DNA from: Leadbetterella sp.
GTDB taxonomy: Bacteria > Bacteroidota > Bacteroidia > Cytophagales > Spirosomataceae
DNA length: 64,000 nt
Direction: 5' to 3'
NCBI GenBank assembly: GCA_019638185.1
Contig: JAHBUH010000006.1
Location: 1 to 64,000, forward strand
Made by a program: the position numbers and the translations under genes. How positions within the stretch are numbered: the first letter of the stretch is position 1; every line of letters begins with the position of its first letter. The notes beneath the pieces were generated by a model, which was not told where the DNA came from, searched no databases, and worked only from the letters and a program-made list of their open reading frames with translations. Shown piece after piece: positions 1 through 64,000 of this stretch.

Positions 1-1488
1 AAATTCATGATAGTCATAAATTCTATCAAACTCTTTATCAATAGGAACAACTGACTTGAAAAGCATTTTAGTAAAGTCATATAATAACTGAGACATTGGT
101 GCCAAATAGTTACTTCCTAACAAACGATTTAATAGACTATGATCCATCAATAGCCTTGGATTAGTTTTCTCCAAAAGGCCCATCGAGTTATATCTATCAA
201 AGAATTCAACACTTAAGATAGAGTTAAGAAAAGAAAATCTTTGACTTGCAACAGCAGCTATTCCAATTACATATCTTAGAATAAGACTGGGTAAATATTG
301 CAAATCCGACCATACTTTAAAATTGGAGCCGCTTTTATTATGGTCCACATTCCCAGATTCCTTAAGAACATTTATCCATATATTATTTTGATAATCCCTT
401 CCCCAGAAAACGCATTCTGCTAAAATTGAACTCAAAGTTTTCAGTTTTTTTTGATACAAATCAATCACCTCCTTTATATATGGTTCTGTAGGAGATATGA
501 AAGGAATAGCATAAATACTACTAAAGGTCTCATTGGAAATACCCGAGATAAGATCATTAAGCTGTATAATATGTTCCTCTTTAGTAATATATTTTTTAGC
601 TCTTTCTAACGCTATTCGCGGTGATAGAGGGTGCTCAAAAACATCTTTCTCCAACGCCAAAATATCTTCATGTAATTCGTAAAAAAACATATCTGCACTT
701 TCAATTTTAACCAGCTTCCCTTTTCGAAAAGACGATAATTCTTCCAATTCCATTTCGTATTTACTGTGGTATGTAAAGTAACTGGAAAATCTGAACTTGT
801 TTGATGCTTTTAAAATATTTACTAAGGCTAAGTCCCACTTTGCAGACCAACCACATGAAATTAATCCAAAATTTTCAAATATATCGATCATTAATCTTTC
901 TAAGCGCGGATCATACTTCTCTAATTCGCTTTTGAGGTTTAAAAAACCTGTATCAAGATAATCCCCGTTAATCTTTAAAATAGTTACTTTGCTGTGAACA
1001 ATTGGCATAACATTATCAATATGACTTGGATTTGAGATAACAGTTGGCTCAATCCCATTATTCTTTAAAGCATTTTCTAGCAAACGATCAAAGTTTGTAG
1101 TTACGATCACTTTTACATACCCAAGTTTTACCAATTTAGCTATATAATCATGGGCTTTTGTAGGGAGTTTTAGCCCGTCTTCGATTTCATTTTGAGAAGG
1201 TTCTATAAACGGTTTTAACAGATTTATTCTCTCTTCTGTAGTTAAAGTAAGTTGTCCTATTATATCTGAGTAATCAGGCTGTTGATTAAACGTTTTTACA
1301 TACCATTTTTCAGGAGTTTCTTCAATTTCTTCTTTTCTAATTTTAGCTATTCTATTGATTAGCTCTAAAGTTATTTCCCATCCTGTTGGAATTCCGGCAC
1401 TTCTTGAGATTCCTGAACCAAGAAATAAAGCAAAGGCTCCTTTATTACTAAAAATAGAATGGGCTATTGTTATTATTTGCTTATTCAT
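1..1488 (-). CDS. SIR2-domain protein, probable NAD-consuming defence effector (C-terminus beyond window)
   Basis: I translated this frame by hand; it is open for 496 codons from the ATG at 1488 to the window edge, so the C-terminus is missing. Residues ~15-225 look like a SIR2-type Rossmann fold: a GSGIS nucleotide-binding loop at 24-28, TTNFD at 130-134 with the expected Asn at 132, and GWSAKWDLAL at 213-222. In the position of the usual His-Gly the protein has KINGDY (172-177), so Asn174 replaces the catalytic His of sirtuins; this argues against a deacetylase. The rest is a helical region of at least 270 residues of unknown role. SIR2 domains in bacterial defence proteins (ThsA, DSR2, SIR2-APAZ systems) usually degrade NAD+ on infection; that role here is inferred. 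The start overlaps the end of the upstream gene by 8 nt, so the two are almost certainly co-expressed. The gene is much more AT-rich than the rest of the window. Confidence 0.82.
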   Translation of the reverse strand, partial: MNKQIITIAHSIFSNKGAFALFLGSGISRSAGIPTGWEITLELINRIAKIRKEEIEETPEKWYVKTFNQQPDYSDIIGQLTLTTEERINLLKPFIEPSQNEIEDGLKLPTKAHDYIAKLVKLGYVKVIVTTNFDRLLENALKNNGIEPTVISNPSHIDNVMPIVHSKVTILKINGDYLDTGFLNLKSELEKYDPRLERLMIDIFENFGLISCGWSAKWDLALVNILKASNKFRFSSYFTYHSKYEMELEELSSFRKGKLVKIESADMFFYELHEDILALEKDVFEHPLSPRIALERAKKYITKEEHIIQLNDLISGISNETFSSIYAIPFISPTEPYIKEVIDLYQKKLKTLSSILAECVFWGRDYQNNIWINVLKESGNVDHNKSGSNFKVWSDLQYLPSLILRYVIGIAAVASQRFSFLNSILSVEFFDRYNSMGLLEKTNPRLLMDHSLLNRLLGSNYLAPMSQLLYDFTKMLFKSVVPIDKEFDRIYDYHEF

Positions 1489-2185
1489 GATCAGATTTTT
1501 CAATAATATTAATTAAAAATTGGCTTATTTGCTGAGTTTCTTCTTCGTCTAACTCACTGAATAAATTAATAATTTTTTTAGTATGAAACCACGTCTTTAT
1601 CCCGATTGAAAAAGCAATTTTTAAGATTTCGCTTTTCAGATCAGAAACAGTTCTTGAAGCAATACTTTTTTCAAAAAGGACATTTCCCTCTTGAAAGGCT
1701 TCTTTTTGATTATTTGAGTTATCTTGAGATTCTTCAGAAACACTTTCGAAATGTTTTTTGTAGCTATCAAATACTCTATAAACTCTAACATTTCCTGATA
1801 GTCTATAAGCAGTAATAGGGTCAATAGTAGACAAAATATCTATGGCTTCCATGTATTTCGATTCTAAACCTTTTAAATTATCTTTTATGAAATCATACAC
1901 TAAAGATTGCATAATCGGAACCAGTATTTTATTAAGTTGTACCAATTCTTGGGAAGTAGGTTCCTTGGGAGCAATCTTTAAAAGTTCAGCAACAACCACT
2001 TCCTTAATGGATTCACTATCATATTTCTTCAAAATGGATAGAACCTCTAAAAGATTAAAGAGTACTTGCTTTTTTATCTTTCTCGTAGTACCTCTGCTTC
2101 TCAAGAAAAGACTGACCTCGTTAAGTAACCATCCAAGGCTTACTCCTAGTAGTCCAGAGAGATATGTGAAATCTATTTTATTCAA
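1481..2185 (-). CDS. membrane-anchored protein of unknown function, partner of the SIR2 protein
   Basis: This 234-residue protein has one hydrophobic segment at about residues 6-27 and then a charged, mostly helical cytoplasmic part with no motif I recognise. A polar Ser/Asn/Gln/Glu-rich linker sits near residues 148-165. The only available start is TTG at 2185, because an in-frame stop lies a few codons upstream and no early ATG exists. The stop overlaps the SIR2 start by 8 nt, which indicates translational coupling. By analogy with other two-gene effector systems it could be a sensor, an inhibitor or a membrane tether for the SIR2 effector; this is inference from position only. Low GC supports horizontal acquisition of the pair as a unit. 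Confidence 0.7.
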   Translation of the reverse strand: MNKIDFTYLSGLLGVSLGWLLNEVSLFLRSRGTTRKIKKQVLFNLLEVLSILKKYDSESIKEVVVAELLKIAPKEPTSQELVQLNKILVPIMQSLVYDFIKDNLKGLESKYMEAIDILSTIDPITAYRLSGNVRVYRVFDSYKKHFESVSEESQDNSNNQKEAFQEGNVLFEKSIASRTVSDLKSEILKIAFSIGIKTWFHTKKIINLFSELDEEETQQISQFLINIIEKSDHE

Positions 2186-2490
2186 AAAATAAAATTTTAA
2201 CAGTAATTATGGAAATTCTTTAGACGTAAATTCTACTAAAACCCAGAGAAAGAGGTACTGAATGAATTATTCAGGATAGGTGCGCAATCATGGTTTATAG
2301 CTAATGAGGCGTCTAAGTAACAATGTTATAAAAATAGCGTTACATAATTGCAATATTATAAGAATAATTTATTAGAGGGTAGAGACAAAAGCTGCTTTGC
2401 AGGTTAATTACACAACATATATTGATTTGATACTATGAAAAGCAGATTGTAATTATTCTGATCACTTTAGCAGATATTTTAATCTTTGAC
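2186..2490. other. AT-rich intergenic stretch without a gene
   Basis: About 300 bases of AT-rich sequence separate the SIR2 operon from the KilA-N remnant. No ORF, RNA gene or terminal inverted repeat stands out. The promoter of the leftward SIR2 operon must lie here or just inside it, but I see no convincing -7/-33 pair. Confidence 0.5.
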
Positions 2491-2991
2491 AAACACAACC
2501 TAGTATATGATATTGTTTATGAAGTTGCATCATGGATTTTGACAGCATTTAAGCTGTATCTCACCAAAGAGTTCTCACGTCTGAAAGAGGAAGAGCGCAA
2601 TCGCAGTCAATCAACATGGAATCTTTAATGCACCTTGGCTCAGGTTAATTATCAGATCCATCCCGACGCCATCAAAGAGAATTTAATTCCCAAAGAAGTG
2701 ACTCGGTAGCAAGCGGGTTTGGTTTATGCCAGTGAAGTCGACCTACTGAATGTGGTATTATTTGGAATGACGGCTAAAGCATGGTGGGATAAACGTACAG
2801 ATAATCCGGGGAGCCTTCGGGATAATGCCACATTGGAGCAATTGATAGTGTTAAATAATATGGAAAGCATTAATGCTTTATTGATACAACAAGGATTATC
2901 GTAAAGTGACCAACTAACCCAGCTTAACAGGGTAGCTATTACTCAAATGAAGTCATTGATTGAAAGTAAGGCGATAAAGAAGTTGAAGTAA
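2491..2991 (+). pseudogene. KilA-N domain protein remnant (C-terminal part, three in-frame stops)
   Basis: Reading one frame through this stretch gives the continuous C-terminal half of the KilA-N type DNA-binding proteins common in Bacteroidota: a KLYLTKEFSRLKEEE helix, then NYQIHPDAIKENLIP, then YASEVDLLNVVLFGMTAKAW, and finally QLNRVAITQMKSL. The frame is interrupted by TAA at 2626-2628, TAG at 2707-2709 and TAA at 2902-2904 before its natural stop at 2989-2991. The N-terminal DNA-binding half is missing or unrecognisable. It is therefore a dead gene, probably the scar of a phage or other mobile element beside the SIR2 pair. The 61-residue frame at 2719-2904 is only a piece of it. Confidence 0.85.
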
Positions 2992-3073
2992 ATAGTATTT
3001 TGATTCCTAACTTTACATCATTTAAACCCATCAGTTTCGAGAGATTTAGAACTAAAGCTGAAAATAAATAACG

Positions 3074-3502
3074 ATGAAGATTAGAGATATGCAAGAGGAT
3101 GATACCACTGCCGTTGCTAACTTGCTGCAACAGCTAGGCTATGAAGGTGCAGCAGATTTTCTGCCCGGTAAAATCCATTCATTTATTACCGATCCTGACG
3201 AGTATTGCCTGGTGGCCGAGGAAACACGTGGTCAGGTAATCGGCTTTATTTCTATTCATATTATCCCGCAGATCGCATTAAAAGGAGATTTTGCCCGTAT
3301 CAGCTATTTTTCTGTGGATGAACATTTCCGGAGCCGGGGTGTGGGTAAGCTTTTGGAAGAGTATGGAGAAAAAATTGCCCGGGAACGGAACTGCGACCGG
3401 ATAGAATTACATAGCCATAGCCGGCGGGAAGATGCGCACCGGTTTTATTACCGGCAGGGATATGTGGAGTCTCCGAAATACCTCGTGAAGAAGTTGTTCT
3501 AA
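3074..3502 (+). CDS. GNAT family N-acetyltransferase
   Basis: This 142-residue protein has the single-domain GNAT layout. The acetyl-CoA binding motif A is present as RSRGVGKLLEEYGEKIA at about residues 87-103, and the C-terminal AHRFYYRQGY segment (near 126-135) is the typical motif B end. It should transfer an acetyl group from acetyl-CoA to a small molecule or protein amine in the cytoplasm; the substrate is not readable. It stands alone between the KilA-N remnant and the toxin-antitoxin pair. The start ATG at 3074 gives the normal GNAT N-terminus. Confidence 0.88.
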   Translation: MKIRDMQEDDTTAVANLLQQLGYEGAADFLPGKIHSFITDPDEYCLVAEETRGQVIGFISIHIIPQIALKGDFARISYFSVDEHFRSRGVGKLLEEYGEKIARERNCDRIELHSHSRREDAHRFYYRQGYVESPKYLVKKLF

Positions 3503-3509
3503 TATATTG

Positions 3510-3521
3510 TACTTTAAAGTA
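3510..3521. promoter_or_regulatory. perfect 12-bp palindrome, possible antitoxin operator
   Basis: TACTTTAAAGTA is a perfect palindrome about 50 bases before the -7 box of the toxin gene. The antitoxin has an HTH domain, and MqsA-type antitoxins bind palindromes near their own promoters. It lies upstream of the core promoter rather than over it and is AT-rich, so the assignment is weak. Confidence 0.3.
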
Positions 3522-3569
3522 TTATTATTTGAATATTTTTCTTAAATTTTTATTTTAAAATCATTATTG

Positions 3570-3577
3570 TATCTTTG
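3570..3577 (+). promoter_or_regulatory. Bacteroidota-type -7 box of the toxin-antitoxin operon
   Basis: TATCTTTG matches the TAnnTTTG consensus of the primary sigma factor of Bacteroidota and lies 26 bases before the toxin start. No clear -33 TTG is seen. Confidence 0.55.
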
Positions 3578-3603
3578 TTTCAATTTCGCACAGCAATTAT
3601 AAA

Positions 3604-3957
3604 ATGAAGAAATTAGTAGTAGCACAGTTTTTAGACGACTTTAAAGTCAAGATGAAAGTATGGGATATTATCTTTATGGATGACAGGGCGAAAAATGTAA
3701 AAACGCTTTCGTTATTGGAGATAAGTCCTGGTGAGAGAAAGAAGATAATTGAAGGTCTTTCACTTGAAGACTATGCAGAGGGGCCAGTGCCGGATAAACA
3801 GTTTTTAGGGGATGACCTCTGGGTATTTGGGATGGTAGTTAAGCAACAGGAAATATATATTAAGATTTCCCTGGGATTACCGAATAAAAGGGTCATTTGT
3901 GTTTCTTTTCATGTGGCAGAGTACCCAATGAAATACCCGTTTAAACATAAATCCTGA
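3604..3957 (+). CDS. MqsR-like type II toxin
   Basis: This is a 117-residue cytoplasmic protein without signal or membrane segment. I recognise it as the small protein regularly found in front of DUF4065/Panacea antitoxins in Bacteroidota and usually named MqsR-like; the C-terminal VCVSFHVAEYP-like segment (about residues 98-109, with ICVSFHVAEYP) is its most characteristic part. MqsR toxins are mRNA interferases of the RelE/RNase Sa fold; that activity is assumed here. The antitoxin follows after 5 bases, in toxin-first order as in mqsRA. Its own -7 box lies just upstream. The family assignment is moderate, the toxin role is well supported by context. Confidence 0.7.
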   Translation: MKKLVVAQFLDDFKVKMKVWDIIFMDDRAKNVKTLSLLEISPGERKKIIEGLSLEDYAEGPVPDKQFLGDDLWVFGMVVKQQEIYIKISLGLPNKRVICVSFHVAEYPMKYPFKHKS

Positions 3958-3962
3958 AAATA

Positions 3963-4967
3963 ATGAGAACGATAGAAAGTCCGTTTAGTGATAATGTCCT
4001 GGAAGTGAAGATGCGGAAAGAAACGCTGCCTTTCCGTAAGGAGGAGTATGAGGTGATATATCATTATTATGAAGACTGCGGGCAGCAGTTTACTACCGAT
4101 GAGCTGGATGAGATTAATCTCCGCCAGGTGCATAATCAGTATCGTGAAAAGTATAACCTTCCTTTTCCTGATGAGATTAAGGGATGTCGGGAGAAATATG
4201 GGCTTTCGGCCTCTAAGATGGCCGAAGTGCTGGGCTTCGGTATTCATATTTACCGGCAGTATGAAGCGGGAGAGGTGCCGAGCCTGTCTAACGCCCGGCT
4301 GATTCAGCTGGCAGATGACCCGGAAGAATTTAAAAAACTGGTTTTGCTCGGTGGGGCCTTAGAAGGCAGGGAAAAGGAGAAAGTTTTGAAAACGGTGGAG
4401 CGGCTGATAGAGATGAAGCATAAGCAGACCCATGATGAGCTTATTGCTCAATATGTTTTGGGGGTAGAAGATAAGCCTACACGTTATAACGGTTATAAAC
4501 GAGCCGTCATTGGAAAGACTTTCCGCGTGATTCAGCATCTTATTACGCAGTTGAATCCCACCAAGACAGCATTGAATAAGTTACTTTTCTATGTTGATTT
4601 TATGCATTTCCGTAAGTGCAGTGTGTCGTTCCTGGGGCTGGAATATCGTGCAATAGAATATGGTACAGTGCCCAGCCGTTATGAAAGCCTGCTGGAATAT
4701 GGTGCTGAGGCGGGATATATTGTTCGTCACAGGGAGCTTATGGATAATGGGAGATACAAAGAAACTTACAGCATGGGTGAGCGATCTATAGATGCGGATT
4801 TTACAAGCGAGGAGATGGATACATTAATGCAGGTGACAGATAGGTTTGGGAATTGTAACGTGTCTGATCTGGTGGCCATAAACCATGAAGAAGAAGCCTG
4901 GACAGATAATAGGTTGGAAAAGCAGAAGGTAGATTATACTTACGCTTATAAACTGAAAGCGATTTAA
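3963..4967 (+). CDS. HTH-Panacea (DUF4065/SocA) antitoxin
   Basis: The 334-residue protein is a fusion. Residues ~1-60 resemble the start of MqsA-type antitoxins but lack the zinc-binding cysteine pairs. Residues ~70-125 form an HTH of the MqsA/Xre type (EKYGLSASKMAEVLGFGIHI followed by YEAGEVPS). Residues ~185-334 are a Panacea domain, recognised by KTALNKLLFYVDFMHF and the following EYGTVPSRYESLLEYG segment. Panacea domains are promiscuous antitoxin modules that neutralise unrelated toxins (PanAT systems). The protein should neutralise the toxin encoded 5 bases upstream and repress the operon through its HTH. The next gene is convergent, 9 bases away. Confidence 0.8.
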   Translation: MRTIESPFSDNVLEVKMRKETLPFRKEEYEVIYHYYEDCGQQFTTDELDEINLRQVHNQYREKYNLPFPDEIKGCREKYGLSASKMAEVLGFGIHIYRQYEAGEVPSLSNARLIQLADDPEEFKKLVLLGGALEGREKEKVLKTVERLIEMKHKQTHDELIAQYVLGVEDKPTRYNGYKRAVIGKTFRVIQHLITQLNPTKTALNKLLFYVDFMHFRKCSVSFLGLEYRAIEYGTVPSRYESLLEYGAEAGYIVRHRELMDNGRYKETYSMGERSIDADFTSEEMDTLMQVTDRFGNCNVSDLVAINHEEEAWTDNRLEKQKVDYTYAYKLKAI

Positions 4968-4976
4968 AATAAACAC

Positions 4977-6473
4977 CTACCGCCCCCTCAAAACCTCCCC
5001 CAGCGCCACCCTTTTTATACTCGCCTCCACCCAGGCCGTGAAATCAAAAGACTTCAATAACTGATTCTCAAAAACGTCGCCGCGGAGATCTTCCAGAACA
5101 GGCTGGTATTTCTTCCATAGCTTCTCCCTTTCTCTTGGCAGGCGGATTTTCTTTTCTTTCCCCAGGAATGACAGCATCAGGTGCTCTACGCGGTAGGCTT
5201 TTTCCACTTTGGAGATTTCCCGTTTAATGGAGCGGCTTTCGAAGTGGACGATGTCGGTGTTATCCAGCTCGTAGTGGATGATCAGGTTCACCAGCCGGAT
5301 GGTGCGGTAGGAGGGGAGGATGTAGATGTTGTTTCCCCGCACGATCTCGCTCAGCAGCGTTTTCTGGGCCAGCTTGAAGTTCCGGAAGCCCATGTGGATC
5401 AGGGAGAGGTAGAGCGATATTTCGGCCCGCATGACCAGGCTGAGGTTTTCTTTCCGGGCCAGTACGGTGTCTTTGTACTTTTCGGTGAGGGCTTTGGAGG
5501 CCTCGAAGTCGCCGCGGTCCAGCAGCGGGAAGAGCTCGTAGAGGAAGGTTAGGGCATTGATCTGGTTCTGAAGCCCTTCGGTGTTGACCTTGATGTTTCT
5601 CAATTGGCCGATGAAGTAGGGCATTTCGTTATAGCTTTTCATGCTTCGCAGGTTATCCAGGATACCCTCCAGTACGGATACGTAGTAAAACGGCTGGCTC
5701 GACCAGAACAGTGGGTGGCGCTCAAAAAGGCGGTTCAGCTCGCGGAAAGAGTGAAGGGCCGACTTGTAGTCGCCCGTGCCGATCAGGTAGTTCGACTGGA
5801 AGAGCAGGTGATTTTTCCGGATCTCGAAGCTGTCTTTGTGCGAGGAGTTGATACTCATTTCGCTGATCACGAGGTCGTTCAGCATGTCTTTCTGCTTCTG
5901 CGACCGAATGTTTCCCTTGTAGATGATCCGGTGGCGGAGCAGCTCGTAGAGTGAGGAGTGCTCGTTGATCTTGCGGATGTCTTTCAGTACGTCGTTGATC
6001 TGGAAGTGCTTGTTGAGTAGGTCGCGTTCCGACAGGTCGGGCAGGTTCAGGAAAAGCAGGTATTCCAGCTCCAGCCGGGAGGCAAACAGCAGCGCAATGG
6101 GGTTCTCGTGGTGCCGGGCTTTCTTCTTGACCTGTTCCAGCAGGCTGATGGCCTCTTCAAAAAGTGACTTCTCAAAGAGGATTCGCGATTTCAGGATCTG
6201 GTTAAAGAGCGTGTAATGACTATCCTGGTTTTCACGGAGGGCCAGGAGGCTGTCGAGCAGGGTCTTGTACAGGTAAGTCACCGTAGCGCTGAAGCTGCCG
6301 CCTTTCTTCTTTTTGAATTCGGCTTTGATTTCATCGGATGATGCCGTGCCGGAAGTCTCTATGATGTCATAAAGCAGGGTATAGTCAGCTTTCTTACGCC
6401 CGGTTCTGAACTTTTTCTTTTCGGAAGCCGAGAGCGAATGGATGAGCAGGATGAGGGCGTCAGCTTGTAACAT
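4977..6473 (-). CDS. helical-repeat (TPR-like) cytoplasmic protein of unknown function
   Basis: The 498-residue protein has no signal peptide and is almost entirely helical, with repeated paired-helix units of TPR/SEL1 character in the middle (for example EEAISLLEQVKKKA near 103-116 and YKSALHSFRELNRLF near 220-234). The N-terminal 80 residues are lysine-rich with a possible winged-helix-like or coiled segment. I know related Bacteroidota proteins only as hypothetical. It is transcribed away from the ribose locus across a 257-base AT-rich gap, so it could be a regulator or an unrelated neighbour; the sequence does not decide. Confidence 0.6.
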   Translation of the reverse strand: MLQADALILLIHSLSASEKKKFRTGRKKADYTLLYDIIETSGTASSDEIKAEFKKKKGGSFSATVTYLYKTLLDSLLALRENQDSHYTLFNQILKSRILFEKSLFEEAISLLEQVKKKARHHENPIALLFASRLELEYLLFLNLPDLSERDLLNKHFQINDVLKDIRKINEHSSLYELLRHRIIYKGNIRSQKQKDMLNDLVISEMSINSSHKDSFEIRKNHLLFQSNYLIGTGDYKSALHSFRELNRLFERHPLFWSSQPFYYVSVLEGILDNLRSMKSYNEMPYFIGQLRNIKVNTEGLQNQINALTFLYELFPLLDRGDFEASKALTEKYKDTVLARKENLSLVMRAEISLYLSLIHMGFRNFKLAQKTLLSEIVRGNNIYILPSYRTIRLVNLIIHYELDNTDIVHFESRSIKREISKVEKAYRVEHLMLSFLGKEKKIRLPREREKLWKKYQPVLEDLRGDVFENQLLKSFDFTAWVEASIKRVALGEVLRGR

Positions 6474-6730
6474 AAGACCGGGTCAGGAGGTCCGGAATAA
6501 GTCTACCGGATATTTTTTTAATACAATTTCCTTTTTGCAAACTTACGAAAATAGTTTAAAAATATTTATTTTGTGTAATATTTGTATTTTAATATATTGA
6601 TAATAAATTATTTAAGTTAAATATATACATTTTATAATTATTTAAAATTGAATTTTTTGGTGTTTTTGATAACGCCCCACTGTTTAAGTTTACTGAAAAT
6701 TTTAATAGATAATATCAAAATAGTAATACA
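6474..6730. promoter_or_regulatory. AT-rich divergent promoter region of the ribose locus
   Basis: This 257-base gap lies between the leftward helical-repeat gene and the rightward ribokinase gene and is far more AT-rich than either. It must carry both promoters, but no clean TAnnTTTG box with a -33 partner was found, which may mean that an activator is needed. Confidence 0.4.
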
Positions 6731-7636
6731 GTGACCAAAAAGAAAATAGTGGTAGTGGGGAGCTCAAATACAGATATGGTGATCAAGGCGGAGCGGCTTC
6801 CCGTGCCGGGTGAAACGGTGATCGGCGGGCAGTTCATGATGAATCCCGGAGGGAAGGGGGCTAACCAGGCCGTGGCCATTGCCCGCATGGGCGGCGAAGT
6901 GACCTTTGTGACTAAAACCGGCAATGATCTTTTCGGCCGCCAATCCATGGAACTCTATAATTCCGAAAATATCAATACAGAATATGTTTTTTCTGACCCG
7001 GACCATCCATCGGGCGTGGCGCTGATCTCGGTAGATGCCTACGGAGAGAACTGTATACTGGTGGCGCCTGGTGCCAATAGCGCCCTGACCGTACAGGATA
7101 TTGAAAAAGCCAGGCCCGAATTGGAGAGCGCGGGGATCGTGCTGATGCAGCTGGAGATCCCGATGGAAACGGTGGAGTATGCGGCGGAGATAGCGGCAGG
7201 AAAAGGGGTGAAAGTGGCGCTGAATCCGGCGCCCGCACAGACGCTTTCCAATGAGCTGCTGAACCGGCTCTATATCATCACGCCCAATAAGAATGAGGCG
7301 GAGATCCTTTCCGGGGTGAAGGTGAGCGACTGGGAGTCGGCCCGGCGGGCGGCAGACTGCATCAGTGAGAAAGGAGTGGAGATTGTGGTGATCACCCTGG
7401 GTGGTTTGGGAGCGCTGGTAAAGGAAGGGAGCCATTATCACCGTGTGGAAGCGGAGAAAGTGGATGCTGTAGATACCACAGCTGCCGGAGATACGTTCTG
7501 CGGAACGCTTTGTGTAGGGCTTTCGGAGGGGAGAAGCATTGTGGAGGCTGTGCAGCTGGCCTGTAAAGCAGCTGCTATTACGGTGACGCGCATGGGCGCG
7601 CAGGCGGCATTACCGCATCGACATGAATTGCATTGA
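6731..7636 (+). CDS. rbsK: ribokinase (PfkB family)
   Basis: The 301-residue protein phosphorylates D-ribose to ribose 5-phosphate in the cytoplasm. The PfkB signatures are clear: an N-terminal GSSNTDMV strand near residue 10, the substrate-binding NPGGKGANQAVA at about 38-49, and the C-terminal DTTAAGDTFCG at about 250-260 with the catalytic Asp. The start is GTG at 6731; the frame has a stop 18 bases upstream and no ATG in between. It opens an operon-like row of same-strand genes for nucleoside hydrolysis, sugar transport and outer-membrane import, which supports ribose rather than another sugar. Ribokinases sit in the same type of locus in the ribose/nucleoside utilisation system of Bacteroides thetaiotaomicron. 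Confidence 0.9.
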   Translation: MTKKKIVVVGSSNTDMVIKAERLPVPGETVIGGQFMMNPGGKGANQAVAIARMGGEVTFVTKTGNDLFGRQSMELYNSENINTEYVFSDPDHPSGVALISVDAYGENCILVAPGANSALTVQDIEKARPELESAGIVLMQLEIPMETVEYAAEIAAGKGVKVALNPAPAQTLSNELLNRLYIITPNKNEAEILSGVKVSDWESARRAADCISEKGVEIVVITLGGLGALVKEGSHYHRVEAEKVDAVDTTAAGDTFCGTLCVGLSEGRSIVEAVQLACKAAAITVTRMGAQAALPHRHELH

Positions 7637-7671
7637 TTGGGAACATGAAACGAGATATCAACCTATTTTAT

Positions 7672-8706
7672 ATGAAAAAGCTATTAATTTTTACTTTCCT
7701 GGCGGCATTACCCTTTGCAGGATGTACAAAAAAGCAGGAGTCTGCCACAGACACCATCCCGAACATCATCTTTGAAACCGATATCGGCAATGACGTGGAT
7801 GATGCCCTGGCCCTGGACATGATCTACAAATACCTGGATGCCGGGAAGATCAACCTGCTGGCTGTTTCCTCCAATAAGGAGAGCCGGTATTCTACGGAAT
7901 ACATTGACCTGATGAACCGCTGGTACGGCTACCCTGACATCCCCATCGCCAAGGTGATTAAAGGGATAGACAGCGAAAACGATGCCCGTAAATACGCGGA
8001 ATTTGTCTGCCTGCAGAAAGACAGCACGGGCCAGCCGCTTTTCCCCCGGCCCGCGTTTGACTACGACGCCGTCCCGGAAGCCGTAAGCCTCTACAGGAAG
8101 CTACTGGCCGAACAGCCGGATCATTCGGTGACCATCGTGTCGGTAGGTTTTTCTACCAATATCTTCCGCCTGCTGCAGTCGGGTGCTGATGAATACTCCC
8201 CACTTTCCGGCAGAGAGCTGATTGCTAAAAAAGTAAAGCTGCTGTCTATGATGGCCGGGAGCTTCGGTGAAAACAGGTTGGCGGAATACAATGTGGTGAA
8301 AGACATACCGGCCGCGCAGATCATTGCCGACAGTTGGCCTGGTCCGATAGTGTTTACGCCGTTTGAGGCGGGGATAGCCGTGAAATACCCGGCTGCCAGC
8401 ATTGAAAATGATTTCAAATGGGCGGCCCGTCACCCGGTAGTAGAAGCCTATAAGCATTACCTGGATATGCCTTACGACCGGCCCACCTGGGATCTCATCG
8501 CCCTGTTGTATGTGGTGGAGAACTCTCCGGAATATTTTACCGAAAGCGCTGCCGGGAAGATCTCGGTAGACGACAAAGGCTATACCTCCTTTTCTGCGGA
8601 GCCTGACGGCCCTCACCGCTACCTGACGCTCGACAGCACGCAGGCGGAACGGACCCGGCAGCACTTTGTGGAGCTGATCACCGCGCAACCCAAAAACCGA
8701 AATTAA
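7672..8706 (+). CDS. nucleoside hydrolase-like lipoprotein
   Basis: The protein is an inosine-uridine preferring nucleoside hydrolase homologue. The start at 7672 is preferred over an in-frame TTG at 7633 because it gives a lipoprotein signal peptide ending in LPFAGC, followed by a mature protein of ~325 residues. The calcium/ribose-binding motif is present as ETDIGNDVDDALAL near residues 37-50, and the C-terminal WDLIALLYVV near 279-288 supplies the second conserved Asp. It should cleave the N-glycosidic bond of nucleosides to free base and ribose, here probably in the periplasm on a membrane anchor. It sits between ribokinase and the sugar permease, fitting ribose release before uptake. The exact nucleoside is not readable. 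Confidence 0.85.
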   Translation: MKKLLIFTFLAALPFAGCTKKQESATDTIPNIIFETDIGNDVDDALALDMIYKYLDAGKINLLAVSSNKESRYSTEYIDLMNRWYGYPDIPIAKVIKGIDSENDARKYAEFVCLQKDSTGQPLFPRPAFDYDAVPEAVSLYRKLLAEQPDHSVTIVSVGFSTNIFRLLQSGADEYSPLSGRELIAKKVKLLSMMAGSFGENRLAEYNVVKDIPAAQIIADSWPGPIVFTPFEAGIAVKYPAASIENDFKWAARHPVVEAYKHYLDMPYDRPTWDLIALLYVVENSPEYFTESAAGKISVDDKGYTSFSAEPDGPHRYLTLDSTQAERTRQHFVELITAQPKNRN

Positions 8707-8713
8707 CCTTAAA
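8701..8713 (+). repeat. 13-nt leader motif, copy 1 (before the permease gene)
   Basis: AATTAACCTTAAA begins inside the stop codon of the nucleoside hydrolase gene and ends 11 bases before the permease start. The identical sequence occurs at 9734-9746 with the same spacing to the SusC start. Confidence 0.6.
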
Positions 8714-8724
8714 TACTTAAAGAT

Positions 8725-9729
8725 ATGTTTATCGTAGATAACTATGCATTGGCCGTCATTTTCTGCGTGATCACCATGATCTGCTGGGGATCGTGGGGAA
8801 ATACCCAGAAGCTGGCGGGGAAATCGTGGCGGTTTGAGCTTTTCTACTGGGACTACGTGACCGGCATACTGCTGTTCTCCCTCATTTCGGCATTTACGCT
8901 GGGGAGTTTCGGAGAGGCGGGCCGTAGCTTTCTCCCGGATCTGCAGCAGGCGGATTGGGCCAATATCCGGAGCGCGTTTATTGGCGGAGTGGTGTTTAAT
9001 GCGGCCAACATCCTGCTGTCGGCCGCGATATCCATCGCTGGGCTGTCGGTGGCTTTCCCGGTAGGGATAGGCCTGGCCCTGGTGCTGGGGGTGGTGGTGA
9101 ATTATATGGGCTCGTCTAAGGGTGATCCCGTGCTTCTTTTTGCGGGCGTGGCCCTGGTAACAGTGGCTATTGTCTTCAATGCCATTGCGTATGGCAAGCA
9201 GGCAAGGCAGGCACAGAAGGTGTCGTCAAAAGGCCTTATCCTGTCGCTGGTGGCGGGTCTGCTGATGTCGTTTTTCTACCGTTTTGTGGCGGCCTCCATG
9301 GACCTGGAAGATTTTGTGAACCCGGCCGCGGGCAAGATGACGCCCTATACGGCGATGTTCGTTTTTGCGCTGGGCATTTTCGTGAGCAACTTCCTGTTCA
9401 ATACCCTGGTGATGCGCCGGCCGTTTGAGGGTGCGCCCGTTAGCTACGGCGAATATTTCAAAGGGAGCTTCGGCATCCACCTGGTGGGTATCCTGGGCGG
9501 ATTGATCTGGGGCCTGGGCAATGCCTTTAACCTGATTGCGGCCGGGAAAGCCGGTGCGGCAGTGTCTTACGGGCTGGGCCAGGGCGCCACGCTGGTGTCG
9601 GCACTTTGGGGCGTGTTTATATGGAAAGAGTTCAAAAATGCGCCGAAAGACGCCAATAAGTACCTGTATCTTATGTTTCTCCTGTTCCTGGCAGGCCTGG
9701 CCCTGATCATTGTAGCGGGATCTAATTAA
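8725..9729 (+). CDS. GRP/RhaT-type sugar permease
   Basis: This is a 334-residue, ~10-helix inner-membrane protein of the drug/metabolite transporter superfamily. The N-terminal MICWGSWGNTQKLAGKSWRF segment (about 19-38) is typical of GRP glucose/ribose uptake and L-rhamnose RhaT-like permeases, and the C-terminal YGLGQGATLVSALWGVFIWKE (near 285-305) is also conserved there. With ribokinase and nucleoside hydrolases around it, free ribose is the likely cargo, driven by an ion gradient. It replaces the ABC ribose importer used in many proteobacteria. Ribose specificity is inferred from context. Confidence 0.83.
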   Translation: MFIVDNYALAVIFCVITMICWGSWGNTQKLAGKSWRFELFYWDYVTGILLFSLISAFTLGSFGEAGRSFLPDLQQADWANIRSAFIGGVVFNAANILLSAAISIAGLSVAFPVGIGLALVLGVVVNYMGSSKGDPVLLFAGVALVTVAIVFNAIAYGKQARQAQKVSSKGLILSLVAGLLMSFFYRFVAASMDLEDFVNPAAGKMTPYTAMFVFALGIFVSNFLFNTLVMRRPFEGAPVSYGEYFKGSFGIHLVGILGGLIWGLGNAFNLIAAGKAGAAVSYGLGQGATLVSALWGVFIWKEFKNAPKDANKYLYLMFLLFLAGLALIIVAGSN

Positions 9730-9733
9730 CCGG

Positions 9734-9746
9734 AATTAACCTTAAA
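9734..9746 (+). repeat. 13-nt leader motif, copy 2 (before the SusC gene)
   Basis: AATTAACCTTAAA, identical to 8701-8713, ends 11 bases before the SusC start codon. It is a likely translation-initiation or RNA-processing leader rather than a coding element. Confidence 0.6.
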
Positions 9747-9757
9747 AAACTGATAAC

Positions 9758-12700
9758 ATGAATTCGTATTTTTTCAAACTCCGGCGGTGGGGTAAGCTAT
9801 GCTTTGTTCTACTGCTCGGGACAGCCTTTGCGGCCATTGGCCAGAACCGGGTAAGCGGTACCGTAACCGATAAGAATGGTGAGCCCGTCATTGGGGCGAG
9901 TATACAGGAGAAAGGAACCACCAATGCCACCGCTACGGATGTGTCGGGCAGGTTCTCCCTGTCCGTTCCGCAGAATGCCGTTCTCCAGGTATCTTTTTTG
10001 GGATATATTTCCCGTGAGATCCCTGTGGGGAATCGTACCACCCTCGAAATTACGCTGGAAGAAGACTCCCGCCTCCTGGATGAAGTGGTGGTAGTGGGTT
10101 TCGGAACCCAGAAAAAAGTTAACCTTACAGGTGCTGTGGGAGTGATCGACTCCAAAGCCTTTGAATCTGTGCCCGTTCAGAATGCCGTTCAGGCATTGCA
10201 GGGCCGGATTGCCGGGCTGAACATCACCCAGCCTAACGGTGGGGCACTGAACAGCCGGGCGGGTATTGATGTACGCGGATTGGCTACCATAGGGCAGGGC
10301 TCCTCCGGCGGGGCGTTGATACTGATAGACGGTATGGAGGGCGACCTCTTTACCCTCAATCCTCAGGATATTGAAAACATTACCGTTCTGAAAGATGCCG
10401 CAGCCTCCTCTATTTACGGCTCACGTGCACCGTTCGGGGTGATCCTGGTGACCACCAAAAAAGGAAAGCAGGGTAAGGTGACCGTTAACTACAACAACAG
10501 TTTCCGGTATAATTCAGCCATCAATATGCCGAAGGAGATGGATTCCTATACCTGGGCTACCTATTTCAATGAGGCTTCCATAAATGCCGGATGGGGAGAT
10601 GTGATCGCTCCGGAACAGATGCAGCGGATCCGCGATTATATGGATGGCAAAATCACCACCAACACTATCCCGAACCCGGGAAATCCGAATACCTGGAGTA
10701 ACGGCTATGAGCTGGCCAATGATAATATTGACTATTACTCGGTATTTTATAAAAAAATGACACAGGCACAGGAGCATAATATCAGTGTGGCCGGCGGAAC
10801 GGAACGTACCAGCTATTATGTTTCGGGAAACTACCTGGATCAGGGCGGATTGATGAATTTTGGCAGTGACGGGCTGAAGAGATATAACCTTTTCGGAAAG
10901 GTGGAAGCCCGTTTATCTGACAAGGCTACAATTAACTACAATGCCCGCTTTATTCGTTCAGATTACCATCAGCCAAGACACATGAGCAATAGTTTCTTCA
11001 AGGATATCGGCCGGCAGTCATGGCCTATAGGTCCGCTTTATGACCCCAATGGTTTCCTGTTTAATGACCATGCCTTAACCCTGAGAGACGGTGGCGAGAT
11101 TAAAAACCAGGGCTCTACCACCTTCCAGCAATTAGGCCTGACGTTTGAGCCGCTGAAAGGTTTGCGCCTGGTAGGAACAGCCAACTACCGGAATGATACC
11201 AACTTTAACCATGAAGACGGTAAGCCCATCCGCCAGATGCAGGTGAACGGGGTGAATTTCGGAAACGAATGGTATTATAACTGGGTGAGCGAGTTTGCGG
11301 ATAAAACCGATTACCTGAACCTGAATGCTTATGCGGATTATGAAATGACGCTTCAGAAAAATCATTATTTCAAGCTGATGGGCGGTTTCCAGACCGAACA
11401 CAATAATTACAGGGACCTGTGGGGCTCCAAAGACGGGATTATGGTATTTGATGTGCCAACCATTAACACTACGTCCGGTATGGGGAGAGACGGCGATGTG
11501 ATCCCGCCCCGGGTAACCGGCGGATATTCCAGCTGGGCCACAGCAGGCTTTTTCAGCAGGCTGAACTATAACTTTGCAGAGAAATACCTGTTTGAGGCGA
11601 ACCTGAGATATGACGGTACTTCGCGGTTCCGTGAAGAGCGGAGATGGGGACTGTTTCCTTCGTTTTCAGCCGGATGGAATGTAGCCCGTGAAGATTTCTT
11701 TCAGCCGCTGGAAAACGTGGTCACTAGCCTGAAAGTACGCGGTTCTTACGGCTCACTGGGTAATCAGAATACCAACTCGCTTTATCCTACCTATACTACA
11801 ATGGGCTATGCCACTTCTTCAGGCAGTTGGCTTATAGACGGTGCCCGGCCTAATATTTCATGGGCGCCCGGACTGATCAGCCGTTCACTCACCTGGGAGG
11901 AGATCCGTTCATGGAACGTCGGACTGGACTTTGGTTTGCTGAAGAACAGGCTTACGGGATCGTTCGATTATTTCGTTCGTAAAACCCTGAATATGGTGGG
12001 GCCGGCTGATGAGCTGCCTGTAGTGCTGGGTACGGGGGTACCGGTAACCAATAACACCGACCTGAAGACCAAAGGTTTTGAGCTGGAGCTGGCCTGGCAT
12101 GACAAGGTATTGAAAGACCTCAACTACGGTCTTCGCTTTGTGCTGTCGGATGCCGTAGGTGAGATTACTCGCTATTCCAACCCTTCCGGTACATTATCAC
12201 AATATTACGCAGGAATGAAGTGGGGGCAGATCTGGGGGTATGAGACCGTAGGAATAGCCAAAACCAATGAAGAAATGAATGCGCATTTAAGTACGCTGAC
12301 CAATGGCGGACAAAGCAACCTGGGCAGTAACTGGATGGCGGGAGACATCATGTATGCCGACCTCAACGGCGACGGCAAGATCAATTCGGGCGCCGGAACC
12401 ATTGATGACCATGGCGACCTCCGGGTCATAGGAAACTCTACTCCCCGCTTTAACTTTGGTTTTGACATTACAGCGGACTGGAAAGGTTTTGACCTGAGCG
12501 TCTTCCTGCAGGGAGTGGGCAAGCGCGATTACTTCCAGGGAAGCTTCTATTTCTGGGGAGCGGATAATACAGGAAGGTGGAACTCTATGGGACTCGTTCA
12601 GCATGAAGATTATTTCAGGAATGATCCGAATCACCCGCTGGGGCTGAATACAGACGGGTATTACCCGAGACCCCTCTGGGGCACCGGCAAAAACCAGCAG

Positions 12701-12952
12701 GTACAGACCCGCTACCTCCAGAATGCTGCGTACCTGAGGCTTAAAAACCTTCAGCTGGGCTATTCATTGCCTTCTTCCCTGGTGCAAAAAGCCGGCATGA
12801 GCAAGGTCAGGCTATTTGTATCCGGGCAAAACCTGCTGACCATTACCAAAATGACTACCCTTTTTGACCCCGAAACCATAGGCGGGAACTCCCACGGAAA
12901 TGTGTATCCGCTGACCAAAGTGTATTCATTTGGCCTCAATGTTACTTTTTAA
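9758..12952 (+). CDS. SusC/RagA-family TonB-dependent outer-membrane transporter
   Basis: The 1064-residue protein has a signal peptide (to about residue 29), a carboxypeptidase-regulatory-like beta-sandwich at ~32-105 with SGTVTDKNGEPVIGASI, a TonB-box region with DEVVVVGFGTQKKVNLTGAV near 108-127, the plug domain with the SusC-typical VRGLATIG and ENITVLKDAAASSIYGSRAP motifs, and a long barrel ending in YSFGLNVTF. It lacks an N-terminal STN domain, so it is not expected to signal to an ECF sigma factor. Paired with the SusD gene 11 bases downstream, it should import a ligand across the outer membrane, here probably nucleosides or ribosides given the neighbours. Confidence 0.94.
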   Translation: MNSYFFKLRRWGKLCFVLLLGTAFAAIGQNRVSGTVTDKNGEPVIGASIQEKGTTNATATDVSGRFSLSVPQNAVLQVSFLGYISREIPVGNRTTLEITLEEDSRLLDEVVVVGFGTQKKVNLTGAVGVIDSKAFESVPVQNAVQALQGRIAGLNITQPNGGALNSRAGIDVRGLATIGQGSSGGALILIDGMEGDLFTLNPQDIENITVLKDAAASSIYGSRAPFGVILVTTKKGKQGKVTVNYNNSFRYNSAINMPKEMDSYTWATYFNEASINAGWGDVIAPEQMQRIRDYMDGKITTNTIPNPGNPNTWSNGYELANDNIDYYSVFYKKMTQAQEHNISVAGGTERTSYYVSGNYLDQGGLMNFGSDGLKRYNLFGKVEARLSDKATINYNARFIRSDYHQPRHMSNSFFKDIGRQSWPIGPLYDPNGFLFNDHALTLRDGGEIKNQGSTTFQQLGLTFEPLKGLRLVGTANYRNDTNFNHEDGKPIRQMQVNGVNFGNEWYYNWVSEFADKTDYLNLNAYADYEMTLQKNHYFKLMGGFQTEHNNYRDLWGSKDGIMVFDVPTINTTSGMGRDGDVIPPRVTGGYSSWATAGFFSRLNYNFAEKYLFEANLRYDGTSRFREERRWGLFPSFSAGWNVAREDFFQPLENVVTSLKVRGSYGSLGNQNTNSLYPTYTTMGYATSSGSWLIDGARPNISWAPGLISRSLTWEEIRSWNVGLDFGLLKNRLTGSFDYFVRKTLNMVGPADELPVVLGTGVPVTNNTDLKTKGFELELAWHDKVLKDLNYGLRFVLSDAVGEITRYSNPSGTLSQYYAGMKWGQIWGYETVGIAKTNEEMNAHLSTLTNGGQSNLGSNWMAGDIMYADLNGDGKINSGAGTIDDHGDLRVIGNSTPRFNFGFDITADWKGFDLSVFLQGVGKRDYFQGSFYFWGADNTGRWNSMGLVQHEDYFRNDPNHPLGLNTDGYYPRPLWGTGKNQQVQTRYLQNAAYLRLKNLQLGYSLPSSLVQKAGMSKVRLFVSGQNLLTITKMTTLFDPETIGGNSHGNVYPLTKVYSFGLNVTF

Positions 12953-12963
12953 TTTCTGAAATC

Positions 12964-14940
12964 ATGAAAAGATATATCATAAGCATACTCGTTCTGGCAG
13001 GGCTTTCTTCCTGCAACGACTACCTGGATAAAGAGCCTTTGTCCAGCCTGACTCCGGAGCAATACCTCACTACGGAGGCAAATATTGCTTCTTACGCCAC
13101 CGATCTTTACAATATGCTACCGGTTCACGGGCAGTGGGACTGGGGTACTTTCCAGTACGATGCCCATACGGATAACATGGCCTCTGTAACGCCCAGCGAT
13201 ATCTTTGCACCGGGTTTCTGGCGGGTAAGCCAGACAGGAGGAGCGTACTCTTTCGGGAATATTTATCGCTGCAATTATTTTCTTGACAAAGTGATCCCGC
13301 TTTTTGAACAGGGCAGCTTATCCGGGATAGAACCCAACATGAAGCACTATATCGGTGAAGTTTACTTTTTCAGGGCATTTGAATACTTTAACAAATTAAA
13401 GGCACTGGGCGACTTCCCGATCATTACCACCACGCTGGAAGATAAGCTGGAGGTATTGACAGAGGCCAGCAAAAGGGCGCCGCGAAATGAAGTAGCCCGT
13501 TTTATATTGGCTGATCTGGATAAAGCGCTGGAATACATGGCTGAAAATCCACCGGTAGGAGGAAGGAATCGCCTGAGTCGTGATGCCGTGCGCCTTTTTA
13601 AATCAAGGGTAGCGCTCTATGAAGGCACCTGGCTGAAGTATTTTAAAGGTACGGCTTTTGTGCCCGGCGGCCCGGGATGGCCCGGGAAAAACAAAGAGTA
13701 TAACAGCAATTACAACTTCCCGGGGGGAAGCATCGAGGCAGAGATTGATTTTTTCCTGACACAGGCCATGAATGAATCCAAAACGATAGCCGATAAATAT
13801 ACCCTGGTGGGGAATACCGGGAAATTCCAGAACCAGCCTTCTGATCCGGCAAACCCATACTTTGACATGTTCGGTGACACGGATATGAACCCGTTTTCGG
13901 AGATTATTCTCTGGAAACAATATAACTTCGGACTGGGCGTAACCAATACCGTACAGGAATTTCTTACGAAAGGAAATAACGGCTACGGAACCACCAAGAG
14001 CATGCTGGATGCTTTTGTAATGACTGACGGGAAGCCCGTGTACAAGGCCACTCTCCGCCAGGATGGGAACACTTCTTACTGGGGAGACGATGACCTGCTA
14101 ACGTATACCAGGAACCGGGATTCGCGCGCGCAGCTGTTCTTTAAAAGACCGGGTGACAATAACCTGCACTCAGAGGCCGGCCAGCAAGGGGTGAGGGTAG
14201 AGCCCTATCCGAATATCACATCGGCTACTCCTTCTCTCAAGTATAATACGGGGTATGCGCTCAGGAAAGGCCTCAATTTTGACGGTTACCAGACCAATCA
14301 GAACTACAGTACGGCCGGGAGCATCGTTTTCAGGGCAGTAGAGGCCTATCTCAATTATATGGAAGCCTCCTATGAGAAAAACGGGTCGATTGATGCCACG
14401 GCAGATAAATACTGGCGGGCTATCCGGAAAAGGGCGCTTATCAATGAAGACTATAATTATACGATAGGGCTTACCGATATGCAGAAAGAAGCGGAAAGCG
14501 ATTGGGGGGCATACTCGGGCGGAAAAGTGGTGGATGCCACGTTATACAACATTCGCCGGGAGCGCCGGTGTGAGCTGATAGCAGAAGGATTCCGGCCTGC
14601 GGATGTACGCCGGTGGCGCGCCATGGACCAGATGATCAGTAAACCGTACCACATTCTGGGTATGAATCTTTATGATAAGATGGCAGACCGGCCGGAATTC
14701 AAAAGTGTTATCAAAGAAGGAGAGAATGTGTCGCCCCGGTCGTTCAGCAAATACCTGGCGCCCTATCATATTCTTTCCAATAACCGGGTATACGACGGTT
14801 ACCGGTGGAATATGGCCCATTATCTTGAACCCATCGCCATCCAGCATTTCCTGATCACAGGGGGTGGAGATGCCGGCAAGTCGCCTTTGTACCAGAATCC
14901 GGGATGGTCGCTGCAGGCCAATGAAGGGCCTACCCCCTGA
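12964..14940 (+). CDS. SusD/RagB-family surface lipoprotein
   Basis: The 658-residue protein starts with a lipoprotein signal (LAGLSSC, Cys17) and then the classic SusD opening NDYLDKEPLSSLTPEQYLTT. The helical TPR scaffold and the C-terminal RRERRCELIAEGFRPADVRRWR motif (about 535-556) are diagnostic. It binds substrate at the cell surface and caps the SusC barrel encoded just upstream. At 658 residues it is longer than many SusDs (~520-600), which may reflect an enlarged binding face. Confidence 0.94.
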   Translation: MKRYIISILVLAGLSSCNDYLDKEPLSSLTPEQYLTTEANIASYATDLYNMLPVHGQWDWGTFQYDAHTDNMASVTPSDIFAPGFWRVSQTGGAYSFGNIYRCNYFLDKVIPLFEQGSLSGIEPNMKHYIGEVYFFRAFEYFNKLKALGDFPIITTTLEDKLEVLTEASKRAPRNEVARFILADLDKALEYMAENPPVGGRNRLSRDAVRLFKSRVALYEGTWLKYFKGTAFVPGGPGWPGKNKEYNSNYNFPGGSIEAEIDFFLTQAMNESKTIADKYTLVGNTGKFQNQPSDPANPYFDMFGDTDMNPFSEIILWKQYNFGLGVTNTVQEFLTKGNNGYGTTKSMLDAFVMTDGKPVYKATLRQDGNTSYWGDDDLLTYTRNRDSRAQLFFKRPGDNNLHSEAGQQGVRVEPYPNITSATPSLKYNTGYALRKGLNFDGYQTNQNYSTAGSIVFRAVEAYLNYMEASYEKNGSIDATADKYWRAIRKRALINEDYNYTIGLTDMQKEAESDWGAYSGGKVVDATLYNIRRERRCELIAEGFRPADVRRWRAMDQMISKPYHILGMNLYDKMADRPEFKSVIKEGENVSPRSFSKYLAPYHILSNNRVYDGYRWNMAHYLEPIAIQHFLITGGGDAGKSPLYQNPGWSLQANEGPTP

Positions 14941-15088
14941 TAGAGAGTAATCTCCGGATGCCGTTTAGCGGGTTTAGTGTGACACGGGTAATACCTGTAC
15001 GGGGTATGCCCGGTCACGCTGAACCGGCACGGTCTGCAGATCGCCGGCTTTCTGAATAACCTCTTGCGGTATATTTCCTGTTTTATCG

Positions 15089-16510
15089 ATGAAGTATTTA
15101 GTAATCATTTTCCTGGTATCCTGTTCGTACATTCTCCGGGGGCAGGAGAAAGAAAACAGCCGGCTGACGGTGGCCGGAAAGCCCTTTCTCATGCTGGGAG
15201 CACAGTTGAGAACCGACTTCTTCCTGCAGTTGGAAAACAAGACGCCGGAAGAGCTGGAACCGTATTTTGAGTTGGCATCGCGGTTAAACATCACGGTGCT
15301 GCAGGTGCCGGTTTCGTGGCGCGACGTGGAACCTGAAAAGGGAGTCTATTCCGGGCGTTTGCCCGAAACCTACATCCGTTATTGTGAGAAGTACGGCATG
15401 AAGCTGGAGCTGCTTTGGTTTGGCAGCTATATGTGCGGTTTTTCTGTAGAAGGATATATCCCGGATTATGTCAGGAAGGATACCGTTTCTTTCCCACGGC
15501 TCCGGCACCGTTTTAACGGCTGGCTGGGCGAGCATTTTTTCCTGGCACCCGATTCTCCGCAGCTGGTGGAAAGAGAGTCACGGGCATTAGAAGCGCTCAT
15601 GGCTACGGTGAAAAATTATAACGGAATCCACGGCGGGAATACCGTTACAGGGATACAGGTGCAAAATGAGCCGGATATGCTGGCCACCCGCCACAATGCT
15701 CTGCATGGCCTTTCCCCGGACGAACTCTGGCCCGCACTGATCCGGATGCTGGACAAGCTGGGAAGAGTGGTGAAAGCCTCCGGTTATCCTGCTTATACCC
15801 GGGTTAACCTGACCACCACTTACCCCGATTATATCGAAAAAGGCAAAGCGATAGTTGCTACGGAGGGAATTGATTTTGTAGGGTTAGACCCCTATGAAAA
15901 CCGCGTGGATTCGATCACCCGTAAGCTGGAAGCGCTGGCGGCTATTCCCGGAAATTATGCACACATTGCAGAAAACGGGGGAGAATATGAAAATACGGAT
16001 ATCCTTGCTCTGAACGCCCTTTCTATGGGTTACGGTTATTCTGTTTTTGAAGTGGTAACCACCTCGCACCCTTTCCTAAAAGAATGGACTCACCGGGGTG
16101 TTTATAACCCCGATTTTTCTCCCAAACCGCATACCCGGCGTACGGCAGATGCCTTTGGGATAATCCGTAAAGCATGGTATCCTTTTGCCACGGCCGCCCC
16201 GCAGAATATCGTGGTTTTTAATGCGGACGGGGATGAAGTAGCTTGCGCCCGTAAAAACACGCGGAGTGCTACGGTTTCCTGGCAAACCGATACGGGAGGT
16301 GTGGCATTTGCGGTAGAGCTTGACGACGGGCTAATGGTGGCGTCTACCCGGGCAGACAGCATGCGTTTCCCGGGGTTGGCCGTTAAGAAAGTGGAAAAGG
16401 GCCTTTATGACCCCGCTGGGCAATGGGTAGCCAAAGGAACAGGAATTGCAGGAGGGGAACTGAACTTAGCGCCCGGAACCGTTTACAGGATATATTTTAC
16501 AAGAAAATGA
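15089..16510 (+). CDS. secreted TIM-barrel glycoside hydrolase-like protein (DUF4978 type)
   Basis: The 473-residue protein has an N-terminal signal peptide and a clan GH-A-like TIM barrel. A likely acid/base Glu sits in VQNEPDML (Glu194) and a likely nucleophile Glu in IAENGGEY (Glu295), each at the end of a hydrophobic strand as in GH35/GH42-type enzymes. LGAQLRTDFF near 36-45 and LELLWFGSYM near 106-115 resemble Bacteroidota proteins known as DUF4978. A beta-rich C-terminal domain follows from about 370. It should hydrolyse a glycosidic bond in the periplasm or at the surface. It shares a 4-base ATGA overlap with the next nucleoside-hydrolase-like gene and has a paralogue at 17684. Its substrate is unknown. 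Confidence 0.75.
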   Translation: MKYLVIIFLVSCSYILRGQEKENSRLTVAGKPFLMLGAQLRTDFFLQLENKTPEELEPYFELASRLNITVLQVPVSWRDVEPEKGVYSGRLPETYIRYCEKYGMKLELLWFGSYMCGFSVEGYIPDYVRKDTVSFPRLRHRFNGWLGEHFFLAPDSPQLVERESRALEALMATVKNYNGIHGGNTVTGIQVQNEPDMLATRHNALHGLSPDELWPALIRMLDKLGRVVKASGYPAYTRVNLTTTYPDYIEKGKAIVATEGIDFVGLDPYENRVDSITRKLEALAAIPGNYAHIAENGGEYENTDILALNALSMGYGYSVFEVVTTSHPFLKEWTHRGVYNPDFSPKPHTRRTADAFGIIRKAWYPFATAAPQNIVVFNADGDEVACARKNTRSATVSWQTDTGGVAFAVELDDGLMVASTRADSMRFPGLAVKKVEKGLYDPAGQWVAKGTGIAGGELNLAPGTVYRIYFTRK

Positions 16511-17682
16511 AAACGTATATGAAAGTGTTGGCTATCGTATTTCTGATCATAATAGGCATACTGCCGGATAGTGCAATGGCTCAGAAAGAGAAAATACCGG
16601 TTATCCTGGTTACAGACCTGTATTACCCGGCCCAGGATCCTGGCGATAACCTGGATCTGATCATGGGGTATGCCCTGCCGGAAATTGACCTCAGGGCCAT
16701 TATCCTGGATATTACGGATGAATTCAGGAAAGATTCAGCTTTTGTCTTTAATCTGATCATGCAGCGCGGCGGACCGAGGGAACCGGGGGTGATTCCGGTA
16801 ATGCAGATGAATTACCTTTTCGATAAGGCCGTTCCTTTTGCAATAGGACCAATGAAGCCTTTGGATTCTGCAGATGACAAAAAGGAAAATGCCCCCGCCT
16901 TTCAGCAGGCGGGGATAGATCTGCTGATCAGGTCATTAGAGCAAAGTAATCAGCCGGTTCATATTCTTTCTTTCGGTTCGGCCCGTACCATTGCCGCCGC
17001 TTATAACCGCCGGCCTGAGCTTCTCAAAGAGAAAGTTAAAATGATTCACCTGTCTGCCGGAAACTCGGCATATGATGGGTCGGTGAAGTCAGAGAACGTG
17101 TGGGATAATATCCCGGGAGGGGAGTGGAACGTGGCGCTGGATGTGCATGCTTTTGTCCGCCTGCTGCGATCCGATCTTCCGGTGTCTGTTTACCCTTGCG
17201 CCGGTAAGAAGGGTGTGTTTTCTCCCGATCCGTATAATACCTACTGGAAAATGAAAGATATCGCGTTTGTCAGGCAGATGGACCCCAGGCTGCAGCGCTA
17301 CATTGATGATATCTTTACGCCGCAGGCCAGGATAGATTACCTGGGAACTTTGGACCAGGAGCAGGCCTTTGTTTCCCGTAAGAGCCCTCATCATGTTTGG
17401 GAAACAGCTATCTGGATAAATGTATCGGGCAGGTCTCTGGTCAGAAATGCCGCCGGACAATACAGGATACTCCCGGCAGGAGAACGGAAGGAAACCGACA
17501 CGCTTATTCCTTACAGGATGCAGCCCTGCAAGCTGCAGGTGCCTGATAGCGGACATTTTACCTTTCGGCCTGCTGTCACTTCAGACAAATATATTTATTA
17601 CCGGCCAGATCCCCTGCAGAATGAGGCGGCCCTCCAGGAGGCCCTGCCGGAACTTTACCTATCCTTTAAAACAAAGAAATAA
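16507..17682 (+). CDS. divergent nucleoside hydrolase-like secreted protein
   Basis: Start at 16507 (ATGA overlap with the previous stop) gives a clean signal peptide ending near AMAQ and a 391-residue protein; the longer in-frame reading from 16423 runs through the end of the previous gene. The fold resembles inosine-uridine nucleoside hydrolases: an N-terminal VILVTDLYYPAQDPGDNLDL strand/motif near residues 32-51, LSFGSARTIAAA near 146-157 and HLSAGNSAYDG. The calcium-binding DTDxxxDDAxAL motif is distorted by an insertion (TDLYYPAQDPGDNLDLIM), so metal or ribose binding may be altered. It lies tightly between two DUF4978-type glycosidase-like genes, suggesting joint action on one substrate. 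Confidence 0.7.
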   Translation: MKTYMKVLAIVFLIIIGILPDSAMAQKEKIPVILVTDLYYPAQDPGDNLDLIMGYALPEIDLRAIILDITDEFRKDSAFVFNLIMQRGGPREPGVIPVMQMNYLFDKAVPFAIGPMKPLDSADDKKENAPAFQQAGIDLLIRSLEQSNQPVHILSFGSARTIAAAYNRRPELLKEKVKMIHLSAGNSAYDGSVKSENVWDNIPGGEWNVALDVHAFVRLLRSDLPVSVYPCAGKKGVFSPDPYNTYWKMKDIAFVRQMDPRLQRYIDDIFTPQARIDYLGTLDQEQAFVSRKSPHHVWETAIWINVSGRSLVRNAAGQYRILPAGERKETDTLIPYRMQPCKLQVPDSGHFTFRPAVTSDKYIYYRPDPLQNEAALQEALPELYLSFKTKK

Positions 17683-17683
17683 A

Positions 17684-19288
17684 ATGAGAATCGGACTGAT
17701 CATCATCATGCTTCTTTTCGGGGTAAGCTGTTCTTCCCAGGATACTCCCCAAAATGTAGAATCTACGCTGCCGCCGATAGAAGTAAGCCGGCTGGTTAAG
17801 GCCAAAGACAAGGTTTTCCTGGAGGTAGACGGGGTGCCGTTCCCGGTTTACGGGGCGCAGATTCGTTTAGACGCCCTTATTAACTGCGATAAGCTGGGCT
17901 GGGAGCAGATTGAGCGCTACTTTGCCAGGGGGAAGGAGCTGGGGGTAAATTGCCTGCAGGTGCCTATATGGTGGAACGCCATTGAACCTCGTGAGAACGA
18001 CTTTGACTTTTCTGTCATACAAAAGGTATTGGAATACGCCCACCGGTACGATATCCGGCTGGAGCTCCTGTGGTTCAGTACCAATATGATCGGGGATTCT
18101 TTCTCTTACCTGGTACCGCAATATATCCTGAAAGAACCGTCCAGGCGCCTGCTCCGAAATGATGAGGGGAATTTCTGGGGGTATTACGGGTACCTCTATG
18201 CCCTGATCTTAAATGATCGTTATGTGCTTGACAGGGAGAAAAATGCAGTTACCCGTCTTTTGTCTTATGTACGGCAATGGGATCTGGAAAATGGGGAGAA
18301 GCACCCCGTGATTGCCGTGCAGGTGCATAATGAGCCAGACGGGCTGGTACGTTGGCGGATGGATCAGAAGGCCTACAAGTACAGGAGCGGCGAGGCACTG
18401 AGCAAGAATGCGGCCTGGAAAATGACTCTTGACGCACTTAACGAAGTAGGTCTGGCGGTGAAAAAAAGTCCTTATAAAGTAGCCACCCGCACTAACCTGA
18501 TTTCCGGTAATAGCACAGCGCCCTATCCCCAGGCACCGGAAGCCCGGCCAGGCGATGTGCTGGCCCTGGAGGGGATAGACCTGGTCAGTTTTGACCCTTA
18601 TATGAATACGGTAAACCAGGTAGCGGCAGAAGTGGCTGCGTACGCAGCCCTGCCGGGAAATTATCCGCTCATTGCAGAGAACAAAGGAGTTTACCCGAAC
18701 ACGACCAGCCTTATGCTGGCTACATCGGCCCTGGGCGGCGGATATAATATTTATGACCTGGCTACCAGCAGGTACTTTATAGCCAACACCAATGACCCGG
18801 AGGGAATTGACCATGGGGTGCTTACGGCAGACCTGGAAGATAAGCCGCACACGCCGTCTGTAAGGAAACTTCTGAAAGGGTTTACGGCTGCGGGTCCGGA
18901 AATAGCCGTAACACCAACGGATAATTTTGCCGTATTTAATGTTGCCACCGATTTTCCTGAAACTGCGAAAGAACAGAAAATCAGGACTACCGGAGCGGAG
19001 ATAAGCTTTACTACCCGGGCCGGTGCGCAGGGTTTTGCTTTAGACAGGAGCAGCTACCTGCTGGTTTATATGACAGCTCCTGCCATACTCGTTCTGAGCA
19101 ATGCATCTGTAGAGAAGGTAGCTGCCGGCATTTACAGCCCTGAAGGGAAATTCACGGAAGATGCGGCACACGCAGTTCAGGCCGGACAAACCCTTAACCT
19201 GGAAGGAGGAGTTTTGTATAAAATTAATTACACCTCTCAGGGGCCTTTATCTTCTACTACGCGTAAATATATTGGAACACGCTTCTGA
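17684..19288 (+). CDS. secreted TIM-barrel glycoside hydrolase-like protein, paralogue of 15089 (DUF4978 type)
   Basis: The start at 17684, one base after the previous stop, gives a lipoprotein signal (MLLFGVSC) and a 534-residue protein; the longer frame from 17420 overlaps the previous gene and is rejected. The TIM barrel is clearly paralogous to the 15089 product: YGAQIRLDAL, NCLQVPIWWNAIEP, LELLWFSTNM, VQVHNEPDGL (likely acid/base Glu) and IAENKGVYPN (likely nucleophile Glu) occur in the same order. It is ~60 residues longer, mainly in loops. Two paralogues with different loops around one nucleoside-hydrolase-like protein suggest that two different glycosidic bonds, or two variants of one substrate, are processed. 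Confidence 0.77.
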   Translation: MRIGLIIIMLLFGVSCSSQDTPQNVESTLPPIEVSRLVKAKDKVFLEVDGVPFPVYGAQIRLDALINCDKLGWEQIERYFARGKELGVNCLQVPIWWNAIEPRENDFDFSVIQKVLEYAHRYDIRLELLWFSTNMIGDSFSYLVPQYILKEPSRRLLRNDEGNFWGYYGYLYALILNDRYVLDREKNAVTRLLSYVRQWDLENGEKHPVIAVQVHNEPDGLVRWRMDQKAYKYRSGEALSKNAAWKMTLDALNEVGLAVKKSPYKVATRTNLISGNSTAPYPQAPEARPGDVLALEGIDLVSFDPYMNTVNQVAAEVAAYAALPGNYPLIAENKGVYPNTTSLMLATSALGGGYNIYDLATSRYFIANTNDPEGIDHGVLTADLEDKPHTPSVRKLLKGFTAAGPEIAVTPTDNFAVFNVATDFPETAKEQKIRTTGAEISFTTRAGAQGFALDRSSYLLVYMTAPAILVLSNASVEKVAAGIYSPEGKFTEDAAHAVQAGQTLNLEGGVLYKINYTSQGPLSSTTRKYIGTRF

Positions 19289-19317
19289 AGCCGGGACGGG
19301 GTATGAGCTTAAGAGAT

Positions 19318-19357
19318 AGAAAAGGAAAATGCCTTGAAGGCATGTGTTTTCTTTCTG
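19318..19357 (+). terminator. possible terminator after the main ribose operon
   Basis: A hairpin built on ATGCC TTGA GGCAT with A-rich left and T-rich right flanks lies 30 bases after the second glycosidase-like gene. It would end the long operon before the separately spaced nucleoside hydrolase gene at 19436. The stem is short, so confidence is low. Confidence 0.4.
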
Positions 19358-19435
19358 TTAAGATTTAAACCAGGGGTAGCTCACCCCAATAAAGTACTTA
19401 CATTTAAACCTTTTAGTTAGAAAATTTAATCCGTT

Positions 19436-20407
19436 ATGTTAAAAAATACGATCGTCGTAATTCTTCTTTTTGCTGCCTTCACCGGTTACAGCCAATCTTT
19501 TACCCTTTCTAATGAAAAGTTGGTAGAAAGAATCTCCTATAGGCCACAGAAGGCAAGAGTGATCATTGACACCGACACCTATAATGAGATCGATGACCAG
19601 TTTGCGTTGGTTTATGCCATACTTTCACCGGCACAAATGAACATTGAAGCCATATACGCGGCCCCCTTTCTCAATAAAAGGGGAAGCAGTGTGGCCGATG
19701 GTATGGAAAAGAGCTATGCGGAGATTCATAATGTGCTGGACAAAATAGGCATGAAAGACAAGTTTCCGGTATATAAAGGCTCTACTCATTTTTTGAAAGA
19801 CAAGAATACTCCCGTGGTCAGCGATGCCGCAAAAGACCTGGTAGACCGGGCCATGAAAGCTACAGAGCCGCTGTTTGTGCTGGCCCTGGGTGCACCTACC
19901 AATGTGGCTTCCGCATTGATCATGAAACCAGAGATCAAAGATAAGATCATCGTGGTATGGTTGGGCGGAAAAGGCCTCAACTGGAGAACGGCACGGGAGT
20001 TTAACCTCCTCCAGGATGTGGCCTCATCGCAGATCCTGTTTGATTCGGGAGTGCCTTTGATCCAGATTCCTACAGAGCCGGTTACATCGCATTTAAGCAC
20101 TACGGTTCCTGAGCTTAAAGCGCATATTGGCGGGGCGAACAAAATTTCAGATTACCTGGTCTCCATTGTGGAAGGGTATAGTAAGGATCATTTCGGCTGG
20201 TCTAAGGTGATCTGGGATATCTCGGTAATTGCTTATATCGTGAATCCGGATTGGATGCAATATGAGCTGCGACCCGCACCCATCCTTACTAACGAGCTGA
20301 CCTATAGCTCAGACGGAACCCGGCACCTGTATAAGGTGGTAACTTTTATTGACCGGAATAAGGTTTTTAAAGATATGTTCCTGAAATTTAAAAACTTTAA
20401 GGACTAA
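19436..20407 (+). CDS. secreted nucleoside hydrolase
   Basis: The 323-residue protein has a signal peptide ending near GYSQ and a full nucleoside hydrolase domain. The metal/ribose motif is IIDTDTYNEIDDQFALVYA at about 43-61, close to canonical. LALGAPTNVASAL near 144-156 and WDISVIAYIVNP near 262-273 are the other conserved blocks. It should release ribose from nucleosides in the periplasm. It is the third member of this family in 13 kb and stands 147 bases after the previous gene with a possible terminator between, so it may have its own promoter. Confidence 0.87.
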   Translation: MLKNTIVVILLFAAFTGYSQSFTLSNEKLVERISYRPQKARVIIDTDTYNEIDDQFALVYAILSPAQMNIEAIYAAPFLNKRGSSVADGMEKSYAEIHNVLDKIGMKDKFPVYKGSTHFLKDKNTPVVSDAAKDLVDRAMKATEPLFVLALGAPTNVASALIMKPEIKDKIIVVWLGGKGLNWRTAREFNLLQDVASSQILFDSGVPLIQIPTEPVTSHLSTTVPELKAHIGGANKISDYLVSIVEGYSKDHFGWSKVIWDISVIAYIVNPDWMQYELRPAPILTNELTYSSDGTRHLYKVVTFIDRNKVFKDMFLKFKNFKD

Positions 20408-20508
20408 TTTATCCTGTAATTTTTTCATTCTTTAAGACGCTTACAGAAGGAAAAACAGTCGTCATTTTTCTTTTCTGAGAATGAGCTTGAAAAATAAAGT
20501 ATATAAAT

Positions 20509-20848
20509 ATGCTTTTATTGAATATAATCGGTTCGAGCTTCTCAGGCTTGTCTGCGGCTGCTTATGCTGCGGGAGCGGAGCAAGAGGTTTATGTTTTTGA
20601 AAAACACGGGCAGCCGGGTGATAGAGCACGGCAATTTTTTATTGAACAGGGGTATGTTTTTCATATGGGGGCCGGTTGGTACGGGATGCCTCTTCTTCGG
20701 ATTATCATCATACCAAAACACTTCCAGATGAAGGCGACAGGAGTTATTCAGAAGCCTATTGGCAAAAAAGAATATTTTCTCCCTCCAGCCGGACCTTTTA
20801 CCGGGGGATTAATCAAAAGCTGCCTGGCCTGAAGCACCATACCCTTTG
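20509..20848 (+). pseudogene. crtI: phytoene desaturase (crtI) remnant
   Basis: The first ~55 codons encode a flavin-dependent phytoene desaturase N-terminus: IGSSFSGLSAAAYAAGAEQE (dinucleotide-binding fold), VFEKHGQPGDRARQF, and FHMGAGWYGMP. The reading then shifts frame and jumps: from 20700 another frame gives DYHHTKTLPDEGDRSYSEAY, WQKRIFSPSSRTFYRGI and NQKLPGLKHHTL, which belongs to the middle of the same enzyme family, before a stop at 20846-20848. Most of the gene is gone through internal deletion and frameshift. It is not functional. Its position next to a photolyase and idi/epimerase remnants points to a former carotenoid cluster. Confidence 0.82.
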
Positions 20849-20916
20849 AAAGTATATATTATGAAAAGAAATGCTCTCAAGAATTGAGAAGCATACGGGT
20901 GTTAAGTACATAAAGA

Positions 20917-22227
20917 ATGAAAACAAAAAGTAAGGTATGCGTTTTCTGGTTTCGCAGGGATTTACGTTTGGAGGACAATGCGGGCCTGTATCATGCACTT
21001 TCTTCCGGTTATCCTGTTTTACCGGTTTTTATTTTCGATAAAGATATTCTGGGAAAGCTCGGCGATAAAAGTGACCGGAGGGTAGATTATATTCATCAGG
21101 CGCTTTCTCGTATTCATATTCAGCTCCGTTCTTTTCAGGCAGGATTGAGTACATTTTACGGAACCCCGCTGGATATTTTCAAAATCCTTGCGGAAAAATA
21201 TGAGATTCAGTCTGTTTTTTGCAACCGCGATTACGAGCCGGAAGCTCAGGCACGAGACCGGCAGATTTGTGAATTCTTCCAGGAACGGGGTATCCCTTTC
21301 AGGGGATTCAAAGACCAGGTGATTTTTGATAAAAATGAGGTGCTGAAAAATGACGGAAGTCCCTATACGGTTTATACGCCGTATTCAAGAAAATGGAAAG
21401 AGCTGCTGACCCCGGCGCACTATAAGGCATATTTTCCCGATTATACTCTTTTTTTTAAGGAGGGCTCTTCCGGAGTTCTTTCGTTGAAAGAGCTCGATTT
21501 TGAAAAAACGGATATCCCTTTTGAAGTTCTGCAATTAGATGCAGAAATCATTTCGGGATATGATCTTTACAGAGATTATCCTGCCATGCAGCGGACTACC
21601 CGGTTGGGCATAGCCCTTAGGTTCGGGACCATCAGTATCCGCAGATGCGTGGATTTTGCCTTGAAGCACAATTCAACCTGGTTGAATGAATTGATCTGGA
21701 GAGAGTTTTTTATGCAGATATTATATCATTTCCCCCGGGTGGTTGGTCAATCTTTTAAAAGAAATTATGACCATATCATATGGCGAAATGATGTGCGCGA
21801 GTTTCGGTTATGGTGCCTGGGAAAAACAGGTTATCCGATAGTAGATGCCGGGATGCGGCAGCTGAATGAAACGGGTTATATGCACAATCGTGTCCGGATG
21901 ATTGCAGCGAGTTTTTTGTGCAAACATCTGCTGATAGACTGGCGATGGGGGGAAGCGTATTTTGCACAAAAGCTGAATGATTATGATTTATCTGCCAACA
22001 ACGGCAACTGGCAATGGGTATCCGGCTCAGGCTGTGATGCAGCTCCTTATTTCAGGGTGTTTAATCCTGCGCTCCAGACTGAAAAATTTGATAAAGCCGG
22101 GGAATATATTAAAAGATGGTTGCCGGATTTTGGAACGGATGCCTATCCGGCACCGGTTGTTGAACACCGTTTTGCAAGAGAAAGAGCTTTACGGGTATAT
22201 AATATGGCGCTTAAAGAGAAGAACTGA
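20917..22227 (+). CDS. phrB: deoxyribodipyrimidine photolyase
   Basis: The 436-residue protein has the photolyase/cryptochrome layout: N-terminal alpha/beta antenna domain with VFWFRRDLRLEDNAGLYHAL (8-27), and a C-terminal FAD domain with LNELIWREFFMQILYHFP, GYPIVDAGMRQL, TGYMHNRVRM and the class I hallmark NNGNWQWVSGSGCDAAPYFR. It repairs UV-induced cyclobutane pyrimidine dimers using visible light. Length is normal for a class I CPD photolyase. It is intact although the genes on both sides are fragments of carotenoid-type genes; photolyases often sit in such light-response clusters in Bacteroidota. Confidence 0.93.
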   Translation: MKTKSKVCVFWFRRDLRLEDNAGLYHALSSGYPVLPVFIFDKDILGKLGDKSDRRVDYIHQALSRIHIQLRSFQAGLSTFYGTPLDIFKILAEKYEIQSVFCNRDYEPEAQARDRQICEFFQERGIPFRGFKDQVIFDKNEVLKNDGSPYTVYTPYSRKWKELLTPAHYKAYFPDYTLFFKEGSSGVLSLKELDFEKTDIPFEVLQLDAEIISGYDLYRDYPAMQRTTRLGIALRFGTISIRRCVDFALKHNSTWLNELIWREFFMQILYHFPRVVGQSFKRNYDHIIWRNDVREFRLWCLGKTGYPIVDAGMRQLNETGYMHNRVRMIAASFLCKHLLIDWRWGEAYFAQKLNDYDLSANNGNWQWVSGSGCDAAPYFRVFNPALQTEKFDKAGEYIKRWLPDFGTDAYPAPVVEHRFARERALRVYNMALKEKN

Positions 22228-22248
22228 CCATCTTTAAAGAGTATAAAA

Positions 22249-22395
22249 ATGGAAAGCAACAAGGTAGTGCTGGCAGATAAAAATGATAATGCAACAGCTG
22301 TAATGGATAAATTGGCTGCCCACCAGCAAGGCAGGCTTCACAGGGTTTTTTCGGTGTTTATATTTGATGATCAGGGAAGTGTTCCTTTTGCAGAG
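22249..22395 (+). pseudogene. idi: isopentenyl-diphosphate delta-isomerase (idi) N-terminal remnant
   Basis: The frame from ATG 22249 encodes the typical type I IDI opening: a VVLADKNDNATAVMDKLAAH segment followed by GRLHRVFSVFIFDDQGSV. Homology stops after about 45 codons, where the sequence runs into a fragment of a different gene, and the frame ends at TAA 22408-22410. The Nudix catalytic core is missing. IDI makes dimethylallyl diphosphate for isoprenoids and is a usual member of carotenoid gene clusters. Confidence 0.78.
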
Positions 22396-22646
22396 GCGCG
22401 CAGGGGATAAGGGGCGTTTTTAATGCGGTTTCTTCAGGGCATATTACCATGAATGATTTTTCTGAATCTTTACTCCGGTCATTTGGAAAGACCACTTTTC
22501 TACCCAGGGTTCCCGCCTCTCTGATAAAATCAGTATTGGGAGAAATGTCCGTTATGGTACTGGAAGGGACGGGAGTAAGTAATGGAAAACTGAAGGAGTC
22601 AGGCTTTAAACCTGAGTATGAAAGGGTAGAAGACAGTTTCACTTAA
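22396..22646 (+). pseudogene. TIGR01777-type SDR epimerase C-terminal remnant
   Basis: Codons from about 22401 to the stop read IRGVFNAVSSGHITMNDFSE, then TTFLPRVPASLIKSVLGEMS and LKESGFKPEYERVED. This matches the C-terminus of the TIGR01777 (YfcH/SDR39U1-like) epimerases, with the GxxNAVxP, VPxxxLKxxLGEMs and GFxxxY blocks. The Rossmann domain is absent. It is joined to the idi fragment by a deletion that removed the end of one gene and the start of the other. This epimerase family is often encoded near carotenoid and photolyase genes in Bacteroidota. Confidence 0.75.
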
Positions 22647-22832
22647 AGTCTGCCAGCTTACGCCGGTAAGATATGAGTGTTTCTCCTTTGCTAAATTCCC
22701 TGACCCCTTTTTTGATTTCTTCTGTTGATTATGAGTATATTTAAAAATAAAGGCTTATTGAATCCATTGGGTTGCTAAAAACAGGTTTTATTGACTTCCG
22801 GAATATGAGTTTTTTTTTCTAAATATATTGAA

Positions 22833-23447
22833 ATGAGGTTACCCAATCAAAAGAATAGAGGAGGAAGGTGGAAATTGTTTTCTGTGCTTCTTCTCTTGCC
22901 ATTTGGCTATTTTATTGCCACCGCTCTTACCATTTTAAATTACGCTCAGAAGGACGAAACACAAAAGGCGGATGTAGCCATTGTCCTGGGCACCGCCATT
23001 TGGGGAGATGAGCCGTCGCCGGTTTTCAGGGAAAGGATTAATCAGGGTCTCCGGTTATATAAAAGCGGGTATGTAAAGAAAATCATCTTTACGGGCGGAA
23101 AAGTGAACGGAAATGTGCTTTCTGAATCTTATGTGGCCAAAAAGTATGCTGAAAAACAGGGAGTAGACAGTACAGACATCTTGATCGAGGAGCGCTCCCG
23201 GATAACACTTGAAAATATGAAGTTTGCCAAAGAGTTAATGGCGGAGAACCATTTTCATAAGGCCTTGGTGGTAAGTGACCCGCTACATATGAAAAGAGCG
23301 ATGAGCATGGCTGAGGAGATGCATATTTCGGCATATCCTTCTCCCACTTCTTCCAGCAGGTTCAAATCCCGGAAAGCTAAATTTGGATTCCTGATGGGAG
23401 AGACTGTCTTTTATACGGTTTATCGGATATATCGGGTTTTTCAGTAA
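22833..23447 (+). CDS. DUF218 (YdcF/SanA/ElyC-like) membrane protein
   Basis: The 204-residue protein has one N-terminal transmembrane helix (about 15-37) and a periplasmic DUF218 domain. The family motifs are visible: ADVAIVLGTAIWGDEPSPVF near 46-65, IIFTGGKVNGN near 84-94, and VVSDPLHMKRA near 145-155. Members are linked to envelope integrity or vancomycin sensitivity in Enterobacteria, but the reaction is not established. It stands alone after the carotenoid remnants. Confidence 0.85.
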   Translation: MRLPNQKNRGGRWKLFSVLLLLPFGYFIATALTILNYAQKDETQKADVAIVLGTAIWGDEPSPVFRERINQGLRLYKSGYVKKIIFTGGKVNGNVLSESYVAKKYAEKQGVDSTDILIEERSRITLENMKFAKELMAENHFHKALVVSDPLHMKRAMSMAEEMHISAYPSPTSSSRFKSRKAKFGFLMGETVFYTVYRIYRVFQ

Positions 23448-23570
23448 GTTTTTCTTACAATTCCTGGAAATTCAATTTCTATACCTGTCGAATTCGACGG
23501 GTGTAGAAACAGGCTATCGGTGTTTACCCATGATAGGAGTATAAGTGAATACGGGGCAGACCTGGGATAA

Positions 23571-23935
23571 TTCCTGGAGAAGCTGCTGCTGGACACTTAT
23601 ACAGATGTAATCCGCCTGAAAACCGATGCCGTGAGCTTACTGACCTTTCACGCCTCGAAAGGGTTGGAATTTCCGGTTGTGTTTATAGCCGGGGCAGAAG
23701 AAGGCATCATTCCCGTTCTTAGAAAAGACATCGATATAGAAGAAGAAAGGCGCCTGTTTTACGTAGCGCTTACCCGCGCAAAAGACAGGCTGTATATTAC
23801 GCATGCCCGGCAGCGGAAAGGTCTCAGGGAAGCAGAAAGCAAGACTTTGCCGAGGTTTTTGGGGAGATTCCCGCTTCATTGATAGAAAAAATACAAAAGA
23901 AACCGCCTAAGCCGGAACAGATGAATCTATTTTAG
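23571..23935 (+). pseudogene. UvrD/PcrA-like helicase C-terminal fragment with a frameshift
   Basis: The frame from 23571 gives [32 protein letters not shown] (helicase motif V region), [20 protein letters not shown] (motif VI) and then, after a shift, [14 protein letters not shown] and the terminal EQMNLF before TAG 23933-23935. An in-frame TAA at 23568-23570 precedes it, so the ATPase part is missing. The shift lies at the GGGG run 23861-23864, where one more G would restore the family C-terminus; without it the frame ends early at 23880-23882. This is a decayed superfamily 1 helicase gene. Confidence 0.83.
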
Positions 23936-24008
23936 GGATAGCGTACAGAATTTTATGCTGACGGGTGTGGCATGCTGAATAATTGAAAGGATGGAACGAA
24001 AGTGGCGA

Positions 24009-24368
24009 TCACGAATGCCCCAAAACCTTTTTCCGGTGATTAATACCCCAGTCCCGAAGTTCGGTCATCACCTTTTTCAATGTTTTGGAGTATTCAGTGG
24101 CGGTATATTCTGTGCGTACCGGGAAACCATTGATAACCGTCCGTGTGATCAGGTGATTTTCTTCCATCAGCTTCAGCTCATTGGCCAGAACTTTGGTCGT
24201 GAGCCGGGGAATGCTGCGCTCTATTTCCCGGAAATGCTTATTTCCTTCCCAGATGGAAATCAGGATCAGGAGCTTCCATTTTCCGCTGACCACATCCAGG
24301 GCATCCTTTACCGGAAGCAGGGCCGACATGCAATTTTTGTGTTCACTTTTTTTCATCTTCTGAAGCAT
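24009..24368 (-). CDS. HxlR-family transcriptional regulator
   Basis: The 119-residue protein is a single winged-helix domain of the HxlR type: VVSGKWKLLILISIWEGNKH near 26-45, HFREIERSIPRLTTKVLANE as the recognition region, and a beta-wing with TEYTATEYSKTLKKVM. Cys13 lies in the conserved N-terminal position used for thiol sensing by some HxlR proteins (HypR, QorR). It is divergent from a DoxX gene, and two matching palindromes lie in the 91-base gap, so it probably represses both genes and responds to an electrophile or quinone. Confidence 0.88.
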   Translation of the reverse strand: MLQKMKKSEHKNCMSALLPVKDALDVVSGKWKLLILISIWEGNKHFREIERSIPRLTTKVLANELKLMEENHLITRTVINGFPVRTEYTATEYSKTLKKVMTELRDWGINHRKKVLGHS

Positions 24369-24370
24369 TG

Positions 24371-24411
24371 ATTACCTAAAGGTAACTGATTACCTTTGGG
24401 TAACTGATTAC
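24371..24411. promoter_or_regulatory. tandem palindromic operator between hxlR and doxX genes
   Basis: TTACCTAAAGGTAA (24372-24385) is a perfect palindrome and TTACCTTTGGGTAA (24390-24403) an imperfect one, centred 18 bases apart within direct repeats beginning GATTACC. They start 4 bases upstream of the HxlR start codon and so are well placed for autoregulation and control of the divergent gene. Confidence 0.7.
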
Positions 24412-24431
24412 AATAAGAAACCAAATGTAAA

Positions 24432-24439
24432 TAATTTTG
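24432..24439 (+). promoter_or_regulatory. -7 box of the doxX gene
   Basis: TAATTTTG fits the TAnnTTTG consensus and lies 20 bases before the DoxX start. The operator palindromes lie 30-60 bases upstream of it, where bound HxlR could block RNA polymerase. Confidence 0.5.
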
Positions 24440-24459
24440 CAGCATCAAATTTAAAAAAG

Positions 24460-24828
24460 ATGAAAAAAGACAAAATTATTTATTGGTCCATTACAGGCGT
24501 TTTCTCCCTGTTTATGCTGTTTAGCGCTTACAATTACCTTACAGCCCCTGAAATGCGCCTGGCCTTTGAACACTTAGGATTTCCTGATTATTTCAGAATA
24601 GAACTGGCCGTGGCTAAGATCCTGGGGGTATTGATCCTGCTGGCCCCTTTTGTGTCGCGCGACTTTAAACTGATCGCCTATGCGGGCTTTGCCCTGAACC
24701 TGGTTTCGGCGGCTATTGCCCATGGTGCGTCTGCAGATCCCACCCAGGCGGTGGTCATGCCGCTTGTATTTTTAGGGATATTGACCGTTTCTTTCCTGTA
24801 TTACCGGAAATCATTTCACGTAGCCTGA
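24460..24828 (+). CDS. DoxX-like membrane protein
   Basis: This is a 122-residue protein with four transmembrane helices (about 8-27, 45-65, 71-90, 97-115) and the DoxX-type layout, including SAYNYLTAPEMRLAFEHLGF after the first helix. DoxX-like proteins are linked to redox or quinone stress, but no single reaction is established. The divergent HxlR gene with its operator suggests induction by a reactive compound. Confidence 0.8.
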   Translation: MKKDKIIYWSITGVFSLFMLFSAYNYLTAPEMRLAFEHLGFPDYFRIELAVAKILGVLILLAPFVSRDFKLIAYAGFALNLVSAAIAHGASADPTQAVVMPLVFLGILTVSFLYYRKSFHVA

Positions 24829-24880
24829 GAACTGCAGGTGATTTACGTGTACAAGCTATCGGTCAACGGAAAAATACACC

Positions 24881-24909
24881 GGGCGGTCATAAAACGGGCC
24901 CGCCCTTTC
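24881..24909 (+). terminator. probable terminator after doxX
   Basis: A GGGCGG/CCGCCC stem followed by TTTCT lies about 50 bases after the DoxX stop. Confidence 0.5.
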
Positions 24910-24921
24910 TCCCGAAGTTCA

Positions 24922-24982
24922 CCGGGGTATCCTATCAGTAATATTGGTAGTAAAAGCAGTAATCTGTATATGGATACCCCGG
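24922..24982. promoter_or_regulatory. perfect 11-bp inverted repeat upstream of the aldo/keto reductase
   Basis: CCGGGGTATCC (24922-24932) and GGATACCCCGG (24972-24982) are perfect inverted copies 39 bases apart, ending 22 to 43 bases before the possible starts of the reductase. They could form an RNA hairpin or a looped operator. Confidence 0.4.
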
Positions 24983-25004
24983 GTTCTGCTCCCGAAATTT
25001 GTAA

Positions 25005-26153
<1,149 letters not shown>

Positions 26154-26327
26154 GCGGCGGCAGCCCGTTTGAAGTGGCGTGGGCCTGTCTTCAGCGGTTT
26201 TTATAATTTCCGGTATAGATTTTATCCGTTTTTACTAACTTGGGGCTCGTTTCCGGTCAGGCAGAAAAAATACTGAACTGACCGGGCATCCTGGGGCTCC
26301 AGGTAAACCGGATATAGAAATCGTTAT

Positions 26328-29315
26328 ATGAAACTGCACTTTTTAATCGGCTTTATTTGCCTTTTATCCCATACTTTACTTGCACAGAGCCGCGTAATCA
26401 GCGGTACGGTATTTTCAGACAAAACCGGGCAGGGAGTAGCCGGGGTCCTGGTAAAAGCTAAAGACGTCCGGGTTCAGACAGACAGCAAAGGCCGGTACAG
26501 CATTTCTGCCGCTGAAGGAGACACACTGGTCTTCAGCCGGCAGGACTTTCAGGCAAAAGCGGTCATCGCAGGGTCTGAAGATACTCTTCATGTCACATTA
26601 AGTACGCATAAAGTGGTGATTCCCTTTGGAACGGCAGATGAGGAAGGGTTTACCGGTTCTGCTGTTTTGGTTCAACCTGACCTTTGGGATAAGCGGGGTT
26701 TTACTAACGCCTTAATGGCCCTTCAGGGAGCAGGAACCGGTATCCGGTCTGCTTTACCGTCCGGAGATCCCGGCTCGGATCCTGGTATCCGGATCCGCGG
26801 AACATCCTACCTGTGGAGTGCCGGTCCGCCTTTGTATATCGTAGACGGGATAGAATTTACCGGGAATTTCAGCGATCTGAACCCTGATGATATGGAAAGT
26901 ATCACCGTATTGAAAGATGCCGTGAACAGGTCTCTTTATGGAGAAAAAGGCATGAATGGCGTGGTGATGATCAATACCCGGGCAGGTGCGGGGCAAAAAA
27001 ATGCATTTGATTTCACTGTGCAGACGGGTACGGCCGATAATGCGGTTCCTGCGTATAATACCATAGGTCCTGCGGAATACTATGAGCTCAACTGGCAGGC
27101 ATACAGGAATTACCTGGTGTACAATAACCGGCTTCCGACGGATATTGCCAGCCGGATCGCTTCAGGAGTTCTACCGCAAAATGCGATGGGCCAGCAGGTG
27201 TACAACGGCGTGATTTATGCCGATGTAATGCAGCTATTGGGCGGTTATAATGCCTTTAATGTCCCTGACCGGGAGCTGATCGGGGTGGACGGGAAACTGA
27301 ACCCGGCAGCTGTATTGCAGCACCCGGAAGAGCTGAACTGGATGGACGGGGTGTCACGGACAGGTAGGAGAAATGAATATAATCTGGCCTACAGCACGGG
27401 CCGGGGAAAGCTGGATGTAATGACATCCTTGAAATACCTGAAGGACGAAGGATGGAGCCAGTGGTCGGCATTGGAAAGGTAAACGGGACGACTGAACCTG
27501 AATTACCAGCCTACCCGCTGGTTTAAAGCCGGCCTGAGAGCTACGGCCTCCCGTAGCGGCAGGGATAATGTCAATACAGGCGTTTCCGATTCGCGTAATC
27601 CTTTTTATTTTGCAAGGAATATAGGGCCTATCTACCCGGTTCGTATTGTGGACCCGGAGACCGGTGAACGGGTTTACGATATCAGAGGGCTGAATGACTC
27701 CCGAAGCCCCTTTCGGCCGTTTTATCCTTATGCCCATCCTATTGTGGATAACGAACGAATCTCCGATCATACCACCAGAACGCTCTATTCAGGACGGATT
27801 TTTATGAATGTCACCCTGCTTCCGTGGCTCAGGCTGGATCTGAATGCCGGTGGAGAAGGTGCGGAAAGTAAACGGGAAGGTAAAAATGACGGTGCCGGGG
27901 GGATCAGGTCTGAATCCCGGAGCAAAAACCTCCGCTTAGGCTATACCATTAACCAGGTGCTAACCGCCTATAAACATTTCCGGAAGGGAGAGCTGAACTT
28001 AACCGTCGGGCATGAAAACGGTGGGTTAAGCACAAAAGATTCTTCAGAAATGTATATCCGGAGGAGTGCTCCTGAGCTGGGTTCCTTTTCGTATTATAAG
28101 TATAAAGAAACACAGGAAAGTTTTTTTATGAAGACGCACCTGGGGCTTTTAAACCGGTACTTCCTGGATGCTGTGTACAGGAAAGACCGGCAGGAGCCCG
28201 GAGGTGGGTCAGCGTCCTGGTCCGTGGGCGGGGCCTGGAGGCTGAGCCGGGAGAGCCTGGGCGGAGGAACCTTGGATTTATATACCACTTACGGGAAGTT
28301 AGAAGGAATACAAGGCCCTTCCCTGTATCATCTTCCGAAGGTCGTTCAGCAGCCCTTTGCATTGGGGACACGCTTTTCTTTCCCGGAAGGCCGGCTGGGC
28401 GGATCCTTTGAATATTATTCCACCCGGGTGGAAGACCTGGTGGATGCCTATTTATATGCGTCGGGGATTTCAGGGGCATCGAATGGAAAACAGAAGAATT
28501 CCGGGGTAGAACTATCGCTTACCTCCGTACCCGTAAAAGGGAAAAGATTCTCCTGGAGCATAACCGGTAACCTGACCCTTCAAAAAGAAGTGATGACCGG
28601 AATGCCGGCAAAAGAACCCCTGGTGCTGGATGGTAACTTTGGTATAAAGAAGGGCATTTCCAGGTATGCCTATTATATCCGTGACTTTTATGGTGTGGAC
28701 CCGGAAACCGGCCAGGTGATGTACCGGGGAGTGGAAAAATATGACCCGGCTAACCCGGCTATTAAAATCCTGGAAACCGGCGGTAGAAAAGATACCGTTA
28801 CCACAGATGTGGCACTGTCCCGAAAGGGTTTTGTGGGTAAATCGGCCCTGCCCAAAGGGTACGGAAGCCTCATTAATTCTTTCCGGTACGGGAATATTGG
28901 CCTGGAGGTGCTGATCACCTACCAGTTTGGTGGCTGGGTGATGGATAACCGGTATATGAGTACAGGTTTTCACGGGGCACACCAGCATGAAGATCTGCTG
29001 AATGCCTGGGAGAAACCCGGAGACATAACAGATGTGCCCCGTATAGACCTGGCTAACAGCCAGTTTACCGGGCCTTCCACCCGCTGGCTCATCCGCTCAG
29101 ATTATGTAAACCTGGCGGCCATGAAGCTGAGCTACCGGATCCCGGAAAAGGTGCTTCCCTTTATGAAGATCACCCTTTTTGCCAACGCAGAGAATATTTA
29201 TTTCCTGACCCGGCGAAAAGGGCTGAACCCATTGAGCTTCTTTGAATACGGTGCCGGCAGCGATACGTATAATTTTGCCCGGAAATTTAACCTGGGCCTG
29301 AATGTCAGGCTGTGA
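26328..29315 (+). pseudogene. orphan SusC-like TonB-dependent receptor broken by one stop codon
   Basis: A single reading frame encodes a complete SusC/RagA receptor of ~995 codons: signal peptide, regulatory-like domain (VISGTVFSDKTGQGVAGVLV), plug with IRIRGTSYLW and ESITVLKDAVNRSLYGEKG, and a barrel ending RKFNLGLNVRL. It is interrupted by TAA at 27480-27482, immediately after SALER; the frame continues without any shift as TGRLNLNYQPTRWFKAGL and on to 29315. The downstream part could at best start internally at 27648. No SusD follows. Everything else looks intact, so the nonsense change is recent, or a sequencing error. The end overlaps the convergent VOC gene by 11 bases. Confidence 0.87.
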
Positions 29316-29679
29316 TGCGTTTATGCATCCATAAATGCACCCGGTTACCGTCAGGGTCTTTTATCCTTCCTACAAAACTCCCGCCGCCCAGAGGAAGGAT
29401 GTCTTCTTCCAGGGTCAGCCGGTGCGCAGTGACGAACTCCTCGATGTCGTACACAGCGAACGAGGGCACTACCAGGTTCCCGTCAAACACTTCCTCTGCC
29501 TTTAAAATGGCAAAATGAATGTGATTAAAATCACACTCCCAATGTTCATAAAGCCCGCCGTGCGTATTTAACTCCAGCGGGATTCCCATGGTTTCTTTGT
29601 AAAAGCGGGCCAACCGGTCAGGGTGGGGGGATTGGAAAATCAGGCCGGTCAAGCCCAGGGTTTTGTTTGTCGTATTCAT
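29305..29679 (-). CDS. VOC (glyoxalase/bleomycin-resistance) family protein
   Basis: The 124-residue protein is one pair of beta-alpha-beta-beta-beta modules of the vicinal oxygen chelate fold. LTGLIFQSPHPDRLARFYKE opens module one and GRIKDPDGNRVHLWMHK closes module two; HIHFAILK in the middle supplies a likely metal-ligand region. The reaction cannot be predicted. It is divergent from a MarR-type gene, a common arrangement for regulated detoxification genes. Confidence 0.85.
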   Translation of the reverse strand: MNTTNKTLGLTGLIFQSPHPDRLARFYKETMGIPLELNTHGGLYEHWECDFNHIHFAILKAEEVFDGNLVVPSFAVYDIEEFVTAHRLTLEEDILPLGGGSFVGRIKDPDGNRVHLWMHKRITA

Positions 29680-29706
29680 AACATTTATGTTTTAATTTTA
29701 TGCAAA

Positions 29707-29734
29707 GAAAGATATTTATGTTATAATATACAAA
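29707..29734 (-). promoter_or_regulatory. possible promoter of the VOC gene
   Basis: On the minus strand a TTTG element and a TATCTTTC near-match to the -7 consensus are 16 bases apart, 28 bases before the VOC start. Confidence 0.35.
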
Positions 29735-29770
29735 TGTTGGAAAAATTATTATTTTACATCATTTGTGATG

Positions 29771-29778
29771 TATATTTG
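29771..29778 (+). promoter_or_regulatory. -7 box of the MarR-type gene
   Basis: TATATTTG matches TAnnTTTG exactly and ends only 4 bases before the ATG at 29783. If used, the mRNA would have almost no leader, and the ATG at 29765 could not be the start. Confidence 0.5.
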
Positions 29779-29782
29779 TGCT

Positions 29783-30415
29783 ATGAACAAGACAGCCGAA
29801 ATAGTAAAGCGCTGGGCCGCTTTTGAAGAGGAGCACCCGGAAGCGGGTATTCACGATTTTTTCCGGTATGAGCTGATCAGGGAGCGGGAGGAAGAAAAAA
29901 GCGGGAAGTTCCTGGGAGGGGTAATGCCCCCACAGCCCGACCAGGTTTTGGCCAAGGTCATGGACAGGATCATTAAGATTCATTCCGTGTACGCTTCTGA
30001 CCTGCTTAAAAGTATTGACATCGGGGGGATGGACGAGTTCCTTTATTTAAATAACGTTCAGCACCTGGAAAAGCCCCGGAAGATCGATGTTATCCATACT
30101 AACTTTAATGAACTCTCTTCCGGCCTGCTGATTTTGGAACGCTTAAAAAAGAAGGGGCTCCTGACAGAAAGTGCCGACCCGGGTGATAAACGGTCTAAAC
30201 TGATCACCCTCACCGCAGAAGGGCAGAAAAAACTACAGGCCTGTTATGAACTGCTGGACAAGGTAAACCGTGTCATTTTTAAAGATATGCTGCCCGATGA
30301 TATTTCGCTTTGCATACAGCTATTAAAGCCCATTGAAACCAAATTCTCCAGCCTGGCCATTTCAGATAAGAAACTGGATTTTGACGAGGTGTATAAAAGG
30401 GAGGTCATGTGCTGA
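29783..30415 (+). CDS. MarR-like winged-helix regulator
   Basis: The start at 29783 (MNKTAEIVKRW) is chosen because a promoter-like box lies between it and the upstream ATG at 29765; it gives 210 residues. A winged helix is visible in the second half: VIHTNFNELSSGLLILERLK followed by KKGLLTESADPGDKRSKLIT, the last a MarR wing motif (DPxDKRSKLxxLT). The N-terminal ~90 residues are longer than in typical MarR proteins. It probably senses a small molecule and controls the divergent VOC gene and itself. Confidence 0.78.
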   Translation: MNKTAEIVKRWAAFEEEHPEAGIHDFFRYELIREREEEKSGKFLGGVMPPQPDQVLAKVMDRIIKIHSVYASDLLKSIDIGGMDEFLYLNNVQHLEKPRKIDVIHTNFNELSSGLLILERLKKKGLLTESADPGDKRSKLITLTAEGQKKLQACYELLDKVNRVIFKDMLPDDISLCIQLLKPIETKFSSLAISDKKLDFDEVYKREVMC

Positions 30416-30523
30416 ACCGGTTCCACCCCCGGGAGCGCTAAAAATGCCCCGGTGTTCTGAAACCCGGGAGGCTATTTTAGTTTTCAACCGGGAATGTCCT
30501 CCCGTACGGTTACCGCGGGGCCC

Positions 30524-31726
30524 TCACCGGTGCTCCGGCTCCGGCAAACCAAAATACTCCCCCCGCGTCCTGTCCAGGCTCTTGGAGATGAGCCCGAAAC
30601 TCTCCGCCGTAGCTTCCAGGTTCACGTATTTATCCACGATGCCCCGGTGCTTGTAGATGATGAATGTATTATCCGCCTCCGGGTTTATCCGGTTCAGATG
30701 GGTCTCGCTGGCCGTGTCAGAAAAAGACGGCACAAAGGTTAAGGCGGTGTTTTGGATACGGAGTTCTTTGCCCAGTTGCTCCAGCTCGTTTTCCCGGGCT
30801 TTCCGGGTGTACGCCAGCGCATTGCCGTAAACAAAATAGACTTTCAGGTACTTTTCGCGCTTCCGGCTTTCCTGCTCCAGGTAAGACAGCCACTTTTTTA
30901 CCTCCGGCCAGTCCGGATGATTCCCCACAAAATAGAGGATGCCGTGGAAACGGCCGTACTGGCAGACGGGGCAGGTTTGGGTGCCTTTATCCGGGCCGTA
31001 GGCATGGAAGGGCATGAACGAGGGCTGATCCTCCCCGATATTCAGGCCGGAGGATACGGCGGTTTTTTCAGGGTAGTTCGGGATATTCAGGCCCAGGATG
31101 ATATCGTGCTCGGCTATTTGCAAATTGTCTTGCAGCAATACCCGCACCACGCCGCTTCCGCCGCGGTTCTCCTGCGGGTACTTTTTGAAATGGGGAATGA
31201 GGAGCGGATCGTCGTCAAAATTGATCTCATCGGTGTAGTATTCGTTAGGAAGCCCGGGTTCTTTTACCGACAGGTGAATATGAGCCGGCATGGCCTCACC
31301 CGGATAGGGGGCCGGGCGCACGGTCAGAAGGGTGTATTGCCCGTGTGCATCGGTTTTTACCCAGCCCCGGATATGACCATGACGTTTAACACGCGGGTCT
31401 AATCCCTGCCGGGGACTGTAATAGCCGTTATGGTCGGTCTGCCAGTAGTAAATAATGACGCCGGGTGCCGGGGTTTTGCCGTCTAAGTGGTATACGGTGC
31501 CCGTAACCATCAGTTTCTGCCCCGGTTCATACCATCCGGCGCTGGTGTCGGTAGCACTGATGACCTCCGGCATGCCGATATACATGAGTTTGCAGCCGTC
31601 ACAGCCCCCACCTATCAGGGCTTTGGAGGATGGGGCTTCTGGCTCCCGGGAAGAGGTTTGCCGGGTCTGACCCTGGCATCCCGTGGTCAGGTAAAGGATC
31701 AGGAAGGTGATAAATAAATTTTTCAT
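30524..31726 (-). CDS. intradiol ring-cleavage dioxygenase-thioredoxin-like fusion lipoprotein
   Basis: The 400-residue protein has a lipoprotein signal (LTTGC, Cys17). Residues ~60-215 form an intradiol dioxygenase domain related to protocatechuate 3,4-dioxygenase. Likely Fe(III) ligands are present: Tyr102/103 in DHNGYYSPR, Tyr141 in RPAPYPG, His149 and His151 in PAHIHLSV; the 39-residue spacing of the tyrosines equals that in PcaH. Residues ~235-395 resemble a thioredoxin-like domain with a CPVC at 252-255. Secreted intradiol-like proteins exist, but this pairing with a redox domain on a membrane anchor is uncommon. It should act in the periplasm; the substrate may be a catechol or something else entirely. 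Confidence 0.78.
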   Translation of the reverse strand: MKNLFITFLILYLTTGCQGQTRQTSSREPEAPSSKALIGGGCDGCKLMYIGMPEVISATDTSAGWYEPGQKLMVTGTVYHLDGKTPAPGVIIYYWQTDHNGYYSPRQGLDPRVKRHGHIRGWVKTDAHGQYTLLTVRPAPYPGEAMPAHIHLSVKEPGLPNEYYTDEINFDDDPLLIPHFKKYPQENRGGSGVVRVLLQDNLQIAEHDIILGLNIPNYPEKTAVSSGLNIGEDQPSFMPFHAYGPDKGTQTCPVCQYGRFHGILYFVGNHPDWPEVKKWLSYLEQESRKREKYLKVYFVYGNALAYTRKARENELEQLGKELRIQNTALTFVPSFSDTASETHLNRINPEADNTFIIYKHRGIVDKYVNLEATAESFGLISKSLDRTRGEYFGLPEPEHR

Positions 31727-31792
31727 AAATATAAAATTTAGCTATCAGCCGCAGTAGTAGACCGCGTATTCATGAGCAGGGTAGGGCGGATT

Positions 31793-31920
31793 GGTCGCCT
31801 CGCCGGATGATGCTTCGCCGGGTGGTGTGCCTGACTTCTGAAAGTGGTACGCCACCCTGTGGTACGCCACCCGGTGATACGCCACCCGGCGAAGCGTCGC
31901 CCGGAGGTTCGCCACCTGAC
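31793..31920. repeat. degenerate 15-bp tandem repeat
   Basis: Five adjacent 15-base units run from 31846 to 31920: GGTACGCCACCCTGT, GGTACGCCACCCGGT, GATACGCCACCCGGC, GAAGCGTCGCCCGGA, GGTTCGCCACCTGAC. Two weaker units lie at 31793-31807 and 31809-31823. A 37-codon frame from ATG 31810 to TGA 31923 would read them as GTPPx pentapeptides, but there is no other sign of a gene. The block fills the gap between the LytTR and dioxygenase genes. Confidence 0.8.
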
Positions 31921-31998
31921 TGAATGCTGATAGCTGTTTCAGGCAGCAAATATCTCTTGCTGATGCCTGACCTTCAAACGGAATACGGTAAGAGGAGG

Positions 31999-32877
31999 TT
32001 AATCTGCGGTATCACGATGAAACCGCGCCCTGAAGCCGGCCACATAATTCCGGCTCAGGCGGAGCAGGCTGCCGTCAGACAGCTCCAGGTCGTAATCGCC
32101 GTTTAAGCGGGAGCGGCACGAAACCACCTTTTCTAAGTTAACAATGCAGGATTTGTGAATACGCACAAACTGCTCCGGAGACAGCCGGGCTTCCAGCGAT
32201 CTCAGCGTTTCCGTGAGCAGGTATTTCTTTATCGGGTGGTAAACGTTAATGTAAGGGGAGTTAGCTGAAAAGTAGAGGATATCGGCGGTTTGAATGCGGG
32301 TTTTTGTGTTATTAGCGTCAGGCACCAGCAGGGTATTAAGGAAACGGGAGCTATCTGCGGGCTCTTCCGGTGATCCAGGCACACCCGGTAGTGGGGATAT
32401 CTCTTCTGATCGGGACGGCGGGGTGCCTGGAATTCCGGCCTGTAAAGCTCCCCGGATCAGGGCCATAACCGGCACTGCCAGTCCATAAATAAGGAAAGTT
32501 TTAATAAAATAAGTAGTAAGACCGTACCCAAAAGTCTGGCGATAAGCGAAAGTATGTCCGTAGAAACATTTGGATATCAGCCACACCAGGGCGGGATATA
32601 AAAGCAGGTGGATGGCTGAGGTCATCCCCGCGTACAGCACTCCCCGCAGGGGGCTCCGTGCAGTGATTCTCCACTGGAGATTCAGCAGGGGCAAAAAAAG
32701 TAGCCAGTAGGTGCTGAACAGGAGCGACTCGGAAAGGTAAAACGTGGTACTCTGGATTTCGGAGAAGAAATAATCCACCCAGACGGTTATAAAAACCAAC
32801 AGGAACAACGCTTTCAGGAGGAATGCGTTGCGCTTTTGGCGGCTTTGACTGAAAACGATAACCTGCTGTAATGTCAT
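31999..32877 (-). CDS. membrane-bound LytTR transcription factor
   Basis: The 292-residue protein has about four transmembrane helices (within residues 20-145), a proline-rich linker (~146-180), and a C-terminal LytTR DNA-binding domain: TADILYFSANSPYINVYH, LEARLSPEQFVRIHKSCIVN and ELSDGSLLRLSRNYV. There is no receiver domain, so the membrane part itself probably senses a signal. The same strand carries the dioxygenase gene downstream, separated by the tandem repeat; joint regulation is possible but not shown. Confidence 0.88.
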   Translation of the reverse strand: MTLQQVIVFSQSRQKRNAFLLKALFLLVFITVWVDYFFSEIQSTTFYLSESLLFSTYWLLFLPLLNLQWRITARSPLRGVLYAGMTSAIHLLLYPALVWLISKCFYGHTFAYRQTFGYGLTTYFIKTFLIYGLAVPVMALIRGALQAGIPGTPPSRSEEISPLPGVPGSPEEPADSSRFLNTLLVPDANNTKTRIQTADILYFSANSPYINVYHPIKKYLLTETLRSLEARLSPEQFVRIHKSCIVNLEKVVSCRSRLNGDYDLELSDGSLLRLSRNYVAGFRARFHRDTAD

Positions 32878-33001
32878 AGTGAACCCTTGAATACCAGCGG
32901 CTAAATTAATTAAAAAAGCCGTGGGGAGCGCTGACTTTCTTCCTAAATTACGCGAACAAGAACCGGTCGGATAGGGCTTATGTGATATATAATGGTTATT
33001 T

Positions 33002-33047
33002 TAGCCCCATAATCGCTTTGTTATCCCGTATACAAAGCTTGGGGCTA
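33002..33047 (+). promoter_or_regulatory. nested inverted repeat reaching into the start codon of the ECF sigma gene
   Basis: TAGCCCC (33002-33008) pairs with GGGGCTA (33041-33047), and inside it GCTTTGT (33015-33021) pairs with ACAAAGC (33032-33038). The last A is the first base of the ATG at 33047. In RNA this would form a two-part hairpin hiding the start codon. Confidence 0.55.
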
Positions 33048-33622
33048 TGGATATAGATCAATTTAAAGAGGATGAAGCTTTATGGAAAGCCTTTAAAACC
33101 GGTAGTGAACCGGCTTTCGGGCAGATATACCGGCGCGAGATCCAGGGCCTGATCCACTATGGGAAAAAGCTGACGCCGGATACCGTGCTTATCCAGGATG
33201 CGGTACAGGATCTTTTCCTGGAAATCTGGAATAGTCGCGCCCGTTTAACCGACACCGATAACATCCGCTTTTACCTGCTGCGGGCGCTGCGGAATAAACT
33301 GAGCAAAAAAATACCCGCTCCCCTTACTTCAGAACCGAAGGAAGAGGAGGCCTCCGAACCCTCCATTGAATTTGCCATCCTGGAGAACGAAGACCGGGAT
33401 TCCCGGTTGATGCGACTGGAAAAAGCGCTGCAGAAACTTTCCAAACGCCAGCAGGAAGCCATTAACCTGCGCTATTACCATGACCTCTCTAATGAGGAAG
33501 TAGCCCGTATTATGGGCGTTAACTACCAGTCGGCCTGTAAGTTCATCTACTCCGGCCTGAAGATCCTCAAAGATTATATCATTTTTCTACTTATTAACTC
33601 GCTTATATCCAGCATCTTGTAA
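33047..33622 (+). CDS. ECF RNA polymerase sigma factor (FecI-like, Bacteroidota type)
   Basis: The 191-residue protein has sigma region 2 (about 25-90, GQIYRREIQGLIHYGKKLTP and QDAVQDLFLEIWNSRARL) and region 4 (about 125-180, LSKRQQEAINLRYYHDLSNE and IMGVNYQSACKFIYSGLKIL). The spacing and sequence fit the sigma factors paired with FecR genes in Bacteroidota. It should direct transcription of the downstream TonB receptor gene when released by the FecR protein encoded 77 bases downstream. The leader carries a hairpin overlapping the ATG. Confidence 0.93.
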   Translation: MDIDQFKEDEALWKAFKTGSEPAFGQIYRREIQGLIHYGKKLTPDTVLIQDAVQDLFLEIWNSRARLTDTDNIRFYLLRALRNKLSKKIPAPLTSEPKEEEASEPSIEFAILENEDRDSRLMRLEKALQKLSKRQQEAINLRYYHDLSNEEVARIMGVNYQSACKFIYSGLKILKDYIIFLLINSLISSIL

Positions 33623-33699
33623 ATTAATTGCAAAATTTCTTTAAAAAAATGGATTAAAAAGGAGTACCTGCCTCCATTTATTAGTAAACCGTTTAAATA

Positions 33700-34746
33700 A
33701 TGGATCCCTCGAAATATCACTTGTCCGACTTCCTGGAAGACGACTCCTTCCGAAAATGGGCCTCAGAGGTCCCTTCGGCGGAGTTTGATCAGTGGCAAAA
33801 GCATTTTGCCGCATCTCCGGATATCCAAAAAAAAATGCTGGAAGCCCGGCAGCTGATCCGGGATCTGAAGGAAGTGCAGGCACTGCCTGCTGATAGGGAG
33901 CTGGAAGAAAAAATATGGCGGTCTGTTCAGCCGGGAAGAAGCCGGTTCCGCATCCTGAGCCTTCGCAGAATGGCGGCCTCTGTGGCCATCCTGGCGGGAC
34001 TGGGATTAGGCTATTACCTGTATACGCAGCCGGCCCGGAAGGAGGAGGGGCTATCCCGGGAAATCGCAGAAGTGAATGATTCGGAGCAAGTCCGGACGGT
34101 GGTATTGAGTGACGGCACGCAGGTGGAGTTATCGGCCGGAAGCCGTATCTATTACGGGGAAAGCTTTAACCAGGCTGACCGGCGGGTTATCCTGGAAGGG
34201 GAGGCGTTCTTTGATGTGGCCAGGAACCCGGAGAAGCCCTTCCTGGTGATCTCTAACGGGCTGGTCACCCGGGTACTGGGTACCAGTTTTACGGTGTCTT
34301 CCAATGAGAAGGAAGTGAGCGTTTCTGTAAAAACGGGCAGGGTGGAAGTCATTTCCCAGGAAAATTATGAGCACCTGAAAGATACCGACAAACGGTCTTC
34401 CGCTACCCTGGTGCTGAAGCCAAACCAGATGGCTGTTTTTTCCAAAAAGGAAGCCAGCCTGACGCGCTCACTGGTGGCGGATCCGCTGATTGTGAACCCG
34501 TCTGCCCTGCCGGCCACGCTGAGCTTTGACAATACGCCTGCTGCTGAGGTTTTTGAGCGGCTGGCCAATGCCTATAACATTGAGATCATCTATGACCCGG
34601 ATACCTTCAGCCAGTGCCGGCTGACCGTAAGCCTGGAAGATGAGCAGCTGTTTGAAAAGCTGGAAGTGATCTGCAAGACGTTTAATGCGGAGTACCGGCT
34701 TTCAGATGCCAAAATATTGATCGAAGGAAAAGGATGTAAATTTTAA
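33700..34746 (+). CDS. FecR-family anti-sigma factor
   Basis: The 348-residue protein has an N-terminal cytoplasmic part that binds sigma, one transmembrane helix near 88-107, a periplasmic FecR domain (VLSDGTQVELSAGSRIYYGE and VTRVLGTSFTVSSNEKEVSV) and a C-terminal DUF4974 domain (LSFDNTPAAEVFERLANAYN). It transmits the ligand-bound state of the STN-type receptor encoded next to the ECF sigma factor. Confidence 0.93.
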   Translation: MDPSKYHLSDFLEDDSFRKWASEVPSAEFDQWQKHFAASPDIQKKMLEARQLIRDLKEVQALPADRELEEKIWRSVQPGRSRFRILSLRRMAASVAILAGLGLGYYLYTQPARKEEGLSREIAEVNDSEQVRTVVLSDGTQVELSAGSRIYYGESFNQADRRVILEGEAFFDVARNPEKPFLVISNGLVTRVLGTSFTVSSNEKEVSVSVKTGRVEVISQENYEHLKDTDKRSSATLVLKPNQMAVFSKKEASLTRSLVADPLIVNPSALPATLSFDNTPAAEVFERLANAYNIEIIYDPDTFSQCRLTVSLEDEQLFEKLEVICKTFNAEYRLSDAKILIEGKGCKF

Positions 34747-34784
34747 ACGTTTGCCTATGATCAAAACTTTTTTCTAAAAAGAAA

Positions 34785-34852
34785 AGCCGGATATGCTGCA
34801 ACATAACCGGCTCAGGAATGCCCTTGAAAATGTCTCTGCAAAGACATAAGGG
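34785..34852 (+). promoter_or_regulatory. two tandem hairpins between the fecR and receptor genes
   Basis: AGCCGG-TATG/CATA-CCGGCT (34785-34812) and CCCTT-ATGTCT/AGACAT-AAGGG (34821-34852) form two stem-loops in the 150-base gap. Neither has a T tract, so RNA processing or leader control is more likely than simple termination. Confidence 0.5.
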
Positions 34853-34896
34853 TAGAGTGTGTCAACCTTTATTATTAACAAAACTCAATCAAAACT

Positions 34897-37782
34897 ATGG
34901 AAAAAAATCGACAATTCGTCAAAGTCGCCCTGACTATTATGAAAATTACTTTCCCTCCTTTATTTGTCCTCCTGCTATCTTTCGGCCTGACCATGGCCGC
35001 TGAGACAAAAGGACAGGAAATGCTGGAAAAACGGCTTAGCATTGAAGCCGCTAATCTTGAATTGAAACAATTGCTGCTTAAAATAGAGAAGCATGCCGAC
35101 GTGAAGTTCAGTTTCATCGCCAACCAGATCCCTGCGGGAGAGAAGATAACCTTCAGCGCTGAGAATGAGACATTGGGGAGCATTCTGAACGAATTGCTGT
35201 TTCCCTTGCATGTTAGCTATGAGGTCACCGGGAAATATATTGTTCTTAAAAGAGAGTTGAATACCATTGATCTCCGCCGGGTTAAGATGAATCTTCAGCA
35301 ATATACGGTTAGCGGTAAAGTGACCGATAACCGCGGTGAGATGCTTGTAGGAGCCACCGTTACCCTGAGTTATCAGAAAAAGAGCCTGATGGTAGGTAAT
35401 GATGGTATTTTTTCCTTTCCTAATGTACCCAATGGCAATTATACCTTAACCCTTACAAGCGTAGGATACAAAGAAATTAAAAGAGATATCTCCGTTAACG
35501 GAAGCGATGTTTCCATTAATGTCTCGATGCAGGAAGATAACCTGCAACTCGACCAGCTGATTGTTACGTCCAGCGGGTCAGCTAAGAAGAAGATTGAATC
35601 AAGTGTGGCTATTACCACGGTGAGCGCCAAGCAGTTGGAAGAGCGCCCGCCGTTAAACAGTACAGACATGTTGAAAGCTATTCCGGGGATGTCGGTGGAA
35701 AGTAGTGGCGGTGATGGCCCCGGTAGTGTGCGTGTACGTGGATTGCCCGGCGGTGGATATGTATTTATGGGGGTCATGGAAGACGGTCTGCCGGTGCTTC
35801 CTACCGGTTATACCACCAACCCTTCACCTGATCAGCTGTATAAAGTAGATTTGACTATAAAAAATGTAGAAGCTGTGCGGGGCGGGCATGCAGCCGTGAT
35901 CTTAGCCGGAACCCCGGGTGCCTTGATCAACTTATTATCTGCTACGGGTGGGGACAGGCTGTCCGGAAAATTAAAATATACCCGGGGCTTGTCACAAAAT
36001 GCCAACCGTTTTGATGGCGTGATTGGTGGCCCGATCTCTTCCAAATGGAAATACAGTATCGGCGGTTTCTACCGGGCGGATGACGGAATCCGGCCGCCAA
36101 CCTTCCGGGCCAATGAAGGCGGACAGATTAAAGGTAACCTTACTTATAATATGAAGAACGGAAGCTACCTCCGCTTCTATGGTAAATATCTCAATGATAA
36201 GACCACGTGGCTGGTGCCTTCTTATTACAGCTATGACGGCTCGGGACAAGGGAAAGCATTGCCCAACTTTGACCTCCTGAAAGACATACTGGTTACCCGT
36301 GACACCAAAGTAACCTTGACCAGTCCGGATGGCCGGACATTTAATTATGATTTTGCAGACGGGGTGCATTATAAATCCACGGCAGGACAGGTAGAGCTTA
36401 AAATTAATACCCGGAACGAGTGGACTATCCGGAATAATATGCGCTATTCGGTAAGTGAAGGGAAATTTACGGGTTCAACCGTAACAGCCGCTACGGCCTA
36501 TAAACCCGCCGTAAACTATTATTACCTGGACGGACAGCAACTGGTTAATCCCACGGGTTATTATACAGGACAATCTTTTACCGGTTCTGAATCAGACGAC
36601 CGCCAGTTTGTGGATAACCTTGACTTCCACAAGCAATTCGGCAAGCATGGTGTTTCTTTCGGATTAGGCTTCCACCTGTATGACGTGAATGCTTTCGGTT
36701 TGGGAGCTACTTTTAACACGGAAATAAAGGATAATCCCCGTACTTTACGGATCGGCAACAATACCGGCAATGGGTATAGCGGTGTTAATATTAACAACTA
36801 CCGTGACGGAATGACTACGATTTTATCGGCCATGTTGTCGGATGAGGTCAATTTTGGCAACCTGACAATCGACCTGGGCGTGCGGCTAGATAACTTCCGG
36901 GTGAAAGGCGACCGCCTGATTAACTCGACTCCTTTTACCAATATGACTCCATATGATGAGACCCGTTTGCACAGTACCGGTTCCCTGGGTCTTAACTATA
37001 AGATCAATGCCAGCCATGCATTGTTTGCCCGGGCTACTAAAACTTACAGTGCTTTAAATGTGGGTAATTATTCTGCATTTAATTATAATCCGGATGACGC
37101 TAAAAGGAGAGATATCATCATGGCCGAAGTAGGGTATAAGATCAATACGCAAAAAGTAGGCCTGTTTGGTTCACTGGTTTACGCCAGTCTGAACAATATT
37201 GCAGCCAGCATGGGAGTTCCCAATCAGACCGGTGGTATCATTAACATAGGAACTTTTGCTTCCAGCCGTAATCTCAGTGCCGAACTGGAAGCTATTTATG
37301 CGGCTACCAACAATCTGAACTTCCGCCTGACCACTACCGTTCAGAGCAGCAAGTTTACCGATTATGAAGTGACTGCCCCAGCCAATGCACGGGCAGACCT
37401 GGCCGGAAAACCATTTATCTGGACAGGGAACTCAGCCGAGCGTATTCCAAATTATATGGCTGAGCTGCAAGCTACCTATAAATACAGCATCTTTGACCTT
37501 TTTGTAGGTTACCGCCAGATCGGTAAGCGCTGGACCACCCCGAGTAATGTGTACCGCCTGAAAGGGTATAACGAGGTATCGGCCGGGCTGGATATACGTG
37601 TTCTTAAAAACCTGGGCCTGCGGATTTGGGGTGATAACCTGACTAATAGCCGTGGTTTGACAGAAGGCAATATCCGAGGAGATCAGTTCTTGGCCATTGG
37701 CAATTTTGAGAAAGGCTCCCTGCAGATCGGTCGGATCATCCTGCCGAGAAGTTTCTGGAGTTCACTTACTTTCTCCTTCTGA
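34897..37782 (+). CDS. STN-domain TonB-dependent receptor (FecA-like signalling receptor)
   Basis: The 961-residue protein has a signal peptide (~15-35), an STN signalling domain (~45-115, LSIEAANLELKQLLLKIEKH), a regulatory-like beta domain (VSGKVTDNRGEMLVGATVTL), a plug (MLKAIPGMSVESSGGDGPGS, VRVRGLPGGG) and a barrel ending in FWSSLTFSF. The plug lacks the SusC signature and no SusD follows, so it resembles siderophore or metal-chelate receptors more than glycan transporters. It should sense and import its ligand and activate the ECF/FecR pair upstream. A strong terminator follows. Confidence 0.91.
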   Translation: MEKNRQFVKVALTIMKITFPPLFVLLLSFGLTMAAETKGQEMLEKRLSIEAANLELKQLLLKIEKHADVKFSFIANQIPAGEKITFSAENETLGSILNELLFPLHVSYEVTGKYIVLKRELNTIDLRRVKMNLQQYTVSGKVTDNRGEMLVGATVTLSYQKKSLMVGNDGIFSFPNVPNGNYTLTLTSVGYKEIKRDISVNGSDVSINVSMQEDNLQLDQLIVTSSGSAKKKIESSVAITTVSAKQLEERPPLNSTDMLKAIPGMSVESSGGDGPGSVRVRGLPGGGYVFMGVMEDGLPVLPTGYTTNPSPDQLYKVDLTIKNVEAVRGGHAAVILAGTPGALINLLSATGGDRLSGKLKYTRGLSQNANRFDGVIGGPISSKWKYSIGGFYRADDGIRPPTFRANEGGQIKGNLTYNMKNGSYLRFYGKYLNDKTTWLVPSYYSYDGSGQGKALPNFDLLKDILVTRDTKVTLTSPDGRTFNYDFADGVHYKSTAGQVELKINTRNEWTIRNNMRYSVSEGKFTGSTVTAATAYKPAVNYYYLDGQQLVNPTGYYTGQSFTGSESDDRQFVDNLDFHKQFGKHGVSFGLGFHLYDVNAFGLGATFNTEIKDNPRTLRIGNNTGNGYSGVNINNYRDGMTTILSAMLSDEVNFGNLTIDLGVRLDNFRVKGDRLINSTPFTNMTPYDETRLHSTGSLGLNYKINASHALFARATKTYSALNVGNYSAFNYNPDDAKRRDIIMAEVGYKINTQKVGLFGSLVYASLNNIAASMGVPNQTGGIINIGTFASSRNLSAELEAIYAATNNLNFRLTTTVQSSKFTDYEVTAPANARADLAGKPFIWTGNSAERIPNYMAELQATYKYSIFDLFVGYRQIGKRWTTPSNVYRLKGYNEVSAGLDIRVLKNLGLRIWGDNLTNSRGLTEGNIRGDQFLAIGNFEKGSLQIGRIILPRSFWSSLTFSF

Positions 37783-37790
37783 TATATAAG

Positions 37791-37853
37791 CTGTCGGTTG
37801 GCCGGCCTTATGCCGGGTTGCGGAGCCCGTGCAGGCCGGCCTGACAGTTTTTT
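37791..37853 (+). terminator. strong intrinsic terminator after the receptor gene
   Basis: CTGTC and GGCCGGCCT at 37791-37808 pair with AGGCCGGCC and GACAG at 37833-37847, followed directly by six T residues. Confidence 0.85.
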
Positions 37854-37937
37854 CAGCGTAAGAAATCAGAAAAAAAAGCCTTTTCAGGATCAATAATCTT
37901 CCCGCCTGCGTTATACAGTATAAAAAGACATATCGTT

Positions 37938-38378
37938 ATGAAAAGGAAATTATGGGCTACTCTTATTTTCGCTACAATTTTTTCAGTTAACGCCTGGGCT
38001 CAAAAGCCGGCACCTGTTTCCAAAGAAGAGAAGGAAATCGCAAAACTTCAGTTGAAGCTGGTGGAAGACAAAGACAAGCTTTCCAAGCTGTACGCCGACA
38101 AAGACAAGCAGATCGCCGCCCGCGACAAGAAGCAGAGTGATGCTATCTCAGCGGCCGACAAGAATGCCGAAATGGCGAAGAAGTTAAGTAACGATACTGA
38201 AAACAAAAGCAAAGCCAAAAAGGCAAAGAAAAGTGCGAAGAAAGCGGAATCTAAAGCCAAATCCGCCCGGAAAGCAGACTCCCGCGTGAAGAAAACGGAA
38301 AAGAAGATCCGGAAACTGGAGAAAACCATCCCGAAAAACGAAGAAAAGCTCAGGAAGCTGGAGGCCAAAGTGAATTAA
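37938..38378 (+). CDS. secreted lysine-rich coiled-coil protein
   Basis: The 146-residue protein has a signal peptide ending at NAWAQ and a mature part that is almost one continuous charged helix, dominated by Lys, Ala, Glu, Asp and Ser, with heptad-like repeats (KLQLKLVEDKDKLSKLYADK; KSKAKKAKKSAKKAESKAKS). The middle resembles histone H1-like lysine/alanine tails. Similar small secreted proteins in Bacteroidota are uncharacterised. It could bind envelope polymers or nucleic acid; nothing in the sequence decides. It is bounded by terminators on both sides and so is a single-gene unit. Confidence 0.75.
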   Translation: MKRKLWATLIFATIFSVNAWAQKPAPVSKEEKEIAKLQLKLVEDKDKLSKLYADKDKQIAARDKKQSDAISAADKNAEMAKKLSNDTENKSKAKKAKKSAKKAESKAKSARKADSRVKKTEKKIRKLEKTIPKNEEKLRKLEAKVN

Positions 38379-38411
38379 TATCCTCCTGACAGGAAGGATT
38401 AGACAGTCCTG

Positions 38412-38462
38412 AAGGTGTCTGAAAAGGGCGCAAAATGCAAGGCGTTACTTTTCAGACACCTT
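38412..38462. terminator. bidirectional terminator between the coiled-coil and catalase genes
   Basis: AAGGTGTCTGAAAAG (38412-38426) pairs perfectly over 15 bases with CTTTTCAGACACCTT (38448-38462) between two convergent genes. Confidence 0.85.
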
Positions 38463-38471
38463 TATTCTAAC

Positions 38472-40577
38472 TCAGGACGGCACCTTTCGCGCCTTCTCCC
38501 TTTCCCATACCCGGTGCTGCTTCATAGTACTGATGAAGTCTTTCACGAGGTCACCGGTACTTTCAAACACCACCCCCTTATCTTTTTCGATAAAGGATTT
38601 CCGGGCCAGTTCTTCGGCTCCCCGGGCAAAAGCCAGTGCTTTGCAGTGGCGGTATCCCTCGTTAATAAACTGCAGGTAATCTGGGTTAGCTTCCAGCTTT
38701 TTCACGGAGTCGCCGTCAGGGGTATAAAATGCATCGTAGCATACGGATGCCTCCGTGAGGTAAGAATGCGCGATTTCCGCTTCTCCGCCCTCCTTGTATT
38801 TTATTTTGCCTACATGGGAGGCAATCAGTACCGCCTGTGCGCCTTCCCGCTCCAGGGCTCTTTTCATCCTGTCTACAGACTCCCGGCTTACGCCTTCATC
38901 CACCAGGAAAGCCACTTTCCGCGTTTTAATATCGCCGTTTCCGGGTTTTACCTTCATGCTGAGTGCGGCTGATTTTTCCACTTCGGGTTTGGGCGGTTTT
39001 ACAGGATATTCCGGGTGGTTCTGGCGGGCAAATTTCAGAGTCAGGGCATCCAGTTCACCGGGAGGTACCAGGCCCAGGTTATCCCCGACTTTTTGGGCCA
39101 GGCCCGGGTCTATCTGGTTCAGTATGGCCAGTTCGCGTTTCCGGATAGCAGCCTCTTGTACTTTAGACAGCTCAAAGCTCAGGGCGCTGATGATGTGCTC
39201 CTGCTCTTCCGGACTTTGGGAATTAAAGAATAGCCTGGCCTGGGTGAAATGGTCGGCAAAGGAAACAGACCGCGCCCGTATTTTAGCCGCATCAATGGGC
39301 TGCTGGTGCGACCGGAAGCCGGTTCCACCGTTCAGCATGGCGTGGTAAGGGCATCCGTCGGCTTTGCTGTTCGGGAAGTAGCTGACGGCGCCTTTCAGGA
39401 TATCCAGCCGGGAAAAACCGTCTTTCTGGTTATTGTGCTTCCCGTTTACCGGGCGGTTAATGGGAAGCTCATGGAAGTTAGGACCGCCCAGCCTGTAATT
39501 CTGGGTATCCATGTAAGAGAATATCCTTCCCTGCAGGAGGGGATCGTCTGAAAAGTCGATTCCCGGTACCACCCGGCCGGGATCAAAAGCGGCCTGTTCC
39601 GTTTCGGCGAAGAAGTTTTCCGGGTTACGGTTCAGGGTCATGGTACCGATGATCCGTACCGGCACCAGCTCTTCGGGGATAATTTTTGTGGCGTCCAGGA
39701 TATCGAATGAAAACTTCATTTCATCTTCTTCGGGGATGAGCTGTACGCCCAGGTCCCACTGAGGGAAATTTGCGTTTTCAATGGCTTCCCACAGGTCTTT
39801 GCGATGAAAATCGGAATCGAAGCCGGAGATCTTCTGGGCTTCGTTCCAGGCCACCGAATGTACGCCTAAGCGGGGTTTCCAGTGAAATTTCACAAAAGTG
39901 GCTTTCCCTTTTTCATTCACCAGTTTAAAGGTATGCACCCCAAAGCCCTCCATCATTCTCAGGCTCCGGGGAATGGCCCGGTCTGACATCACCCACATGG
40001 TCATGTGAGCGGCTTCGGGCATGAGCGAAATAAAGTCCCAGAAGGTATCGTGCGCGGATGCCGCCTGGGGCATTTCATTGTTGGGTTCGGGTTTTACAGC
40101 GTGTACCAGGTCCGGGAAATTCATGGCGTCCTGGATAAAAAATACGGGGATATTGTTGCCCACCAGGTCGTAATTCCCTTCTTCGGTATAGAATTTTACG
40201 GAAAAGCCGCGAACATCGCGCGCCAGGTCGGTAGAACCTTTAAAGCCCGCCACGGTGGAAAACCGCGTAAATACAGGGGTAACGGTGCCTTTTCTGAGAA
40301 AGGCAGCGGTGGTATATTCCGACATATCCGCAGTGGCCTCAAAGACACCGTGTGCCCCGGAGCCCCGGGCATGCACTACCCTTTCCGGGATCCGCTCCCG
40401 GTCAAAATGCATTAGCTTGTCAAAGAAAATGTGATCCTGCTGGAGGGAAGGCCCCCTTTCACCGGCTTTCAGGGTATTGTTATTGTCGTACACCGGTACA
40501 CCGTCATTAGTGGTCATCACCCGGTTACCATTATCAACCCGGTGCCGGTTGAAATGGGATTCTTTCTCGTCTTTCAT
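38472..40577 (-). CDS. katE: large-subunit catalase (HPII/KatE type)
   Basis: With the start at 40577 (MKDEKESHF) the protein has 701 residues; the longer frame from 40640 adds 21 unlikely residues. It decomposes H2O2 to water and oxygen. The heme catalase core shows the catalytic His in RVVHARGSGAHGVFE (about His69), the distal Asn in GNNIPVFFIQDAMNFPD (about 141) and the proximal Tyr in RIFSYMDTQNYRLG (about 340). The C-terminal ~150 residues form the class I glutamine-amidotransferase-like domain of clade 2 catalases (KVAFLVDEGVSRESVDRMKR). It is transcribed with a PNPOx-like gene upstream, both fitting a stress response. Confidence 0.93.
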   Translation of the reverse strand: MKDEKESHFNRHRVDNGNRVMTTNDGVPVYDNNNTLKAGERGPSLQQDHIFFDKLMHFDRERIPERVVHARGSGAHGVFEATADMSEYTTAAFLRKGTVTPVFTRFSTVAGFKGSTDLARDVRGFSVKFYTEEGNYDLVGNNIPVFFIQDAMNFPDLVHAVKPEPNNEMPQAASAHDTFWDFISLMPEAAHMTMWVMSDRAIPRSLRMMEGFGVHTFKLVNEKGKATFVKFHWKPRLGVHSVAWNEAQKISGFDSDFHRKDLWEAIENANFPQWDLGVQLIPEEDEMKFSFDILDATKIIPEELVPVRIIGTMTLNRNPENFFAETEQAAFDPGRVVPGIDFSDDPLLQGRIFSYMDTQNYRLGGPNFHELPINRPVNGKHNNQKDGFSRLDILKGAVSYFPNSKADGCPYHAMLNGGTGFRSHQQPIDAAKIRARSVSFADHFTQARLFFNSQSPEEQEHIISALSFELSKVQEAAIRKRELAILNQIDPGLAQKVGDNLGLVPPGELDALTLKFARQNHPEYPVKPPKPEVEKSAALSMKVKPGNGDIKTRKVAFLVDEGVSRESVDRMKRALEREGAQAVLIASHVGKIKYKEGGEAEIAHSYLTEASVCYDAFYTPDGDSVKKLEANPDYLQFINEGYRHCKALAFARGAEELARKSFIEKDKGVVFESTGDLVKDFISTMKQHRVWEREKARKVPS

Positions 40578-40717
40578 AACTGTTTTGCTTTTTAAGTGGA
40601 AAATATGGCCCAATAAAATATTTGCAAGGGCCGGTAGCATACGCCCGGGCCCATGGATGACTAAAAAAGAGGTTTCAGAACGAACCCCGGAGAGCGGTTC
40701 GTTTCAGGGAAGTCATG

Positions 40718-41224
40718 CTACAGGTTCAGCTTACCTTCCCTGCCAATGTCCAGCTGCTGCCCGGAAATGGCGCTTGCGGCCACTTTCAGTAGCGTGACCA
40801 GCTTGTTCGACTTGTTGTCCCAATAGTGCGCTTCACCGGGCGTCACTTTAAGTACGCGGATACGGGGATCTTCTTTGCCTTTCTCAAACCAGGCTTCGAT
40901 CATCTTATTCCAGTACTTGTCCACTCTTTCCGGATCGCGGGAGATTTCCGCCGTCCCGTTTACACTCAAAAAATTGTAGTCGCCCACGTGGGCATAAAGT
41001 AGGCTTACCCTGGGGTTCCGGCTGAGGTGCTGATGGGTGTCACTTTCCGAAGAAAAAATGAACCAGATATTTCCTTCCTCATCTACTTCCTGCCGGCTCA
41101 TGGGAATGGAATGGGGGTAATCGCTGTCAGCGGGGAAAGAACACATCATACCTATGTCAATTTTATCCACCATCTCTTTCAGCTTCTCAACGGCTTCCTT
41201 TCTGTGCAAATTCTCTGTACTCAT
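40718..41224 (-). CDS. pyridoxamine 5'-phosphate oxidase-like (general stress protein 26) protein
   Basis: The 168-residue protein has the split-barrel flavin-binding fold of the GsiB/YzzA-like general stress family: IGMMCSFPADSDYPHSIPMS, GNIWFIFSSESDTHQHLSRN and VSLLYAHVGDYNFLSVNGTA. These proteins bind FMN or related cofactors; the reaction is not known. It lies upstream of catalase on the same strand. Confidence 0.86.
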   Translation of the reverse strand: MSTENLHRKEAVEKLKEMVDKIDIGMMCSFPADSDYPHSIPMSRQEVDEEGNIWFIFSSESDTHQHLSRNPRVSLLYAHVGDYNFLSVNGTAEISRDPERVDKYWNKMIEAWFEKGKEDPRIRVLKVTPGEAHYWDNKSNKLVTLLKVAASAISGQQLDIGREGKLNL

Positions 41225-41320
41225 ACGGCTATTATTTTAGTGTTGAAATTGAATTTATTAAATCAAATGTAGGACTATTCTTTTAAATAACCGTATAATC
41301 GGGCGGAATATTGCCTCTCT

Positions 41321-41737
41321 TCAGGGTTTGATGAGGATAAAGGTGCCCAGGATGATCAAAGCGGCGCCGAGGGCGGTGCGCAGGCTCAGTGTTTCATTCA
41401 GGAAAATAACGGCCAGAACGATGGTCAGGGCCACACTCAGCTTATCTACGGCGGCCACTTGGGAGGCATTGCCCAGCTGCAGCGCTTTAAAGTAAAAAAG
41501 CCACGACAGTCCGGTGGCTATGCCTGATATGACCAGGAAGATGATGGCGTTCCTGGGGATGGCGGAAATGCCTTTATGCTCGTCTTTGATCAGTACTATG
41601 CTCCAGACCAGTACCAGTATGACCAGGGTGCGGATGCCTGTGGCCAGGTTAGAGCTGATGTTAGCTATCCCCAGCTTGGCAAATATGGCCGTCAGGGAAG
41701 CGAACAGCGCGGAGAGGATAGCGTAAAACCACCACAT
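41321..41737 (-). CDS. small EamA-type membrane transporter
   Basis: This 138-residue protein is a single EamA unit with 4-5 transmembrane helices: MWWFYAILSALFASLTAIFA at the start and RTALGAALIILGTFILIKP at the end. Half-size EamA proteins are a normal family variant that probably dimerises. Substrate unknown. Confidence 0.85.
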   Translation of the reverse strand: MWWFYAILSALFASLTAIFAKLGIANISSNLATGIRTLVILVLVWSIVLIKDEHKGISAIPRNAIIFLVISGIATGLSWLFYFKALQLGNASQVAAVDKLSVALTIVLAVIFLNETLSLRTALGAALIILGTFILIKP

Positions 41738-41858
41738 AGATTTTCAGTTTGTTCAAAAAAACACAAGTATCTCCTGGAGGAATTTTGTATTTCCTGTAAA
41801 ATTAAATAAATGCCTGCATTTCCCTGAGCGGGCGGCTGAAACTTTGTATCTTTTGTTT

Positions 41859-41937
41859 ATGAAAATACTGATCATTGAAGACGAAGAGGAGCTGCTTGAG
41901 GGGATGTAGGCTTACCTTTCCGCCGAAGGTGACCGCT
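41859..41937 (+). pseudogene. response regulator N-terminal remnant
   Basis: The frame from ATG 41859 reads MKILIIEDEEELLEGM, a stop at 41907-41909, then AYLSAEGDR and a second stop. This is the start of an OmpR-type receiver domain; the phosphorylation site and DNA-binding domain are gone. Confidence 0.75.
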
Positions 41938-42095
41938 AATCCTTTTCTTTTTACCACGGTCATCCAGAACCTGGTGACCCATGCGCTGAAGTATTGCCTT
42001 CGGGGTGGGGAGATCATGATCACTACCCGCCCTGACCGGCTGCTTATTGGTAATTCCGGGAATAAACCGCTGAACCCTGCCGGGCTTTTTCAGCC
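41936..42095 (+). pseudogene. sensor histidine kinase ATPase-domain remnant
   Basis: A frame here reads ANPFLFTTVIQNLVTHALKY, CLRGGEIMITTRPDRLLIGN and SGNKPLNPAGLFQP, which is the N-box and following strand of a histidine kinase ATPase domain. It directly follows the response-regulator stub and ends where a TonB-receptor fragment on the other strand begins. Large deletions must have removed most of a two-component operon. Confidence 0.7.
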
Positions 42096-43333
42096 CCAGG
42101 TCCATGCTGAAGCGGTAGTCGGCCTTCCCCTGGGGGATATTTATGGCCCAGCTCCGGGTTTCCTACTTTGATCAGTTCGGCGTCCTCGTATTTAGGGAAG
42201 ATCCGGATGTCTGCCTCGTTAGGCCGGTCTACGCGGCGGTTATAAAACAGGGAGAGCTTATGGTGCGGATTCACCTCATAGGCCAGCCGCAGGTTCGGGA
42301 AAGGCTGGGTGTAGTTAAAGCCCATGTTCAGCACGTGACCGGCCTGGGTGAATTTCCGGTGGTAGGCGGCGGTACCCATCACGGTGGTTTTCAGCTCATC
42401 TTCCAGGAACTGCCAGAGCCGTTGGGAGAGGCTGGCGTTAGAAAAGGGCTGATCTCCCCGGTCAATGATCTTTTCACTGCCGAATAAGCCGGAAACGGTA
42501 AACATATTCTTATCGTTGATGTACCAATCTACGCCGGCTTTGGTGGTCAGGAAGTTAGTGTTACGGTTCCGTTTCAGCTGGGAGCAGATGATGGTACCGT
42601 CATCGTATCTGCTTGCTTTTCTTCATGATGATGTTAATGATGCCGGCGTTCCCGTTAGCATCGTAGCGGGCAGAGGGATTGGTGATGATCTCTATTTTTT
42701 CAATGGCGGAGGCGGGGATATTATCCAGCCCCGACGGGTTCCCGAAGCCCGTCAGGACGGTTTGCTTGCCGTCTATCAGTACGGTCACTTTTTCATTTCC
42801 GCGCAGCAGCACTTTGCCTTCCTGTACGATCACTCCCGGCAGGTTCTGCATGTTTTGCAGCACCGAGCCCCCGCCTGGCTGAGGTTATCGGCCAGGGAAT
42901 AGACTTTTTTATCTATTTTAGCACTGACGTCCGCCTGTTCGCCGGTGATGACCACGGCCTGGAGCAGCGTGGTGTTTTTCTGCAGTTCCAGGGCAGGAAT
43001 GTCCAGGAATTCCGAAAGGCTGCCTGCGAAGAGGACTTGTACGGCGGTTTCGTAGCCAATAAAGGAAGCCTGCAGGGTGTAGTTTCCCGGGGCAATGCCG
43101 GCCAGGGAGAAGCGGCCTTCCTCATTGGTAACGGTTCCCGCCGGAAAGGCGCTGTCTTTGGCGGTTTTAAGCACGATATTCACGTAAGGTATAGCCGCTT
43201 TATCGGTTTTGCCCCTGACCGCACCCGATATGATGACAAATCTGACCTGGCCCCGGGAAGTCATGGCAATCAGGAGGGAAAAGATAAGAAAGCAGGTTTT
43301 TCTCATGAATTTAATCTTTAATTGATGGTGCAA
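42096..43333 (-). pseudogene. TonB-dependent receptor (outer-membrane beta-barrel family) remnant
   Basis: Three pieces of one receptor lie in order on the minus strand. 42863-43333 encodes a signal peptide, a regulatory-like domain (GKTDKAAIPYVNIVLKTAKD) and ALELQKNTTLLQAVVITGEQ, then shifts frame near 42865. 42600-42863 continues with the plug (MLQNMQNLPGVIVQEGKVLL, GLDNIPASAIEKIEIITNPS). 42096-42590 holds a barrel part (NTNFLTTKAGVDWYINDKNM, LSLFYNRRVDRPNEADIRIF). The plug-barrel junction near 42600 lacks a long stretch, and the C-terminus is cut where the kinase remnant begins. Confidence 0.8.
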
Positions 43334-43472
43334 AGCTTAGGCCTGATTTTGAAGAAATTCGGGATAGTTAGCCGTGAGAAAGTATCATTGGCGGAAATTT
43401 ATTTATTTTGAATGATTTTCGCGGGAACCCGGAGAGGCCGGGCCCGGTACAGATCATCAAACAGGACCCGTT

Positions 43473-43937
43473 ATGAAAAAGAACCTGAGCGCTGAAATTT
43501 TTAAAGCCGGCCTGGTGGCCGGTACATTGGATATCCTTCTGGCCTTTGTGAATGCCGGGTGGAGCTCGGGTGTCACGCCTGCCCGGGTGCTACGGTTCAT
43601 TGCCAGCGGGCTTACAGGCGCTGAGGCATTCAGTGGCGGGCCGGTTTATGTAGGACTGGGCCTGGTGCTGCATTTTCTTATCGCTTTCTCCTGGTCGGCC
43701 CTCTTTTTTCTTCTCTACCCGAAATTTTCACGTTTTATCCGCTCCAAAATTCTCCAGGCCATTTTATACGGGCTGGTGATCTGGGGAGTGATGAACTTTG
43801 GAGTACTGCCTTTAAGCCGGGTGCCGGGCTCTGGTTTCCACTGGGGGGCGGCACTGAAGGGCATGGGTATCCTGATCATTGCGGTGGGAGGACCGCTGGC
43901 GTATTTTGCGGGCAGGTATTGGAGGGGAAAGCGCTGA
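43473..43937 (+). CDS. four-helix membrane protein of unknown function (DUF1440-like)
   Basis: The 154-residue protein has hydrophobic segments near 9-28, 60-85, 93-112 and 125-147 and a basic C-terminus. The GLVAGTLDILLAFVNAG start and the GLVIWGVMNFGVLPLSRVPG motif recall YagU/DUF1440-type inner-membrane proteins. No function is known. It is bounded downstream by twin hairpins. Confidence 0.65.
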   Translation: MKKNLSAEIFKAGLVAGTLDILLAFVNAGWSSGVTPARVLRFIASGLTGAEAFSGGPVYVGLGLVLHFLIAFSWSALFFLLYPKFSRFIRSKILQAILYGLVIWGVMNFGVLPLSRVPGSGFHWGAALKGMGILIIAVGGPLAYFAGRYWRGKR

Positions 43938-43975
43938 TATGCTGCTTGCGAAAACGCCAAACAAGACATATCAGT

Positions 43976-44054
43976 CCATTTTGCTGGCGTCAGCAAAATG
44001 GGGAATCCGGCTTCAAGAGCTATTCAGGCCTTTTTGCTGGCGTCAGCAAAATGG
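43976..44054. terminator. twin hairpins between convergent genes
   Basis: CCATTTTGCTG-GCGT-CAGCAAAATGG (43976-44001) is a perfect 11-bp stem with a 4-base loop, and the same structure with one mismatch recurs at 44029-44054. They lie between a rightward gene and the leftward ApbE gene. The T-rich left arms of each suit termination in either direction. Confidence 0.65.
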
Positions 44055-44061
44055 CGGACCC

Positions 44062-45024
44062 TTACTTTTTAATGACTTTTCCGCTATCGGTGATTAAGAT
44101 ATAGCGGTATTGGGGAAACTGCCGGAGGAGCCGGATGCCCGCTGTTTTACCCAGAACCATAACGGAGGTGCTGAGGGCGTTTGAAAACTCGGCGGTGGGG
44201 CCGGTGACGGTTACGCTGGTGAGGCCGGTGGAGGGGTAGCCGGTTTTGGGGTTAATGATGTGCGAATAGCGTTTGCCGTGAATTTCGGTGTATTTTTCAT
44301 AACTGCCGGAGGTGGCCACGGCGGCTTCCTTTATTTTGAGTACTTTGAGTATTTTCTGGGGTTTGAAGGGGTTATAAACGCCTATTTTCCACACTTTGCT
44401 GCCGGGAGGCGTTCCCCAGCTGGAAAGGTCACCGGAGGCATTGACTATTCCCCCCTGCACGCCCAGCGCCTGCATCAGCTCCCGCCCTTTGTCTGCGGCA
44501 TAGCCTTTCCCGATAGACCCGAAACCGATCTTCATGCCGGGTATAGCCAGGTAAATGGTAGAGGCTGCGCTGTCCAGGACGATATGCCGGTAGCCCACCC
44601 GCTCTACGGATTTACGGATGGCTTCTTCGGCGGGCATTTCGGTCATGCTGCCGTCAAAACGCCACAGCTTATCCATGGCGGCTATGCTGATGTCAAATGC
44701 GCCCTCCGATAGTTCAGAGTACCGGAGGGCACGGCGGGTCAGTTCCAATACTTCCCGGTCTACTTTGACGGGCCGGATGCCGGCGTTCCGGTTCACCTCC
44801 GAGACCTGTGTCTGGGGCCGCCATTCCGAGATCAGGTTTTCAATGCGGTCTATCTCACTGATCACCTGCTGAAGGTGTTCATGCGCCAGGGCGGAATCTT
44901 TTTCCACCAGGGTCAGTTCAAACACCGAGCCCATCAGCACGGTGGTTTTTTTAAATACCTGCTGCGAAAAGCCGCTGGTCAGGCTGAAGAGGAGGAAGCA
45001 TACGGTCAGATGAATGCGCATCAT
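44062..45024 (-). CDS. apbE: FAD:protein FMN transferase ApbE
   Basis: Start at 45024 (MMRIHLTVCFLLFSL) gives a signal peptide and ~320 residues; the longer frame from 45081 reaches into the preceding gene. ApbE transfers FMN from FAD to a Ser/Thr of exported proteins in a Mg-dependent reaction. Family motifs are clear: GFGSIGKGYAADKGRELM, GGIVNASGDLSSWG, and ATSGSYEKYTEIHGKRYSHI followed by INPKTGYP. It lies downstream of a TonB receptor on the same strand; the nearby DUF2271 protein is the best candidate substrate. Confidence 0.92.
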   Translation of the reverse strand: MMRIHLTVCFLLFSLTSGFSQQVFKKTTVLMGSVFELTLVEKDSALAHEHLQQVISEIDRIENLISEWRPQTQVSEVNRNAGIRPVKVDREVLELTRRALRYSELSEGAFDISIAAMDKLWRFDGSMTEMPAEEAIRKSVERVGYRHIVLDSAASTIYLAIPGMKIGFGSIGKGYAADKGRELMQALGVQGGIVNASGDLSSWGTPPGSKVWKIGVYNPFKPQKILKVLKIKEAAVATSGSYEKYTEIHGKRYSHIINPKTGYPSTGLTSVTVTGPTAEFSNALSTSVMVLGKTAGIRLLRQFPQYRYILITDSGKVIKK

Positions 45025-45080
45025 CGCTGATTTTGAGGGATGAAAATAGGCATTATCCGGCAGCCGGGAAAATATTTGCA

Positions 45081-47408
45081 TTAAATCCTGTCGTCATTGG
45101 CATTGCTGGATTTTCCGCGCTTCATTTCTTTATTGTTTCCGAAACGGTAATTCAGCGATACACCCACCCGCCGGGTATCGGAATAGGCCCTGGAAGTGAC
45201 GTAGGCATTGGTGATATTAGTACTGAAGCTACGGTTTTTCCAGGAGTGGAAAATATCATCCAGGGAAACGCCCAGGCTGGCCTTATCGTTCAGGAATTTG
45301 TATTGAAGCCCCAGGTTCATCATAAACCGGCCTTTGGTGACCAGCTGGCCGTTATAGTCTTTAGTGGCGTAATTTACATAGTGCCAGGCCGAGAGCTTAT
45401 CGGATATTTTGAAGTTATTGGTCAGCTCACCGCGAAGCACATTAATGCTGTAATCCAGGTTTTCCACATAGAGCTTTCCGCGTAAGCCGACGTGCGCCAG
45501 CCGGGCTCCGTAATTGAAGCTCCACCACTTGGTGAAGTTATTAGATACAAACACGTTAAACATATACATGTACCCTTCAGCAATGTTATCCTGTTTGGTG
45601 TAGAAGATATTATCAATGGTTTCGGTGGTAGGCAGAATCACGTCTTTAAAGGGATTATAGTGTAATCCTACCCGCAGGCTGGTAGAATAGCGGTATTCCA
45701 GCTCGTACCGGCCCTGGATCTGCGGATTTAACTCCGGGTTCCCGGTGGCGTAATTATACGGATCGCGATACTGCATAAACGGGTTCAGGTACAGGTAATA
45801 GGGCCGTACCAGGCGCCGCAGCGTGGTAAAGGTCAGCGTATTTTTACCGGCAGAGTCCAGTTTATAACGGAGAAACAGGTTATGGAATACATTTACATAG
45901 TTCCGGTCAAAGCCAGACCGGGGCACCACCTCGTTACCCAGCTGGGTGCCTTCCGCATGCGTGGTTTCGGCGCGTAAGCCGGCTTTAATACTCCACCGTT
46001 TAAACTCCCGCTGCCCGCTCACGTAGGCGGCATTGATGTTCTCGTGGTAGAGGAAATGGTTAGACCGGGACCAGTCGGTTTGAAAACCCCCTTCGGTATG
46101 GCCTGCGTAGCGGTTATCGTTATCATTATCCATAAAAGACGCTTTGAGGCCGGCTTCCAGGTTACCTTTTGTGATGGGGTGAATGTAGTCGAGGGAAGCG
46201 GAACGGGTCCGTATCCGGGTAGCCAGCACGTAGCGGAACTCATCGCTGCCTACGTTTTCAAAGTTCTGGACAGCATCACTTAAATAGCGGACCTGGTTTA
46301 CTTCCAGTGAAAGCTCCCGCTTTCCGAATTTTTGGGTGAGATAGACCGAGGCCCCGTCATAGGTCTTGGTTTCCTGGTTATTATTCAGCGTGGTTAAGGG
46401 GTGGAGAGCTTCCCGGTTTTCTATGCTCCGGTAGGAGGGGGCGTTCGGCTGACTGTTCCGGTAGAAAATGCCCATGGTGGTTTTATTGGAAAGGAAATAA
46501 TCCAGTCCGCTGTGAAAACTCAGGCCCCGGGAGCGGGAGTCATTGCGTAATTCCTGGTTTACCTGGTAATTTTCTTTCAGGAAGCGCGTTTGCCGGGATT
46601 CCACGTCTTCGTAGCGGTCGTTAAAATACCCACCGGAGGCGTAGACGTGGATCTTGCGGAGGTTATAGTTCAGGCTGAGGCCGTCGTAGTTTCTCCAGTA
46701 ACGGCCGGCATTGTGCAAGAGGTTTACGCTGCCGGCCCAGCCGGCCTTCCGGCTTACCCGGAGCTTCAGGTTAATGATGGCTCCGCCGGCCGCATCGTAT
46801 TTGGCGGGCGGGTTATCAATGAGTTCTATTTTTTCGATGTCGCTGGCTGAAAGCGACTTCAGGTAATTTTCCAGGTCTTTGCCGCTCAACTGGGAAGGCC
46901 GGCCATTGATCAGTACGGATACGTTCTGCTTACCGTTCAGCGAGAGGGTATTGTTAATGACACTTACCCCCGGCGTTTTTTCCAGGAGGGAATAGGCATT
47001 ACCGGTAGCGGCGCCGGGCATGGCGTCTACGTTAATGATGGTGCGGTCTATTTCATTTTCGATCATCGGTTTTTTACCCACAATGGTCACTTCAGACAGG
47101 TTTATGGCTCCGGATTCTTCCAGGGGGATACCGGGGAAATCAAAAGGAGGGTTTACGGGTGCTGTCTGGTAGGGATTAAAACCCAGGGCACTGATTTTAA
47201 GGAAGTACGTTTTGGAAGGGACTAATCCCTCAAACTGAAACCGGCCCAGGCTATCGGTGAATTTTCTCTGGATCAAAAGGGTATCCGACATCAGCAGAAC
47301 CGTGGCGCCCGGCAGGGGTTCCTTATTTTTACTTTGTACAAGGCCCGAGATATCCTGGGCGTTTAAAGCCCCGGAAAACAGGAGCAGGAATAATAACTTT
47401 TTCATCAT
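45081..47408 (-). CDS. TonB-dependent receptor, outer-membrane beta-barrel family
   Basis: The 775-residue protein has a signal peptide, a regulatory-like domain (ISGLVQSKNKEPLPGATVLL), a plug (EKTPGVSVINNTLSLNGKQN, LSASDIEKIELIDNPPAKYD) and a barrel ending VGVSLNYRFGNNKEMKRG, with a basic tail after the last strand. It has no STN domain and no SusD partner. With ApbE, PepSY-flavodoxin reductase and DUF2271 genes nearby it most likely imports a metal chelate such as a ferric siderophore; this is inferred. Confidence 0.9.
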   Translation of the reverse strand: MMKKLLFLLLFSGALNAQDISGLVQSKNKEPLPGATVLLMSDTLLIQRKFTDSLGRFQFEGLVPSKTYFLKISALGFNPYQTAPVNPPFDFPGIPLEESGAINLSEVTIVGKKPMIENEIDRTIINVDAMPGAATGNAYSLLEKTPGVSVINNTLSLNGKQNVSVLINGRPSQLSGKDLENYLKSLSASDIEKIELIDNPPAKYDAAGGAIINLKLRVSRKAGWAGSVNLLHNAGRYWRNYDGLSLNYNLRKIHVYASGGYFNDRYEDVESRQTRFLKENYQVNQELRNDSRSRGLSFHSGLDYFLSNKTTMGIFYRNSQPNAPSYRSIENREALHPLTTLNNNQETKTYDGASVYLTQKFGKRELSLEVNQVRYLSDAVQNFENVGSDEFRYVLATRIRTRSASLDYIHPITKGNLEAGLKASFMDNDNDNRYAGHTEGGFQTDWSRSNHFLYHENINAAYVSGQREFKRWSIKAGLRAETTHAEGTQLGNEVVPRSGFDRNYVNVFHNLFLRYKLDSAGKNTLTFTTLRRLVRPYYLYLNPFMQYRDPYNYATGNPELNPQIQGRYELEYRYSTSLRVGLHYNPFKDVILPTTETIDNIFYTKQDNIAEGYMYMFNVFVSNNFTKWWSFNYGARLAHVGLRGKLYVENLDYSINVLRGELTNNFKISDKLSAWHYVNYATKDYNGQLVTKGRFMMNLGLQYKFLNDKASLGVSLDDIFHSWKNRSFSTNITNAYVTSRAYSDTRRVGVSLNYRFGNNKEMKRGKSSNANDDRI

Positions 47409-47613
47409 ATTTTATTTTTCTGCAAAACTGGCGGGGGCTGCAGGGCGGCGCAATTTCAAAGGACAGACAGCGGCGTGATCATGACGAAAGCCCGGATTTC
47501 GGGTTTAAAGCATTTTTATCATTAAAATCCGGATGTATGTCCTGATTTTCGGGCTTTTTGTCATCTTTGTTAGAAAGACAGGGGGAAGAGGGTCACCTTT
47601 GTATAAAAAGACG

Positions 47614-48618
47614 ATGTTACAGCTTCTGAAAAAATATGGAATTTGGTTAGCGCTTCTGGGCATCCCGCTCTGGAACATCTTCAATATGATCTTTGCGCCC
47701 ATGGGCATTGAAGAGGAAGAGTCTGTGGCTACGGGTACGGTGATTTTGTTTTACCTGGGACTGTATATCGGGCACAGTGTGGCACGCATGTATTTTAAAG
47801 ATTCGCTGGAGGTCTCGTCCACCACTACCCTTCGGGGCTCGGCTGCCCTGGTGACGGTGACCCTGATATTCATCGGGCTGGTCCGGTATAGCCGGTATTC
47901 TCCCCATGCGGCTTCCAATGCCTTTTTGATTATTTTCTGTTCTTTTCTCCTGGCTATCCTCCTGGGGTTGGCGGGTACTGCTTTCCGGCTGGTTTCGCGG
48001 AATAAGCTCCAGGCTTCCGAGTCGATGGCCCTGGCCAGTAAAAGTGAAATGCAGCTCCTCCAGTCGCAGCTCAGCCCGCATTTTCTCTTCAATACGCTCA
48101 ATAATCTCTACGGCCTGTCGCTGGAAAAAAATGAAAAACTGCCGGAACTGCTCCTGAAACTGTCGGACCTGCTGCGGTATTCGGTGTACCAGAAGGGCAA
48201 TGCTTTTGTGCCGCTGAAGGAGGAGATCAGCTACATCCGGAATTACATTGAGTTTGAGAAGATTCGCCTGGATGACCGCCTGGATCTGACCTTGCATCTT
48301 GATGAGCCGGGGGAGCTGGAGATAGCGCCCATGCTGCTGATCGTGTTTGTGGAAAATGCCTTCAAGCATTCCAAAAACACTACGGACGCCCAGGTGGTGA
48401 TGGAAGTGAACCTGCGGGTGTGGGAAGGGAATATCCTGTTTTCGGTGTATAATACGTATGACGGCGCGTCCCGGCCTAATTTATTGAACAAAGAGAGCGG
48501 CCTGGGACTGGAAAACGCCAAACGCCGCTTAGCGCTGCTTTATCCCGGCCGGTACGAGTATAATGTGGAAGACACCGGCCATACGTATAAGGTGCTTTTA
48601 CAGCTAAAAAAATCCTGA
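47614..48618 (+). CDS. LytS/YehU-type sensor histidine kinase
   Basis: The start at 47614 (MLQLLKKYGIWLALLG) places the first helix normally; the frame is open from 47533. About four transmembrane helices fill residues 8-140. The His_kinase domain has LLQSQLSPHFLFNTLNNLYG with the phosphorylated His, and the ATPase domain has PMLLIVFVENAFKHSKN and ESGLGLENAKRRLALLYPG. It pairs with the LytTR response regulator that starts 1 base downstream. It is divergent from the TonB receptor gene, so it may control that cluster. Confidence 0.91.
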   Translation: MLQLLKKYGIWLALLGIPLWNIFNMIFAPMGIEEEESVATGTVILFYLGLYIGHSVARMYFKDSLEVSSTTTLRGSAALVTVTLIFIGLVRYSRYSPHAASNAFLIIFCSFLLAILLGLAGTAFRLVSRNKLQASESMALASKSEMQLLQSQLSPHFLFNTLNNLYGLSLEKNEKLPELLLKLSDLLRYSVYQKGNAFVPLKEEISYIRNYIEFEKIRLDDRLDLTLHLDEPGELEIAPMLLIVFVENAFKHSKNTTDAQVVMEVNLRVWEGNILFSVYNTYDGASRPNLLNKESGLGLENAKRRLALLYPGRYEYNVEDTGHTYKVLLQLKKS

Positions 48619-48619
48619 A

Positions 48620-49306
48620 ATGAACTGTTTAATTGTAGACGACGAGCCCATTGCCCGTAAAATCCTGGAAAATTACTGCGGCCACTTCCCGGAGTTAAAA
48701 GTGGTGGGCCTGGCCGCTAATGCCCTTGAAGCGCGTAGTATCCTGGAGAAACAGAAGGTGGATGTGCTGTTCCTGGATATCAATATGCCGGTATTGGACG
48801 GGATGTCTTTCCTGAGAACCCTGAAGACCAGACCCCGCGTGATCCTTACCACGGCCTATAAGGAGTATGCTCTGGAGGCGTTTGAGCTGGACGTGGTGGA
48901 TTACCTGCTGAAGCCGTTTTCACTGGAACGGTTCATGGTGGCGCTGGATAAGGCGCGGCCTGTGGGTGTGGCTCCGGGAGAGGAAGAAAGTGGGGAGGCT
49001 GCTGTTTTTCTTCGTTCGGAAGGGAAGATCTATAAGGTGGCTTTCGCGGATATCGTGTATGCGGAGGCAAGCGGGAATTATACGCTGGTGATTACGGAGA
49101 GCCTTTCGCTGAAGTCGCCGGTGACGTTCAGCTATTTTGAAAGCCTGCTTCCGGGGCGGGGTTTTGACCGGATCCACCGGTCATTTATCATTAACCGGGA
49201 TAAGATCACTCATATTGAGGGCAACCGCCTTTTTCTGGGAACGCATGAGGTGCCCCTGGGGCAGAATTACCGGGAGGGGTTTCTGAAGAGTTTGGGACTT
49301 TCCTGA
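48620..49306 (+). CDS. LytTR-family response regulator
   Basis: The 228-residue protein has a receiver domain (LIVDDEPIARKILENYCGHF; phosphorylation Asp in VDVLFLDINMPVLDGMSF; Lys in DYLLKPFSLERF) and a C-terminal LytTR DNA-binding domain (DIVYAEASGNYTLVITESLS, FDRIHRSFIINRDKITHIEG). It is the partner of the kinase encoded 1 base upstream. Target sites are likely in the divergent gap before the TonB receptor gene. Confidence 0.93.
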   Translation: MNCLIVDDEPIARKILENYCGHFPELKVVGLAANALEARSILEKQKVDVLFLDINMPVLDGMSFLRTLKTRPRVILTTAYKEYALEAFELDVVDYLLKPFSLERFMVALDKARPVGVAPGEEESGEAAVFLRSEGKIYKVAFADIVYAEASGNYTLVITESLSLKSPVTFSYFESLLPGRGFDRIHRSFIINRDKITHIEGNRLFLGTHEVPLGQNYREGFLKSLGLS

Positions 49307-49397
49307 AAACTTTAGTGTACTTTGTGCCTGTGCTTTGCGCAAAAATATATTACACATAGAACACAGAGGGGGTTTAAGAGATTAGATTCTATTTTTA

Positions 49398-51593
49398 TTA
49401 GTAACAGTCACTAAGGAGCTGGCCCTGTTCTTTGTAGAAGTTCAGTTCCTGCCCGTTTTTCTCCCGGCAAAGTGCATCCAGCACGGCTTCCACGTCTTTC
49501 TGCATGGCCAGGGAACCACAGATCATGATCACGCCCTTGCGGGATAAATGCTCCGCAAAGAAGCCGGCGTCGCTGCGGATCAGGTCCATGACGTAATGCC
49601 GGTTTTCCTCGCGTGAGAAGGCGATCAGGAAATCCGTTAAGCGGCCGGCGGCCATTTCTGCATCGGCAAAATCCCGGTATTGCTGTGAAAGGGTATTGTT
49701 ATGCCGGAACCCGGCGTAAAGACGAAGGGGCACCTGCTTTTTATTTTCGCCGATCATGCCCAGAAAAGGAGCAATGCCCGTACCGTTAGCGATCATCACC
49801 ACGGCCGGAGCCTTAGCGGGCAGGTGGAAGCCTGGATTAATCACCACCCGGGCCGGAATGCTGGCATTTTCCTGCAGGCCATACAGGAACTCCGATCCCA
49901 GGCCACCGGGGTGCAGTTTCACCATCAGCTGGATGTGGCCGTCTTTTTTCCCGATGGAATACAGCCGCTCCCGGCCGTCATTAGCCGGGTAAATGGCCAG
50001 CAGGTCACCCGACCGGAAGGACTGACGCCCCTCTGGCCGGAGCACCACTTTAAAGGTGGCGTTATCTTCCGTGATGTCCGTTTTTTCTATTACTTTGAAT
50101 TTCTTTAGGCCGGTGACTTTAGTGGCGTACACCGCAGGGGTGGTAGAGAGTTCGCACCGGGTTTTGGCACTCCAGGCCCTGATCCAGAGCATGAGGTCTT
50201 CTACCGAGCGGTCATTTACGGTATATAACGGAAGGTGGCGGTTAGCCCAGGGTAATTTCTCCAGTTCCGCGTCGATCTGCCGGGCATAGGCACAGAAATC
50301 CGGGTAGGCTTTGGAGCCAAAGCCGATCACCGAGTAGTTTACCGTCTGGCTGTGCGGAAACCGGGTGAGCAGGTTTTCAAAGTTATTGGCATTGGCAGGG
50401 GCCGTGCCCAGGCCGTAGGTGGAGCTGAAGATCAGGAAATGCCGGGCTTCGGGGAAGTGGGTGAAGCGGTTCATTTCCGTTAAAAATGATTTGTGGCCCA
50501 GGGCCAGCAGCTGCTGGTGGACCTGGTTCGCAAAAGACAGCGTGCTGCCGTTTTCCGTTCCGGTCAGCACCACGTATTCAGCGGTGGACGGGGTAAACCG
50601 GTTTTTTATCTTAGTTCCTTTTCTCCGGAGGGTGATATCAAAACCGGTATATAGGAAAAACAGGATATTCAGGGAAGCAAAACCCAGGATAACCGCCCAC
50701 AGCGCGCTGGTACGGCCCGTATGCAGGTTCAGGCTGAGCTTTTCCAGCACCAGGCTGTAAGGGTAACGGATCTCTTCCACCACCTGGCCGGTGACCTGGT
50801 TTACGGAGAGCTCCCGGTCTTTCAGTTTCAGCACGTAAAATTCTTCGGGGTCATCCGCCATAAACGGAAACTCGATCTTCTCTACCTCCGCCAGGCGGGT
50901 TTCCCGGAAAACCGGAAATTCAGCCAGGGTTTTGGTAGGGGCGTCTTCTTTAGCTTCATGGGTGATGGTGCGGTTTTCTTCTTCCACCAGGCCTATCCGT
51001 ACCATGAAGAGGTAGGTGCCGGTCAGGGCCAGGATGAGCACCGGGACCAGGAAAATACGCCCGCTGACCACGTGAAAGTACTGGGAAAAGAAGTCCCGGT
51101 TTATTTTGGCAAAGAAGTTCTTCAGGCCCTGCTGGCGCTTGGCAATGAGGATGATGCCGGTAATAGTGATCAGGAACAGCAGGAAAGACACCAGCCCGAT
51201 GATGATCCGGCCCGTTTCTTTCAGGAAGAGGGAGCGGTGCAGGGCAATGTTCCACTGGATGAAATCGCTTTGAGGTTTTACCTCGCCTAAAATTTCCCCG
51301 TTTTTCGGGTTAATATAGGCGTTTACCGCGTTACCGTCCTGGTCTGTGGCTTCAATGGAAACGAAGCCGTTATGATCTACATTCAGCCCGGTGATCTCGG
51401 GATAAACCTCCCACAGCACCGGGAGGGTCTGCGAGAGGTTCAGGGTATCAAAATCACGTACTTTGTAATTTTGTGTTTTTTCATTGACGGCCCCTATGGC
51501 CAGGATGACCCCGGTAACCGAAAGTATCAATAAAAACAAGGAGGATACCAGCGCCAGCGCCAGGTGGGCATACCTCCAGATGGATAAGGTCAT
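49398..51593 (-). CDS. PepSY-flavodoxin-ferredoxin reductase transmembrane oxidoreductase
   Basis: The 731-residue protein has a PepSY-associated TM part (~1-325, with helices near 8-33, 133-152, 175-197 and 294-317), a flavodoxin domain (~335-475, LTGTENGSTLSFANQVHQQL), and an FAD/NAD(P)H-binding reductase part (~490-731, RERLYSIGKK, VVMIANGTGIAPFLGM, VIMICGSLAMQKDVEAVLD). It should pass electrons from NADPH across the inner membrane to an extracytoplasmic acceptor. It overlaps the DUF2271 gene by 4 bases, so that product is the likely acceptor. Related proteins are annotated as iron-uptake or sulfite-reductase-like flavoproteins. Confidence 0.9.
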   Translation of the reverse strand: MTLSIWRYAHLALALVSSLFLLILSVTGVILAIGAVNEKTQNYKVRDFDTLNLSQTLPVLWEVYPEITGLNVDHNGFVSIEATDQDGNAVNAYINPKNGEILGEVKPQSDFIQWNIALHRSLFLKETGRIIIGLVSFLLFLITITGIILIAKRQQGLKNFFAKINRDFFSQYFHVVSGRIFLVPVLILALTGTYLFMVRIGLVEEENRTITHEAKEDAPTKTLAEFPVFRETRLAEVEKIEFPFMADDPEEFYVLKLKDRELSVNQVTGQVVEEIRYPYSLVLEKLSLNLHTGRTSALWAVILGFASLNILFFLYTGFDITLRRKGTKIKNRFTPSTAEYVVLTGTENGSTLSFANQVHQQLLALGHKSFLTEMNRFTHFPEARHFLIFSSTYGLGTAPANANNFENLLTRFPHSQTVNYSVIGFGSKAYPDFCAYARQIDAELEKLPWANRHLPLYTVNDRSVEDLMLWIRAWSAKTRCELSTTPAVYATKVTGLKKFKVIEKTDITEDNATFKVVLRPEGRQSFRSGDLLAIYPANDGRERLYSIGKKDGHIQLMVKLHPGGLGSEFLYGLQENASIPARVVINPGFHLPAKAPAVVMIANGTGIAPFLGMIGENKKQVPLRLYAGFRHNNTLSQQYRDFADAEMAAGRLTDFLIAFSREENRHYVMDLIRSDAGFFAEHLSRKGVIMICGSLAMQKDVEAVLDALCREKNGQELNFYKEQGQLLSDCY

Positions 51594-52066
51594 TGAACTT
51601 TACTTAATTTCACAAAACGGATGTAACCGGTACCTTCGGCGCGCTCGGCCAGGGCTTCGGGCGTTACGTCGATCTCCACATCCTTTACGTGGTATTTCTG
51701 CTCTTCCACGGCTGATTCAAACCGCAGCTTGTAACCTTTGTTTAATTTGGAATCGTCTATCTCGATGGTGCGCATGGCGCGGTCGCCGCCGTTAATGGAA
51801 GCGCCGGTTACGGCGTTCAGTTTGCTTTTCGCTTTGGTTTCAAACTTGTGCCATTCTTTCAGGGTGTTATACCACTTCTTATCGGGGCCCAGTACGGAGA
51901 GGGTCTTTTCGTAGCCTCCCTGGGGATTGATCAGGGAAACCACTACGTAAGCGGGCTCTCCCTTGTAGCTGACCATCTGGATCATGCACTTGTATTTTGA
52001 CGACTGGGCGTCTGCGCTCAGCGAACATATACCCGCCAGCAGGGTAATAAGCAGTATTTTTTTCAT
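51590..52066 (-). CDS. DUF2271 periplasmic protein, candidate flavinylated electron carrier
   Basis: The 158-residue protein has a signal peptide to about residue 20 and a single DUF2271 domain. LNAVTGASING at 83-93 resembles the [S/T]GA[T/S] target of ApbE in FMN-binding domains, which makes Ser90 a possible FMN-ester site; this is inference. It lies between the ankyrin gene (4 bases upstream) and the PepSY reductase gene (4-base overlap) and would carry electrons in the periplasm, for example to ferric chelates brought in by the TonB receptor. Confidence 0.78.
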   Translation of the reverse strand: MKKILLITLLAGICSLSADAQSSKYKCMIQMVSYKGEPAYVVVSLINPQGGYEKTLSVLGPDKKWYNTLKEWHKFETKAKSKLNAVTGASINGGDRAMRTIEIDDSKLNKGYKLRFESAVEEQKYHVKDVEIDVTPEALAERAEGTGYIRFVKLSKVQ

Positions 52067-52070
52067 CTTC

Positions 52071-53552
52071 TTATTTCAGGAAATCAATGGATACGTTATT
52101 CGTCTTCAGGAAATCGTTTTCTTTGGCCAGGTCATACGGCGTTTCGTCAAACTCGGTTTTCAGGCTTTTTTTGGCCCCCAGGGAGATCAGGGTTTTCAGG
52201 ATCTTGTCGTCTTTGGCGATCAGCGCCGCCTTGTGCAGGGGCGTATTGCCGTCTTTGTCCTGCCCGTTAATATCTGCCCCCAGCTCGGCGGCCTTCTGGA
52301 TGAGGTTCAGGTTTTCTCGGGCTACCGCCAGGTGAAAGAGTGTAGTGCCGTCTTTTTGCGGAGCGGAGATGTTCAGGCCGGCATTTTTCAGGATTTCCAG
52401 TTTTTTCGCAAAATCCTCGGTTTGCTGTGCCTGGGGCCGCTCGCGGTAGGACTCGAACCAATAGTACACCAGGTTATTGCCGTCGGCATCCGTCACCCGG
52501 CTGTCGGCTCCTTTTTGCAGCAGCAGGGAAACCACTTCCGGTGAGCTGTAGGCCACGGCGCGGGTCAGGGCCGACTGCCCTTTATCATTCACGGCATTGA
52601 TATTTTTAACTTTGGAGAGGAGGGCTTCCAGGTACTTGATATCACGGCCCGAAGCGGCCAGGATCAGGGGCGTGTTACCGTCGTTATCGGCTTTATTAGG
52701 GTCTACCCCCTTTTCCACGAAATAGTTCAGCACCTCCAGGTCAGGGCGGCGAACCACCTGGTGCAGCATGTTAGCCCCGTCTTTATTGATGGTTTTCGGG
52801 TCCAGCTTCAGGGTTTCCACGAAGTATTTGTAGGTGTCTATAGCCGATACCCCGGGTTTAGTTCCCAGGGAAGCGAAAAACAGGGCGTTACCGGTAGGCT
52901 TGATGCCTTTTTTGATCAGTTTCTCTACCAGCTCACGGTTACCGGAACGGGCGGCGTAGTCGGTAGCGGTACGGCCAAACTCGTCTTTGTCAGAAAGTGA
53001 CATGCCCTTGGATATAAAATAGTCGGTCAGGGTCAGGTCCGGGTCAGACGCAATGCCCAGCATCAGCAGGGTGGCGCCGCCTTCATAGCGCTGTTTGGGA
53101 TCTACACCCGCTTTGAAGAGGGCGTCATACACGGCCGTGTTTTTATTGCCGCCGGCTGCTGCGTAGGCGGTAATGGGTGTGCCGTAGCTGTCGGCGTAAT
53201 GAATATCGGCTCCCTTTTGGATGAGGAGTTTAACCAGCTCTGCATTTCCACCTGATGCCGCCCAGTGCAGGTAAGAACGGCTATGGTGCGTCTTTTTAGC
53301 CACACTGTTTCCTTCCTGGCTGAGCAGGAATTCCATGATGTCCAGGGGGGCATTGTTAAAAATGGCGGTAGTGACCGCATCCCAGGAGCCGGCGTTCTGC
53401 TGCGAGGGGCTGTTTCCTTTGGCGATCTCCGCTTTTACGGCGGCCAGATCAGGCTTGGCTTTCCAGAAATCAGCGCTCATCAGGGTATTCACTTGTTGAG
53501 CATTTCCGTAAAATGATGAAAACAAGAATACTATAAGGAATATTTTTCTCAT
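52071..53552 (-). CDS. periplasmic ankyrin-repeat protein
   Basis: The 493-residue protein has a signal peptide ending near YGNAQQ and about ten ankyrin repeats filling residues ~70-480, for example SYLHWAASGGNAELVKLLIQ, KGQSALTRAVAYSSPEVVSL and DKDGNTPLHKAALIAKDDKI. Ankyrin repeats are protein-binding scaffolds. It opens the operon with DUF2271 and PepSY reductase genes and may hold the electron-transfer partners together in the periplasm. Confidence 0.9.
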   Translation of the reverse strand: MRKIFLIVFLFSSFYGNAQQVNTLMSADFWKAKPDLAAVKAEIAKGNSPSQQNAGSWDAVTTAIFNNAPLDIMEFLLSQEGNSVAKKTHHSRSYLHWAASGGNAELVKLLIQKGADIHYADSYGTPITAYAAAGGNKNTAVYDALFKAGVDPKQRYEGGATLLMLGIASDPDLTLTDYFISKGMSLSDKDEFGRTATDYAARSGNRELVEKLIKKGIKPTGNALFFASLGTKPGVSAIDTYKYFVETLKLDPKTINKDGANMLHQVVRRPDLEVLNYFVEKGVDPNKADNDGNTPLILAASGRDIKYLEALLSKVKNINAVNDKGQSALTRAVAYSSPEVVSLLLQKGADSRVTDADGNNLVYYWFESYRERPQAQQTEDFAKKLEILKNAGLNISAPQKDGTTLFHLAVARENLNLIQKAAELGADINGQDKDGNTPLHKAALIAKDDKILKTLISLGAKKSLKTEFDETPYDLAKENDFLKTNNVSIDFLK

Positions 53553-53790
53553 AAGACCAGTAGAAAATTGTTAATTTTATTTATATTAATTCTAAACAAT
53601 GTGCGAAACTATGAAAAAAACCATTGGAATAAAAAAATGCAGGTAAGTTGTTTATAATTTTTTTGTAAGCCGGAAAAGCGGCTCATGCGTGTTTATACCC
53701 TTTTGGGGAGGTTTCGAAAAAAAAAGTGAAATAAAAAGGGATTAAAACCTGTGCTTTTCTTCATTGGTATACATCGGCATTGTAAACTCT

Positions 53791-54345
53791 ATGTCATCCA
53801 ACCTTATTCATAATTCGTCGGGCCATTTATGGAACTCCTTTTTAAAAGGGGATAAGCTGGCGTTTGAGCAGATTTATAAGCTGTATGCGGATGATTTGCT
53901 CCGGTACGGGCGGAAAATATCGGCAGACAGCCAGCTGTTGGAAGACTGTATCCATGATCTGTTTGTGGAATTGTGGAGTTCACGCAGCCGGCTGTCGCCC
54001 CTGTCCAATGAAAGTATAAAGTTTTACCTCTTTAAAGCATTGCGGTATAAGATCCGGCAGATAAAACGGGAGAGGGGAGTGATAGACCTGGTAGATGATT
54101 TCTTCCGGCTCAGCCTTCCTGAAAATGAACCCGAGAGCCGGGAGACGAAGGATTATACCTCCAGGCAGCTGCGGAAGGGGATCGAAAAGCTCCCCAAACG
54201 CCAGCAGGAGGCCATTTACCTGAGATTTTACCAGCAGTTTACCAATGACGAGATCGCCGTGATCATGGGGGTTACGTACCAGTCGGCGTGCCGGTTTATT
54301 TACAAAGGACTAAAAGTATTACGTGAAGTTATAAAAATTGATTAA
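53791..54345 (+). CDS. ECF RNA polymerase sigma factor
   Basis: Start at 53791 (MSSNLIHNSSG) is preferred over the in-frame GTG-type start at 53764; 184 residues. Region 2 is visible as FEQIYKLYADDLLRYGRKIS with DCIHDLFVELWSSRSRLS and region 4 as LPKRQQEAIYLRFYQQFTND with IMGVTYQSACRFIYKGLKVL. It is the same type as the 33047 sigma factor and pairs with the FecR gene 8 bases downstream. It should activate the SusC/SusD locus that follows. Confidence 0.92.
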   Translation: MSSNLIHNSSGHLWNSFLKGDKLAFEQIYKLYADDLLRYGRKISADSQLLEDCIHDLFVELWSSRSRLSPLSNESIKFYLFKALRYKIRQIKRERGVIDLVDDFFRLSLPENEPESRETKDYTSRQLRKGIEKLPKRQQEAIYLRFYQQFTNDEIAVIMGVTYQSACRFIYKGLKVLREVIKID

Positions 54346-54353
54346 AGCATCCC

Positions 54354-55391
54354 ATGAAAGAAAATACCTGTTCAAAATACCATCACTTTACCACTCCGGA
54401 GTTTGCGGCAGATGATTATTTCAGGCGGTGGGTGCTTGAAAACGATGAAGAGTTTAACCGCTTCTGGAACACCTTTCTCACGGTTTACCCGGAGAAGTAC
54501 GAGGAAGTGATGGAGGCGAAAGCACTGGTACTGATCCTGCCCGGGGCTTTTTATGAGCCGCCGGTTTCAGATGGGGTAATTAACCGGATATGGGAACAGA
54601 TAGACCGCGATACGCCGCAAAACACCCCAAAATCCTTTAAACGGTATTGGGCGGCGGCGGCTGCTATTTTACTGGTACTGGGTATTTCTTTCTACCTGCC
54701 GTTCCGGGGTGATTTCATTCCGGAGCAGGAAAACATGATCAGCACTGATGATTTTCAAAAAGAAGTACAGCTGGAAGACGGCTCCCGGGTTCTGCTCTAT
54801 CCGCACAGTACCCTCAGGTTTCCCAAAACCTTTAAAACCGGCTCTCAAAGAATAGTAACGCTGTCCGGCAAGGCCTTTTTCCAGGTGAGCCACCAGCCGG
54901 AGCGCCCGTTTTTTGTGTTCACCGATAACCTGATCACCCTGGTGCTGGGAACCTCCTTTTGGGTAGACAGCCGTAAGAGTCCGAATGAAGTGAAGGTGGA
55001 ATCCGGCCGGGTAAAAGTATTTTCCCGGGAAAATAAGGGTAACGGGATCATTCTGCAGGCTAACCAGGCTGCTGTGCTTAACGGAACAGGCTTTAAACGT
55101 GTACCTAAAATAGAGACGGAAGAAGAGGCCATCATTCGTTTTCAGCACCGGCAGGGAGCCATGGCGGCGGTGTTTGATAATGTGCCCGTGAGCCTGGCCC
55201 TGGACTACCTGGAAGAGACCGAAAATATCGATATCCAATATAACCGGAAGCTGTTTGAAAAATGCATGATCACCTTCACTTTTCAAAACGAGACCCTGGA
55301 TCAGAAACTGGAAATCATCAGTAAAACCCTTGGTGTAAGCTATATGCGAAAAGGCCACACGGCCATTTTCGAAAACACCTCATGTGATTAA
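54354..55391 (+). CDS. FecR-family anti-sigma factor
   Basis: The 345-residue protein has a cytoplasmic N-terminus, a transmembrane helix near 98-116, a FecR domain (QLEDGSRVLLYPHSTLRFPK, TLVLGTSFWVDSRKSPNEVK) and a C-terminal DUF4974 domain (VFDNVPVSLALDYLEETENI). It controls the sigma factor upstream in response to the STN domain of the SusC protein downstream. Confidence 0.92.
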   Translation: MKENTCSKYHHFTTPEFAADDYFRRWVLENDEEFNRFWNTFLTVYPEKYEEVMEAKALVLILPGAFYEPPVSDGVINRIWEQIDRDTPQNTPKSFKRYWAAAAAILLVLGISFYLPFRGDFIPEQENMISTDDFQKEVQLEDGSRVLLYPHSTLRFPKTFKTGSQRIVTLSGKAFFQVSHQPERPFFVFTDNLITLVLGTSFWVDSRKSPNEVKVESGRVKVFSRENKGNGIILQANQAAVLNGTGFKRVPKIETEEEAIIRFQHRQGAMAAVFDNVPVSLALDYLEETENIDIQYNRKLFEKCMITFTFQNETLDQKLEIISKTLGVSYMRKGHTAIFENTSCD

Positions 55392-55417
55392 GTACCCAAT
55401 ATTTAATATTTTATACT

Positions 55418-58400
55418 ATGCATATTTCTACCTTAAATTTAAAAATTCTGGCCCTCCTGCTGGTATTTATGCCCCTGAGTGGCTTTTCAGAGAGAAGTCC
55501 TGAAGTAAATTTTCAGAAAGTAGCCGGCAGCGAGCTTTTAAAGCAGCGCCTCAGTATTCATTTTGCAGATACGGGCGTTCGGCAGATCCTGGTGTACCTG
55601 GAGAAGAAAACGGGCGTGCGGTTTGCCTATAAAGCCAGCCTGCTTCCGGAAGATAAGAAACTGACCCTCCACATGGAGAACAGTACGCTGGAAGAGATCA
55701 TCCAGGGCATTACAACCCCCTTACAACTGGATTACCAGGTGGTGGCCAAACAGATAATCTTCAGCCCCCGGGTGGGCGCCACCCTGGATTCGCCGGCCCT
55801 GAACCAGGACGATAGAACCCTGAAAGGCCGGGTGACCGATGAAAAAGGAGAAGGCCTGGCGGGTGTAAATATCTTAACCAATACCCGGAAAGGCGCCATT
55901 TCCGATGTGGAGGGAAACTTCAGCCTCCAGGTCACCCCGGAGGTGAAAACCCTGACCCTCTCCCTGATGGGGTACCAGACTGAAACGGTGACGGTTTCCG
56001 GCAGCCTCAGTTTTTTAGATATCCGGCTTAAAGAAGACCAGAAGCAACTGGAAGAAATAGTGGTGATCGGGTATGGTACGGCCCGGAAAAGTGACCTCAC
56101 CGGTGCCGTTTCCAGTGTGAAGGCTTCTGACCTGGAAGGGCAGGCCCCCCGGAGCGTACAGGATCTCCTCCGGTCTAATGCCCCGGGCCTGAATATAGGT
56201 ATGGCCGTTAATGCTAAACCGGGCGGCGCCATGTCTATCCGCGGGCAGGGTACTTTAACGGCCAGTAACGCTCCGCTGATTGTCTTAAATAATGTGATCT
56301 ACGAGGGTGCACTGGAAGATATTAATGCCGCTGACGTAGCCACCATAGATATTCTGAAGGATGCCAGTGCGGCTGCGGTATACGGTTCCAGGGCCGCCAA
56401 CGGGGTAATCGTTATCACCACTAAAAGGGGCCGGAAAGGCAAACCGCTGATTAACCTGGTGTCCAATTACGGCATAGCCCGGGCGGCGAATGTTCCCAAA
56501 ATCCTGGATGAAAACTCCTTCCTGAAATTCCGGCAGGATTATAATGAAGGCCGTAACTCGGCCAGTTACCTGGCTAAATACCCGCAGATCTTCCGGAATC
56601 CTTATGAGCTGGACGGCATTCAGGCTCTGGACTGGTATAATTATGACCAGAAAACGCCGGTGACCTCGGTGACCGATCAGCAGCTGCAGACTCAATGGCT
56701 TTCGCGGCTCAATTTTACCACCCCGGAAATGGTGAATTATTTTGCGGGCAATATCACGCATTGGGATGACCTTGTTTTCCAGGCGGCCCAGCTCAATGAC
56801 CACAATGTGTCCGTATCCAATGCCACGGATAATACCTCTTTGTATTTTTCATTGGGCTACACTAACCGGGAAGGTGTGGTGGTAGGGGACCAGTACAAGA
56901 CCTTCCGGGTGCGACTGAATTATGAATCCAAAATTACGAACTTCCTGACCATCGGCGCCAATACCCAGTTTGCGAAACGAAACGAAGGTTACCTGCCGGC
57001 GGATTGGTCCGCCATGACCACCATTTCACCGTACGGTTCCAATAATATAGACGATCCTACCAGCATTTACAGGAGAAGGCCTACGGGTTTGGACCCCATT
57101 AACCCGTTTTACGATAACCTGTATACGGAGCGGGTAGACCGTAAACATAATTTCAATGCCACCTTATACGGTAAGGTACAGCTTCCGCTGGGAATAGAGT
57201 ATAGCATGAACTTTTCGCCTTACCTGCATTTCTCCGAATACTATAATCACTATTCGGCAAAAGGAGATAACTGGGTGTCTATCGGGGGAATAGCCTCCCG
57301 GAACAGCAGTTACCGTTCTAACTGGCAGATCGATAACATCCTGAAATGGTCTAAAACCCTGGGGGCGGACCACCGCGTGGATGTGACCCTCCTGGCTAAT
57401 GCGGAAAAAGGGCAGTTCTGGTCTACCGCCGCCAGCTCCAGCACGTTCTCCCCGAATGATAACCTGGGGTACCATAACCTGCAGTCGGGCGCGGTACCGA
57501 AAGTCTCCAGCGATGACAATTCAAAAACCGGCGATGCCCTCATGGCACGGGTGTTTTATTCCTTGAAAAACAGGTATATGATCACGGCGTCGCTGCGGCG
57601 GGACGGCTACTCGGCGTTTGGTAAAAAGAACCCGCGGGCCACTTTTCCGGCCCTGGCGTTAGCCTGGACCTTCTCGGATGAAGACTTTATGAAAGATAAC
57701 AGCTGGCTGAATACGGGGAAATTACGGCTTTCATGGGGTGAAAATGGTAACCGGGAGATCGGGCAATACGCCGCCCTGGCCACCATGAGTTCCAGCCTGA
57801 TCCCGTATATTGATGCCAGCGGCAAAGTGTACAGTACCTCCCAGGTGTACCTGACCACCATGGCTAACCATAACCTGAAGTGGGAGCGTTCCGCTTCTTT
57901 AAACCTGGGCCTGGATTTCAGTGCTTTAGACCAGAAGCTGAGCGGTAGCCTGGATGTGTACAATACCGCTACCAATGACCTGCTGGTGTCGCGGCGACTG
58001 CCGAATATCACCGGTTACAGCAGTGTGATGAGTAACCTGGGCCAGGTGAAAAACAAGGGTATTGAAGCCATGCTCCGGTACAATGTGCTGAAAAACCGGG
58101 ATTGGAAATGGGACCTGATCGGGAACTTCACCCTGAACCGGAGAAAAATCACTTCCCTGTACGGAGATTATGAAGATGTACTGGATAAAGACGGAAATGT
58201 AGTAGGGCATAAAGAAGCTGACGATGAAACGAACGGCTGGTTTATAGGCCAGGATCCGGACCGGATATGGTCTTACCAGCGGGCAGGCGTGTGGCAGCTG
58301 GGTGAGGAAGAAGAGGCCGCTAAATACGGCCTTCAGCCCGGTGATTTTAAATACCTGGATATTAATAATGACGGGATCATGAACAATGAAGACAAGGTGT

Positions 58401-58849
58401 TCCAGGGATACACCACCCCGCGTGAACGGATCAGCCTCCGGAGTGAAACCCAATATAAAAACTTCCGGTTCAGCTTCTCGCTGTACTCTTACCTGAATTA
58501 TTATGCCCCTTTCCAGCGGGCCGCTAATAATTATGCGTTTCCTGACCGTACCTCTGACTATGATTTTCCGCGGTGGACCTCCACTAACCCCATTAACGAT
58601 TACGCCAGGATAGGTTCCAAAAACATCGGCGTGAACTATGTTAACCAGTCTTTTGTGCGGCTGGACCAGGTTACCCTGAGCTATGCGCTTCCGTCCGGCT
58701 TTTTATCGAAGCTGAGTGTTCAGGCCTGCTCCATCTCGGTTAACCTGCAGAACGGTGCGGTATGGTCTCCGCGGTGGAATTTCTGGGATCCTGAAACCGG
58801 AACCGTTACCCCGCGGATCGTTAATTTCGGACTTAATCTTACGCTTTAA
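55418..58849 (+). CDS. STN-domain SusC-family TonB-dependent transporter
   Basis: The 1143-residue protein has a signal peptide (~1-25), an STN domain (~40-115, LSIHFADTGVRQILVYLEKK), a regulatory-like domain (LKGRVTDEKGEGLAGVNILT), TonB box/plug entry (LEEIVVIGYGTARKSDLTGA), plug with VATIDILKDASAAAVYGSRA and a SusC barrel ending RIVNFGLNLTL. The STN domain links transport to the ECF/FecR pair encoded upstream. With the SusD gene 13 bases downstream it forms the importer of a polysaccharide locus. Confidence 0.95.
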   Translation: MHISTLNLKILALLLVFMPLSGFSERSPEVNFQKVAGSELLKQRLSIHFADTGVRQILVYLEKKTGVRFAYKASLLPEDKKLTLHMENSTLEEIIQGITTPLQLDYQVVAKQIIFSPRVGATLDSPALNQDDRTLKGRVTDEKGEGLAGVNILTNTRKGAISDVEGNFSLQVTPEVKTLTLSLMGYQTETVTVSGSLSFLDIRLKEDQKQLEEIVVIGYGTARKSDLTGAVSSVKASDLEGQAPRSVQDLLRSNAPGLNIGMAVNAKPGGAMSIRGQGTLTASNAPLIVLNNVIYEGALEDINAADVATIDILKDASAAAVYGSRAANGVIVITTKRGRKGKPLINLVSNYGIARAANVPKILDENSFLKFRQDYNEGRNSASYLAKYPQIFRNPYELDGIQALDWYNYDQKTPVTSVTDQQLQTQWLSRLNFTTPEMVNYFAGNITHWDDLVFQAAQLNDHNVSVSNATDNTSLYFSLGYTNREGVVVGDQYKTFRVRLNYESKITNFLTIGANTQFAKRNEGYLPADWSAMTTISPYGSNNIDDPTSIYRRRPTGLDPINPFYDNLYTERVDRKHNFNATLYGKVQLPLGIEYSMNFSPYLHFSEYYNHYSAKGDNWVSIGGIASRNSSYRSNWQIDNILKWSKTLGADHRVDVTLLANAEKGQFWSTAASSSTFSPNDNLGYHNLQSGAVPKVSSDDNSKTGDALMARVFYSLKNRYMITASLRRDGYSAFGKKNPRATFPALALAWTFSDEDFMKDNSWLNTGKLRLSWGENGNREIGQYAALATMSSSLIPYIDASGKVYSTSQVYLTTMANHNLKWERSASLNLGLDFSALDQKLSGSLDVYNTATNDLLVSRRLPNITGYSSVMSNLGQVKNKGIEAMLRYNVLKNRDWKWDLIGNFTLNRRKITSLYGDYEDVLDKDGNVVGHKEADDETNGWFIGQDPDRIWSYQRAGVWQLGEEEEAAKYGLQPGDFKYLDINNDGIMNNEDKVFQGYTTPRERISLRSETQYKNFRFSFSLYSYLNYYAPFQRAANNYAFPDRTSDYDFPRWTSTNPINDYARIGSKNIGVNYVNQSFVRLDQVTLSYALPSGFLSKLSVQACSISVNLQNGAVWSPRWNFWDPETGTVTPRIVNFGLNLTL

Positions 58850-58862
58850 TCATTAGCATATC

Positions 58863-60695
58863 ATGAAAAAAATTATATATTTACTCGGTATTTTAAGTTT
58901 GACTTCAGCCTGTGACAAAAGCTGGCTGGAGCCCGACCCCCTGTCTTTTTATACGCCTGAAAATACGTATGTGGATGCCAAAGGCTTTGACGCGGCCCTG
59001 GCTGCCTGTGAAGCCGTTATGTTTACTGAATTTAACGGTGACGGTAACCCGTCGCTGACAGAAATGGTTCTATCGGATATTGCTGTGGAAGGTACTACGG
59101 ATAAGTCGGGCCCGCAAATGGACATCGATAAGTCACTTCTGCCGGATGCCAACCTGAACAGCGGCGACTTCACGCGGGTAGGATGGTACTGGATTAACGG
59201 CTATAAAGCCATCCAGTATGCCAATGTGGTGATTTCCAGGCTGGAGGAAGCGAAGGCCGTTTCGGAAACAGATAAAAACCGGATCATGGGCCAGGCCTAT
59301 TTTCACCGGGCGTACTGGTACTATAAGCTGACGCACCAGTTCGGTGATATCCCTTTTATAGCGGAAGAGGTGACCGGCCCGCGTACGGATTATTACAGTC
59401 ACGACCGGTGGAGTATCCTGAAAGCGCTGAAGTCTGACCTGGAGTTTGCGTATGCGAATGTACCGGCCAAGGTGCACCGCGGCCGGGTAAGTAAAGCAGC
59501 CAGCGGCGTTCTCCTGATGAAGATCAATATGGCCCTGGGGTATTTTGATGAGGCTATCCGCCTGGGGCAGGAGATCGTGGCAGCTAACCCGCTGATGACC
59601 AAACGCTTCACCGTGAACAGCACCAAGCCTCATACGAACCTGATGCATGACCTTCACAGCGTGGAAGCTAAGCTGGACCCGGCTAATACCGAAGGCCTTA
59701 TGTATATAGTTTCGTATCCGAATGCCTTAGGCTCATCCAAATCCCAGCTGCCCCGCAATGTGCTGCCCCGGATAGTAGGGGTAACTACTCCTGACGGGCT
59801 TTCAGGCGTGGTGTATACCAAAAACGTGGAGCCCCAATATGAGATCAACAGCATTTACGGCCGGGGCATAGGCCGGGCGCGTTCCACTAATTACTACCAG
59901 TATACGGTTTGGACCGAAAAGGAGAAGAATGACCTCAGGGGGGTGTATAACCGCGACAGCTGGAAGAGTCCCGCCGATATGTGGTATAACGATCCGGCCC
60001 TGAAAGCCCGGGGAAATGCCTGGTATGGCAAGAACCTGGTGAAGAACCCGGCCATGTCCGTGGAAGACTCCATCCGTTCCTGGTACCAGTGGCCCCACTT
60101 TAAGACCTTTGTGCCAGATCCGTTGTCGGCCGACTGGAACTGGGGCGGAGAAACGCCCATGTACATCTACCGCTCTGCAGAGGTTTACCTGCTGATAGCG
60201 GAAGCGTATTATTGGAAAAATAGCCCGGCGGAAGCAGCCGCGGCCCTGAATGTAGTACGGGAGCGCGCCGGAGCGAAGCCCCTCACCGCCGCAGATATTC
60301 ATATCGGTGCTATCCTGGATGAAAGAGCACGGGAATTGTATTTTGAAGAAAACCGCCACATCGAAATTACGCGGATAGCCTATACCTACGCCAAAACCGG
60401 GAAACCTTGTGAGTATTTTAACAAGACGTATAGCCTGTCCAATATTTCAGGACCCGGTGGAGCGGGTAGTAACGTGAAGCAGGAAGGGGTGAACTTCTAT
60501 TTTGATTGGGTAAATGCCAAAAATAATTTCTATAACAAAGGGGTTAAGCACCGCTGGGCCGAGTATAAACTGAGTGTGCATCACATTTTATGGCCGGTGC
60601 CTTCATCCGCTATCAATGCCAATACCAAAGGCGTGATCAACCAGAATGTGGGGTATCCGGGGGCTGAGAATAATAAGACGGCTCTGACGTTTTGA
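58863..60695 (+). CDS. SusD/RagB-family surface lipoprotein
   Basis: The 610-residue protein has a lipoprotein signal (SLTSAC, Cys17), DKSWLEPDPLSFYTPENTYV at the mature start, the helical scaffold (IMGQAYFHRAYWYYKLTHQF) and the C-terminal ILDERARELYFEENRHIEIT motif of SusDs. It binds glycan at the surface for the SusC protein upstream. Its last codons overlap the open frame of the esterase, whose chosen start is 39 bases downstream. Confidence 0.95.
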   Translation: MKKIIYLLGILSLTSACDKSWLEPDPLSFYTPENTYVDAKGFDAALAACEAVMFTEFNGDGNPSLTEMVLSDIAVEGTTDKSGPQMDIDKSLLPDANLNSGDFTRVGWYWINGYKAIQYANVVISRLEEAKAVSETDKNRIMGQAYFHRAYWYYKLTHQFGDIPFIAEEVTGPRTDYYSHDRWSILKALKSDLEFAYANVPAKVHRGRVSKAASGVLLMKINMALGYFDEAIRLGQEIVAANPLMTKRFTVNSTKPHTNLMHDLHSVEAKLDPANTEGLMYIVSYPNALGSSKSQLPRNVLPRIVGVTTPDGLSGVVYTKNVEPQYEINSIYGRGIGRARSTNYYQYTVWTEKEKNDLRGVYNRDSWKSPADMWYNDPALKARGNAWYGKNLVKNPAMSVEDSIRSWYQWPHFKTFVPDPLSADWNWGGETPMYIYRSAEVYLLIAEAYYWKNSPAEAAAALNVVRERAGAKPLTAADIHIGAILDERARELYFEENRHIEITRIAYTYAKTGKPCEYFNKTYSLSNISGPGGAGSNVKQEGVNFYFDWVNAKNNFYNKGVKHRWAEYKLSVHHILWPVPSSAINANTKGVINQNVGYPGAENNKTALTF

Positions 60696-60733
60696 GAGTA
60701 GATGGTGTAGCTCATAGCTTAAATTTTATACGC

Positions 60734-61996
60734 ATGAAAAGACAAATAAGCTTATTCCTGTGTGCAGTACTGGCCTTGACCGGTGCTGCACACGCACAGG
60801 AAAGAAAAGTAAACTACGATGAGGCCAAAGTACCTGATTATGTGCTGCCTGAGGTCTTGCTGTCTTCATCGGGGAAGAAGATTGAAAACAAAAAAGACTG
60901 GGAGAAAATACGACGGCCCGAGCTGCTGAAAATTTTTTCCGAAGAAATGTACGGTACCACTCCCGCTGAGAAAATCAGGGTGACACACCGCGTGGTGGAG
61001 GATAAGAAGGGGGTTTTGGAGGGAAAAGCCGACCGCCGTCAGGTAGAATTTACGTTCAGTAACGGCCGTAAAGAGATCAAAGCCCTGCTGCTGGTCTACA
61101 CCCCTGCGGGCGTGAAAGGGAAGGTCCCTTTCTTTATCGGGTATAATTTTAAGGGCAATCACAGCACGGGTACAGATCCGGATATCCTGTATTCAGAGGG
61201 TTTTAAGCGGGTGAAAGAGCCGGGGCACCCCGACTGGGTCAGGGGCTGCCAGCAGAACCGCTGGCCGGTGGAATACATCATCTCCAGGGGTTACGGACTG
61301 GCCACCATGAATTACCATGACATCTTCCCGGATAAGGAAGGGCTCAAAGATCACAGCATTGTGTCTTTGTTCCGTGATTATAACCGGAAGCCCCAGCCCA
61401 CTGACGAGTGGCAGGCCATAGGTGCCTGGGCCTGGGGTTCCAGCCGGATTTTAGATTACCTGGAGAAGCAGGGAAATGTAGGCGAAACCATCCTGATGGG
61501 GCATTCACGCCAGGGGAAAGCCGCCCTGTGGGCAGGAGCACAGGACCCGCGGTTTACCATAGTGATCTCCAATGATTCCGGTAGCGGCGGCGCCGCCCTT
61601 TCCCGGAGAGAGTATGGCGAAACCATTAAGATCGTTTCCGGGATCAAGCCGGCGTGGTTTGCCCCGGCCCTGAATAAGTACCACGATAATGAGCAAAACA
61701 TGCCCTTCGACCAGCACGAGCTGATAGCCCTCATGGCTCCGCGGCCGGTGTATGTAGCCAGTGCGGAAGAAGACCGCTGGGCCGACCCGAAAGGGGAGTT
61801 TCTGTCCGCCTATTATGCATCGCCCGTATATGCGCTGTACGGTTTAAAGGGGATTCCTTCTGACCGGATGCCGGAAACCGAACACCCCATACAGGAGGGT
61901 CACATCGGTTACCATATCCGGAAAGGAATCCATGATGTAACCCTGTACGACTGGACCCAGTTTATGAATTTTGCGGATATGCATCTTAAACGCTAG
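60734..61996 (+). CDS. secreted CE15-like glucuronoyl esterase
   Basis: Start at 60734 gives a signal peptide (to about AHAQ) and 420 residues. The alpha/beta-hydrolase nucleophile is Ser258 in the CE15-like ETILMGHSRQGKAALWAGAQ; HIGYHIRKGIHDVTLYDW near the C-terminus supplies the likely catalytic His, and NDSGSGGAALSRREYGE is a family block. CE15 enzymes cleave glucuronic acid esters in xylan-lignin or related polymers. Bacterial members often have broader or unknown targets. Position after SusC/SusD fits deacylation of the imported glycan. Confidence 0.85.
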   Translation: MKRQISLFLCAVLALTGAAHAQERKVNYDEAKVPDYVLPEVLLSSSGKKIENKKDWEKIRRPELLKIFSEEMYGTTPAEKIRVTHRVVEDKKGVLEGKADRRQVEFTFSNGRKEIKALLLVYTPAGVKGKVPFFIGYNFKGNHSTGTDPDILYSEGFKRVKEPGHPDWVRGCQQNRWPVEYIISRGYGLATMNYHDIFPDKEGLKDHSIVSLFRDYNRKPQPTDEWQAIGAWAWGSSRILDYLEKQGNVGETILMGHSRQGKAALWAGAQDPRFTIVISNDSGSGGAALSRREYGETIKIVSGIKPAWFAPALNKYHDNEQNMPFDQHELIALMAPRPVYVASAEEDRWADPKGEFLSAYYASPVYALYGLKGIPSDRMPETEHPIQEGHIGYHIRKGIHDVTLYDWTQFMNFADMHLKR

Positions 61997-62129
61997 GTTC
62001 AAGCGGGGGGAAAACAGCATTTTCCTGCGGGTCAGAACCGGGTTTATACGGAAGGAGCAGCATACCATGGGGTATAAATATTACCTGGATGTGAACCATA
62101 GCGGATTTTTAACAGGGCCGGCCTGAAAT

Positions 62130-63761
62130 TCATTCCGTAGTTACCTTCACTTCCCTGAACATAAACGCATTATTACTCACCCGCAGCGGCTTTCCGCTGG
62201 CCGTGGTCACATTTTTCAGGATTACCTCGCGGGTTTTGACGTAGGGGTATTTTTCCTGGTAGGAGGCATCTTTCATGTCGGGGTTAAAATCGGTAAAGAT
62301 GGCCGGCCCGGCGTAGGCTTCGGGGTGATTGGAATCATCGATCTTCAGGTTTTCAATGGTGATGCGTTCCGGCATGTAACAGGTATAGCCAAAATCATGG
62401 AGGCCGGTATTATTCCCATTCACCAGCGATGCGCTGACGCTTTTCCCGTTAGCGGGTTTGAAGACGCAGTTGCGGATGATGAGCTCACCCTGCCAGGTGC
62501 TGCCGTAGTCGGAGCGCAGGTTAATGAAGCTGCCGGCCAGGATGGTGCTGTTTTCTACGATAAACGTTCCGCTGCCGATGGCGTTAATGCCCATATGGCC
62601 CAGGGTAGAGTTCCGGATGGTGGCATTGGCCACGCCCTGGTGGGCGTCAAAGCGGGAGAATGTGCAGCCGTCGTACAGGAGGTTTTTACTGAAGTTAGAG
62701 CCTAAGATGCCCCAGTAACGGTTGTCATTGATGTCATTGGTCTGGCTGCAGTTCAGGAAGGTTACGTTCAGGGCGCGGTTAATGGAGAGGTCGTAGGTGC
62801 CCATGGAAACGGGTTTTCCGGCTGAACCGATGGTGCTGTAGGTTTTATGCCCGGTCAGTACGGTGTTTTTAACGGTCACGTAAGCGCAGTCGCCGATATG
62901 CAGGAAGCCGCCGTAGGGAGCGCCGTGATCGCCCTCGCCGGTGATGCGGTGCTCCAGGCCGTCTACGGTTACGTTAGAGCGCCGGATGGCGATGTTCCGG
63001 CTGTAATACGTGTACTTGGATTCGGCCCGATTAGCGATGGTGGTGAAGCGCCCGCCGGTGAGGTGCAGCGGGGTTTCGTCTATGGGCAGGGCCGTGATAT
63101 CGGTGATCTGTTTAAAGTTCCAGATGATGGGGGCGTTCATGTCTATGTTGCCGTTTTTATCTGCTATGAAGATGTCGGTCTGGGGCGAGCCGTTATTCTG
63201 GTTCAGTCCAAACCGGATGTATTGTCTTACGTTAGCATTGATCACCGTGATGAGGCAGGGGCCGGGCAGGGTAGCGTTAATTTTTTCCTGGTTTTTTTTG
63301 AGGGAAGATATTCCTTCCGGGCGGAACGGGCTCAGGGTGGAGCTGACCATAAAGACGGGTGCATCCCGGTTCTCCACGTCGGTATCGTCAATGATAAAGG
63401 CGGCCTTTCCGAAATTGGTATCTGTACGGATAATAGCCGTACGTACTTTCCGGCCGATGTAATAGGTAGCTCCGTCATCGGCTTTTACAGGCAGCCCGTG
63501 GGCATTGGCAAAAGCGTGGGTGGCGGCCAGGGCGTCTATGTCGTCCGTTTTACCATCACCTATTGCCCCGAAGTCGCTGTACTTCACCTGCCCGGCGGCT
63601 TTAAATTTCGCGACGTCTTTCGGTGACACATTGACGTGCAGCTGCCCTTTTTCATCGGTGTACACTTTGGTCTTTCCCTTGGTGAAGGTAAGTACTTGTT
63701 GATCCTGTGCCTGTCCGGTAAGGAAAAGGAGGGTGATGAGGAGGCTGAGGTAGTATTTCAT
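62130..63761 (-). CDS. secreted right-handed parallel beta-helix protein (pectate-lyase/GH28-like)
   Basis: Start at 63761 (MKYYLSLLITLLFLTG) gives a signal peptide and 543 residues; the longer frame runs into the sulfatase gene. YSDFGAIGDGKTDDIDALAA at about 48-67 is the typical N-terminal cap of pectate-lyase-superfamily beta-helices. The rest shows serial short strands (NVTVDGLEHRI, YVTVKNTVL, NVTFLNCSQ, NLLYDGCTF, ANATIRNSTL, TFIVENSTI). It may be a polysaccharide lyase or hydrolase acting on an acidic glycan; no catalytic residues can be assigned. It is followed upstream by a sulfatase gene on the same strand, 28 bases apart. Confidence 0.78.
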   Translation of the reverse strand: MKYYLSLLITLLFLTGQAQDQQVLTFTKGKTKVYTDEKGQLHVNVSPKDVAKFKAAGQVKYSDFGAIGDGKTDDIDALAATHAFANAHGLPVKADDGATYYIGRKVRTAIIRTDTNFGKAAFIIDDTDVENRDAPVFMVSSTLSPFRPEGISSLKKNQEKINATLPGPCLITVINANVRQYIRFGLNQNNGSPQTDIFIADKNGNIDMNAPIIWNFKQITDITALPIDETPLHLTGGRFTTIANRAESKYTYYSRNIAIRRSNVTVDGLEHRITGEGDHGAPYGGFLHIGDCAYVTVKNTVLTGHKTYSTIGSAGKPVSMGTYDLSINRALNVTFLNCSQTNDINDNRYWGILGSNFSKNLLYDGCTFSRFDAHQGVANATIRNSTLGHMGINAIGSGTFIVENSTILAGSFINLRSDYGSTWQGELIIRNCVFKPANGKSVSASLVNGNNTGLHDFGYTCYMPERITIENLKIDDSNHPEAYAGPAIFTDFNPDMKDASYQEKYPYVKTREVILKNVTTASGKPLRVSNNAFMFREVKVTTE

Positions 63762-63789
63762 ATTTTTAAACGTTCGGAGTTGGTTAATG

Positions 63790-64000
63790 TTAGCTTCCGT
63801 TCCTGATTTCTTCCAGGCGTTTTTCAAGGGTCCGAAGCACAGCAGGCTCCTTTTCGGCCAGGTTAGTGGTTTCTCCCGGGTCTTTTTCCAGGCGGTACAA
63901 CTGCGGCGAAGGGGCATTTCCCAGCTCTATCCGGGTGTCTTTTTGTACGGCGGCGCCTTTAGTGGGAGTAATGTATTTCCAGTCCGTTTCGATAATGGCA
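63790..64000 (-). CDS. sulfatase, C-terminal end only
   Basis: The last 70 codons of a gene entering from the right edge read IETDWKYITP, then PQLYRLEKDPGETTNLAEKE and a basic helix ending EEIRNGS before TAA at 63790-63792. WKY followed by QLYxLxxDPxETxNLA is the standard C-terminus of arylsulfatase-type enzymes. The catalytic part is outside the window. With the beta-helix and CE15 genes it suggests a sulfated uronic-acid-containing polysaccharide as target. Confidence 0.85.
   Translation of the reverse strand, partial: AIIETDWKYITPTKGAAVQKDTRIELGNAPSPQLYRLEKDPGETTNLAEKEPAVLRTLEKRLEEIRNGS

Follow-up and report, generated by a model that had tools for sequence, protein, structure and literature searches.

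The window analysed here, a 64,000 nucleotide stretch of Leadbetterella sp. DNA, begins with two overlapping genes, a SIR2-like gene and, upstream of it, the gene for a second protein that is referred to here as the partner (Table 1). The partner gene starts with TTG (2185–2183) and ends with TAA (1483–1481), and the SIR2 gene starts with ATG (1488–1486), which bears out the overlap described in the first-pass annotation. The pair had also been described as AT-rich and as adjacent to phage-type remnants, and both observations stand. Its G+C content is 31.7 % compared to 50.0 % for positions 3000–64,000, and only two of 310 segments of 2185 bases (step 200) are lower. The remnant is a KilA-N-type fragment (2719–2904) that shares 57–70 % identity with KilA-N proteins in the plasmid matches listed, and the stretch around it is interrupted by stops. 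Further along, at 3604–4967, a 117-residue ORF without a family precedes a gene for an HTH protein in which MqsA-like and SocA/Panacea domains were recognised; the two look like a Panacea-type toxin-antitoxin pair. That the SIR2 gene and its partner form an integron cassette was considered and rejected on the integrase, none of the 11 matches to TIGR02249 in the genome being over the cut-off.

Table 1. Positions of the genes, domains and residues discussed in the text
Feature	Position	Strand	Basis
SIR2-like gene, PDC-S65 family	1..1488	-	PDLC05061 E 7.4e-167; Pfam SIR2_2 E 6.6e-07
SIR2 Rossmann-type domain (predicted), about residues 1–280	649..1488	-	Inferred from the L030 model and PDB matches
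Asn174 codon, HG-motif position	967..969	-	SPARSA and KomC have His there (profile alignment)
His165 codon, family-invariant His	994..996	-	His in 81/81
Asn132 codon, Asn of the sirtuin Asn-His dyad	1093..1095	-	Asn in 81/81 aligned members
Partner gene encoding 234 residues (predicted all-helical, with a probable N-terminal membrane anchor)	1481..2185	-	Held-out family recovery, E 2.5e-43
Overlap of partner stop and SIR2 start, 8 nt (ATGAATAA)	1481..1488	-	Sequence
DPITAYRL family motif of the partner, residues 122–129	1799..1822	-	Family alignment
N-terminal hydrophobic helix of the partner, residues 9–28, then Lys/Arg-rich stretch	2102..2161	-	Hydrophobicity and family alignment

The contig starts at base 1 of the window and the SIR2 gene is, therefore, incomplete, with 496 of about 585 codons visible and the 3′ end missing. 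The remainder was not found elsewhere in the same genome when this was searched with a full-length relative. Relatives mostly have about 575–600 codons in a neighbourhood survey of 80 loci, and the visible protein is 46 % identical to full-length relatives of 564–575 aa. Residues 2–496 align with positions 16–514 of the 592-position PADLOC model, and by this match over 495 residues the protein is assigned to the candidate defence family PDC-S65; the gene is a probable anti-phage enzyme gene. The PDC families are presented in PMC12988326 as single-gene candidates obtained by guilt-by-embedding, most of them without experimental validation so far, and S65 does not appear by name in its main text. 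No paper naming PDC-S65 or PDC-S35, nor any combining SIR2, transmembrane, anti-phage, two-gene and NADase, was found among the open-licence papers searched.

By sequence, the closest solved SIR2 is the SIR2 part of SPARSA (8jkz, E 2e-20 in a PDB profile match). SPARSA was also the best match by fold (8y80, E 2.5e-11), followed by DSR2, ThsA and KomC, in a comparison that rests on a good model (mean pLDDT 89.8, pTM 0.57) of the relative L030 rather than of the window protein. The Asn of the dyad, Asn132, is present and aligns with the TTNFD stretch of SPARSA SIR2, whereas the His of the HG motif is absent and Asn174 stands in its place. In SPARSA, H186 (of 186-HGD-188) and N142 are reported to be required for NADase activity (PMC10781750). 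The corresponding His is reported to matter in FAM118 proteins too, in a source that also cites its importance in SIRT2 and ThsA (PMC12700824), and KomC(H146N) is the title of a PDB entry. Hence, NADase activity of the window protein should not be assumed.

The substitution is not confined to the window. His occupies position 174 in 61 of the 81 aligned members, and Asn in the other 20. Nine positions (N132, D134, H165, K172, G175, D176, G213, S215 and D219) are identical in all 81, and Gly is found at positions 24 and 26 in all but one member, which has a gap there. On a quick tree built without bootstrap, the His/Asn trait changes 11 times, with at least five of the changes forced by well supported branches, and the nine Bacteroidota rows, including the window, form one well supported Asn group. 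The trait is more clustered on the tree than shuffled labels, for which the mean is 18 changes. We read this as a repeated exchange in a protein that appears still to be under constraint.

PDC-S65 relatives are widespread, with 269 found in genome contigs, a further 35 plasmid records and one phage record. The best 80 of the 269, which were taken for analysis, come from many bacterial phyla and from archaea. In the family to which the host belongs, some PDC-S65 match was found in nine of 222 genomes, and a match of query length only in the genome containing the window and in G092. At 17 of the best 80 of 269 loci a same-strand gene lies tightly upstream (gap ≤22 nt), and 12 of these 17 neighbours match a type I restriction specificity domain. 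PDC-S65 genes that overlap or closely trail type I restriction specificity genes were seen at L045, L050, L055, L083, L085, L088, L094 and others. Gene overlaps of 4–8 nt are common at other PDC-S65 loci, and some of 20 hand-picked downstream neighbours match known defence models, such as a type I restriction enzyme in two cases. A partner-like ORF was present at none of the best 80 of 269 loci. Though PDC-S65 is filed as a single-gene family, the window member overlaps a partner gene in an arrangement seen nowhere else in this set. A conserved second gene downstream of the SIR2 gene, hidden by the contig end, was also considered and rejected. When flanking ORFs of at least 120 residues were compared for ten close relatives (L030–L034, L036–L038, L070 and L103), nothing general was shared; the exceptions were the SIR2 gene itself, the near-copies L037 and L038, and a local match of 86 residues that links L030 with L032.

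The partner was said to match no known partner from Thoeris, DSR, SIR2-HerA or SIR2-Argonaute systems, and it has no good match to any library family either. The best match in Pfam (E 0.02) is below the cut-off, PADLOC and NCBIfam returned none, the best in PHROGs has an E of 0.093, and a PDB profile search with six members of the partner family gave a best E of only 0.016. A structure model built from the single sequence was poor (mean pLDDT 38.4). After the TTG start, the next in-frame Met is residue 92. The proposed single membrane pass of the partner depends on an N-terminal hydrophobic helix of modest strength. The highest Kyte-Doolittle mean over 19 residues is 1.38, at residue 10; this value lies under the threshold used (1.7) and was matched or exceeded by 128 of 200 shuffles of the protein, and for the window partner the hydrophobic signal alone is weak. 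However, in all 13 family members tested the hydrophobic maximum over the full protein length begins at or before residue 14, a position that for L003, L117 and L129 depends on the start codon chosen, and an N-terminal membrane anchor is probably present. By the positive-inside rule, the Lys and Arg residues after the helix would keep the helical domain of the partner in the cytoplasm.

The partner family was assembled from 15 loci, the window included, 14 of them independent. When each of 13 members (L158 and L159 being outside this test) was held out in turn, a profile of the others recovered it at E 6.7e-55 to 6.5e-15, and no other among 4950 ORFs reached E 10. The core of the family is a DPxxAYxL-like motif, in which Pro123 and Ala126 are invariant in the 12 members aligned. 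The nearest relatives of the window partner are those at L131 (33 % identity) and L132 (32 %), and L128 is nearly as close (31 % or 29 % by two comparisons). Genome searches returned 1 match in 19 genomes, 5 in 395, 4 in 390, 5 in 395, 1 in 46, 3 in 59 and 3 in 74, tallies that count the own or centre genome and come from searches with overlapping sets of genomes. Two weak matches from the search of 59 genomes (G1302 and G1286, E 4e-4 and 6e-4), which span 78 residues within much longer frames, were left out of the count. Plasmid searches added relatives from Alteromonas macleodii and Pseudomonas sp. DY-1; the Alteromonas protein is present in seven plasmid records, two of which were examined, and was counted as one locus. 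A search of phage records led nowhere, patterns were matched in viral contigs and none was confirmed, zero of 53 stretches were confirmed when genome contigs were searched with a single partner protein, and plasmid searches with the L111, L112 and L130 proteins gave no match. As judged from its sequences, the family is coherent, sparse and undescribed.

The neighbours of the partner family were examined using SIR2 and TIR profiles against 140 flanking ORFs of at least 90 residues at 14 loci other than the window, so that other NAD-consuming enzymes could be missed. None of the 14 loci has a SIR2 match beside the partner-family gene, and a TIR match is present only at L131 and L132. Neither type of gene was found at 12 of the 15 loci. 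Tight same-strand coupling to a SIR2 or TIR gene was seen at two of 14 independent loci, namely the window and the cassette shared by L131 and L132. Elsewhere, the nearest same-strand neighbours found are at least 49 nt away, with two exceptions. At L118 a 94-residue open-ended ORF lies 14 nt away at a contig end, and at L159 a 170-residue ORF that may not be real overlaps the partner-family gene.

Of the remaining loci, L116 has an nSTAND NTPase and an Mrr-type nuclease 205–231 nt from the partner-family gene, L130 has a HigB-type toxin and HTH pair, L134 has a RelE/ParE-type toxin with NadS, and at L133 an NAD-using KptA homologue is found two genes upstream. Nothing telling lies near L128, L158 and L159, among others. 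At L003, a 271-residue protein (3870–4685) without a good Pfam match sits 57 nt before the partner-family ORF, and we take it to resemble a uracil-DNA-glycosylase-type fold. At L118 (4819–6807, in G553), the partner-family gene is about 300 nt from a bona fide integron integrase, which scores 443.7 bits against a cut-off of 265.

At L131 and L132 alike, only 5 nt separate the end of the TIR gene from the partner-family gene that follows it. The TIR gene product has matches to PF10137 (E 1.5e-39) and PDC-S35 (E 5e-92), scores far under the cut-off of NCBIfam Cap12 (40 bits, where 450 are required) and, from its family, is a probable NADase. Though the two loci come from different bacterial families, they share one 1642 bp block of 97.4 % identity that includes just these two genes, together with six short matches of 37–169 bp (74–89 %). 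The block ends near GTTAGGC/GCCTAAC core-like sequences. L131 contains six repeat copies spaced 1.0–1.8 kb apart and no such array was found in L132 within the stretch examined; from integron core sites, we presume that the repeats are attC-like. The region 3996–10834 of L131 appears as an integron-like array with attC-like repeats, which contains single genes, such as MerTP, and the TIR pair. dN/dS values of 0.047 and 0.091, from 24 and 18 differences, were obtained for the two cassette genes; protein changes are few in both, and both look to be under selection. A search for relatives of the TIR protein in viral contigs led nowhere, and a partner-like ORF was present at none of the eight TIR loci examined, out of 1135 plasmid records matched. 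This PDC-S35/CAP12-PCTIR arrangement resembles the window in that genes for a partner-family protein and for an effector that probably consumes NAD form a tight unit of two. The differences are that the effector is a TIR rather than a SIR2 protein, that its gene comes first and that the unit is an integron-like cassette.

SPARSA combines a short Argonaute with SIR2-APAZ. Here, no Argonaute was seen on the visible side of the SIR2 gene, and the SPARSA dyad His, H186 (PMC10781750), is Asn here. Thoeris ThsA, DSR2 and KongMing KomC have a similar SIR2 domain; they match less well than SPARSA, and their partner genes are absent on the visible side. None of the partner genes of SPARSA, SIR2-HerA, Thoeris or DSR was found upstream of the SIR2 gene, the downstream side being outside the assembly. 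In the long-B Argonaute systems BPAS and BPAM, SIR2_2 or trans-membrane effectors are described as interchangeable (PMC10620215). Exchangeable effectors are the feature in common, though the constant part is an Argonaute in those systems and the membrane protein here.

The first-pass annotation had proposed a candidate two-component anti-phage system, for which repeated adjacency of the partner to SIR2 genes in defence islands would count as support. A SIR2 protein of a candidate defence family, an overlapping partner without a known family and a probable N-terminal anchor agree with the proposal, and the TIR cassette rescues it in part. The SIR2 pairing itself is not repeated, and homologues of the partner occur mostly without SIR2, which was found only in the window among the 15 loci. 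A SIR2-specific two-component system fails in the data reached, and a widespread obligate two-gene system was rejected, given that no SIR2 gene was found at the 14 other partner loci and no partner-like gene at the best 80 of 269 PDC-S65 loci.

Our tentative first choice is that the partner is a membrane-anchored accessory protein, optional and exchangeable, that is functionally coupled to effectors of the SIR2 or TIR type. The elements on which this builds, namely the two genes, their overlap, the partner family and the TIR cassette, can be read from the sequences. The pair would form a two-gene operon in which a SIR2 effector that mostly acts without this partner is joined by an optional accessory, one able to couple to unrelated probable NAD-consuming effectors, SIR2 here and TIR in the integron-like cassette. 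With its N-terminal helix in the inner membrane and its helical domain in the cytoplasm, the partner may contact the effector and hold or gate it at the membrane; in defence, on infection, the effector would attack NAD+ and the cell would stop. Since the closest relatives of the partner pair with a TIR gene, there are two instances of coupling to an effector that probably consumes NAD, the enzymes being unrelated and of different folds, and these are both of the clear cases of tight coupling (n=2, noticed post hoc). The same-strand 8 nt overlap, the assignment of the SIR2 protein to PDC-S65, the coherence of the family, the signs of selection on the cassette genes and the N-terminal hydrophobic peak also favour this explanation. 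Against it are the opposite gene order in the two couplings, the weak anchor helix in the window, the Asn at the HG-motif position, the absence of SIR2 and TIR genes from 12 of 15 family loci, including that of the close relative L128, and the lack of a partner-like ORF at the best 80 of 269 PDC-S65 loci and at the eight TIR loci examined of 1135 records.

Because only two couplings are available and were noticed afterwards, functional coupling is held no more firmly than this, and a real, if lesser, possibility is that two independent accessory genes have come to lie side by side in an AT-rich island, the SIR2 protein acting alone, as it does elsewhere in PDC-S65, and the partner having an unrelated job. 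This is a serious rival. Both families are nearly always found apart, and overlaps of 4–8 nt are common at PDC-S65 loci too. PDC-S65 genes also occur in other clusters; in 12 of the 17 cases with a tight upstream neighbour, this neighbour is a type I restriction specificity gene. However, the TIR cassette repeats the theme with another effector, and elsewhere the same-strand neighbours found for partner-family genes keep a distance of at least 49 nt, the L118 ORF at 14 nt and the doubtful L159 ORF excepted.

The roles might instead be reversed, with an Asn-type SIR2 protein binding a nucleotide and signalling to a membrane protein that damages the membrane. The replacement of the dyad His by Asn174, the many partner genes that stand alone and the occurrence of membrane and SIR2 proteins as alternative effectors in long-B Argonaute systems, as described in PMC10620215, would fit. 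We consider it unlikely, in that all the other pocket positions examined are invariant or nearly so in both Asn and His members, which suggests that catalysis is kept, and a single weak N-terminal helix would make a poor pore. The partner might also act like an antitoxin, keeping its enzyme, whether SIR2 or TIR, inhibited at the membrane until the cell is infected. This would suit the tight coupling, and long-B Argonaute is reported to restrain its SIR2 partner comparably (PMC10620215), but it is the least probable of the explanations, as no partner-like gene was found at the best 80 of 269 PDC-S65 loci, so that the enzyme family needs none, and many partner-family genes have no enzyme.

Returning to the exchangeable accessory, a broader form of it is doubtful. 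In that form, the undescribed, helical and anchored DPxxAYxL family would be a common exchangeable platform for SIR2 and TIR NAD-consuming effectors that spreads with them in integron-like cassettes, and among the SIR2 proteins served would be naturally occurring ones that have repeatedly exchanged the His of the HG motif for Asn. This alternation affects a position that is taken as essential in SPARSA, and it poses the testable question of whether the invariant His165 is used instead or some members of the family lack NADase activity. Should the pairing be coincidental, the SIR2 gene in the window has nothing unusual about it within an already known candidate family. If it is functional, two large classes of bacterial immune enzymes would be connected through one family of membrane proteins, and this would raise the question of where in the cell the attack on NAD+ begins.
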